Of a stretch of DNA of 37,869 nucleotides, positions 1-37,869 are shown one piece after another (positions within the stretch are counted from its first letter, which is position 1; every line of letters starts with the position of its first letter). This DNA comes from Planctomycetia bacterium. GTDB lineage: Bacteria; Planctomycetota; Planctomycetia; Pirellulales; S012-138. The notes below the pieces were generated by a model. The model had not been told where the DNA came from and did not search any database. It was given only the letters and a program-made list of their open reading frames with translations. Position numbers and translations under genes: made by a program. The stretch spans positions 1 through 37,869 of the forward strand of contig JACOUI010000186.1 in NCBI GenBank assembly GCA_016177915.1, in the 5' to 3' direction.

Positions 1-460
1 CCCCGTGCGGCCGGCCAGCGAGGAACCCGGTTCGCAGAAAGCGATGTGGCCGTCGGCGCCGATCCCCAGCACCTGCAAGTCGATGCCTCCCGCGCCCTGG
101 ATCTTCCGCTCATACGCCAGGCACTCGGCTTCGACGTCCTTGGCCGTGCCGTCGAGCAAATTCGTCTGCGACTCCGCGAGGCCCAGCGGCCCGAAGAGGT
201 GCTCCGACATGAACGCGCGGTAGCTCTGCGGACGATCGCCGGCCAGGCCACAGTATTCGTCGAGGTTGAACGTGGTGACGCGGCGGAAGTCGAGTCCCTC
301 CTTGCCCATGCAGGCGCACCAGCTCGCGGTAGAGCCCGATCGGCGTCGATCCGGTGGCGAGGCCAAGCACGGCGTTGGGCTTGCGGCGCACGAGCCGCGC
401 GACGATGCGCGCCGCCGCCTGCGACAGGGCGTCGTAATCGGATTCGATGCGAACGATCAT
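1..460 (-). pseudogene. nagB: Glucosamine-6-phosphate deaminase, frameshifted and cut by the window edge
   Basis: NagB converts glucosamine-6-phosphate to fructose-6-phosphate and ammonia in the cytoplasm. Reading leftward from ATG at 460 (AGGAC lies 3-7 bases upstream), the first ~50 residues give the NagB N-terminus with the phosphate-loop motif GLATGSTPIGLYRELV. At about position 304 the homology moves to another frame, which goes on with NLDEYCGL, SYRAFMSEHLFGPLGL and LGIGADGHIAFCEPGSSL up to the window edge. A single extra base (or two missing) near 'catgggc' explains the break. These motifs separate NagB from 6-phosphogluconolactonase. The C-terminus is outside the window. Either the gene is truly disrupted or this is a one-base sequencing or assembly error. 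The second part keeps all its motifs without stops, which argues for an error or a very recent lesion. Confidence 0.85.
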
Positions 461-469
461 GGTCCTATT

Positions 470-747
470 GTAGCCGTCGCGCTCCAGAAAGTAGCCCTCA
501 CGCTCCCGCGTGAGGCAGCGCTTCGGCGACCGAAGGATGGCTACTGATTCACGACACGCTGCATCGCACGACGAGATGGCGCCGGGCTTGATCTCGCTGT
601 GGGAGGCGCGCTACGCGCTGCATCTCGCGGAGCGAGATGGCTACAGGCTACACCTCGCGGAGCGGGACGGGCCACGCCCTGCGTCGCGCGGAGCGAGACA
701 GCTACTTCCGCTGCATCTCGCGGAGCGAGATGGCTACAACCGGCTAC
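470..747 (-). repeat. Cluster of GTAG-headed palindromic (REP-like) units
   Basis: This gene-free stretch between nagB and trmL holds about seven imperfect hairpin units. On the plus strand GTAG at 491-494 is followed by CCTCACGC (496-503) pairing with GCGTGAGG (508-515). On the minus strand, units headed by GTAG (read as ctac on plus) end at 544 (CTTCGG/CCGAAG stem), 644, 705 and 737. The units at 621-639 and 714-732 are the perfect palindrome CATCTCGCGGAGCGAGATG, an 8-bp stem with a 3-base loop. Degenerate copies lie at 562-578, 651-669 and 682-699. The plus and minus units at 491-519 and 521-544 form a head-on inverted pair. The layout of GTAG, one or two bases, stem, short loop, stem, then CAGC is that of REP elements recognised by RAYT transposases. 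It may also act as an RNA-stabilising 3' structure for trmL, whose stop codon (744-746) sits in another GTAG. Confidence 0.8.
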
Positions 748-1208
748 ATTGAAAACCCCCACTGCCGCAAGGCCTCGTAGACCGCCACCGCCACGGCGTT
801 GGAGAGATTCAGGCTGCGCACGTCGTCGCGACAGGGAATCCGCAACATTTGCTCGGCGTGCTCTTCCAGGATCGACGGCGGCAGCCCGCGCGATTCGCAG
901 CCGAACACCAGCGCGTCGCCGCGCTCGTAATGAACCGACGTGTATGACCGACCGGCCGTCTTCGAGAACAGCCAGCACCGGCCCGGCAACCGCGCGAGGA
1001 GCTCGTCCCAGGAATCCACCGTTTCCCAGTTCAGTTTTTCCCAGTAATCCAGGCCGGCGCGGCGGAGGTAGTAATCGTCGGTGCGAAAGCCCAGCGGCCG
1101 GATGAGCCACAGCTTCGCTCCCGCCGCCACGCACGTCCGGCCCGCGCTCCCGGTGTTGTAGGGGATTTCCGGCTCGTGCAGGACGACGTGCAGGCAGGGT
1201 TCGTACAT
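744..1208 (-). CDS. trmL: tRNA (cytidine/uridine-34-2'-O)-methyltransferase, SPOUT family
   Basis: TrmL 2'-O-methylates the wobble base of tRNA-Leu isoacceptors with S-adenosylmethionine. It is a small trefoil-knot (SPOUT) enzyme acting as a dimer in the cytoplasm. The 154-residue product matches the family in length. The three SPOUT motifs are visible: EIPYNTGSAGRTC near the N-terminus, ALVFGCESRGLP in the middle, and IPCRDDVRSLNLSNAVAVAVYEAL near the C-terminus, which forms the SAM-binding knot. The start at 1208 gives the usual N-terminus (LHVVLHEPEIPYNTG). No Shine-Dalgarno sequence precedes it. Instead the ATG directly follows a 7-nt tandem array (see 1209-1243). The gene is monocistronic as far as can be seen, and its stop codon TAG lies at the edge of the REP cluster. 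Confidence 0.93.
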   Translation of the reverse strand: MYEPCLHVVLHEPEIPYNTGSAGRTCVAAGAKLWLIRPLGFRTDDYYLRRAGLDYWEKLNWETVDSWDELLARLPGRCWLFSKTAGRSYTSVHYERGDALVFGCESRGLPPSILEEHAEQMLRIPCRDDVRSLNLSNAVAVAVYEALRQWGFSM

Positions 1209-1243
1209 GGAGCAAGGGGCGAGGGATGAGGGGTGAGGACGAG
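1209..1243 (-). repeat. Heptanucleotide tandem leader abutting the trmL start codon
   Basis: On the coding (minus) strand, five consecutive 7-mers run into the ATG: CTCGTCC, TCACCCC, TCATCCC, TCGCCCC, TTGCTCC. The array has no purine-rich ribosome-binding site. The same design occurs before pheT (6016-6057) and the RND exporter (27107-27134). I see nothing else in 1244-1418. Confidence 0.75.
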
Positions 1244-1418
1244 AAACGACAGAGATCGATGGACTTCCACACCCCCGGCCTTGTGCCGGGGGCTTGTTGA
1301 CTGGCGGCTAGCCGGCGACCGCCTGACCTGCCAAGCTCTTGCAACCTGTCCTGTGCCCGCGCATGACCTGATCGTAGCGTGAGGCCTCAGGGCGAACCTG
1401 TCGCGGCGGAGGCCGTCA

Positions 1419-1447
1419 TTGTTGATCGGCGGCGTGCGATCTATACT
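1419..1447 (+). promoter_or_regulatory. Sigma70-type promoter of asd
   Basis: TTGTTG (1419-1424) and TATACT (1442-1447) are separated by exactly 17 bases, an excellent match to a housekeeping promoter. Transcription should begin near 1453-1455. This places any start codon before about 1455 upstream of the transcript and supports the downstream GTG start of asd. Confidence 0.7.
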
Positions 1448-1492
1448 AGCGTGTCCGTGCCGGTTTTCGAGAAAGCGCAAGTGGAGAACATC

Positions 1493-2530
1493 GTGTTTGA
1501 CGTCGTCGCCGTCGTCGGGGCCACCGGGGCCGTCGGACGGATCATTGTTTCGCTGCTTGAGGAGCGCCGGTTTCCCGCGCGATCCGTCAAGTTCCTGGCC
1601 TCCCAGCGCAGCGCCGGCACGAAGCTGCGTTTTCGCGGCGAAGAGCAGACGATCGAAGAGCTCTCGCCGGAGGCCTTTGAAGGCGTCGATCTGGCCATCG
1701 GCAGCACGCCGGACCCCGTCGCCCGCGAGTTCGCCCCCTGGGCCGTCGAGCGCGGCTGCGTGGTGATCGACGAGAGCGGCTACTTTCGCATGGACCCGAA
1801 GGTCCCGCTCGTGATCCCGGAGGTCAACCCCCAGGCGGTCGAGAGCCACCAGGGCATCATTTCCAGCCCGAACTGCTCGACGACGCAACTGGTGGTGGCC
1901 TTGAAGCCGCTGCACGACGCGGCGCGCGTGCGGCGGGTGGTGGTGAGCACGTATCAGGCGGCGAGCGGGATCGGGGTGGCCGGCTCGCGCGATTTGGAGC
2001 AGGGCACGCACGCACGCCTCCACGGCCAGCCTTTCCACTATGAGGCCTTCGCGCACCCGATCGCGTTTAACGTCATCCCGCAGATCGGCTCGGAGAAGCA
2101 CCAGGGCTACACCTCGGAAGAGATGAAGATGGTGCACGAGACGCGAAAAATCCTGGGGGACCCGTCGATCCAGATCTGCCCCACGTGCGTTCGCGTGCCC
2201 GTCGGCAACGTTCACAGCGAGAGCATCCTGGTGGAGACGGAGCGGCCGATCGAGGTGGACGAGGCGCGGCGGCTGTTTGCGGCCATGCCGGGCGTGGTGG
2301 TCGTCGACGACCTGCCGGCCGGCAAGTACCCGATGCCTTTGACCTGCGACGGCCGGGACGAGGTGTTCATCGGCCGGATTCGCAAGGACCTTTCGCATCC
2401 CAGCGGGCTGGCCTTTTGGTGCGTGAGCGACAACTTGCGGAAGGGGGCGGCGACGAACGCGGTGCAAATCGGGGAGCTACTGGCCCGGAAGCGGGCCGGC
2501 CAGGGGCGTCCTGTCGGTGCCCGCGCGTAA
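1493..2530 (+). CDS. asd: Aspartate-semialdehyde dehydrogenase
   Basis: Asd makes L-aspartate-4-semialdehyde from aspartyl phosphate with NADPH. This is the branch point to lysine, diaminopimelate, threonine and methionine. The protein opens with the Rossmann motif VAVVGATGAVG. The catalytic cysteine is in SSPNCSTTQ (Cys128 with this start), and the substrate-binding and catalytic region RVPVGNVHSES carries His241. The GTG at 1493 is chosen because it follows GGAG (1482-1485) at good spacing, gives the family's normal length of 345 residues, and lies just after the promoter at 1419-1447. The GTG at 1481 would add only four residues. The longer open frame beginning near 1379 starts upstream of the promoter and is rejected. 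Confidence 0.95.
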   Translation: MFDVVAVVGATGAVGRIIVSLLEERRFPARSVKFLASQRSAGTKLRFRGEEQTIEELSPEAFEGVDLAIGSTPDPVAREFAPWAVERGCVVIDESGYFRMDPKVPLVIPEVNPQAVESHQGIISSPNCSTTQLVVALKPLHDAARVRRVVVSTYQAASGIGVAGSRDLEQGTHARLHGQPFHYEAFAHPIAFNVIPQIGSEKHQGYTSEEMKMVHETRKILGDPSIQICPTCVRVPVGNVHSESILVETERPIEVDEARRLFAAMPGVVVVDDLPAGKYPMPLTCDGRDEVFIGRIRKDLSHPSGLAFWCVSDNLRKGAATNAVQIGELLARKRAGQGRPVGARA

Positions 2531-2693
2531 TCGTCGCGCCCAGGGCCGAATACTTTTTCACAATGCGTAGACTTTGACGGCGACCAAATCCGCGGTCGTT
2601 TCTTGACAGACAACGATTTACGACGAAAACAGCGCTCGTCAAACTCCTGGCATCTTCAACAAAGCAACTGCCCTGTCGTCGCGCCGTCCGCCC

Positions 2694-2721
2694 TTTCGCA
2701 TTTTCGCGCAATCACTATACT
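2694..2721 (+). promoter_or_regulatory. Probable promoter of the rpmI-rplT-pheS operon
   Basis: TATACT at 2716-2721 has TTTCGC at 2694-2699 with a 16-base spacer. The -10 is strong and the -35 weak. It lies 38 bases before the rpmI start. The rest of the asd-rpmI gap (2531-2693) is comparatively AT-rich for this window and contains a lone TTGACA at 2603-2608 without a good -10. No infC gene or clear leader structure is seen. Confidence 0.5.
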
Positions 2722-2758
2722 TGGCGGTTTACTTTGAACCGTCGCCGGGAGGCCCTTC

Positions 2759-2962
2759 ATGCCCAAGCTCAAGACCATCAAGGCCGTCAAGAAGCGGTTT
2801 CGCCTCACGGCCACAGGGAAAGTGAAGCACCGCAGCTCCGGGACGAGCCACCTGGCCGTGGGGATGACGCAAAAGCGGAAGCGCAACAAGCGCGGGACGG
2901 ACGTGCTCAGCTCGACGGAGTGGAAGCGGATCACGCGGGCCTTGGCGGGAAACAGTTATTGA
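2759..2962 (+). CDS. rpmI: 50S ribosomal protein bL35
   Basis: This is a small basic protein of the large ribosomal subunit. The 67-residue product has the family's beginning (MPKLKTIKAVKKRFRLTATG), the KVKHRSSGTSH segment and the basic KRKRNKRG stretch. GGGAGG stands 10 bases before the ATG and fixes the start. rplT follows 91 bases later in the conserved order rpmI-rplT-pheS. In most bacteria infC precedes this pair. Here asd does. Confidence 0.96.
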   Translation: MPKLKTIKAVKKRFRLTATGKVKHRSSGTSHLAVGMTQKRKRNKRGTDVLSSTEWKRITRALAGNSY

Positions 2963-3053
2963 AGCAACCTGAATCGCGGTCTGGCAACGAACGCTTCGCC
3001 GGTCGCAGGCGAAGGGCCTTGACTGCCAAGCGACGTAGTCGCAGAAGGACGCC

Positions 3054-3419
3054 ATGAGGACCAAGAGCAGTTTCGTCAAGAACCAACGGCGGCGCCGGCT
3101 GTTCAAGCGCTCCAAGGGGTTCGTCGGCGCGAGGCGGCACCTCTTGCGGACGATGAAGGAGAACCTGGTCCGCGCGGGGGTCTACGCCTACCGCGACCGC
3201 AAGGTGCGGAAGCGGACTTTCCGCGAGCTGTGGATCGTGCGGATCAACGCAGCCTGCCGCGAGCGGGGACTGCGCTACAGCGAGTTCATCGCCGGGCTGA
3301 ACAAGGCCAGCGTGGCCCTGGACCGGAAGATCCTGGCCGACATGGCCGTCAACGACCCGCAGGCGTTCGACGCGGTGTTCGAGGTGGCGAAGGCGTCGCT
3401 GGCGCCGGCCGAAGCCTAA
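3054..3419 (+). CDS. rplT: 50S ribosomal protein bL20
   Basis: bL20 binds 23S rRNA early and is essential for the first steps of large-subunit assembly. The 121-residue product is highly basic at its N-terminus ([19 protein letters not shown]) and keeps the globular C-terminal half with [12 protein letters not shown] and [16 protein letters not shown] precedes the ATG by 6 bases. In other bacteria bL20 represses its own operon by binding a leader RNA. No such pseudoknot could be recognised here by eye. A strong hairpin at 3428-3456 separates it from pheS. Confidence 0.96.
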
Positions 3420-3427
3420 CGACCGTG

Positions 3428-3456
3428 GCTGGGGTCACGCGCAGCGTGCCCCCAGC
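3428..3456 (+). terminator. Strong hairpin between rplT and pheS
   Basis: GCTGGGG (3428-3434) pairs with CCCCAGC (3450-3456), and CACGC (3436-3440) with GCGTG (3444-3448), giving a 12-bp stem with one mismatch and a 3-base loop. There is no T tract, so it could be an attenuator, an RNA-processing or stability element, or a palindromic repeat unit. Unlike the other palindromes of the window it lacks a GTAG head. It begins 9 bases after the rplT stop. Confidence 0.6.
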
Positions 3457-3515
3457 GGCGCCGGCACGACGTTCCTTCCCGCCCCGCTTTCGTTGAACGT
3501 CGATTCGACCAAGCC

Positions 3516-4589
3516 ATGGCCCTTTCGCAATTCCTCTCCGAGCTGGAAGCCCTGGTGACGGCGGCGGAGTCGGCCTTCCAATCCGCCGCCGACGCGGCCG
3601 CCCTGGAAACTGCGCGCATCGAGTACCTGGGCGCCAAGAGCGGGCGCATCAAGACGGTGCAGAAGGGCCTGGGCGGGATCGACAAGACGGACAAGCCCGT
3701 CGCGGGCCAGCGGTTCAACGAGGTCAAGGCCCGCATCGAGTCGGCGTTTTCGGCAGCGCAGGAGCGTTGTCAAAACGCCACGGCGGCTGCCGCGGTCAAA
3801 GCCGTTTCGCGCAAGGCGGAAAAGAGCGACGCCGTCATCCCGCCCGGAGCGTTCGATCCGAGCGAAAGCCCACCCGGCTGCCGGTTGCACCTGGGCCGGC
3901 TGCACCCGATTACGCAGACGATCGAGACGCTCAAGGAGATCATGGGCCGGCTGGGGTTCAGCGTGGCCGACGGGCCGGAGATCGAGGACGAGTGGCACAA
4001 TTTCCAGGCGCTGAACATCCCCGCCTCGCACCCCGCCCGCGACCCGCTGGAGAATTTCTACCTCTCCATGGCCGAGGAGACGTCCGGCGCCGGTCCGATG
4101 TTGCTTCGTAGCCAAACCAGCACCGTGCAAATCCGGGTGATGGAGAACCGCCGCCCGCCGGTGCGGATCATCGCGCTGGGGCGGGTTTACCGTCCCGACA
4201 CGGCCGACGCCACGCACTTCCCGATGTTTCACCAGATCGAGGGGCTGCTCGTCGACCGCCAGGTGACAATGGCCGACCTGAAGAGCGTGCTCCGCATGTT
4301 CGCCATGAGCTATTTCGGCGGCGAAGTGCACATTCGCTTCCGGCCGTCGTTCTTCCCCTTCACCGAGCCGAGCGTGGAGGTGGACATGCAGTGGCACGAC
4401 CGCTGGATCGAGATGGGCGGGGCGGGCATGGTCGACCCCAACGTGCTGCGGGCCGTGGGCTACGATCCGGAGGAATTCTCCGGCTTCGCCTTCGGCATTG
4501 GGATCGAGCGCGTCTGCATGCGGCGGCACAACCTCACCGACATCCGAGAGCTGTACAAGAACGACGTGCGGTTTTTGGAGCAGTTCTGA
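3516..4589 (+). CDS. pheS: Phenylalanyl-tRNA synthetase alpha subunit
   Basis: PheS is the catalytic chain of the (alpha-beta)2 class II synthetase that charges tRNA-Phe. The 357 residues comprise an N-terminal coiled-coil arm (about 1-90), with [18 protein letters not shown], and the class II core. Motif 2 includes [11 protein letters not shown] (around residue 238) and motif 3 is [18 protein letters not shown] near the C-terminus. PRP-type contacts and the ending NDVRFLEQF are typical. No Shine-Dalgarno sequence is obvious before the ATG at 3516. The partner gene pheT lies 1.5 kb downstream rather than adjacent, because two Uma2 genes stand between them. The 4590-4753 gap has a short CCCCG/CGGGG hairpin and a TAAAAT (4708-4713) that could be a -10 for the Uma2 pair. 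Confidence 0.95.
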
Positions 4590-4753
4590 TTGAGTCCCCG
4601 GTGAGCGGGGGGCGTCAGGCGGCATCAGGCCCCCGGTGCGTGGTGGTCCGGCCGGCATTTTCCCGTCGCAGCAGTAGCCCGCCGTCCACCTACCGCTGAA
4701 GACCGGCTAAAATGGAATGGGACGTCGACGATGCCTGTCCGCGGAGCCTAGCC

Positions 4754-5356
4754 ATGTCCTCCCTCCCTAAAAAACGCATCACGCCCGAGGAGTACCTGGC
4801 CATTGAGCGCCGGGCCGAGACGAAGAGCGAGTACTATAAGGGCGAAATGTTCGCAATGACGGGCGCGTCGCGTGCGCACAATCTCATCACCGTGAACCTG
4901 GCAAGCGAGCTTCGCAATCGCCTCAAGGGGCGACGTTGCGAGACGTTCGCAAGTGACATGCGCGTCAAGGTATCCCGCTCCGGGCTCTACACCTATCCGG
5001 ACGTTGTGGTGGTGTGCGGCGAACCACGCTTCGAGGACGACCGTGCCGATACCCTGCTCAACCCGACCTTGATCGCCGAAGTTCTGTCGCCCACGACGGA
5101 GAGCTACGACCGCGGCCGCAAGTTCGATCATTACCAATCGCTGAATTCTTTGAAGGAGTACGTCCTCGTCTCTCAGGACCGCTTCAGCGTCGACCTGTTC
5201 CGCCGCCAGCCGGACGGTGACTGGGTTGTCACTGGGATCAAGGACGCTTCGCAGGTCGTCCGATTCACGTCGCTCAATTGTGAAGTCCCCATGTCCGAGA
5301 TTTACCGCCAGGTCGATCTGCCGGCCGGATCGTCCGACCTGGGCGCCGTCGAGTGA
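4754..5356 (+). CDS. Uma2-family (DUF820) PD-(D/E)XK-like protein, copy 1
   Basis: This is a 200-residue member of the Uma2 family, a restriction-endonuclease-like fold that is very abundant in cyanobacteria and planctomycetes and whose biological role is largely unknown. Visible features are the N-terminal TPEEYLAIERRAE helix, YKGEMFAMTGAS, the acidic residue in TYPDVVVV (Asp83), and the core AEVLSPTTESYDRGRK (Glu109, Lys123), followed by the strand EYVLVSQD. These fit the D..E-x-V core of the fold, so a nuclease activity is possible but not shown. The ATG at 4754 is chosen because the next copy has the same start context (GGAGCCT, then ATGTC). The 14-codon upstream extension is not conserved. 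It sits between pheS and pheT on their strand. Confidence 0.9.
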   Translation: MSSLPKKRITPEEYLAIERRAETKSEYYKGEMFAMTGASRAHNLITVNLASELRNRLKGRRCETFASDMRVKVSRSGLYTYPDVVVVCGEPRFEDDRADTLLNPTLIAEVLSPTTESYDRGRKFDHYQSLNSLKEYVLVSQDRFSVDLFRRQPDGDWVVTGIKDASQVVRFTSLNCEVPMSEIYRQVDLPAGSSDLGAVE

Positions 5357-5376
5357 AACAGTCGTGGAGCCTCGCT

Positions 5377-5976
5377 ATGTCGTCCTTCCCCAAAAAACGC
5401 ATTTCGCCCGAGGAGTACCTGGCGATCGAGCGCCGGGCCGAGACGAAGAGCGAGTACTACAACGGCGAGATGTTCGCGATGACGGGCGCGTCGCGCGAGC
5501 ACAGCCTTATTGCCGGAAACATTTTTCGCGTGCTGGCGACTGCCTTGCTGGGCCGGAAATGCGAAATCCACATCAACGACATGCGCGTAAAAGTCTCTCG
5601 CACGGGGTTGTACACGTATCCGGACGTCGTGGTCGCCTGCGGCGAAGCGCGTTACGAAGACGCGCACGTCGACACATTGCTCAATCCGGTGCTGATTGTC
5701 GAGGTTCTCTCGCCGAGCACCGAAATGTACGACCGCGGCGCAAAGTTCCGACAATACCGTGAGACGCCGTCCCTCAAGGAGTACGTTCTCGTGGCCCAAG
5801 ACGCCCACGCCGTCGAGTCGTTCGTTCGCCAACCGAATGGTCAGTGGCTTTTGAAGTCGTGCTACGAACCGGCAGGCGTCGTCCGGTTCGAGTCGGTTGA
5901 ATCTGAAATCCCGATGTCGGAAATCTACCGCCAAGTCGAAATCCCACCCGGCGGGACAGAACCGTCGTCGGCGTGA
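5377..5976 (+). CDS. Uma2-family (DUF820) PD-(D/E)XK-like protein, copy 2
   Basis: This is a tandem paralogue of the preceding gene: 199 residues, roughly two thirds identical by eye, starting 20 bases after its stop. The first 40 residues are almost unchanged (PKKRISPEEYLAIERRAE), and TGLYTYPDVVVACGE, VEVLSPSTEMYDRGAKF and PMSEIYRQVEIPPGG repeat the same motifs. The middle (residues 44-65) and the last third have diverged. The two genes share the ribosome-binding context GGAGCCT, 3-5 bases before ATG. The core acidic residues are kept, so neither copy looks dead. The likely origin is tandem duplication after insertion between pheS and pheT. Function is unknown. Confidence 0.9.
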   Translation: MSSFPKKRISPEEYLAIERRAETKSEYYNGEMFAMTGASREHSLIAGNIFRVLATALLGRKCEIHINDMRVKVSRTGLYTYPDVVVACGEARYEDAHVDTLLNPVLIVEVLSPSTEMYDRGAKFRQYRETPSLKEYVLVAQDAHAVESFVRQPNGQWLLKSCYEPAGVVRFESVESEIPMSEIYRQVEIPPGGTEPSSA

Positions 5977-6015
5977 CCCACCCTGCGACGACATTCGCAG
6001 CCGAATAGATGGCAG

Positions 6016-6057
6016 TCCACACTCCACACTCCCCATTTCGCACTCCGCACTCCCCCC
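6016..6057 (+). repeat. Heptanucleotide tandem leader abutting the pheT start codon
   Basis: Six 7-mers run without a gap into the ATG at 6058: TCCACAC, TCCACAC, TCCCCAT, TTCGCAC, TCCGCAC, TCCCCCC. The tract is pyrimidine-rich with no Shine-Dalgarno sequence. The design matches the leaders of trmL and the RND exporter. Confidence 0.8.
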
Positions 6058-8106
6058 ATGCTCGTCTCCTGGAACTGGCTCAAGGAATACGTGGTTCTCG
6101 ATATGCCCGTCGAGGCGCTCACGACGCGCCTCATGATGGCGGGCTTCAACCACGAAGGCACTTCCGACGTCGAAGGCGACATCGCCATCGACCTGGAGGT
6201 GACCAGCAACCGGCCCGACGCCCTGGGGCACCTGGGCGTGGCGCGGGAGATCGCGGTCCTCTACGACCGGCCGCTGAAGATGCCGCTGGCCCGGCCGGCC
6301 GAGGGGAAGACGCCCGTCGAGAAGCTCACCAGCGTCGCTGTCGAGTGCCCCGACCTTTGCCCGCGGTACACGGCCCGCGTCATCCGCGGCGCGAAGATCG
6401 GCGCGAGCCCCGCCTGGCTGCGGCGGCGCCTGGCCACACTCGGGCTCAAGTCGATCAACAACGTCGTGGACGTGACGAACTACGTGATGATGGAGTGCGG
6501 CCAGCCGCTGCACGCCTTCGACCTGAACCTGTTGCGCGAGAAGCGGATCGTCGTCCGGGAGCCGAAGCGCGGCGAAAAGCTCGTGGCCATCGACCACAAG
6601 ACGTACGAGCTGGAGCCGGGCATGTGCGTCATCGCCGACGCGGAGCGCGCGGTCGGCCTGGGCGGCGTGATGGGCGGCGCCGACAGCGAAATCTCCGACA
6701 AGACGACCGACCTGCTCATCGAATCGGCCCAGTTCGCGCCAGTATCGATCCGCAACACCGCCCGGCGGCTGAAGCTGCACAGCCCCTCGTCGCACCGGTT
6801 CGAGCGCGGCCTTGACCCTGAGGGCATCGAGTGGGCCAGCCGCCGCTGCTGCGAGCTGATCTTGCAGGTGGCGGGCGGCGAACTGGCCGCGGGCGTGATC
6901 GACGTCGGCCAGAAACCGAAGGCCCGCGAAGGGATTGTCTTCCGGCACGCCCAGCTCAAGCGCATGTTGGGGATCGACGTGGACCCGGCCGAGGTCGTCC
7001 GCATCCTGGAGGCCCTGGGCAACCGCGTGAATCGCCTCGACGCTGGAAGGCTGGAAGTCGTGCCGCCAAGCTGGCGGGCCGATTTGGAGCGCGAGATCGA
7101 CCTCGTGGAAGAAGTCGCCCGCATCCACGGCTACGAAAAAATCCCCGAGGACGTGCAGGTGCCGATGGCGGCCAGCAGCAAGAGCGACGAAGAGCGGCTG
7201 ATCGGCAAAATCCGCCGCGCGATGACGGCCGCGGGCTACAACGAGGCGATGACGCTTTCGGCCGTCACGCCGGCCCTGTCCGACGCCTTCAGCCCCTGGA
7301 CGGGCCGCCCGCCGCTCGTGGCCCAGACCCCTGTCATCGAGAACGCCGACACGCTCCGCCGCAGCCTCGTGCCCAGCTTGCTCGCCGCGCGGCAGACGAA
7401 CGAGTCGCTAGGCAACGGGCGGATCGAGCTTTTCGAGATGGCCCGCGTTTATCTGCCGCAGGAGCGTTTTGCGTCGGCGTCGAATGGCGCCCTGCCGGGC
7501 GAGGAGTTGATGCTGTCGCTCACGAGCGGGGGCGACTTCTTTGCCGTCAAGGGGGCGATTGAAGCGCTGGTCGAGGCGCTCAATCCCGCCGCCCGGCTCG
7601 AAGCCCGCGACGTGCCAAGCGAGCTGGCGCCCGCCTGCGGCCTGCTTTCGCCGCGCCGGGCGGCGCTCTATCTGGAGGGCGAGCTTCTGGGACTCGTGGG
7701 CGAAGTTTCCGCCGACGGCCTTTCGCGCTTCGACCTGCGGAACGCGACGACCGTGGCGGAGCTGAAAGTCGCCGTGCTCCTGAAGTTCGCCCAGGTCGTG
7801 ACGAAATACCAGAAGCCGCCGGAATTCCCGGCCATGGTTTACGACGTGAACCTGAAAGTCGGCGAGCCGGTCCGCTGGTCGGCCATCGAGAAAATCGTCC
7901 GCCAGCACGGCGGAAAGCACCTGGCCGGCGTCCGCTTCCAGGAGACCTACCGCAGCCAGAAGCTGGTCGAAGAGGGCAAGAAGAAAATCCTCTTCCAGAT
8001 CAGCTTCCGCAGCCCGGCAGGCACGCTCACGCACGAGCAGGTGAACCAGGACCACGCGCGGATTGTGGAGAAATGCGGGAAGGAACTGGGGGCGGAGCTG
8101 GGCTAA
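6058..8106 (+). CDS. pheT: Phenylalanyl-tRNA synthetase beta subunit lacking the EMAP tRNA-binding domain
   Basis: PheT is the editing and tRNA-binding chain of phenylalanyl-tRNA synthetase. The protein has 682 residues, against about 790-800 in most bacteria. The start (SWNWLKEYV, RLMMAGFNHEG) is normal, but residue ~40 goes straight to IAIDLEVTSNRPDALGHLGVAREIAV. The ~110-residue OB-fold (EMAP-type tRNA-binding) domain that usually lies between is absent. The B3/B4 editing domain (LKSINNVVDVTNYVM, GQPLHAFDL), the B5 domain, the class II-like core with ELFEMARVYLP, and the C-terminal ferredoxin-like anticodon-binding domain (EFPAMVYDVNLKVGE, about residues 590-682) are present. The reading frame is clean, so this looks like an evolved short form rather than a damaged gene. 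Confidence 0.95.
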   Translation: MLVSWNWLKEYVVLDMPVEALTTRLMMAGFNHEGTSDVEGDIAIDLEVTSNRPDALGHLGVAREIAVLYDRPLKMPLARPAEGKTPVEKLTSVAVECPDLCPRYTARVIRGAKIGASPAWLRRRLATLGLKSINNVVDVTNYVMMECGQPLHAFDLNLLREKRIVVREPKRGEKLVAIDHKTYELEPGMCVIADAERAVGLGGVMGGADSEISDKTTDLLIESAQFAPVSIRNTARRLKLHSPSSHRFERGLDPEGIEWASRRCCELILQVAGGELAAGVIDVGQKPKAREGIVFRHAQLKRMLGIDVDPAEVVRILEALGNRVNRLDAGRLEVVPPSWRADLEREIDLVEEVARIHGYEKIPEDVQVPMAASSKSDEERLIGKIRRAMTAAGYNEAMTLSAVTPALSDAFSPWTGRPPLVAQTPVIENADTLRRSLVPSLLAARQTNESLGNGRIELFEMARVYLPQERFASASNGALPGEELMLSLTSGGDFFAVKGAIEALVEALNPAARLEARDVPSELAPACGLLSPRRAALYLEGELLGLVGEVSADGLSRFDLRNATTVAELKVAVLLKFAQVVTKYQKPPEFPAMVYDVNLKVGEPVRWSAIEKIVRQHGGKHLAGVRFQETYRSQKLVEEGKKKILFQISFRSPAGTLTHEQVNQDHARIVEKCGKELGAELG

Positions 8107-8125
8107 CCGGGTCGAGGAGCGGAAC

Positions 8126-8440
8126 ATGCGACGTCGCAAGAAGGTCGAGGTCTGGGTCGTGATGCACTATGAGATCATGTTCAACGACCACATTGACTGC
8201 CTGCAGTTCCACGTCTCGTCGTCGCTTCGCGCAGCCGAAAAATACGTCGCCGAAGCGGGAGTAATGGCGCATTCTTGGTGGCAGGTTCACCCGCACGTCG
8301 TCGATGCCGAGCCTACGGGTGATTTCGAAGGCGAAGAAGTCCACTATTACAGCCACACAGGAAAGCGGCTGACTCGCGCGCCGGTGAGGCACGCGATCCG
8401 TTACTACCGGCGCTTCATCGCAAAGACAAAAAAGGGCTGA
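8126..8440 (+). CDS. Small hypothetical protein
   Basis: This 104-residue protein of unknown family begins with a basic run (MRRRKKVEVWVVMHYEIMF). It contains alternating hydrophobic strands, a Trp- and His-rich segment (MAHSWWQVHPHVVDAEP), an acidic stretch and a basic tail ending in KTKKG. It has no signal peptide or membrane segment. The ATG at 8126 follows GAGGAGCGGAAC, a good ribosome-binding site, 19 bases after pheT. It is probably cotranscribed with pheT and is followed 22 bases later by the ABC ATPase. Codon usage resembles its neighbours. No function can be assigned. Confidence 0.75.
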   Translation: MRRRKKVEVWVVMHYEIMFNDHIDCLQFHVSSSLRAAEKYVAEAGVMAHSWWQVHPHVVDAEPTGDFEGEEVHYYSHTGKRLTRAPVRHAIRYYRRFIAKTKKG

Positions 8441-8462
8441 TCTCCGCCTTCGAATCCGCGCC

Positions 8463-9968
8463 ATGTCCATCGCCGCCGAAATTATCCCCCTCCTCCAGTG
8501 CCGCGGCATCTCCAAGCGCTTCGGCGGCGAGACGGCCCTCGACAACGTCGATTTTGAGCTTCGCGCCGGCGAGGTCCACGGTCTCGTCGGCAGCAATGGC
8601 GCAGGCAAAAGCACGCTCATGAAAATCCTGGCCGGCGTCCTGCCCGATCACGAAGGCCAGGTATTGCTCGAAGGCCGCCCCGCAAACCTGGCCAGCCCGC
8701 AGGACGCCCTCGCCCAGGGCATCGCCATGGTCTACCAGGAACTTTCGGGCATCGGGCAACTGTCCGTGGCCGAGAACCTCTTCCTGGGCCGCCAGCCGAC
8801 GCAACTGGGTCGCATCGACTGGGGTCGTATGCGCCGCAAGGCCCGCGAGTATCTGGGGGAATTGCAAATCGACGTGGACGTTACCCGCCGGCTCGACACC
8901 TATCCGCTCGTCATCCGGCAGATGGTCGAGATCGCCCGCGGGCTGCACAGCGGGGCGCGAATCCTGATCCTCGACGAGCCGACGAGCGCCCTCAGCCCGC
9001 CCGAAACGCGGCGGTTGTTTCAGCTCATCGACCACCTGCGGTCGCGGCAGGTGGCGATCGTCTACATCAGCCATTTCATCGAGGACGTTTTGGAAATTTG
9101 CGACCGCGTGACGATCCTCCGCGATGGCCGGCGGCTGGAAACCTCGCCGGTCAAAAAACTCACCAAGCAATCCGTCATTCACGCCATGCTGGGGCAGGCA
9201 CTCTCCGAGGAGGAGATGGGCTACACGAAAGGCGCGACGCTGCCGCCGCGGACGGCCGTTCCGCCCCGCCTCGTCGCCCGCGGACTGACGGTGCCCGGCG
9301 TCATGGCCGATGTGAATCTCGAAGTCTCGCCCGGCGAGTGCCTGGGGCTTTATGGTTTCGTTGGGGCTGGACATCAGGAGGCGGCGCACGTGCTCGCTGG
9401 GGCGATGCGAGCGTCGGCCGGAATCGTCGAGGTCGATGGCACGCCCTTGCCGCCGGGCAGCACGTCCGCGGCCGTCCGCCGGGGAGTCGTGCTCGTCGCC
9501 GCCGACCGGCAGCACTCGGTCTTTCACCGCGCGCCGATTTTTCAGAACGTGACGCTGGCGCACCTCCGTTCGGCCGTCGGCCAGTGGCTCACGCGGCGGC
9601 GGGAAATGCGCGTCACGCAGCCGGTGCTCGTGCAGGTCGGCTGCCGCCCGGCCGCGCCGGCGCTCTTGGCGGGCAATCTCTCGGGCGGCAACCAGCAGAA
9701 AGTGGCGCTGGCGAAGTGGCTCTTGGGCGAGGTGAAGGTGCTCGTGCTGGATGAGCCGACGCGGGGGATGGACGTGGGCGCGAAGCACGAGATCATGCAG
9801 CTTGTGGCGCGGCTCAAGCAGCAGGGGGCGGCGGTCGTTTTGGCCTCGGTCGAGCCGGAGTTGCTCCTGGCCTATGCGGACCGGATTGCCGTGATGAGCC
9901 GGGGGCGGATCACGCGGGAATTCTGCGGCTGCGCGGTGGACAAGGCGACGTTGATGCGGCAGGCCTAG
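8463..9968 (+). CDS. Sugar-type ABC transporter ATP-binding protein with two ATPase domains (RbsA/MglA-like)
   Basis: The 501 residues form two fused ABC domains, as in ribose and galactose importers. Domain 1 has Walker A GSNGAGKST (43-51) and Walker B ILILDEPTSALS, but its signature reads YPLVIRQMVEIA instead of LSxGxxQ. Domain 2 has the degenerate Walker A usual for this class (GFVGAGHQE, no Lys) and a good signature LSGGNQQKVALAKWLL (about 406-421) with VLVLDEPTRGMDVGAKHEI. No permease or sugar-binding protein gene lies within several kb, so it is an orphan ATPase here and must pair with components encoded elsewhere. The ATG at 8463 has no clear Shine-Dalgarno sequence. The sugar is unknown. 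Confidence 0.9.
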   Translation: MSIAAEIIPLLQCRGISKRFGGETALDNVDFELRAGEVHGLVGSNGAGKSTLMKILAGVLPDHEGQVLLEGRPANLASPQDALAQGIAMVYQELSGIGQLSVAENLFLGRQPTQLGRIDWGRMRRKAREYLGELQIDVDVTRRLDTYPLVIRQMVEIARGLHSGARILILDEPTSALSPPETRRLFQLIDHLRSRQVAIVYISHFIEDVLEICDRVTILRDGRRLETSPVKKLTKQSVIHAMLGQALSEEEMGYTKGATLPPRTAVPPRLVARGLTVPGVMADVNLEVSPGECLGLYGFVGAGHQEAAHVLAGAMRASAGIVEVDGTPLPPGSTSAAVRRGVVLVAADRQHSVFHRAPIFQNVTLAHLRSAVGQWLTRRREMRVTQPVLVQVGCRPAAPALLAGNLSGGNQQKVALAKWLLGEVKVLVLDEPTRGMDVGAKHEIMQLVARLKQQGAAVVLASVEPELLLAYADRIAVMSRGRITREFCGCAVDKATLMRQA

Positions 9969-10015
9969 CGGTTGGAGTATCGCCTTCAGGCGGCGCGCCG
10001 GAACCGAGGCTAATG

Positions 10016-10450
10016 TCATGGCAGTGGCGGAGCGTCCTTCTTTTGTAATAGCTCGATTCGCTTTGCGTACCAGCGCTCGACGTCCACCTGCTTGAGTTCG
10101 CCGTTTGCGGTCACTTCCAGTCCCGTCAGAACTTCCGCCCAGAGCTTAATTGTCTCGGGCGATCCTTCCATCGGCTGGGTCCCTTTCCAGAGGCGGACTT
10201 CTTTTCCGGCGCCTGTGAGCATCGTTTTTCCGTCGGGGCTGAAGGCCACAACGCTGACGGGGGCATCGTGCCGCAGGTCCGGTCCGAGCTGCAAGCCGTT
10301 CTCCGCGTCCCAAAGACGCGCGGTCCCATCCTTGCAACCGGTTAGGACAAGAGAGCCATCGGTATTGAACGCGGCGGATAGAACCTCGTCCGGGTGTTGC
10401 ATCGCCCTGACCACGGCGGCGTGGACGACCGACTGCTGGGAGCGGGCCAC
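10016..10450 (-). pseudogene. WD40-repeat remnant, C-terminal end of a larger planctomycete WD40 protein
   Basis: The 144-residue frame begins at GTG 10450, only two codons after an in-frame TGA (10454-10456). It contains about one and a half propeller blades: VLSAAFNTDGSLVLTGCKD, GTARLWDAENG, then VVAFSPDGKTMLTGAGKEVRLW. After these comes a tail (KLWAEVLTGLEV, ELKQVDVERWYAKRIELL) resembling the C-termini of planctomycete serine/threonine-kinase-WD40 proteins. A propeller needs seven or so blades, so this cannot fold alone. The 5' part, including any kinase or enzyme domain, is missing, and the DNA upstream holds another gene on the opposite strand. It is most likely a deletion remnant. A short expressed protein cannot be excluded. 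Confidence 0.7.
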
Positions 10451-10558
10451 TGCTCATTTTCGGATTAGCCGCGCCGATGGACGACTTACCGGCGGATCCC
10501 ACGGTGTTTCAGCCTGAAGTTGACATTCTCAGCAAACGTCGGCAATCGTAGTGCGTTC

Positions 10559-10587
10559 TTGCAAAGGCTGATTCCATCGGTAAAATC
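10559..10587 (+). promoter_or_regulatory. Sigma70-type promoter in the 10451-10817 gap
   Basis: TTGCAA (10559-10564) and TAAAAT (10582-10587) are separated by 17 bases. It reads toward the zinc-ribbon gene, leaving a leader of about 220 bases. That leader contains a small hairpin, CAGTG/CACTG at 10643-10658. A second TTGACA at 10520-10525 lacks a matching -10. Nothing else was recognised in the 367 gene-free bases. Confidence 0.5.
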
Positions 10588-10817
10588 ATGGAATTGGGGC
10601 GTCCCTGAACGCTCGCACGCGGTCGAGGCCGCTGGTTGGAGACAGTGCCGAGACACTGCCTAGGGCGCTCCGCGCGGCGCGCCGGGGGCCGTGCGACCGA
10701 GCCCTGATCGTGCGCGAACCGCGCCGCCCCGTTGCCTGTCATTTTTGCTTGCCGAGCCGCAGCCGGCCGCAGGGCCTGCCGGCCCGATTTTGCCGCCGGG
10801 TGGAAGGAGTCGCCGCG

Positions 10818-11024
10818 ATGTCGCAAGTGTTCTACGTTCAAGAGTGTCCAACCTGCGGGCGGCGCCTGGAGGTGCGCGTCGAGCATCTGGGCCGCAAGCT
10901 CGTCTGCCAGCATTGCGGCGGCGAATTCATCGCCCGCGAGGGGCCTCCGCAGGAATCCAACGAGCTGATGCTCCGGGCCGAGCGTCTGCTGACGGAATCG
11001 GCCATTCGGCGGGCGGCGGAATAG
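10818..11024 (+). CDS. Mini zinc-ribbon protein
   Basis: The 68-residue protein has two CxxC knuckles (CPTCGRR and CQHCGGEF, about 20 residues apart) flanking RLEVRVEHLGRKLV, a treble-clef or zinc-ribbon module expected to bind one zinc ion. The C-terminal 30 residues are helical and charged (ELMLRAERLLTESAIRRAAE). AAGGAG lies 8 bases before the ATG at 10818, which fixes this start over the longer frame. Such MJ0042-like ribbons are common at the N-termini of planctomycete membrane and kinase proteins. Here it stands alone. The role is unknown, perhaps protein or nucleic-acid binding. It converges with the DUF4013 genes. Confidence 0.8.
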   Translation: MSQVFYVQECPTCGRRLEVRVEHLGRKLVCQHCGGEFIAREGPPQESNELMLRAERLLTESAIRRAAE

Positions 11025-11088
11025 CACGGCGCTACCTGCGGCCTGCTGCGCCGAAATCAGGTCGCCCGGAATAGGTCGCCGGAATAGG

Positions 11089-11874
11089 TCACGGCCGGTC
11101 CGGCGGCGGGGGATCGGCCTGCGGCGCCGAGCGCTCCGCGGCCGTCTCCGCCAGGCTGGGCACCGGGGGCCCGAAGATCTCCGGCGGCGCCTGGATCGGG
11201 ATCGGTTCGCCGCCGCGCTCGAGGTACACAAGGTAGAGCTGCATCATCAAGTGGTAATACGCGAACGTCGACAACGCCCCGGCGACGAACGCCCCCACGA
11301 TCGCGACCATGCCGCCGGCCATCCCCAGCAACAGGGTCGTCCCGAACCAGAACAAGAGCGCCAGCAGCAGCTCGCCGCGGACCGTCCTGACGAACTTCTT
11401 GACGAACGACCGCTGGAACGCCGATCCAAATTCCTGCTGCAGCGACACCCTCAGCACCATCGGACCCAGGAACACTTGCACCACGAGCAACAGCGCGGTC
11501 GTCGCCAGCGGGGCGGAAACGATGAGGATGATCCAATACGGGCTCTGGCTCTGCACCGTCAAGAACACCGGGACAAGAATACAGACCAAAAGCACCGGCA
11601 GAATCACCACCAGCGCGAGCAGCTCCACGACCAATGCCACGAGAAACGGCCACAGGCCGCGCGACAGGTAATACCCCAGCTTGTGCACGTCGAAGTCGGG
11701 AAGGGGTTCGTCCGGACGCTCGATCTTGCTCTTGATGACGTCGCCGCACCAGCCGTACACGACGATGCTGCCGACGTACGGCACCGCCATCGCCAGGCTG
11801 GTCCAGAGCAGGTTCATCGCCCAGTTCGGGCTTTCAAAGAAGGAAGTGTAGGCCCGCGTGTACTCTAGCTTCAT
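11089..11874 (-). CDS. DUF4013-type multi-pass membrane protein, copy 2 of a tandem pair
   Basis: This is a 261-residue integral membrane protein. It begins with a conserved amphipathic block (YTSFFESPNWAMNLLWT), has about six hydrophobic segments, and ends in the sequence YYHLMMQLYLVYLERGGEP followed by a Pro-rich cytoplasmic-looking tail. The central GPMVLRVSLQQEFGSAF and YLSRGLWPF motifs recur in the upstream paralogue. The family is DUF4013, of unknown function and frequent in planctomycetes and other bacteria. The start at 11874 aligns with the paralogue's YTSF block. It lies 41 bases after the paralogue's stop, so the two are probably one transcript and may form a hetero-oligomer. Confidence 0.85.
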   Translation of the reverse strand: MKLEYTRAYTSFFESPNWAMNLLWTSLAMAVPYVGSIVVYGWCGDVIKSKIERPDEPLPDFDVHKLGYYLSRGLWPFLVALVVELLALVVILPVLLVCILVPVFLTVQSQSPYWIILIVSAPLATTALLLVVQVFLGPMVLRVSLQQEFGSAFQRSFVKKFVRTVRGELLLALLFWFGTTLLLGMAGGMVAIVGAFVAGALSTFAYYHLMMQLYLVYLERGGEPIPIQAPPEIFGPPVPSLAETAAERSAPQADPPPPDRP

Positions 11875-11915
11875 GGAATTCGTCGTCCGGCGGGCGGATG
11901 CAGCGCAAGGCCGGG

Positions 11916-12779
11916 CTACGGAACCGGCGGACCGTCCGGCGCTTCGGGAGGCCGCGGCGTGTCGCCGAGCGAAGTGAAGGGAGGGGCTGCGTACGGATTT
12001 TTCTCGGACGGCGGAAACGCGGAGACCGGCGGAGGCGACGGCTGCGATCCAAAGATCGCCTGCGTCGCCTTGATCGGGATCGGCTCGCCGCCGCGCTCGA
12101 GGTACACGAGGTAAAGCTGGTACATCAGGTGGTAGAAGGCGTAAGTAATGAGCACTGCCACCGGATACAACCCGATGATGAACACCAGCAAACCCGCGAT
12201 TTCCAGCACAAAGGCGGTGGCGTAGAGGAAGACGACGGCCAGGATCAGCTCCTTGCGGACGCGGCCCACAAAGTCGCGCACGTAGGACCATCGCAGGGCG
12301 GCCGCGAAGTCCTGTTGCAACGACGCCCGCAGGACCATCGGCAGCATGTACAGGTAGATCACCACGATCCCGACGAACAGAACCACGAAGGCCAGCGGCA
12401 GGAACGCCAGCGGCCACGCCTGGTTCGTCGCCACCGCGGCGATGATCGGGCCGTAAAAGAGGCACACGAACGGAAAGACGACCACAACGCCGCCGATCGT
12501 TCCCACGAGCAGCCCCACCAGAAACGGCCACAGCCCGCGCTGCAGATAGTCCATCAGCTTGTTCGTGTCGAAGTCTGGCGTGGGCTCGCCGGGCCGTTCG
12601 AGCCGCGATTTGAGGACCTCGCCCAGCCAGCCGTAGAGCACCATCGGCCCGATGATGGGAACGAGCATGCACACGCAGCCGCAAAGCAGGTTCATCCCCC
12701 ATCGAGGCGAATCCATGAACGACGTGTAGGCCGCCAGGTGCCGGATCTTTGTGGGCCCAGGGCTGCTTTCCATGCTCAT
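11916..12779 (-). CDS. DUF4013-type multi-pass membrane protein, copy 1 of a tandem pair
   Basis: The 287-residue paralogue of the next gene shares AAYTSFMDSPRWGMNLL at the N-terminus, PTPDFDTNKLMDYLQRGLWPF, PMVLRASLQQDFAAAL in the centre, and FYHLMYQLYLVYLERGGEP at the end of the membrane part. A Pro/Ser-rich tail of ~40 residues follows. The transmembrane segments themselves have diverged more than these loops, which suggests the loops are the functional part. ATG 12779 is taken as the start. ATG 12773 is equally possible, and the longer open frame back to 12932 is not supported by the paralogue. No Shine-Dalgarno sequence is obvious. Function is unknown. Confidence 0.85.
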   Translation of the reverse strand: MSMESSPGPTKIRHLAAYTSFMDSPRWGMNLLCGCVCMLVPIIGPMVLYGWLGEVLKSRLERPGEPTPDFDTNKLMDYLQRGLWPFLVGLLVGTIGGVVVVFPFVCLFYGPIIAAVATNQAWPLAFLPLAFVVLFVGIVVIYLYMLPMVLRASLQQDFAAALRWSYVRDFVGRVRKELILAVVFLYATAFVLEIAGLLVFIIGLYPVAVLITYAFYHLMYQLYLVYLERGGEPIPIKATQAIFGSQPSPPPVSAFPPSEKNPYAAPPFTSLGDTPRPPEAPDGPPVP

Positions 12780-13021
12780 GGGAATACGCTGCCGGTCGAA
12801 GGGGGATTTCGTGCATCGCGCGCCTTGCTGAATCGTGCCCTCAATCGCCGCGGCAATCAAGAGAGAATGTGCGCAGATCGCCGCCTTCGCAGGGCACTGC
12901 GGCTGGCAAAACGGCTGGCAGCGCCCCGCCACTGGGCCGATAATGGTTGTTCGCCGGGCCGCCTCCGTCCTTGTCCTGCAAACTTCGCCGACCGGGCCGC
13001 CCGCTGAGCAGAAAGGCCGCC

Positions 13022-13699
13022 ATGCTGAAGCGCATCCTCGAGCCGGAAGTCATGGGGACGCCCGAGGAGGCCCTGGCCTACGACCAGATGGACCACGCCG
13101 CGGTCAACCGCGTTTTTGTGGACGACCTCGTGGCCGCCGCCGCAGCGCGGCCGGAAGTGCTCGCGCAGGAAGTCCTCGACCTGGGCACGGGCACGGCGCA
13201 GATTCCCGTCGAGCTTTGCCGCCGCGATCTATCCTACCGCGTGCTGGCGATGGACCTCTCCGTCGCGATGCTCGACGTCGCCCGACTCAACGTCGATGAG
13301 GCGAAGCTGCGCGAGCAGATTCTCCTCTGCCACATTGACGCCAAAGAGCTTCCCTTCGCCGACGGGCGGTTCTCGGCCGTGATCTCCAACAGCATCGTCC
13401 ATCATATTCCCGAGCCGCTGGCCGTTTTCAAGGAGGCGCGGCGCGTGCTGGCCGCCGGCGGACTGTTGTTCCTGCGCGATCTCGTGCGGCCGGAGACGGA
13501 GGAGGAGCTAAAGCGGCTTGTCGACACCTACGCCGCGGGCGCCACCGACCACCAGAGGCAAATGTTCGCCGACTCGCTGCGGGCCGCTTTGACGCTCGAC
13601 GAGCTGCGCGGTCTGGCCCGGCTGGCGGAGATTGCGGCCGACTCGGTGCGGGCAACGAGCGACCGGCATTGGACGCTGTCGTGGTGGAAACCGCGCTAG
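13022..13699 (+). CDS. Class I SAM-dependent methyltransferase
   Basis: The 225-residue protein has a Rossmann-type methyltransferase core: motif I VLDLGTGTAQIPVEL (SAM binding), the acidic strand end VLAMDLSVAMLDVAR, motif II IDAKELPFADGRFSAVIS and post-motif SNSIVHHIPEPLAVFKE. The N-terminal extension (LEPEVMGTPEEALAYDQMDH) is common in UbiE/arsenite-methyltransferase-like proteins. There are no cysteine triplets of an ArsM, so the substrate is unknown. AAAGG precedes the ATG. The gene stands alone, divergent from the DUF4013 pair, with 278 gene-free bases downstream. Confidence 0.88.
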   Translation: MLKRILEPEVMGTPEEALAYDQMDHAAVNRVFVDDLVAAAAARPEVLAQEVLDLGTGTAQIPVELCRRDLSYRVLAMDLSVAMLDVARLNVDEAKLREQILLCHIDAKELPFADGRFSAVISNSIVHHIPEPLAVFKEARRVLAAGGLLFLRDLVRPETEEELKRLVDTYAAGATDHQRQMFADSLRAALTLDELRGLARLAEIAADSVRATSDRHWTLSWWKPR

Positions 13700-13852
13700 A
13701 CGGACCTTGTCAGCGTGCGCGATCCCGGCGCTTTCCGGCGTCGCGTGAAACCAGCGTGCGCGTCGCATCTTCCATCCGGGAAGGAGTTTGGGACGATCGC
13801 GGCCTCCCTCGGCCCCGTCCAACTGCCGCTGCGTAAGCCGTCCGCCTGCGGG

Positions 13853-13858
13853 TATAAT
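13853..13858 (+). promoter_or_regulatory. Perfect -10 hexamer upstream of the LOG-family gene
   Basis: TATAAT preceded by GGG is 120 bases before the next start codon. No convincing -35 lies 16-18 bases upstream. Elsewhere in the 13700-13977 gap I see only a short direct repeat, CAGCGTGCGCG, near 13712 and 13752. Confidence 0.4.
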
Positions 13859-13977
13859 TGATCTGTGACTCTGATTTTCTGCCCCGTCCGTTCGGCCATT
13901 TCCAGCGGCGAGCGTTCTTCCGCCGCCCCAGGCACACGTGCTTCGGCCGACTCGACTGACTTTCGCAAGTTCTTGAA

Positions 13978-15069
13978 ATGACATCCACGCCCGAACTGCC
14001 GTCCTCTTCGTCCGGTCCCGGCGCTCACGATTCCGCGGATGCTGCGCAAGCATTCGACCCGCATCACACGGGCGACCTCGTCCAATTGATCAAGGACACG
14101 GCCGATCGGCTGGCCGGCGACAACGCCTCGCGCGGCGACATGAAAATCCTGAGTCGCGCCGTCCGCGAGCTGGGCTACGCCTTCAAGGTCTTTCGCCCCT
14201 TCCGCAGCCGCCGCAAGGCGACGATCTTCGGCTCCGCCCGCACCCGTCCCGAAGAGCCGGCCTACCGCCAGACGGAGTGCTTCGCCAGGCTCATCGCCGA
14301 GCACGGCTGGCTCGTGGTGACCGGCGCGGCCAGCGGGATCATGGAGGCGGGGCACCGAGGCGCCGGCCGCGAAAACTCGATGGGCCTGAACATCATGCTC
14401 CCCTTCGAGCAGGAGTCGAACCCCGTCATCGCGGGCGACCCCAAGCTCGTCCACATGAAGTATTTTTTCACGCGGAAGCTGATGTTCGTGAAGGAGTGCG
14501 ACGCGGTCTGCCTGCTGCCGGGCGGCTTCGGCACGCTCGACGAGGCCCTGGAGGTGCTCACGCTTTTGCAGACCGGCAAGCGCGACGTCGTGCCCCTCGT
14601 CATGCTCGACCAGCCGGGCGACGACTACTGGCCCGCATTCCTGGATTTCATCGAGAAGCACTTGCTGGGCCGGGGCTTGATCTCGGACGAGGACTTGCAC
14701 CTCATTTACCGCACCGACTCCCCGACCCAGGCGGTGGAGCACATCCTGAATTTCTATCGCGTCTACCACAGCATGCGTTACGTCCGCAGCCGGCTCGTTC
14801 TGCGGCTGCAAACCCCGGTCTCGGCCGCGAAGCTCGATCGGCTCAACGAGGATTTCGGCGACATCCTGACCGGCGGCCGCATCGAAGCCTCGCCGGCGCT
14901 CGCCGAGGAGCGCGACGACCCCACGATCCAGCACCTTCCGCGCCTCGTGCTGCGGTTCAACCGCCGCAACCTGGGGCGCCTGCGGCAATTGATCGACGCG
15001 GTGAACGCCGACGACGATGGCGCTTCCGGCGGCACCGCTGCCGCCCCGTCGATCAACGGCGCACCCTGA
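13978..15069 (+). CDS. LOG-family (TIGR00730-like) nucleotide phosphoribohydrolase-fold protein
   Basis: The 363-residue protein has the lysine-decarboxylase-like Rossmann fold of the LOG family. Many members split nucleoside monophosphates into base and ribose-5-phosphate. The signature is LLPGGFGTLDEALEVLTLLQ, with the upstream elements ATIFGSARTRPEEPAY, VTGAASGIMEAGHRGAG and KYFFTRKLMFVKECDAV. An N-terminal ~75-residue Ser/Pro-rich and helical extension and a C-terminal ~90-residue part (SMRYVRSRLVLRLQTPVS) flank the core, making it much longer than plant-type LOG proteins (~190-220). The old label 'lysine decarboxylase' is misleading. It is cytoplasmic. The ATG at 13978 has no clear ribosome-binding site. 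Confidence 0.87.
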   Translation: MTSTPELPSSSSGPGAHDSADAAQAFDPHHTGDLVQLIKDTADRLAGDNASRGDMKILSRAVRELGYAFKVFRPFRSRRKATIFGSARTRPEEPAYRQTECFARLIAEHGWLVVTGAASGIMEAGHRGAGRENSMGLNIMLPFEQESNPVIAGDPKLVHMKYFFTRKLMFVKECDAVCLLPGGFGTLDEALEVLTLLQTGKRDVVPLVMLDQPGDDYWPAFLDFIEKHLLGRGLISDEDLHLIYRTDSPTQAVEHILNFYRVYHSMRYVRSRLVLRLQTPVSAAKLDRLNEDFGDILTGGRIEASPALAEERDDPTIQHLPRLVLRFNRRNLGRLRQLIDAVNADDDGASGGTAAAPSINGAP

Positions 15070-15302
15070 CCGTTGGCGGCGGTTCCAGCCGAGCTGCCAA
15101 GGGTCGTGCAGGCGCAGCCCGCCCGCCGCCTCCCATGCCGCCGTCTGAGTCGGTATTTCCGCTGGCCGGGACCGGACAATCGTCATCGTCGGCAGAAGGC
15201 GCCTGGGTGCGCGGCGCTTTTGCGCGAACGGCTGAGCTACGGTTTCCTGCTGGGGCAATCGTGGCGGCGCGAGCCGTCCGGAGACAACCAGGGAGCCGAT
15301 TC

Positions 15303-15749
15303 ATGCCGGGCCGCCTTTACAAGCTACTCGCCGACATTCACCAGGACCGCAAGATCAGCGACCAGGAAGTCGAGGTCATCCGCGAGTACATCCACGCCGA
15401 CGGAAAGCTCGATCTGGCCGACGTGAAGTTCCTCGTCGAGCTTTTGAGCGGCGCGCGAGAGGTCAGCCCGGCGTTCGACGAGCTTTTCTTCCCCGCGCTG
15501 AAGCGCGTGATCCTGCACGACGGCAAGATCGACGAGGGGGAGCGGTTTTATCTGCTCAAGATGCTCTACGCGGACGGTTACGTGCGGGAGAGCGAAAAGA
15601 AGTTCCTCTTGGAGCTGCGGCGCGAGGCCAAGGAAGTGCCGTCGGAGTTCGACGCGATGTGCAAGACGGCGATGGAGTCCGACGCCAAGGACTGGTGCGT
15701 CGGGGGCAGCCCGGCCGCGGGGAAGGGCAAGCGGAAGCGGCCGTATTAA
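15303..15749 (+). CDS. TerB-like helical acidic protein
   Basis: The 148-residue all-helical protein has repeated acidic metal-binding-like turns: QDRKISDQEVEVI, ADGKLDLADVKFLV, HDGKIDEGERFYLL and ADGYVRESEKKFLL. This pattern is that of TerB/DjlA-type domains, which bind divalent metal and often sit in stress or membrane-associated complexes. The tail is short and basic (GKGKRKRPY). The ATG at 15303 is 11 bases after CAGGGAG. It lies 234 bases after the LOG gene. The gap shows no recognisable feature. The exact role is unknown, and tellurite resistance should not be inferred from the fold alone. Confidence 0.7.
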   Translation: MPGRLYKLLADIHQDRKISDQEVEVIREYIHADGKLDLADVKFLVELLSGAREVSPAFDELFFPALKRVILHDGKIDEGERFYLLKMLYADGYVRESEKKFLLELRREAKEVPSEFDAMCKTAMESDAKDWCVGGSPAAGKGKRKRPY

Positions 15750-15814
15750 CGAGCGACGTCGCATCGCGCGTGCGGCCAGCAGCGCGAATTGCTAGAATAG
15801 GCGTGGAGGTAGTC

Positions 15815-16474
15815 ATGGCCGCCATCACGCCTGCGCCCGGCACTTTTGACAACCTGGGCGATCTCCTTGCGCACCTGGGCGGCGTTCCGCCCGCGCGAAT
15901 TCGCATGCGCCCGCCGCCGGGAACGGCGACGGAGGCGGACGTGTTGGCGGCCGAGGCGGCGCCGCGCAAGCGGCTCTGCGAACTCGTCGACGGCGTGCTG
16001 GTGGAGAAGGCCATGGGCTTCAACGAGTCGTCGCTGGCGCTCTATCTCGGGGAGATCATCGGACGATTCGTCCGCGAGCGCAACCTGGGCATCACAGGAG
16101 GCGAGCAAGGGATGCTGCGACTGCGTCCGGGCCGCGTGCGGATTCCGGACGTGACCTTCGTTTCCTGGGACCGGCTGCCGGGGCGGCGGAGGCCGACGGA
16201 GGCAATTCCCGCCGTCGCGCCAGACCTGGCCGTGGAGATTCTCAGCGCCGACAACACGGCGGCGGAAATGGAGCAGAAGCGGGCCGACTATTTCGCCGCC
16301 GGCACGAAGCTCGTTTGGGAAATCGACCCAGAGCTGCGCACGGTGCGCGTCTTTCGTTCGCCGGACGAGCCGCGGTTGCTGAGGGCCGCCGACACGCTGG
16401 ACGGGGGCGACGTGCTGCCGGGGCTAGAGATTCCGCTGGCGGAGTTGTTTGCGGAATTGGACCGGCAGGGGTAG
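15815..16474 (+). CDS. Uma2-family (DUF820) PD-(D/E)XK-like protein, third copy
   Basis: This 219-residue Uma2 protein belongs to a subgroup different from the pair at 4754-5976. It carries RKRLCELVDGVLVEKAMG, then the core acidic residue in RVRIPDVTFVSWDRLP and the EVxS core AVEILSADNTAAEMEQKRADYF with the following strand KLVWEIDPELRTV. The closing LDGGDVLPGLEIPLAELF is typical. The ATG at 15815 follows GGAGGT (15805-15810), so the longer upstream frame is rejected. TAGAAT at 15792-15797 could be a -10. The stop TAG (16472-16474) is the end of a GTAG at the edge of a palindromic repeat cluster. Confidence 0.88.
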   Translation: MAAITPAPGTFDNLGDLLAHLGGVPPARIRMRPPPGTATEADVLAAEAAPRKRLCELVDGVLVEKAMGFNESSLALYLGEIIGRFVRERNLGITGGEQGMLRLRPGRVRIPDVTFVSWDRLPGRRRPTEAIPAVAPDLAVEILSADNTAAEMEQKRADYFAAGTKLVWEIDPELRTVRVFRSPDEPRLLRAADTLDGGDVLPGLEIPLAELFAELDRQG

Positions 16475-16573
16475 CGCAAGTGAGCGCGAATGGCGGGCGA
16501 GACGCCTGCCCCACGAAAATGGCAGGCGGGACGCCTACCCCACGAGGAGCGGCAGGCGGGCTGCCTGCCCTAC
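16471..16573 (-). repeat. Cluster of three REP-like palindromic units between convergent genes
   Basis: Units lie at 16491-16515, 16520-16544 and 16551-16573. The last is clean: GGCAGGC (16551-16557), loop GGGCT, GCCTGCC (16563-16569), then CTAC, so on the minus strand it reads GTAG followed by a 7-bp hairpin. The other two have 8-bp stems with one mismatch (GGCGGGCG/CGCCTGCC, GGCAGGCG/CGCCTACC) followed by CCACG. The GTAG of the last unit supplies the TAG stop of the ceramidase-like gene. The cluster may act as a terminator or RNA stabiliser for both converging genes. Confidence 0.75.
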
Positions 16574-17949
16574 GGGCGGAGTTCGTTGAGGAGACGGAGG
16601 GCCGCTTCGGCCAGCATTTCGCCGCCGCCGGGCGCGACGAGCGAGTTCACCGTCTCGTAGCTCCCCTCGGCGAAGGCCTTCTTCGTGGGCACGTAGGCGG
16701 GGTTGTCGTTCGCCAACTCGACGACGAGCGTCGTCTTGAAGGGCGAGGCTTTCTTGATCGCCAGGCCCAGCTCGACGAAGACCTCGCCCGGCAGGGTCAC
16801 AAGGGCCACGTCGTCGGCCAGGCGAAAGGCCTGCACGTCGAACTTCGCCGTTTCGCCCCGAAGCTCAAGGGCCATGATCTTGCAGGCCTCGACCTGGTCG
16901 AGGAACGACAGCTCGCGCGTGCCGACCTTGGCCAGGCGCTCGCGGGCCTCTTCGATTTTTTCCGGCGGGAATTTTTGCAGCGGGACCTCGACCGTCGCAC
17001 AGCGGACGGCCAGCCGGGGCTTTTTTTCTTGCAGCCTGGGCAATTCGGAACGGACGGTTTCCGCCAGCAGCGCGCCGATTTCGGGCGTCTTGCGGCGCTC
17101 CTTGGTTGTCACGTCGACGTGGTTGATGTCGCCGCAGGTGCCCGCGCCGAAGAACGACACGGCCTGGTCGCCCAGCTCTTTTTGTAGGGCGTCGCTCAAG
17201 TACCTGGGATAGTCGCCGGAATACTCCGTGCCGCCTGTCGTATCCAAGTGCATGGCGAAAACAGTGACGATGGCCGCCGTCTTGCCGCCGGACACGAACC
17301 GCAACAGGCCCACGTCGGGGTCGATCGGCCCGGCCGGGCGAATGATGTCCGGATTGAGCGCGCCGGGATTGAACCGCACCGTGCCGTCTTTCATGTGAAA
17401 GCGGCGGTTGAACGAGAGGCGCGATTCCTGCCCCGCGCCGGCCGACAGTTTCGCCGGCCGGGCGTTTTTCTGGGCCGTGCGGATCGCCTCGACGAGCTTT
17501 TCGACAAGCTGCGCCGGGTAGTCGACCTTTTCGAACGGGTCGCTGCCGTTCTTGGCGACGGCCTCGTCGTGGAAATAGTTCCGCAGCACGCCGGCATAGA
17601 GCGGGCCGGTGTGGCTGTGCGTGGCCGAGATGGCGATGTTCTCGGCCGGGATGCCGGTTTCGTTGGCGGCGCGCCGGCGGGCCTCGGGACCGACGCTCTG
17701 CGCGATGCCGATCAAATCGCAAAAAACGAGGGCGGCCTCAACGTTGCCCTGCTTGAGGACGAGGGCCTTGGCATAGAGCGGGTCCTTGACGCCCGTGCTG
17801 ACGCGCTCGCTAAAGTAGCCGCTCATGCGGTAGGGCACGGGCGGGGTGATATCGACGACGGCGGCGCCGGCGGAAAAATCGTCGGCCTGGAGCCGTGAGT
17901 CAGCAGACAGACTGCAAAGGACCGCCAGGCATACAACTCGGACGCACAT
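16570..17949 (-). CDS. Neutral/alkaline ceramidase-like hydrolase, secreted
   Basis: The 459-residue protein has an N-terminal signal peptide (about 1-22, hydrophobic CLAVLCSLSA then LQADDF). It belongs to the neutral/alkaline non-lysosomal ceramidase N-terminal-domain family. Visible motifs are the start of the fold GAAVVDITPPVPYRMSGY, the zinc-ligand motif ISATHSHTGPLYAG, and HLDTTGGTEYSGDYPRYLS, matching the family's catalytic-site region, plus LVTLPGEVFVELG and ELANDNPAYVPT near the end. True ceramidases are ~650-750 residues with a C-terminal Ig-like domain that is missing here. Planctomycetes carry many such short paralogues whose substrate is unknown, so amide or ester hydrolysis outside the cytoplasm is the safe call. 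It converges with the third Uma2 gene. Confidence 0.85.
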   Translation of the reverse strand: MCVRVVCLAVLCSLSADSRLQADDFSAGAAVVDITPPVPYRMSGYFSERVSTGVKDPLYAKALVLKQGNVEAALVFCDLIGIAQSVGPEARRRAANETGIPAENIAISATHSHTGPLYAGVLRNYFHDEAVAKNGSDPFEKVDYPAQLVEKLVEAIRTAQKNARPAKLSAGAGQESRLSFNRRFHMKDGTVRFNPGALNPDIIRPAGPIDPDVGLLRFVSGGKTAAIVTVFAMHLDTTGGTEYSGDYPRYLSDALQKELGDQAVSFFGAGTCGDINHVDVTTKERRKTPEIGALLAETVRSELPRLQEKKPRLAVRCATVEVPLQKFPPEKIEEARERLAKVGTRELSFLDQVEACKIMALELRGETAKFDVQAFRLADDVALVTLPGEVFVELGLAIKKASPFKTTLVVELANDNPAYVPTKKAFAEGSYETVNSLVAPGGGEMLAEAALRLLNELRP

Positions 17950-18082
17950 GGATGACCTCTGATGTCCGTGGAAGATCGACGGTAGTGCGAAATGGGAGTA
18001 ATCGCCTCGGCCGGAAGCGCATCGACGTGTCCGAGGATATCCCTGATTTTTTGCCCCAGGTCGATTGCCGGGCGAGGCATCG

Positions 18083-18505
18083 CTAGCTCTTCCTTTCCAC
18101 GGCGGCGGCGTCCTCGCTGCTGCTTTCGCTCGTCTCCTTGTCTTCGACGAGCAACCAGTCTTCGTTCGAGCCCTTCCAACTTAGAAAGAGGACTCGGTTC
18201 TCGGTCCACAAAGGCCGTTGCCCAGTCATCTGAAGGTTGTCGCCCAGGCGGGTGACGTGTGGATCGAGCGACTCGCGGCCGAGCGCCTGTCCCCGCGCGC
18301 TCGGATCATTCGACCGGACCAGCAGCGGGCGGTCGATGGAGCGCAGCTCGGTGGCCAATTCGTCGCCAGGGCAAGGAAAGGCCAGCCGGCCCGTCAAGAA
18401 ATGATCGCCGTCGACCGTCCACCACGTATCCGCCCCCTGCGCAGCGATCCACCCGGCAAGTTCACGGGAGGCAAGCTCGTAATGCGGTTCGTCGCGAATG
18501 CTCAT
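18083..18505 (-). CDS. Hypothetical protein downstream of the TlpA-like gene
   Basis: This 140-residue protein of unknown family has no signal peptide or membrane segment. It opens with SIRDEPHYELASRELAGWI and contains a Trp pair in DTWWTVDGDHFL, a LSWKGSNEDWLLVEDK strand-rich end and an acidic Ser-rich tail. The sequence WWTVDGDHFLTGRLAFPCPGDELA is reminiscent of a small alpha/beta fold, but I cannot name a family. ATG 18505 is chosen over the TTG at 18520 because GGAAGGGG lies 6 bases before it. It starts 46 bases after the TlpA-like gene on the same strand, so cotranscription is likely. The 133 bases between it and the ceramidase-like gene show nothing clear. Confidence 0.7.
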   Translation of the reverse strand: MSIRDEPHYELASRELAGWIAAQGADTWWTVDGDHFLTGRLAFPCPGDELATELRSIDRPLLVRSNDPSARGQALGRESLDPHVTRLGDNLQMTGQRPLWTENRVLFLSWKGSNEDWLLVEDKETSESSSEDAAAVERKS

Positions 18506-18551
18506 CAGCGCCCCTTCCAAGTGAAATCGCGACCAGTCGAAGTCGGGAATC

Positions 18552-19823
18552 CTACCGGATCTCCTTCTTTTCCTCCCGCTTCGGCCGTTCCTTCTTCTCC
18601 CCCTCTTTCTTCTCCGCCAGCGGCTCGCCGGCCAGGAGCTTTTCGACCGCGACGGAAAGCGCCGGGCCGCGAACGTTCACGGCAGCGACCTTGCCCTCCT
18701 TGTCGAGCAGGAACGTGGCGGGGATCGCGCGGATGTTGTACTTCTTGGCCAGCGCGTTGTCCCAGCCCTTGTTCTCGTCGTCGAACAAGTTCACCCAGGG
18801 GAGCTGCTGCTCGTTGATGAACTCCTGCAAGTCGGACTTTTCGGTGTCCAGGCTGATGCCCACAACCTCGAAGCCCTGGTCGTGGAACTTCTCGTAGGCG
18901 GCCTTGACGTTGGGCAGCTCGGCCCGGCAGGGACCGCACCAGGTGGCCCAGAAATCGACGAGCACGATCTTGCCCTTGTAGCTCTTGATGTCGAAGGGGA
19001 AGCCGTCGGCGGTCATCCCCTCGATTTCGAGCGGCTTGCCAACGAGCGGCGAATCCTGCTGCCCCTGGCCGGGCTTCTTCAAGATGCGGCGGCCATAGCG
19101 CGACAGGTCGGGGTCTTCGCTCTTGGCCATCAACTCGCCGAACTGGTCGAGGAGCTGGTTGCGAAGCTTGACGTCCTCCAGCGTGTTGATGATGCCGATG
19201 ACTTCGGACAAGAGGCGCAGGTGCTGCCGCGCGAGCGTTTCCTTGGAGAGGTATTCCTTCATCTCGCCCAACAGCTTTTGCGTTTCCTCGGGCGAGAGCT
19301 TGGCCTCGCGGGCCTCCATGATGCGCTTCTCGGTGAGGTGCAATTTGGCCACGTGGGCGATCTTGGGCTGCGGGGCCTCGCCGAATTTCGCGGCCCAGTC
19401 CATGAGCTTGACGTCGGCCTTGTCGTTGCCCAGCACGGCGTCCTCGTGCAGGACTTCCATCAACGTCAGGGCGGCGTAGGTCCGCTGGTCTTCGCTGGGG
19501 TCGTTTTTCAGCGCCCGTTCGGCGGCCTCGACGATGGCGTCGATGAAGAAGGGCCGGCGGCGGATCGTCTTGGGCTTGGTCTGCATCTTGGCCATGTACT
19601 TGACCAGGTCCGGCGTGGCGAGGTTTTCGGGGGCGAGGTAGGGATTGTCGGTCGGTTCCGGCTCTTCGGCCTCGGCCGCGGGCTTGGCCTTTTCCTTGGG
19701 CGGCTCCTTGGAGGGAGGCGCCTTGTCGTCGGCCAGCCCCGGACCCAGCACGACCGCGATCAGGAGGAGACCAGCCGACAGGCCGGAAAACAGCTTCGCA
19801 AACCAAGCGCCGTGACAACACAT
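18552..19823 (-). CDS. TlpA-like thioredoxin-domain protein with a signal sequence and long helical N-terminal region
   Basis: The 423-residue envelope protein has a signal or anchor segment (residues ~8-28, [20 protein letters not shown]), a Pro/Lys/Glu-rich linker, a ~200-residue helical region of unknown family, and a C-terminal TlpA/AhpC-type thioredoxin domain. The active site is [13 protein letters not shown] with W295-CGPC (Cys296, Cys299), and the cis-Pro is in [11 protein letters not shown]. It should act as a disulfide reductase or thiol oxidoreductase outside the cytoplasm, for example in cytochrome maturation, which would suit the heme proteins of this lineage. The tail is a Lys/Glu-rich repeat ([19 protein letters not shown]). 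The ATG at 19823 follows GGAGCGGAGCC. Confidence 0.9.
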
Positions 19824-19926
19824 GGCTCCGCTCCGCGAAAGTCTTGACGGTGGGGGACGTTGATAACGGGGTGAATTGGCACTCCTAGCGTAACACAGGG
19901 CGGTAGCGAAACGCAACCGGAAACGG

Positions 19927-19943
19927 TCGCCGCGGCGCGGCGA
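19927..19943 (-). terminator. GC-rich hairpin downstream of addA
   Basis: TCGCCGC (19927-19933) and GCGGCGA (19937-19943) form a perfect 7-bp stem with a 3-base loop. It stands 28 bases beyond the addA stop on its strand, with no clear T tract. It is a possible terminator for the addBA transcript. The remainder of 19824-19970 holds nothing recognisable. Confidence 0.45.
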
Positions 19944-19970
19944 GCGGGCATTGCCGGATTGCCAACGTGC

Positions 19971-22900
19971 TCAGGGCGCGCCGGCCGAAATGTAGGCCTG
20001 CAGGGCTTCATTCACGCGCCGCACGACGTCGTTGCGCGATCGCTCGTCGAGCCGAAATGCGTGCTCCACGCCGGGCCGCAGGAAGCAAAGCACCAGCTCC
20101 GCCGGCGGCGCTCGCAAGACCCGCTCCACCGCCATGCCGTAGACGATCATCTGCACGTCGTAGGCGGCGGCGACGGCCGCGGCCGTCTGGGGCGTGGCGC
20201 GGTTCGTCTTGAAATCCAATAAATGCCAGCGGCCGGCGGCGTCCTCGTAGAGGCAGTCGATGTAGCCGCGAATGAAGCGCCGTTCGCCGGCGACGCGGTC
20301 CCTGGCGCCTTTTTCTCCCATCGACGGCGGCCAGGCGAGCAGGAACTCCAGCTCCCGGTAGACGCGCCGCGCCTTGCGCAACTGGCCCATCCGCGGCGAC
20401 TGCACGAACCGCCACACGAGGTCGGCGGCGTCGGAGCAGAGCGCCGGATCGACCGAGAGCTCGATCGCCCGCTCGTCCACGGCGGCGCGGATCGTGTTGG
20501 CGGTGTAATCGCGCTTGAGGTCGATTCCTTCGAGCGCCTCGTGAACCAGGACCCCCAGGTCAATGGCCGTTTTGTCGTCGGGCAGCGGCTGGGAGATGGC
20601 GCGCATTTCCGCCCGCTCGGCCGGTTCGCCGTCCGTCGGCCCAGGGCCAACAGGATGAAGCGTGCCGCGGAGCCGCGAGAAGGAAAACTCGCGCCGGGCG
20701 GCGGCGTCGACGGCCAAGGGATCGACCGACCGCGGCCGATCGGCGACCTGCGAGACGATCGCCTCCCGGGCGTCCGCGGCCACCTCGGCGGCATTGCGGC
20801 GGCGATGGTGCGACGGCGCGGAGGGCGCCGGCGGCTCGTCCGTCGTCACGCGCACCTGCGGCAGGCTGTAGCCCTCCGGCAGCTTTCCGAGCACCGCGCC
20901 GGTCGCCAGGTTGAATCGCCGCGCGAGCACGTCCATCCACAGCTCTCGCGCCTTTCCCAGCTCGCCGACGCCGCTGGAGAGAATCAGGTAGTCGGCTGCG
21001 CGGGTCGTGGCCACGTAGAACAGCCGCACCAGCTCCTCCTCGTCCTCGGCCTCCTCGAGCTGCCGTCGGATGTCGTACCCCGTCATGGATTCCATTCCCG
21101 GCGGCCTGACCAGCGGCCCAAGCTGGGGGTCGAAGACGGCGCGGGCGCCCAGGTCGGCGCGGCTCTGCCTGCCCAGGTCCGGCACAATCACGATCGGGAA
21201 CTCGAGGCCCTTCGCCTGGTGGATCGTCATCAGCCGCACGACGTCGTCGGACTCGGCCTGCGTGGCGGCGAGCGGCTCCTTGGGCTGGACGGCGACGAAC
21301 TGGGCAAGCTGGGTGAGGAAATCGTCGAGGCTGAAGACGGCCGAGGCGTCGAACTGCCGCGCCTGGTCGATGAGCTTGTGCAGGTTGGCCAGTTTGCGCT
21401 CGCCGAGGAATTCCGCCAACAGGAGCGCATCGTAGCCGGTCGCCCGCAGCGCCTCTTCGACGAGCGCCGCGATGGGCACGCGGTCCTTCCGCGCCCGCAG
21501 CCGCGCGATCGCCTTCGCCGCCAGCACGACGCGCGGCCGGTCGATGGCGTCGAGTTCTTTGGGAGGGCCGGCAAACAGCCCGCCGCACAGCCCGTCCTTG
21601 TGCCGCGAGAGAAGGAACAGCGCTTCGTCCGAGAGTCCCAAGAGCGGGCTGCGCAGCGCGCCGGCCAGGCTGACGGGGTCGTCCGGGCAGGCGACGGCCC
21701 GGAGTAGATTGAGCAGGTCGAAAATTTCCTGCTGAGCATAGAAGGCGTGCCCGCCGACGAGGTAGTAGTCGATCCCCCATTCCTGGAGGGCCTTCTCGTA
21801 GAGGTCGACGTCGGAGAGGGCGCGTAAGAGGACGGCGATGTCACGTTTGGTCGCGGGCCGGGCGGCGGGCTTTCCGCGCTTCTCGGCCTCCTTGTCCCAG
21901 ACGAGCGGCTGGCGGCCGTCGATAATCGCGCGGATGCGGCGGGCGATCCACCGCGCCTCGCGCTGGCGCTGCCGCGCGACGCTGTCCTTGATCGTCGTCC
22001 CCTCCTCATCGTCCTGCGGAGGCGTGGCCCAAAGGAACTCCACGGCCGGCCTCGGGCTGACTTGCGTGCGGTGCGGCTCCAGGGGCTCGTAAGGCCCGGG
22101 CAGGGACTCGACGAAGAGCGCGTTGACGAAATCGAGGATCGCCGGCTGGCTGCGGAAGTTCCTCGTCAGCGGCAGGCGGCCGGCCTTGGGGATTGCGTCG
22201 CGCAGGCGGGCGAAGACCTTCGGGTCGGCGCGGCGGAAGCGATAGATCGATTGTTTGTAGTCGCCCACGAAGAACAGCTTGCCGGTCGTCAGCTCGTCGC
22301 CGCAGAGGGCCTTTACGAGCTCCACCTGCAAGGGGTCGGTGTCCTGGAATTCATCGACCAGCAGGAACTTGATTTGCGCTTGCAGCCGCCCTTTCAGGTC
22401 GGCGTTTTGCGGCGCCACGAGCAGGTCGCGGGCGCGGATCAGGAGGTCGTCGAAATCGAGGCAGGCCAGGCCCCGCTTGCGCTCGTCGTAGGCGCGAAAC
22501 ACTCGCTCGGCAAGCTGCAAGAGCTGCCAGCCGGCGACGGCCGCCCGGCGGGCTTCGACGGGGTCGAAGTTCAGGTCGGCGAGGGCATGGTCGACCTGCT
22601 TGCGCAGTTTTTCCAGCAACTCTTTGACGCGCTCGTAGACGTCCTCGCTCTCCCAACCCTCTTTCAACCCGCCGCCTTTCACCTGCGCGTTTTCGCGGAT
22701 TTCTTCCAGCAGCTTCTGTGCGTTCTTTGCCCGACGCAGCTTCGGCAGCGACTCGCGCAGGACGGCGCAGCGGCCTTTCATCTCCGCATGGTGAGGCGAA
22801 TGGTCCTGGAGAAACGCGAGCAGTTCCCGCGCCGCGTCGCCGCCGGCGACTTCGGCCAAAAGCCCGGGCACGACGTGCTCCGCATGGGCCGCTTGCCAGA

Positions 22901-23510
22901 CCGCGACGAGGTCCTCCGGCCGCTTCTCGCGCCAGGCCGCAAAGTCGACTTCGTGCCGCCGGTTCAAAAGCGCCAGCAGCATCCCGCGCAGCGCCGCCAC
23001 GCCGAAAACCGTCGCCAACTCCAGCGCCGTTTCGTCGCGCGATTCGACGAGCAAGCGCAGCTCGTCGTCGACCGCCTCGGACGCCAGCGTCATGGCCTGG
23101 GCCTGGTCGAGCGTCGTGAAGTGCGGGTCGATGCCCGCCTCCACCGCGTGTGTCCGCAAGAGCGACGAGCAGAAGGCATGGATCGTGCTGATGCGGGCGG
23201 TTTCCAGGTCGCGCAGCGTTTCCAGCCAATGCGGCGACGCGCCGCCAGGCCCATCCACGCGCTCCTGGCAGGCCCCGCGAATCCGGTCGCGCATTTCGCG
23301 TGCGGCGCGTTCGGTGAAAGTGATCGCTACGATTTCCGTCAATCGAGCGCCCTGCGCGGCGTCCGGCTCCAGGTGCGACAGGAACCGCCGCGTGAGGACG
23401 AACGTCTTCCCGCAGCCCGCCCCGGCCGAGAGCGCCACCGACACGCCCCGCGCAGAGATCGCGTCGCGCTGCTGGTCGGTCAGTCCGTCGTTCCGGGCAC
23501 GCTGTCCCAT
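19971..23510 (-). CDS. addA: AddA-type helicase-nuclease subunit (UvrD-like helicase with C-terminal PD-(D/E)XK nuclease)
   Basis: AddA works with AddB to process double-strand DNA ends for RecA. The 1179-residue chain shows a Q motif LTDQQRDAIS, Walker A AGAGCGKT (29-36), motif Ia ITFTERAAREM, Walker B VDEFQDTDPLQ (Asp386-Glu387), motif III GDYKQSIYRFRRADP, motif V MTIHQAKGLEFPIVIVPDLG and motif VI LFYVATTRAADYL. The C-terminal nuclease carries RGYIDCLYED (Asp1085), LLDFKTNR (Asp1099, Lys1101) and the QxxxY-like YDVQMIVYGMA. All catalytic residues are present. The ATG at 23510 is used. It lies inside the end of addB, so the genes overlap by 31 bases and are translationally coupled. The longer frame to 23576 adds no conserved sequence. 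Confidence 0.95.
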   Translation of the reverse strand: MGQRARNDGLTDQQRDAISARGVSVALSAGAGCGKTFVLTRRFLSHLEPDAAQGARLTEIVAITFTERAAREMRDRIRGACQERVDGPGGASPHWLETLRDLETARISTIHAFCSSLLRTHAVEAGIDPHFTTLDQAQAMTLASEAVDDELRLLVESRDETALELATVFGVAALRGMLLALLNRRHEVDFAAWREKRPEDLVAVWQAAHAEHVVPGLLAEVAGGDAARELLAFLQDHSPHHAEMKGRCAVLRESLPKLRRAKNAQKLLEEIRENAQVKGGGLKEGWESEDVYERVKELLEKLRKQVDHALADLNFDPVEARRAAVAGWQLLQLAERVFRAYDERKRGLACLDFDDLLIRARDLLVAPQNADLKGRLQAQIKFLLVDEFQDTDPLQVELVKALCGDELTTGKLFFVGDYKQSIYRFRRADPKVFARLRDAIPKAGRLPLTRNFRSQPAILDFVNALFVESLPGPYEPLEPHRTQVSPRPAVEFLWATPPQDDEEGTTIKDSVARQRQREARWIARRIRAIIDGRQPLVWDKEAEKRGKPAARPATKRDIAVLLRALSDVDLYEKALQEWGIDYYLVGGHAFYAQQEIFDLLNLLRAVACPDDPVSLAGALRSPLLGLSDEALFLLSRHKDGLCGGLFAGPPKELDAIDRPRVVLAAKAIARLRARKDRVPIAALVEEALRATGYDALLLAEFLGERKLANLHKLIDQARQFDASAVFSLDDFLTQLAQFVAVQPKEPLAATQAESDDVVRLMTIHQAKGLEFPIVIVPDLGRQSRADLGARAVFDPQLGPLVRPPGMESMTGYDIRRQLEEAEDEEELVRLFYVATTRAADYLILSSGVGELGKARELWMDVLARRFNLATGAVLGKLPEGYSLPQVRVTTDEPPAPSAPSHHRRRNAAEVAADAREAIVSQVADRPRSVDPLAVDAAARREFSFSRLRGTLHPVGPGPTDGEPAERAEMRAISQPLPDDKTAIDLGVLVHEALEGIDLKRDYTANTIRAAVDERAIELSVDPALCSDAADLVWRFVQSPRMGQLRKARRVYRELEFLLAWPPSMGEKGARDRVAGERRFIRGYIDCLYEDAAGRWHLLDFKTNRATPQTAAAVAAAYDVQMIVYGMAVERVLRAPPAELVLCFLRPGVEHAFRLDERSRNDVVRRVNEALQAYISAGAP

Positions 23511-26500
23511 GTCTTCTCCAAGGCCCGCACCTGGTTGATGCGGCAAACCGTGTGCAGCGGGCAATACTGCGTGCAACCGTCGTCGGCGGAGATCACGGGA
23601 AAGACGCCGGAGCGGATCCAGGCGACGAGGCGCCCCACGAGCGGCGCCAGGCGCTCGCGGGCGGCCTCCCAGCCTTCGTCGATTTGGCAGTCGTCGTTGG
23701 CGACGTGGTGGTACGTCCGCCAGCCCTTGAAACCTTCGCCGCGCACGTGCCAGTAGCCGGATTGCGACGCCACCGACCCGCGGCCCAGAATGATCTGCTC
23801 CGCCGCGAGGGTATACAGATCGAGCTGTAATCGGGTCGGGTCGGGATCGTCGCCGTTTTTGGGCCGACTGCGCGGGCCGCCGCTCTTGTAGTCGATGACG
23901 TTAAAGACCGTATGCGAGCCGCGGCGGCCCACGTCGATGCGGTCGATCCGGCCGGCGAGGTGGATTCTGTCGTCGCCCGCGCCGATGACGAGCGGCCGTG
24001 GGGTCGATGGCGGCGCCGACGTTCCCCGCGCGTCGCCGAACGCCACTTCGAAATGCGCCGGCCGCAGCGGTGCGTCCAGCCCGGTCGGCTGCTTCTGGTC
24101 GTATTCGCGGTGCTGCTTGGGATAATCGAGCAGCCACTTCTCGACGACGCGGCGCTCGATTTCGCGCAGGCCCGCGGAGAGCATGGCCTCGGCGGGCAGC
24201 GAGGCGTCGCCGTCGACGAGGCGCTTCAAGACGTCGGCCACGAGTCTTCGCCACTCGTCGGCGTCGCACTCGCCCGGCGACGCGCCTTGGCCATGCCGCT
24301 CGATGAGCTGCCGGTGCAGCCGCGCCAGCGCCGCGTGCAGAAGCTGGCCGCGGTAGAGGTGATCGCCCGCCAGCTCCGTGTCCGGCAGCGGCTCCAGGTT
24401 CAACAATCGCTCGGACAGAAAGCGGAACGGGCAGGAGGCAAAACTCTCCAGCCGGCTCGCGCTCCAGGGCCGGTCCGGTGGAAATTGCTGCTTGAGCATG
24501 ACGTGCACGAGCTTGCCCGTCAGGATTCCCTCGTAGGGCCCGAAACTGTCGCGCCGGGCGCGCTGGCCGATCACGCCCAGGCCGTGCAGCACGCTCGCCA
24601 GCAACTCTCCGTCTCCCTGCTCGGGACCCATGCCGCCGAGGACGGCCAGCCGCGCGGTCCCGCCGGCAAGGGCCTCGTGGACGGCATGAATGCGCAGCGA
24701 GCGCGGGCTGAGAGGGTCCTTGCCGTCGGGAGGAATGGGCGAAAGCTCCGTCACGTCCCGGCGCGGGACTTTCCCGCCGCAGGCCTGCTGCACGTCGGCC
24801 AGATACGGGCTGGCCAGGAGCGGCTCGGCCCGCTCGTCGAGCGCCGGGTAGCTGAGCCAGAGCTTGCGCGTCGCCCGCGTCAGGACTTCGTAAAAGAGGA
24901 GCATCTCCTCCTGGCTGCGCTCGGCCCGGAGCGGAAAGGGCAGCCCCGCGTCGTGCAGGAGCCGCAGCTCCGCTTCCTGGTAGACGCGGTCGGCGCGCTG
25001 GGCCGCGGGAAACGCCCGCTCGGAAAGGCCGGCGAAGAACAGGTAGGGCACGCTCAGCGAGCGGACGCTGACCGCCGAAAGGACCCGCACGCGGCCGGTC
25101 TCATCGTGGCTTTCGGGCTGCTGGCGGCTGGCCAGGGCGTCGGCCAGCCAGGCCAGGAACTGGCGGCAGTCCATGGCCGGCGACTTTTCGCCGAGGCGGC
25201 AAAAGAGCGTGTCTCCGTCGTCGAGCAATTCGCAGATCCGCTTCCAGGCGGCGCGGTCGCGCTGGTCGAGGTCTTCGCCGCCGGCCGTTTCAAGAGCGCG
25301 CGACAGCCCGAGCTGCTCCGCCACGTCCCGCAGCGCCTTTCCCCACTGGCCGGGCGCGGCCGACGACGGCAGCCGGCCGAGCGTTTCTTTCCAATGGGCG
25401 AGATAGTCGCTCGCCAGCTCCGCTCGTCGAAGCGCGCGACGAACCTCGCGCGGCGAAGTCGAGGCTTCGTCGATTTCAGGCGCTTCGCCGGCTTCCGATT
25501 CGGCCTGGGCGCTCTGCCGCCGCAGCCGCTCGCACAGCCGCGCCACCGCCGCCAGCAGCGCCTCCCGGCCCGACGGCGCCTGCAGTTGCCGGATCACGTG
25601 GCAAGCCGCCCGCCCGCCCTCGCCCGCGACCGCCCCCGAAGCCACGCCGGGCCAATCGCGCTGGAAGTAACCGTTTCCCAAGACGGCCAGCAGCGTTCGA
25701 TAGGGCCAGTCTTCGGCCACGAGCTGCACCAAACCGGCCAGCGCCCGGCCGACGGGCGACTGCGAAAGCGGCGGCGACGATTCGATGGCAAACGGGATGC
25801 CAAGCTCGGTGAACACCTCGCGGACGAGCGGCCCCGCGTCGTGCAACGAGCGAAACACGACGGCCACGTCGCCCGGGGCGACCCGCTCGCCGAAGAGGTC
25901 TCCCTTTCCGGACTGCCTGTCGCCCCACAGCAAGAGCGACTTGATCGTTCGGCCGATCCACTCGACCTCGCCCAGCTCGCGGGAGCAGCCGACGAGTTCG
26001 ACCCCGCCCATGGGCTTACCGGGCGGCGGCGAGGGCGGCGAGCGGAACAACTCGGCCTCGAGGCGGTCCATCGCGGGCCAGGACCGGCCGTCCCGCTTCA
26101 CCTCCTCGCAGGCGGCGCCGGGCAGCGCGAGGAGTTTTTCGAGCGTGCCGCGGCTTTTGGCGAAGAGGTCGTCGCGGCCGGGCGCCCTGTCCAGCGGCAG
26201 CGACACGAGCAGCGTCTCGACGCGTCCGGCCAGGATTTGCAGGATTTCGTGCTGCGTGCGGGTGAAGTCGGCAAAGCCGTCGACCACGACCACCCGCAAT
26301 TCCTCAAACGGCCGCCGCTGGCCTTCGCGCAGGAGGTGCCGCGCCGACCAGAACCGCCCTTCGGCGTCGTAAAGCTGGTGCCGCGTCAGCCGCTCCTGGT
26401 AGCGCGAGTAGATTTCCAGCATCTCGCCGTCCTTGGGCGTCATGCCGCGCTTCTGGCAGGCGCGGCGAAACTCCTCAGGCCAGATTTCCAGGCGCTTCAG

Positions 26501-26893
26501 GTCGCTCATGAACTGCGAAACAAGATCGACGAGTCCCGACGTGTGCAGGATGGGCCCGAAATAGGCGAGCTTGCCTTCGGCGAAGAGTCCGTCGATCAGC
26601 CAGCGGAGGAGGTGCCTCTTTTGCGAGGCCGAAAGCGGATAGACCGGCTGGCCGGAGGCATCCACGACCGCCTGGGCGAAGCCGTCGAACGTCATCACGC
26701 CCGGCGCCAGGCAGGCCGGCAGGCGCTCGTCGAGCAGGCGGGAAAGGACGTCGCGCGCGGCGCGCTGCGTGGGCGCGATCCACAGCGCCGCGCCCGGCGG
26801 CAGCTCGGCCAGCCCTTGGCGATAGCGCGCCAAAAGCCGCTCCGTCTTGCCGGCCCGGGCCGGCCCGGTCACGACCGTCACGTGTGCAGCCAT
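23480..26893 (-). CDS. addB: AddB-type subunit: inactivated helicase fold, nuclease domain and iron-sulfur cysteines
   Basis: AddB is the partner of AddA, with a helicase-like scaffold and a nuclease cutting the opposite strand. The 1137-residue chain starts MAAHVTVVTGPARAGKT, with Walker A at 10-17. The nuclease site is AGRIDRIDV (Asp984, Asp987), NVIDYKSGG (Asp1001, Lys1003) and RLQLDLYTLAAEQ. The four cysteines expected to hold a 4Fe-4S cluster are Cys821 (SFASCPFRF) and CTQYCPLHTVC (Cys1107, 1111, 1117). In characterised AddB proteins the last three are spaced Cx2Cx5C. Here they are Cx3Cx5C. ATG 26893 gives the canonical N-terminus without a clear ribosome-binding site. It is the first gene of the addBA operon, divergent from the RND exporter. 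Their shared 241-base intergenic region should hold both promoters, but none is obvious. Confidence 0.92.
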   Translation of the reverse strand: MAAHVTVVTGPARAGKTERLLARYRQGLAELPPGAALWIAPTQRAARDVLSRLLDERLPACLAPGVMTFDGFAQAVVDASGQPVYPLSASQKRHLLRWLIDGLFAEGKLAYFGPILHTSGLVDLVSQFMSDLKRLEIWPEEFRRACQKRGMTPKDGEMLEIYSRYQERLTRHQLYDAEGRFWSARHLLREGQRRPFEELRVVVVDGFADFTRTQHEILQILAGRVETLLVSLPLDRAPGRDDLFAKSRGTLEKLLALPGAACEEVKRDGRSWPAMDRLEAELFRSPPSPPPGKPMGGVELVGCSRELGEVEWIGRTIKSLLLWGDRQSGKGDLFGERVAPGDVAVVFRSLHDAGPLVREVFTELGIPFAIESSPPLSQSPVGRALAGLVQLVAEDWPYRTLLAVLGNGYFQRDWPGVASGAVAGEGGRAACHVIRQLQAPSGREALLAAVARLCERLRRQSAQAESEAGEAPEIDEASTSPREVRRALRRAELASDYLAHWKETLGRLPSSAAPGQWGKALRDVAEQLGLSRALETAGGEDLDQRDRAAWKRICELLDDGDTLFCRLGEKSPAMDCRQFLAWLADALASRQQPESHDETGRVRVLSAVSVRSLSVPYLFFAGLSERAFPAAQRADRVYQEAELRLLHDAGLPFPLRAERSQEEMLLFYEVLTRATRKLWLSYPALDERAEPLLASPYLADVQQACGGKVPRRDVTELSPIPPDGKDPLSPRSLRIHAVHEALAGGTARLAVLGGMGPEQGDGELLASVLHGLGVIGQRARRDSFGPYEGILTGKLVHVMLKQQFPPDRPWSASRLESFASCPFRFLSERLLNLEPLPDTELAGDHLYRGQLLHAALARLHRQLIERHGQGASPGECDADEWRRLVADVLKRLVDGDASLPAEAMLSAGLREIERRVVEKWLLDYPKQHREYDQKQPTGLDAPLRPAHFEVAFGDARGTSAPPSTPRPLVIGAGDDRIHLAGRIDRIDVGRRGSHTVFNVIDYKSGGPRSRPKNGDDPDPTRLQLDLYTLAAEQIILGRGSVASQSGYWHVRGEGFKGWRTYHHVANDDCQIDEGWEAARERLAPLVGRLVAWIRSGVFPVISADDGCTQYCPLHTVCRINQVRALEKTWDSVPGTTD

Positions 26894-27106
26894 CCGTGTC
26901 AACTTTCGTCGCGCTGTAATCGCATGATCCGTCGAGCGCCGCCACACGTATTGTGCCCCCCAGCACGGCAAAGTGTCCAGGCACCGGCTCCTTCTTATCC
27001 GCGCTCATCCGTCCAATCCCTGTCCTCCGTGTCCCATTCCCCGTTGCGCTCGCGCCCCCTTCCGCTCCTCTTATCAGGGCCTGTCGATGCGGTTACGCTG
27101 ACCCCA

Positions 27107-27134
27107 AGCCAAAATCCACGATCCAAAATTCTCC
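27107..27134 (+). repeat. Heptanucleotide tandem leader abutting the RND exporter start codon
   Basis: Four 7-mers end exactly at the ATG: AGCCAAA, ATCCACG, ATCCAAA, ATTCTCC. They are preceded (about 26996-27060) by a C-rich, TCC-rich tract of similar flavour. There is no Shine-Dalgarno sequence. This is the third example in the window of this arrangement. Confidence 0.7.
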
Positions 27135-29336
27135 ATGTCCCCCACGCCGGCCCAGGCCCTTTCGGAAACCCTCGTCGCCTGGCGCTGGCCGCTCTTGGCG
27201 CTGGGGGCGGTCCTGGCCGCGGCGTCTCTCTGGCCGGCGTCGCGATTGGGCTTCGACCGCTCGATCGAGGCGATGTTCGCGCCGGACGATCCGCTCTTGC
27301 CGCCCTATCATCAGCTCAAGCGCACGTTCGGCGGCAACGAAGTCGTGCTCGCCGCTTACGTCGATGCCGATCTGATGACCGTGCCGGGGCTGGCGCGCGT
27401 GCAGGCCCTGACGGAGCGGCTCGGCAAGGTCGAAGGCGTCCGCGCCTCCCTGAGCCTCACCAGCACGCCCGCCGGCACCAACGTCGATTCGCTCGGCCCG
27501 AAGTTCATGGAGCTGATGGAGGGCTACGTTGTTTCGGCCGATCACCGCACGGCCGGCGTCGTCTGCATCCTCCACCCGCAGCCCGACGGCGACCGCCGCA
27601 CCGCCACGATCCGCGAGCTTCGCGCCGTCGTCGAAGGGCACAACCCGCCGGGCGTCCTGGCCGGCGAGCCGGTGATGGTCATCGAGGGCTTTCAGGCAGT
27701 GGAGGACGACGGCTCGCGCCTGGGTTTGCTCTCCACGCTCCTCTTAATGGCCGTCATCCTGCTCTGCTTTCGCAGCGTCCGCTGGATGGTCCTGCCGATC
27801 GCCGTCGTGCAGCTTGCGCTCCTCATGACCAAGGCCCTGCTCGTCACGAGCCGCATGCGCCTGAGCATGGTCAGCTCGATGCTGTGGGCGATCGTGACCG
27901 TCGTGGGCATCGCCACCGTCGTCCACATCATCATGGCCTTCCGCGAGGGGCGCAAATCCGGCGCCGCGCCGCCGGAGGCGCTCGCGCTGGCCGGCCGGGC
28001 ACTGGCGTCTGCGATTCTTTGGAGCGTGCTGACCACCGCCGCGGGATTCGGCTCGCTCCTGGCCGCGTCCGTCGGCCCGGTCCACGACTTCGGCCTGATG
28101 ATGGCCTTGGGCACGCTCCTGGCCATGGCGGCGATGGCCTTCGTCATCCCCGGCTTGGCGCTGGCCGGCCGCATCGACGCCGACCCGAAGCGCGTGTTCG
28201 GCGAAGGGCGGCTCGATGCCCTCCTCGTGCGCCTGCTGGAGGGTTTGCTCCGCCGCCCCAAAACGATCGCCGTGATTCTGGCCGTCCTGTCGGTCGCCGG
28301 CGCGCTGGGAAACGCGTTTCTGGACGTTGAAACCGATTTTACGCGCAACTTCCGCGAGTCCAGCAGTGTGGTTCGATCATACCGGCTCGTCGAGGCAAAC
28401 CTGGGCGGGGCGGGCGTGTGGGACGTCATGCTTCCCGCGCCCGACGTTCTCGACGACGCCTATCTCAAGCGCGTCCGCCGTCTCCAGGAGCGCCTGCGGC
28501 AAGACGTGCCCGGCCTCACGAAAACCCTGAGCCTGGCCGACGTCGTGGACGCCGCTCCCGGCGCCGCGGCCCTCTTGCCCACAAAACTCAAGATCGCCTA
28601 CCTCAAGCAGTCGCTGCCCGCCCTCGTCGATTCGCTCCACGGCCGCGACCCGGACACCGGCTGCTACTACGCGCGGATCATGCTCCGCGCCCGCGAACGC
28701 CAGCCCTCGCGCGAAAAACAAAACTTGATCCTCGCGGTCGAGCGCATCGGCCGCGAAGAGTTTCCGCCCCGGGACGGCGACCCCCTGACCGGCGCCCAGA
28801 CGACCGGCTTCTTCGTCCTCCTGGCCAGCCTCATCGAGAGCATGGTCCGCGACCAGTGGGTGACGTTCAGCATCGCCTCGGGCGCGATCTACCTGATGAT
28901 GCTGGTGGCGGTGCGCAGCTTCCGCCTGGCGGCCATCGCCATGGTGCCCAACGTCGTGCCGATCCTGGTCATCACCGGCGCGATGGGCTGGCTGGGCGTG
29001 AAGATCAACATGGGCGCGGTGATGATCGCGGCCGTGAGCATCGGCATGTCGATCGATTCGTCGATCCACTATTTGATCGGGTATCAGCGGCTGCGGGCGT
29101 CGGGGCACGAGTCGATCGAGGCGCTGCGGCGCGTGCAGGAGACCGTGGGCCGGGCGGCGAGTCTTTCGACACTGGCCCTGATCGTCGGCTTTTCGGCGCT
29201 CGTGGTCAGCGAGTTTGTGCCGACGATCTACTTTGGCTCGCTGGTGAGCCTGGCGATGCTGGGGGGCCTGTGCGGGAACGTCGTGTTCCTGCCGCTGCTT
29301 TTGCACTTGTTCGGCAAGGGCGACGTGCGGTCGTAG
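27135..29336 (+). CDS. RND/MMPL-family inner-membrane exporter
   Basis: The 733-residue protein has two sterol-sensing-like RND halves. Each has an extracytoplasmic loop domain (about 35-195 and 400-550) and about six membrane segments. Helices are evident from LGLLSTLLLMAVILLCF, MVLPIAVVQLALLM and IVTVVGIATVVHIIMAF in the first half, and from FSIASGAIYLMMLVAV, VPNVVPILVITGAMGWLG and MIAAVSIGMSIDSSIHYLIG in the second. GMSIDSSIHYL is the conserved helix with acidic or serine residues used in proton relay. Such proteins export lipids, hopanoids or hydrophobic compounds. The substrate cannot be told, since no membrane-fusion or lipid genes are adjacent. Start: ATG directly behind the heptamer leader. 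Confidence 0.88.
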   Translation: MSPTPAQALSETLVAWRWPLLALGAVLAAASLWPASRLGFDRSIEAMFAPDDPLLPPYHQLKRTFGGNEVVLAAYVDADLMTVPGLARVQALTERLGKVEGVRASLSLTSTPAGTNVDSLGPKFMELMEGYVVSADHRTAGVVCILHPQPDGDRRTATIRELRAVVEGHNPPGVLAGEPVMVIEGFQAVEDDGSRLGLLSTLLLMAVILLCFRSVRWMVLPIAVVQLALLMTKALLVTSRMRLSMVSSMLWAIVTVVGIATVVHIIMAFREGRKSGAAPPEALALAGRALASAILWSVLTTAAGFGSLLAASVGPVHDFGLMMALGTLLAMAAMAFVIPGLALAGRIDADPKRVFGEGRLDALLVRLLEGLLRRPKTIAVILAVLSVAGALGNAFLDVETDFTRNFRESSSVVRSYRLVEANLGGAGVWDVMLPAPDVLDDAYLKRVRRLQERLRQDVPGLTKTLSLADVVDAAPGAAALLPTKLKIAYLKQSLPALVDSLHGRDPDTGCYYARIMLRARERQPSREKQNLILAVERIGREEFPPRDGDPLTGAQTTGFFVLLASLIESMVRDQWVTFSIASGAIYLMMLVAVRSFRLAAIAMVPNVVPILVITGAMGWLGVKINMGAVMIAAVSIGMSIDSSIHYLIGYQRLRASGHESIEALRRVQETVGRAASLSTLALIVGFSALVVSEFVPTIYFGSLVSLAMLGGLCGNVVFLPLLLHLFGKGDVRS

Positions 29337-29340
29337 TCGC

Positions 29341-29396
29341 GTAGGATGGCCCTTCCAGGCCGTCGATTCCGCGACGGCCTGGAAGGGCCGTTCTAC
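29341..29396. repeat. Inverted pair of GTAG-headed REP units (BIME-like) between convergent genes
   Basis: GGCCCTTCCAGGCCGTCG (29348-29365) and its exact reverse complement (29372-29389) form an 18-bp perfect inverted repeat around a 6-base loop. The outer arms begin with GTAG (29341-29344) and end with CTAC (29393-29396), so both strands read GTAG followed by GGCC-CTTCCA-GGCC, a small hairpin of their own. It lies 5 bases after the exporter stop and 15 bases before the end of the sugar transferase gene. It can serve as a bidirectional terminator. Confidence 0.85.
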
Positions 29397-29410
29397 CGAA
29401 TCGGCGGCTG

Positions 29411-30187
29411 CTAATACGCCCCCTTGCGGCTCAAGACGCTGCCGGGCGTCTTCGCCAAGAGGACGAGGTCGGTCCCGAGGCTTTGGTGCTTCACGTACCA
29501 CAGATCCATCCGCACCCAGTCTTCGAAGCCGATCTCGCAGCGGCCGCTGACCTGCCACAGGCACGTCAGGCCCGGCTTGACCGACAGCCGCTCAAGCTGC
29601 CAGGGCTCGTACTTGACGACTTCCTTGGCAACGGGCGGCCGCGGGCCGACGAGCGACATGTCGCCCAGGAGCACGTTGAAGAGTTGCGGCAGCTCGTCGA
29701 TCGTCGAGCTGCGGAGGAACCGGCCCAGGCGCGTGACGCGCGGGTCCACGCGATTCTTGAAGACCGGCCCGGTCTGCTCGTTGGGCACGAGGTGCTGAAG
29801 CTTGTCGGCGCCCTCGACCATCGTGCGGAACTTGAACATGCGGAACATGCGGCCGCAGTGGCCGACGCGGTCCTGAACGAACAGCGGCCGCCCGCGCGTC
29901 GTCACGAGCAGCACGATAAAGACGACCGCCAGAAGCGGCGACAAAATCGCGAGCAGCACCAGAGCGCCGGCGACGTCCAACGACCGCTTCGCCACACGAT
30001 AGCCGAGGCTGCGATTGCCGAGCGGCCGGACGACGGGTCGGCCGGCGGCCAGCCGCGCAGTGATTTCGTGCGAATACGCGTCGCGGGGAAGGACGCGCGG
30101 AACGCCCGCCGCGGCGGCGGACGGAGCGACGTGCGTCGGCTGTTCGGCGGTCGTCGTGCTGTTGAAAAATGTCGACATGGCTGGCAT
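29411..30187 (-). CDS. Undecaprenyl-phosphate sugar transferase (bacterial sugar transferase family)
   Basis: This enzyme transfers a sugar-1-phosphate from a nucleotide sugar to the polyprenyl phosphate carrier, the first step of exopolysaccharide or O-antigen synthesis at the inner membrane. The 258 residues comprise a ~70-residue variable N-terminus, one membrane or re-entrant helix (RSLDVAGALVLLAILSPLLA), and the catalytic domain with FVQDRVGHCGRMFRMFKFRT, LRSSTIDELPQLFNVLLGDM, SLVGPRPP and SVKPGLTCLWQVSGR. The Asp-Glu in TIDELPQ is the catalytic pair of the family. This is the short PglC/WcaJ-core form without the four-helix N-terminal domain. ATG 30187 is chosen with GCAGGA 6-11 bases upstream. 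No glycosyltransferase or flippase genes surround it, so it is solitary here. Confidence 0.9.
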   Translation of the reverse strand: MPAMSTFFNSTTTAEQPTHVAPSAAAAGVPRVLPRDAYSHEITARLAAGRPVVRPLGNRSLGYRVAKRSLDVAGALVLLAILSPLLAVVFIVLLVTTRGRPLFVQDRVGHCGRMFRMFKFRTMVEGADKLQHLVPNEQTGPVFKNRVDPRVTRLGRFLRSSTIDELPQLFNVLLGDMSLVGPRPPVAKEVVKYEPWQLERLSVKPGLTCLWQVSGRCEIGFEDWVRMDLWYVKHQSLGTDLVLLAKTPGSVLSRKGAY

Positions 30188-30633
30188 GGCGGTCCTGCAA
30201 GGAGGCGAAAGCGGTTTTCCGCGGCCGGCGCCCCCGTCAAAAGCAACGCCAATGCCGACGGATGGGCCGGCGGCTCGCCGCCAGGCGCCGTTTCAGAAAG
30301 TCCGCCGTCGAAATGAGATGCGCCAGGAGCAGACGGCGTCTTAACGGGCGGCGCGCGAGGCGAGCGTTGATTTCAGCCAACGGGGCCGATGCGAAAGGAA
30401 ACCGGATGTTGCTGAGAGGCAACGCGCTGCGGAAGGCACTCAATGGCCCTACGACTAGGCAGCATCGAGGCTGGAACTCCGGCAGACGTGCGAACAAATT
30501 GCAGGGCCACGAGCGCAGCGCGCAATGTCCGGCGTCTCGGACCCGTTCTTGCAACCGCGGATCAGGCTGATCAGCCTGTCCAATTCCCGGTATAATGACC
30601 GCGTCCTTGCGTGCTGCTCCGGGAGAAAGCGTC
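30188..30633. promoter_or_regulatory. Gene-free intergenic region with a 16-bp palindrome at a promoter
   Basis: The only ordered signals are near the right end. CAGGCTGATCAGCCTG at 30563-30578 is a perfect 16-bp palindrome, and 12 bases after it comes a perfect TATAAT (30591-30596). The palindrome therefore covers where the -35 would be (about 30568-30573, TGATCA), a classic repressor- or activator-site position for the DUF4058 gene. GGCGGC/GCCGCC near 30270-30283 makes a small hairpin. I recognise no gene in the rest. Confidence 0.5.
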
Positions 30634-31395
30634 ATGCCCGTCCACGATTGGAGCCGCGTTGAAGCCGGCATCTTTCATGACTTTCACCACGCTTGGATCG
30701 AAGAGATCAAGCGCGCGCTCAATTCCGGGCTGCTCCCCGACGAGTACTACGCGATGGCGGAACAGCAGGCCGCGGGATTCGGACCCGATGTGCTGACGCT
30801 GGAGAGCAAGAAGGGGCAGGGGGCTGGCGGAGGCAACGCTTCCGCACCCTCGTCCGGCAGCCGCGGACTACTCGTTGCGCCGCCCCAGGTGCGCATCACG
30901 GCCGAGTCTCCCGACTTTTTCCGCCGCAAGAAGAGCGCCATCACCGTTCGCCACGTGAGCGGCGATTACATCGTTGCTGTCGTGGAGGTCGTCTCGCCCG
31001 GCAACAAATCGAGCAGGAGCGCCTTCAAGGCGCTGATTGACAAGGCCTGCCAGCTGCTGGAACACAAAGTCCATTTGCTCATTCTCGATCTCTTGCCGCC
31101 CGGCAAGCGCGACCCGCAGGGGCTGCACGCCGCCTTGTGGGAGGAAATCGCCGACGAGCCGTTCACGCTTCCGCCGGACAAGCCGCTCACGCTGGCGGCG
31201 TATGAATCCGGGCTGACGGTGCGCGCCTATGTCGAGCCTGTGGCCGTGGGCGACGTGCTGCCCGACATGCCGCTCTTCCTCGAGCCGGGGGCGCACGTGC
31301 CGGTGCCGCTGGAAGCGACCTATCAGGCGGCGTTTGCCGCGGTGCCGCGGCGTTGGCGGGAGGTGGTGGAAGGGTCGGCCCCCCGAACAAACTAA
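30634..31395 (+). CDS. DUF4058-family protein
   Basis: The 253-residue protein shows the DUF4058 features common in cyanobacteria and planctomycetes: the N-terminal PVHDWSRVEAGIFHDFHHAW, then LNSGLLPDEYYAMAEQQ, PQVRITAESPDFFRRKKSA and the core YIVAVVEVVSPGNKSS (Glu118, Lys125), followed by a long helix and the strand LLILDLLPPG. The EVVSP core followed by a helix and strand closely resembles the EVLSP core of the Uma2 proteins in this window, suggesting the same restriction-endonuclease-like fold. That is an inference. GGGAGAAAG lies 5 bases before ATG 30634, and this start gives the family N-terminus. A palindrome at 30563-30578 may control it. Function is unknown. Confidence 0.87.
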   Translation: MPVHDWSRVEAGIFHDFHHAWIEEIKRALNSGLLPDEYYAMAEQQAAGFGPDVLTLESKKGQGAGGGNASAPSSGSRGLLVAPPQVRITAESPDFFRRKKSAITVRHVSGDYIVAVVEVVSPGNKSSRSAFKALIDKACQLLEHKVHLLILDLLPPGKRDPQGLHAALWEEIADEPFTLPPDKPLTLAAYESGLTVRAYVEPVAVGDVLPDMPLFLEPGAHVPVPLEATYQAAFAAVPRRWREVVEGSAPRTN

Positions 31396-31480
31396 CGATC
31401 GGCCAGTGCCGCGCCGTTTACGTCGCGCGTCGCTACGAGAAGTCGACCGTGCGCATACATGACGATCGATCCGAGATTGG

Positions 31481-31510
31481 CCCTAACCGGGTTAGGGTGT
31501 ACACTTGACA
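31481..31510 (+). promoter_or_regulatory. Double palindrome and -35 box before the antitoxin-like gene
   Basis: CCCTAACCGGGTTAGGG (31481-31497) is a perfect palindrome around one G. GTGTACAC (31497-31504) is a second, sharing its first base, and TTGACA (31505-31510) follows directly. The -10 is poor (AATTGC or CAATTG about 16-17 bases on). Positioned 50-80 bases before the start codon, the palindromes look like an operator for autoregulation. The first could alternatively be a transcription-stop hairpin for DUF4058. Confidence 0.55.
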
Positions 31511-31561
31511 GAGGCACAGGATGCGACAATTGCCCGGTAGTCAATCGAGGAGGCGCCTAAC

Positions 31562-31771
31562 GTGAGCATTGTCAAAGACGATGCGATCAAGCTCATCCAG
31601 TCGTTGCCCGACGACTGCACGTTGGAGGAGATCCAGTATCATCTCTACGTGCGCCAGAAGGTCGAGCGCGGAATCGCTGCAATCGACGCCGGTCAGGTTG
31701 TACCGCAGGAGGAGGCTGAACGGAGGGTCAGCGAATGGCTCAGGTCGTCGCGCGCCTCGCGTAGCGCGTAA
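31562..31771 (+). CDS. Antitoxin-like small protein (addiction-module family), apparently orphaned
   Basis: The 69-residue protein is acidic and helical: IVKDDAIKLIQSLPDDCTLEEIQYHLYVRQKVERGIAAID, then GQVVPQEEAERRVSEWL. This is the pattern of the small antitoxins that precede RelE/ParE toxins in planctomycetes and cyanobacteria. The GTG at 31562 follows GAGGAGG at 9 bases. In an intact module a toxin gene would overlap the antitoxin's 3' end. Here only a short abortive frame (31735-31764) is present. The antitoxin could still regulate itself through the palindromes at 31481-31504, or neutralise a toxin encoded elsewhere. Confidence 0.7.
   Translation: MSIVKDDAIKLIQSLPDDCTLEEIQYHLYVRQKVERGIAAIDAGQVVPQEEAERRVSEWLRSSRASRSA
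31735..31764 (+). pseudogene. Stub of a toxin reading frame
   Basis: GGAGGG (31723-31728) is followed 6 bases later by an ATG that encodes only MAQVVARLA before TAG. It overlaps the end of the antitoxin frame, exactly where the toxin start of an overlapping module would be, and MAQVV-type beginnings are common in RelE/ParE toxins. The rest of the toxin is absent. The sequence runs directly into the end of the opposite-strand gene. This is inference from position and ribosome-binding site. Confidence 0.35.
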
Positions 31772-31772
31772 C

Positions 31773-32381
31773 TCATGTCGCGCCCTCACCCCTCGCCCGC
31801 CGATAGCAATAGTCAAACAAAAGCTCCCATTCCCGCCTCTGCACCTGCCGGCAGAGCGCCCCGCTCGTCGATTCGCCGGCCGCGACGGCCTGGCAGAGAT
31901 CGACGAATCGAAACGGGTCCCACGCCGGCTGCGCGGCCAGGAACTCCGCCGGCCTGTCGTGGTGCGTGGCTTTCGCCGCCTCGGCCGCGGCTGCGCACAG
32001 GGCCGGAAAGATCGCGTGGTTGCCGACGCGGTGGAACCAGTACTTCGCGTTGGAATAGTCCGGCTCGCGGCGGTGCAGGATGCCGTGCCAGTAGGCGCCT
32101 TCCGGCGTTTCGATCTCCTGGCTGAGGGCGTGCGACTCGTCCAGAAAATCGTGATACAGCCACAGCCCGGCCAGGCAAGCGGCGGCCATCCGCTTGTCGG
32201 TTACGGGTCCGGCAAAGAGCGCTTCGGGCCGCAGCTTCTCGAGCGCCGCCCGCGCGGCGTGGTTGGGCCGGCGGGGACCGAGCTCGCAGACGCGCGGGGG
32301 CACAAGCAGGTTGGCAACGGCCGGCCCGTACTGCTTCGGGTTGAACGAGGAGGCGCTCACAATCTGGTCCCCGCCGCACAT
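31773..32381 (-). CDS. Conserved-looking hypothetical protein, His/Trp/Tyr-rich
   Basis: The 202-residue soluble protein has no signal peptide. The most conserved-looking part is LYHDFLDESHALSQEIETPE, GAYWHGILHRREPDYSNAKYW and FHRVGNHAIFPAL, rich in His, Glu, Asp, Trp and Tyr. These residues look like a metal or substrate site. The C-terminal half continues with WDPFRFVDLCQAVAAGE. I have an impression of similar proteins in planctomycetes but cannot name a family or activity. ATG 32381 has no ribosome-binding site. GTG 32360 (starting SASSFNPKQYGPAVANLL), preceded by GGGGACC, is an equally good start. It is divergent from the heme-protein gene and ends next to the toxin stub. Confidence 0.78.
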   Translation of the reverse strand: MCGGDQIVSASSFNPKQYGPAVANLLVPPRVCELGPRRPNHAARAALEKLRPEALFAGPVTDKRMAAACLAGLWLYHDFLDESHALSQEIETPEGAYWHGILHRREPDYSNAKYWFHRVGNHAIFPALCAAAAEAAKATHHDRPAEFLAAQPAWDPFRFVDLCQAVAAGESTSGALCRQVQRREWELLFDYCYRRARGEGAT

Positions 32382-32530
32382 TTGTTGGCATATCCTACGC
32401 GAGAAAGAGCCGCCCGCGAAGGCACGGTGCGTCGGGCATGGACCGGCCGTTGCAACGTCGGGGCCGGCAACCTATGGTGGGAACCACGGTTCGGCGGTTT
32501 TTCGGCAAGGAATCGAATCGGGGATGTGCC

Positions 32531-35500
32531 ATGCCCAAGTCGTGTGTCGTGAGCACCGTTTTTTCGATCGTCGTTTCCCTGTTTGCTGCCGGCGCCGACG
32601 GCCAGGACCAATTCCTCCACACGTTCGACCGCATCCAGCTCACCGACACGTACTACTCCGAAGGGGCGAACTTCGGCGACATCGACGGCGACAAGGTGGC
32701 CGACGTCGCCTATGGACCCTATTGGTTCCGCGGGCCGGACTACAAGGAAAAGTACGAGATCTTCCCGGCCAAGCCCCAGAACGTCGAGGCCTACGCCAAC
32801 TGCTTCTTCTCCTGGATCTACGACTTCGACGGCGACGGCAAGAACGACGTGCTCACGGCCGGCTTCCCCGGCACGCCGGCCTACGTCTACCGCAATCCCG
32901 GCAAGGAAGGGCTCGCCCAGCCCTGGCCGAAGCACGAGGTCTTTGACCAGGTCTCGAACGAAGCCCCGCAGTTTTTGAACGTCGTCGGCGACGAGCGGCC
33001 GGAGCTGCTCTGCGCCCGCGACGGCTTTTATGGCTACGCCACGATCGACTGGCAGAAGCCGCTGGAGAAGTGGACGTACCACATCGTGTCGGAACGCATC
33101 GCGCCGACGCCCTTCGGCCACGGCCTGGGCGCGGGCGACGTGAACGGCGACAAGCGCTCCGACATCCTCTGCAAGGACGGCTGGCTGGAGCAGCCCGAGT
33201 CGCTCAAGGGCGATCCGCAGTGGACGTTCCACAAGGTGCAGTTCGCCGGGCCGGGCGGGGCCGAAATGTACGCCTACGACGTGGACGGCGACGGCGACAA
33301 CGACGTCATCACGAGCCTCGAAGCCCACTCCTACGGCCTGGCCTGGCACGAGCAGGTGCAGGAGGACGGAAACGTCGCCTTCAAGCAGCACCTCGTCATG
33401 GGCCGCACGCCAGCGGAAAATAAGTACGGCGTGCTCTTCACCGAGCCGCACACGGTCGCCCTGGCCGATATCGACGGCGACGGCCTGAAGGACATCGTGA
33501 CCGGCAAGACGTACTACTCCCACCACAAGCAGAGCCCGCTGTGGGACGCCGGGGCCGTCGTCTATTGGTTCCGGCTGGTGCGCGGCAAGGACGGCGTCGA
33601 TTACGTGCCCTACAAAGCCGACGGCGAGGCGGGCGTCGGGCGGCAGCTTTCGGTGGGCGACGTGAACGGCGACAAGCTGCCGGACATCGTCGTGGGCGGC
33701 ATGAAGGGTTGTCATGTTTTGATTCACAAGCGCGAAACCGTGAATGCCGAGCGCTTCAAGGCGGGCCAGCCCAAGGCGCTGGCCGCGATGAAGGCGGGCT
33801 TGACGCCGGAAGAGGCCGCCGAGCACATGACGGTGCCCGATGGCTTCACCGTCCAGGTGGCCGCCGCCGAGCCGCTCGTACACCAGCCGATCGCGTTTTG
33901 CATCGACGACCGCGGCCGCATCTGGGTGGCCGAAGCCTACACCTATCCCACGCGCGCTCCGGAAGGCCAGGGCAAGGACAAGATTCTCATCCTCGAAGAC
34001 ACCAACGGCGACGGCACGCTCGACTCGCGCAAAGTGTTCGCCGAAAGGCTGAACCTCGTCAGCGGGTTGGAAGTGGGCTTCGGCGGCGCCTGGGTCGGCG
34101 CGGCGCCTTATCTGCTCTTCATTCCCGACAAGGACGGCGACGACAAACCGGACGGCCCGCCGGAAGTTCTTTTGGACGGCTTCGGCTACCACGACACGCA
34201 CGAGACGCTGAACGCCTTCATCTGGGGACCCGACGGCTGGCTCTACGGCTGCCACGGCGTCTTCACGCATTCTCGCGTCGGCAAGCCCGGAACGCCCGAC
34301 AAAGAGCGCGTGCCGATCAACGCCGGCATCTGGCGCTACCACCCCACGATGCACCAGTTCGAGGTTTTCGCACAGGGCACGAGCAACCCCTGGGGCGTCG
34401 ATTTCGACGAGAACGGGCAGGCGTTTTGCACGGCCTGCGTCATCCCGCACCTGTATCACGTGATTCAGGGCGGGCGCTATCAGCGGCAGGCCGGGACGCA
34501 CTTCAACGACTACACGTTCGACGACATCAAAACGATCGCCGACCACGCCCACTACGCGGGCGACATCCGCGAGCACGCCTGGTGGGGGCACGAGCCGACG
34601 GAGCTTTCGCCGGGCGTTTCGGCGGCCGGCGGCGGCCACGCCCACTGCGGGGCGATGATCTACCTGGGCGACAATTGGCCCGCCGACTACCGCAAGGGCA
34701 TCTACATGAACAACGTCCACGGCAACCGCGTGAACTGCGACATCCTGGAGCGGGAAGGCTCGGGGTTCGTCGGCCATCACGGCAAGGACTTCTTGCTGGC
34801 CAACGACCACTGGTTCCGCGGCATCAACCTCAAGTACGGGCCGGACGGCTCGGTCTACCTCAGCGACTGGTACGACAAGAACGCCTGCCACCGCCCGAAC
34901 CCGGAAATCTGGGACCGGACGAATGGGCGGATTTACAAGATTTCGTACGGGCAGCCTACGCCCGTGCAGGTCGATTTGGGCAAGGCGGACGACGTCGAGT
35001 TGATCAAGCTGATGCGGCACCCCAATGAGTGGTACGTCCGCGTGGCGCGACGGATTCTCCAGGAGCGCGGGCCAAGTGAAGCGCTACCGCAGTTGCTGGA
35101 AAGGGCGTTTGACCTCGACCTTTCGACCGCGCAAATGCTCCGTCGCCTTTTTCTGCTGCACGTGACCGGGGGCTTCTCGGAGGAGATCGGTTTGAAGCTG
35201 CTGTCGCACAAGGATGAATACCTCCGCGCCTGGACGATTCAGTTGCAGCTTGAAGACCGCTCGTGCTCTGCGGAGTTTCTGTCGAAGCTGGCGGCAATGG
35301 CGAAGGAGGACCCGTCGCCGGTCGTGCGCTTGTATCTCGCGTCGGCGCTGCAGCGGCTGCCCGTCGGGCGGCGGTGGGAGATTGCGGCGGCGTTGGCTGC
35401 GCACGCCGAAGACGCCAAGGACCACAACCTGCCGCTGATGTACTGGTACGGCATCGAGCCGCTGGTGGCGGCCGACCCGGCCCGGGCGGTCGCGCTGGGC

Positions 35501-37180
35501 AGCGCGGCGAAGGTTCCGCTACTTACGCGGTACGTCATCCGCCGCGCCGCCAGCGACGAGAAGCTGATCGACGCGGCGGTGGCGGCGCTTGCCGCGACGA
35601 AAGAGACCGATCGGCAGCTTGTTATCCTCAACGAGATGTTGGCGGCTTTCGAGGGGCGCGTGAACCTCAAGGCCCCGCCCGCCTGGTCGGGCGCCTACGA
35701 AACACTCCTGGCGAGCGATAGCGACGCGGTCCGCGACCGGGCCGACCAGGTGGCGATCCTGCTGGGCGACAAGCGCATCCTCCCGCGCATGCGCGAGCGC
35801 CTGGCCGACGACAAGGCCGGTCTCGACAAGCGCCGCGAGGCCTTGGAAATCCTGCTTCGCGGGCGCGATCCCGACGCCGCACCCGCGTTCCAGGCCGTGG
35901 TCAACGTGCCGGAGCTGCGGGGCCAGGCGATCCGGGCCCTCTCGGCCTACGACGACGCCAAGACGCCGGCCGCCGTGCTCGGCGTTTACGGCAAGTTGAA
36001 TGAAGCCGAGCGTCGCGACGCCGTGGGCACGCTCGTCTCGCGGCCGGCGTTCGCCGTGGCCCTGCTCGACGCCATCAAGGCCGGCCGCGTCCCGCGCACG
36101 GACCTGCACGCCTACCACGTGCGGCAGCTTCTGTCTTTCAAAGACGATTCGCTTACCAAGCGGCTGGTCGCTGAATGGGGCCAGATTCGAGAAACCGCCA
36201 AGGACAAGACCGAGCACATCGTCCAGCTCAAGGCGGCCCTTACGCCCGAACGCCTCGCCCAGGCGGACCTTTCCAACGGGCGGCGGATTTACGCCAAGTC
36301 GTGCGCCAATTGCCACGTGCTCTTCGGCGATGGCCAGAAGGTCGGGCCGGACATCACCGGCTCCAACCGCGCCAATCTCGACTACCTGCTGGAAAACCTG
36401 ATCGACCCCAGCGCCGTCCTCGGGCAGGACTATCGCATGACGGTCCTCCGCCTGGGCGACGGGCGGGTCGTGCAGGGCCTCGTCCTCAAGGAAACGGACA
36501 GCGCCGTGACCGTCCGCACGATCAACGACACGGTCGTCATCGCCAAGGGCGACATTGACGAGCGGGAGCTTTCGGCCCTGTCGCTGATGCCCGAGGGGCA
36601 GCTCAAGGAAATGAAGCCCGAAGAAGTCCGCGACCTGGTGGCCTACCTCGCCAGCCCGACGCAGGTCGCGCTCAAAGGCCCGGCGGCGCCGATCGACCCG
36701 AAGACGAAGAAAGTGCCAGGCGCGATCGAAGGCGAAACGATCAAGGTGCTCGCGCGGACGGCCGGCAGCACGGGCAGCCAGAAAATGCAGGAGTTTCAGA
36801 AGGACCGCTGGAGCGGCGACGACCACCTGTGGTGGACCGGTGCCGGACCCGGCGCGAAGCTGGAGCTGGAACTGCCCGTCGAAAAGGCCGGCACCTACGA
36901 CCTGGAGCTGGTCCTCACGAAGGCCCGCGACTACGGCATCGTGCAGCTTTCGCTGGACGGCCAGGCCCGGGAAGCTTTGCTGGGCGGCCCGATCGACCTC
37001 TACAACTTCCCGGACGTGATCACGACGGGCGTTTTGGCGTTCGAGGGAAAGAAGCTCGCGGCCGGGTCGCACAAGCTGGGCGTGCAGATCGTCGGCGCGC
37101 ACCCGAAGGCCGTGCCGGCGCACATGTTTGGCCTGGACTATGTGCGGCTCGTGAAGCCCAAGGACGCGGAAGGGAAGTAG
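32531..37180 (+). CDS. Giant secreted PVC-type heme-binding dehydrogenase-like protein (FG-GAP, dehydrogenase propeller, HEAT, cytochrome c, C-terminal beta domain)
   Basis: The 1549-residue protein has a signal peptide (VVSTVFSIVVSLFAAGADG). Residues ~30-400 hold FG-GAP/VCBS repeats with calcium-loop motifs (GDIDGDKVADVAYG, GDVNGDKRSDILCKDG, DVDGDGDNDVITS, DIDGDGLKDIVTG). About 430-805 is the planctomycete 'membrane-bound dehydrogenase' propeller (DDRGRIWVAEAYTYP, GPDGWLYGCHGVFTHS, DGSVYLSDWYDK). About 830-1240 is HEAT-like helices. About 1250-1380 is a cytochrome-c-type domain with the single heme site CANCH (1258-1262) and GPDITGSNRANLDYLLENL. About 1400-1549 is a beta-sandwich resembling carbohydrate-binding modules (ending HMFGLDYVRLVKP). 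It is probably a periplasmic redox enzyme acting on a sugar-like substrate and passing electrons to the heme. The substrate is unknown. ATG 32531 gives the signal peptide, and GGGGA stands ~7 bases before it. Confidence 0.92.
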   Translation: MPKSCVVSTVFSIVVSLFAAGADGQDQFLHTFDRIQLTDTYYSEGANFGDIDGDKVADVAYGPYWFRGPDYKEKYEIFPAKPQNVEAYANCFFSWIYDFDGDGKNDVLTAGFPGTPAYVYRNPGKEGLAQPWPKHEVFDQVSNEAPQFLNVVGDERPELLCARDGFYGYATIDWQKPLEKWTYHIVSERIAPTPFGHGLGAGDVNGDKRSDILCKDGWLEQPESLKGDPQWTFHKVQFAGPGGAEMYAYDVDGDGDNDVITSLEAHSYGLAWHEQVQEDGNVAFKQHLVMGRTPAENKYGVLFTEPHTVALADIDGDGLKDIVTGKTYYSHHKQSPLWDAGAVVYWFRLVRGKDGVDYVPYKADGEAGVGRQLSVGDVNGDKLPDIVVGGMKGCHVLIHKRETVNAERFKAGQPKALAAMKAGLTPEEAAEHMTVPDGFTVQVAAAEPLVHQPIAFCIDDRGRIWVAEAYTYPTRAPEGQGKDKILILEDTNGDGTLDSRKVFAERLNLVSGLEVGFGGAWVGAAPYLLFIPDKDGDDKPDGPPEVLLDGFGYHDTHETLNAFIWGPDGWLYGCHGVFTHSRVGKPGTPDKERVPINAGIWRYHPTMHQFEVFAQGTSNPWGVDFDENGQAFCTACVIPHLYHVIQGGRYQRQAGTHFNDYTFDDIKTIADHAHYAGDIREHAWWGHEPTELSPGVSAAGGGHAHCGAMIYLGDNWPADYRKGIYMNNVHGNRVNCDILEREGSGFVGHHGKDFLLANDHWFRGINLKYGPDGSVYLSDWYDKNACHRPNPEIWDRTNGRIYKISYGQPTPVQVDLGKADDVELIKLMRHPNEWYVRVARRILQERGPSEALPQLLERAFDLDLSTAQMLRRLFLLHVTGGFSEEIGLKLLSHKDEYLRAWTIQLQLEDRSCSAEFLSKLAAMAKEDPSPVVRLYLASALQRLPVGRRWEIAAALAAHAEDAKDHNLPLMYWYGIEPLVAADPARAVALGSAAKVPLLTRYVIRRAASDEKLIDAAVAALAATKETDRQLVILNEMLAAFEGRVNLKAPPAWSGAYETLLASDSDAVRDRADQVAILLGDKRILPRMRERLADDKAGLDKRREALEILLRGRDPDAAPAFQAVVNVPELRGQAIRALSAYDDAKTPAAVLGVYGKLNEAERRDAVGTLVSRPAFAVALLDAIKAGRVPRTDLHAYHVRQLLSFKDDSLTKRLVAEWGQIRETAKDKTEHIVQLKAALTPERLAQADLSNGRRIYAKSCANCHVLFGDGQKVGPDITGSNRANLDYLLENLIDPSAVLGQDYRMTVLRLGDGRVVQGLVLKETDSAVTVRTINDTVVIAKGDIDERELSALSLMPEGQLKEMKPEEVRDLVAYLASPTQVALKGPAAPIDPKTKKVPGAIEGETIKVLARTAGSTGSQKMQEFQKDRWSGDDHLWWTGAGPGAKLELELPVEKAGTYDLELVLTKARDYGIVQLSLDGQAREALLGGPIDLYNFPDVITTGVLAFEGKKLAAGSHKLGVQIVGAHPKAVPAHMFGLDYVRLVKPKDAEGK

Positions 37181-37276
37181 GCAGCCCTGCAAGCTAGAAT
37201 TGGAGACGGTCGACGCGGCCTCAATTCGCGATCGGTGATTGGCCAGCCGACACCCGATTCCCGCAGAGCTCTCGTC

Positions 37277-37869
37277 GTGGAACTCTCCCTCGTCGCCCAG
37301 AAGCTCGCCATCGCCGTCGGCCTCGGCCTCTTGGTCGGCCTGCAGCGCGAGCGCGTGCGGTCGCCCGTGGCCGGGATTCGCACGTTCGCCCTGATCACCG
37401 TCCTGGGCACGATCTCTGCGCTGTTGGCGGCGCCGTTCGGCGGGTGGATCGTCGGCCTGGGGGCCGTAGCCGTCGCCGCGATGCTGGTCGTGGGCAACCT
37501 GGCCCTGCGGCGGACTCGGCACATCGACCCCGGCATGACCACCGAAGTCGCTGCCCTCTTGATGTACGGCGTGGGCGCGTATCTCGTGGTGGGTCACGCG
37601 GCCATCGCCGTGGCGGTCGGCGGCGGCGTGGCGCTGCTCTTGCACTGGAAGGCCCCGCTGCACGAGTTCGTGGCCCGGATCGGCGAGACGGACGTGACGG
37701 CCATCATGCGCTTCGTGCTCGTCGCCCTCGTCATCTATCCCGTGCTGCCGGACCAGGCCTACGGTCCCTATCAGGTCCTCAATCCCAAGCAAGTCTGGCA
37801 GATGGTGGTCTTGATCGTCGGCATCAGCCTGGGAGGCTACGTGGCCTACAAGCTGCTGGGCCAGAAGGC
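37277..37869 (+). CDS. MgtC/SapB-family membrane protein with DUF4010-type C-terminal half, cut by the window edge
   Basis: The frame opens at GTG 37277 and stays open to the end (197 codons shown). It starts with ELSLVAQKLAIAVGLGLLVG followed by LQRERVRSPVAGIRTFAL, the hallmark first helix and (Q/E)RER motif of MgtC/SapB proteins. More helices follow (TVLGTISALLAAPFGG, IVGLGAVAVAAMLVVGNLAL). After MTTEVAALLMYGVGAYLVVG comes LNPKQVWQMVVLIVGISLGG, typical of the DUF4010 second half. At least seven membrane segments are visible. The stop codon and last helices are outside the window. MgtC itself modulates ATP synthase and virulence in Salmonella. The role of the fused MgtC-DUF4010 family is not established. 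Confidence 0.85.
   Translation, partial: MELSLVAQKLAIAVGLGLLVGLQRERVRSPVAGIRTFALITVLGTISALLAAPFGGWIVGLGAVAVAAMLVVGNLALRRTRHIDPGMTTEVAALLMYGVGAYLVVGHAAIAVAVGGGVALLLHWKAPLHEFVARIGETDVTAIMRFVLVALVIYPVLPDQAYGPYQVLNPKQVWQMVVLIVGISLGGYVAYKLLGQK

Follow-up and report, generated by a model that had tools for sequence, protein, structure and literature searches.

Heptanucleotide tandem arrays in a planctomycete genome meet the edges of open reading frames with one strand end

The stretch of planctomycete DNA analysed here (37,869 nucleotides, "the window" in what follows) is contig 116 of a draft genome of 6.03 Mb in 387 contigs, assigned to Pirellulales (Planctomycetota) by the relatives of its pheT. 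Three of its genes, pheT, a trmL-like methylase gene and an exporter gene, are preceded by tracts with a 7-nt period. The gene identities had been proposed in a first-pass annotation made from the letters alone, and they are supported by Pfam domains. The genes and their tracts are as follows:

744..1208, minus strand: trmL-like SpoU methylase gene (Pfam SpoU_methylase)
1206..1243, minus strand: heptamer array of the CCTCANC type, reaching the trmL ATG, C-rich strand as sense; lag-7 score 12.0
6013..6057, plus strand: heptamer array of the ACTCCNN type, C-rich strand as sense; lag-7 score 18.6, TRF period 7
6058..8106, plus strand: pheT, phenylalanyl-tRNA synthetase beta (Pfam B3_4, B5, tRNA_synthFbeta, FDX-ACB)
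27107..27134, plus strand: weak degenerate heptamer tract of the AATCCAA type, 5' of the exporter ATG; lag-7 score 6.4
27135..29336, plus strand: RND/MMPL-family exporter gene (Pfam MMPL)

The tract in front of pheT reads AGTCCAC ACTCCAC ACTCCCC ATTTCGC ACTCCGC ACTCCCC, followed by CC and then the ATG. Its periodic core covers 6013-6053 and ends 4 nt short of the ATG at 6058. None of 5000 dinucleotide shuffles equals its lag-7 segment score of 18.6 (P <0.0002), the other periods from 4 to 12 score 4.6 at most, and the array is listed by TRF with period 7. The trmL array is also distinct from shuffled sequence (1206-1238 on the minus strand, score 12.0, P=0.0004). The exporter tract consists of about four degenerate units of the AATCCAA type; it scores 6.4 (P=0.0048) and is absent from the TRF output. 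This means that two of the three arrays first described in the window are borne out and that the third is weak, although its family also forms longer arrays elsewhere in the genome.

The window holds other repeats and features of its own. A 30-31-bp tandem repeat of about 4-5 copies, CTCGCGGAGCGAGATGGCTACA-like and partly palindromic, lies directly downstream of trmL (557-738), and a 29-bp repeat present three times, with the palindrome GGCAGGCGGGACGCCTGCC, lies at 16489-16574, at the 3' end of the minus-strand gene 16570-17949. An Rfam search of the window matched no family. Two adjacent genes of the Uma2 family (putative restriction endonucleases) occupy 4712-5976, between pheS (3516-4589) and pheT; in many relatives, unlike the window, pheS and pheT are direct neighbours. 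An association of arrays with Uma2 genes was considered and rejected, since only two Uma2-like genes were found among 1198 in 1.54 Mb, both of them the pair between pheS and pheT.

Those 1.54 Mb, with 1198 genes called with a hexamer model, were the sample for a survey of the genome. Nine of the surveyed contigs, besides the window's own, were picked for containing ACTCCGCACTCC, which slightly inflates array density and is independent of the position of arrays relative to genes. The non-coding tandem arrays comprise 72 at period 7, 65 at its multiple 14 and 34 at most at any other period. Period-7 arrays are mainly intergenic, with 72 of 79 non-coding. The unit families in the genome are ACTCCNN, AATCCAA, CCACYAR, CCTCTAG, TCCTGAC and CAATTNN, and several of them, such as CAATTNN, contain no GG run. 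Mismatches between units cluster in about two of the seven positions, beyond the expectation under uniform mutation: the two most variable columns have identities of 0.55 and 0.67, against 0.62 and 0.73 expected.

For the analysis of position, arrays were oriented by their C-rich strand, set by the count of C versus G (a weak criterion for AT-rich units), and an array end was scored as a contact at positions from -15 to +5 nt relative to an ORF edge. The null placed each array randomly inside its own intergenic region. Among 28 strong arrays, the 3' end of the C-rich strand lies at an ORF edge in 20 and the 5' end in 2, with 6.2±2.0 contacts expected from random placement. The 3' contacts fall on 13 stop codons and 7 start codons. 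At a lower threshold, 34 of 73 arrays make the 3' contact (15 starts, 19 stops) and 7 the 5' contact, against a null of 15.2±3.2; about half of the weaker arrays have no ORF contact. When only genes of at least 600 nt and contacts within 8 nt are counted, there are 15 starts and 20 stops, against 7 contacts at the wrong end. Gene starts in this survey are our own calls; stops do not depend on the choice of start, and the effect is at least as strong there.

At a start codon, then, it is the C-rich strand that reads into the gene, and at a stop codon, equivalently, the G-rich strand that leads out of it; in both cases the ORF edge is met by the 3' end of the C-rich strand, equal to the 5' end of the G-rich strand. 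Of the stop contacts, 9 of 21 and 3 of 18 have some or all of the stop codon within the periodic tract. Flanking genes are tandem, convergent or divergent in the same proportions as in the background. Past the array ends, the 3' side has a little more pyrimidine than the 5' side, a difference too small to be decisive. The idea that every ORF edge has a G-outward skew was rejected as a source of the pattern, as this skew is absent at array-free stops and small at starts.

The same positional rule is seen in G012, a Pirellulales genome from a different family, where the loci were picked by CCAACCT arrays and contact meant within 10 nt. The 3' end lies at an ORF edge in 30 of 42 arrays and the 5' end in 4, against a null of 9.6±2.4; by edge, the contacts are 19 stops and 13 starts. 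The units of G012 differ from those of the window's genome, and the rule is equal. Among 99 relatives in the order, the difference is in the same direction and is a weak trend (7 versus 3 of 24), and in 400 kb of Fischerella DNA from two cyanobacterial plasmids it is again weak, with few arrays (6 versus 2 of 12, within 30 nt). In the plasmid of Fischerella sp. NIES-4106, period 7 is the commonest non-coding tandem period, with 12 arrays, and the units CCACTAA and CCCTGTT resemble planctomycete ones although the phyla are unrelated.

The first reading of the window was that the arrays form a leader device for translation initiation independent of a Shine-Dalgarno (SD) sequence, each ending in exact register before its ATG. 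The abutment at starts is indeed non-random, and MacGregor has proposed translational regulation for TAACTGA arrays (PMC4679880). Also, C-rich arrays finish 0-8 nt ahead of the ATG, and none of 16 array-abutting starts has an SD-like motif, as had been said of the three in the window. However, such a motif is found in only 34% of 1082 genes (background 14-15%), so that about 66% of genes lack it regardless; its absence has little weight and was rejected as evidence for special initiation. The register is not exact, as the gap varies over roughly 0-8 nt genome-wide and members of one family stand at different phases to the ATG. Starts are also only half of the pattern. Stop codons are met no less often, in mirrored orientation, by arrays whose sense strand is the G-rich one, and this mirroring at starts and stops counts against an initiation-specific leader. 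The check first suggested, 7-nt autocorrelation before start codons together with the distance to the ATG, points the same way in part: the distance is non-random, but mean lag-7 autocorrelation is higher after genes (z 4.4) than before them (z 1.0). Averaged over all upstream regions the autocorrelation is not elevated (z about 1), since arrays are borne by a few per cent of genes only, and segments must therefore be counted in place of the mean. We regard the leader device as very improbable, and an effect on translation at individual genes may still exist. The better half of the original interpretation was its alternative, a mobile or replicating heptamer that favours a site, with its link to cyanobacterial heptamers; the favoured site is the ORF edge of either kind, with strand polarity.

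Closely related genomes show how quickly the units change. The ACTCC family is present in 23 of 197 Pirellulales genomes, patchily even within genera; for example, one genome has ten ACTCC sites and its congeners have none. CCAACCT arrays occupy about 25 sites in G012 and none in its congener G029, with coding DNA that is mostly 77-91% identical in aligned pieces. Where gene ends could be aligned, G029 in some cases carries a degenerate tract or a unit unlike that of G012; downstream of the gene at L287:257, for instance, the G012 sequence is (GGTTGGA)n and that of G029 is CGGGGGCTGGAGTCTGGGGGCTGG. At the threshold used, no array could be detected in G029 for 8 of the 10 G012 boundary arrays. 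Persistence of array sites between the two genomes, over 24 edges, is suggestive by eye and not significant (P=0.55). Turnover of units between congeners is thus shown in the aligned sequences, and persistence of sites is not. At one locus (L271 6323-6512), the flanks of a G012 CCAACCT array match two different G029 contigs (C335 and C664), so that the array may lie where a rearrangement took place or where a contig ends.

The region upstream of pheT was also compared across the order. Heptamers are found there in 9 of 98 Pirellulales species, with unrelated units (for example CATTTAG, ACTGAAA, CCCTATC, CCCACTC, and CCAACCT with CCTGACC), and periods other than 7 and 14 are found at no more than 2 of the 98 loci each. 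At several of these loci the spacer from the pheS stop to the pheT ATG holds an outward pair. The pheS-pheT spacer is 178 nt with arrays against 71 nt, and a separate comparison gives medians of 101 and 58 nt; spacer length and array presence are confounded, so that insertion and replacement are not separable from length.

Ordinary slippage, that is, neutral tandem duplication anywhere between genes with an attachment to ORFs that is only apparent and due to short spacers, could account for arrays that are intergenic and vary fast. Chance contact is in fact fairly common in short spacers, with 6-17 contacts under the null. Against this, the observed contacts outnumber those from random placement in these same spacers, at one array end only, period 7 alone is in excess, and a single unit family turns up at tens of unlinked places in a genome, which local slippage does not give. 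Slippage by itself is therefore quite unlikely.

Arrays also occur in pairs. Over three samples, opposite-strand pairs in one intergenic region point outward in 20 cases, which represent 19 distinct sites because one was sampled twice, and inward in 1; a further 12 pairs are on the same strand (tandem). The two arms of a pair frequently share a unit family, and in some regions long stems result. Long inverted arrays fill some intergenic regions, with z of -9.6 (L178 2582-2657) and -7.1 (L161 14548-14670) against mononucleotide shuffles. These regions are what would be expected of a functional boundary element, in which G-rich arrays past stops and C-rich arrays before starts would be selected as hairpin arms, G-quadruplex or i-motif tracts or protein-binding sites with a role in stabilising transcripts or keeping them apart. 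The repeated gain of unrelated heptamers at pheT in 9 of 98 species fits such selection, as does the report by Rehm et al. (PMC4692102) that transcripts begin or end with raised frequency at their repeats and that the positions carrying these repeats are conserved. However, the majority of arrays are single and stemless, several families such as CAATTNN lack the GG runs, persistence of sites between the congeners is not significant, and arrays show no bias in the orientation of the genes around them. Such an element is thus improbable, if less so than slippage. A near-perfect long inverted repeat (AGGGTGGGCACCGCCCACC...GGTGGGCGGTGCCCACCCT) that fills another intergenic region (L178 3036-3182) is not a heptamer array.

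The explanation that we tentatively favour, with confidence close to even, is that the intergenic heptamer arrays of the genome are the product of a strand-polar process at the DNA level, largely insensitive to the sequence of the unit and limited by coding sequence. Units would be added with fixed polarity, and dispensable DNA between the array and the ORF would be lost until coding constraint halts the encroachment; any effect of the array on translation would be incidental. Contact with ORFs at a single end of the array requires a polar process. Arrays stop at starts and stops alike, for which selection on coding sequence is the simplest reason, since DNA machinery is blind to the reading frame; symmetry of starts and stops with respect to the gene is expected of a DNA process limited by selection and not of an RNA function. 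Two variants would leave an identical anatomy. In the first, the C-strand would be extended toward the gene and growth would end at the ORF edge. In the second, an end located at the ORF edge would be extended away from the gene by G-strand repeats.

Some observations count against this polar DNA-level process. Arrays lengthen the spacers in which they lie, so that simple overwriting is insufficient. Unit variants in long CCAACCT arrays, inspected by eye for the direction of growth, show no consistent gradient, and for the 99 loci from relatives and the cyanobacterial plasmids the polarity amounts to no more than a trend.

One candidate for the writer of the arrays is a telomerase-like or DRT10-like reverse transcriptase that would add templated repeats to DNA ends at gene edges. 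DRT10 does make RNA-templated tandem-repeat DNA (PMC12632851), with short units of fixed polarity like those of the arrays, and outward pairs with the same unit are the remnant expected of end extension followed by joining. The products of DRT10 are free cDNA with 9-nt repeats (PMC12632851), whereas the arrays here are chromosome-internal. In addition, several unit families per genome would require several templates, and no match to the reverse transcriptase family PF00078 was found in the window's genome, G012 or G029 (drafts 92-99% complete), with matches in control genomes. An origin by reverse transcription is accordingly held to be highly unlikely.

Tandem heptamers are known from other bacteria. 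The STRR heptanucleotides of heterocystous cyanobacteria are tandem heptamers with several families per genome, as are the arrays described here. Families derived from heptamers are also mentioned, for Chloroflexus among others, in a survey of prokaryote satellites. Literature searches found no account of such arrays for planctomycetes.

The nearest counterparts are the heptamer repeats described in 2015 by Rehm et al. (PMC4692102), GGGAATC in Xanthomonas and GGGGA(C/T)T in Nostoc, which lie nearer the 5' neighbouring ORF irrespective of its orientation. Like the arrays here, they are intergenic, have the 5' side of the G-rich strand nearest the ORF in either orientation, stand antisense upstream of starts and sense after stops, sometimes overlap stop codons and form inverted pairs. 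The arrays of the window's genome are not of the GGGAATC or GGGGA(C/T)T unit with G-quadruplex potential, and CCCGAAT arrays of G012 come near a unit of this type. The planctomycete arrays differ in belonging to another phylum, in their many unit families, including AT-rich ones without G-quadruplex runs, and in contact within a few nt of the ORF, compared to a class of 0-50 bp in Rehm et al. (PMC4692102).

The TAACTGA direct repeats of Beggiatoaceae, cyanobacteria and Bacteroidetes (MacGregor 2015, PMC4679880) are likewise heptamers in 2-6 copies that are often split by variant units, and in the largest class the array stops 1 nt short of a start codon, usually with no ribosome-binding site. 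They consist of a single unit, with 147 of 170 toward starts and 12 toward stops (PMC4679880), whereas many units occur here and stops are at least as frequent as starts. The orientation rule (Xanthomonas and Nostoc; PMC4692102) and heptamers that end at starts (Beggiatoaceae; PMC4679880) are thus already published; new are the planctomycetes, the independence from unit sequence, the near-contact with ORF edges and the evidence against an initiation-specific role. It is possible, though doubtful, that several phyla share an undescribed process, independent of reverse transcriptase, by which strand-polar heptamer arrays with nearly any unit are written into intergenic DNA as far as ORF edges, and that, as part of this same claim, a given unit is dispersed within one genome and replaced between sister species. 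If so, the heptamers reported separately at start codons and at stop codons would be a single phenomenon. The question would shift from a role in translation to what writes the arrays, with which polarity and why in sevens, and congeners that evolve fast, as well as genetically tractable lineages like Xanthomonas and Nostoc, offer a way to test it. The STRR sequences, the G-rich repeats of Xanthomonas and the TAACTGA repeats of Beggiatoa would then be joined under one positional rule that is independent of the unit.
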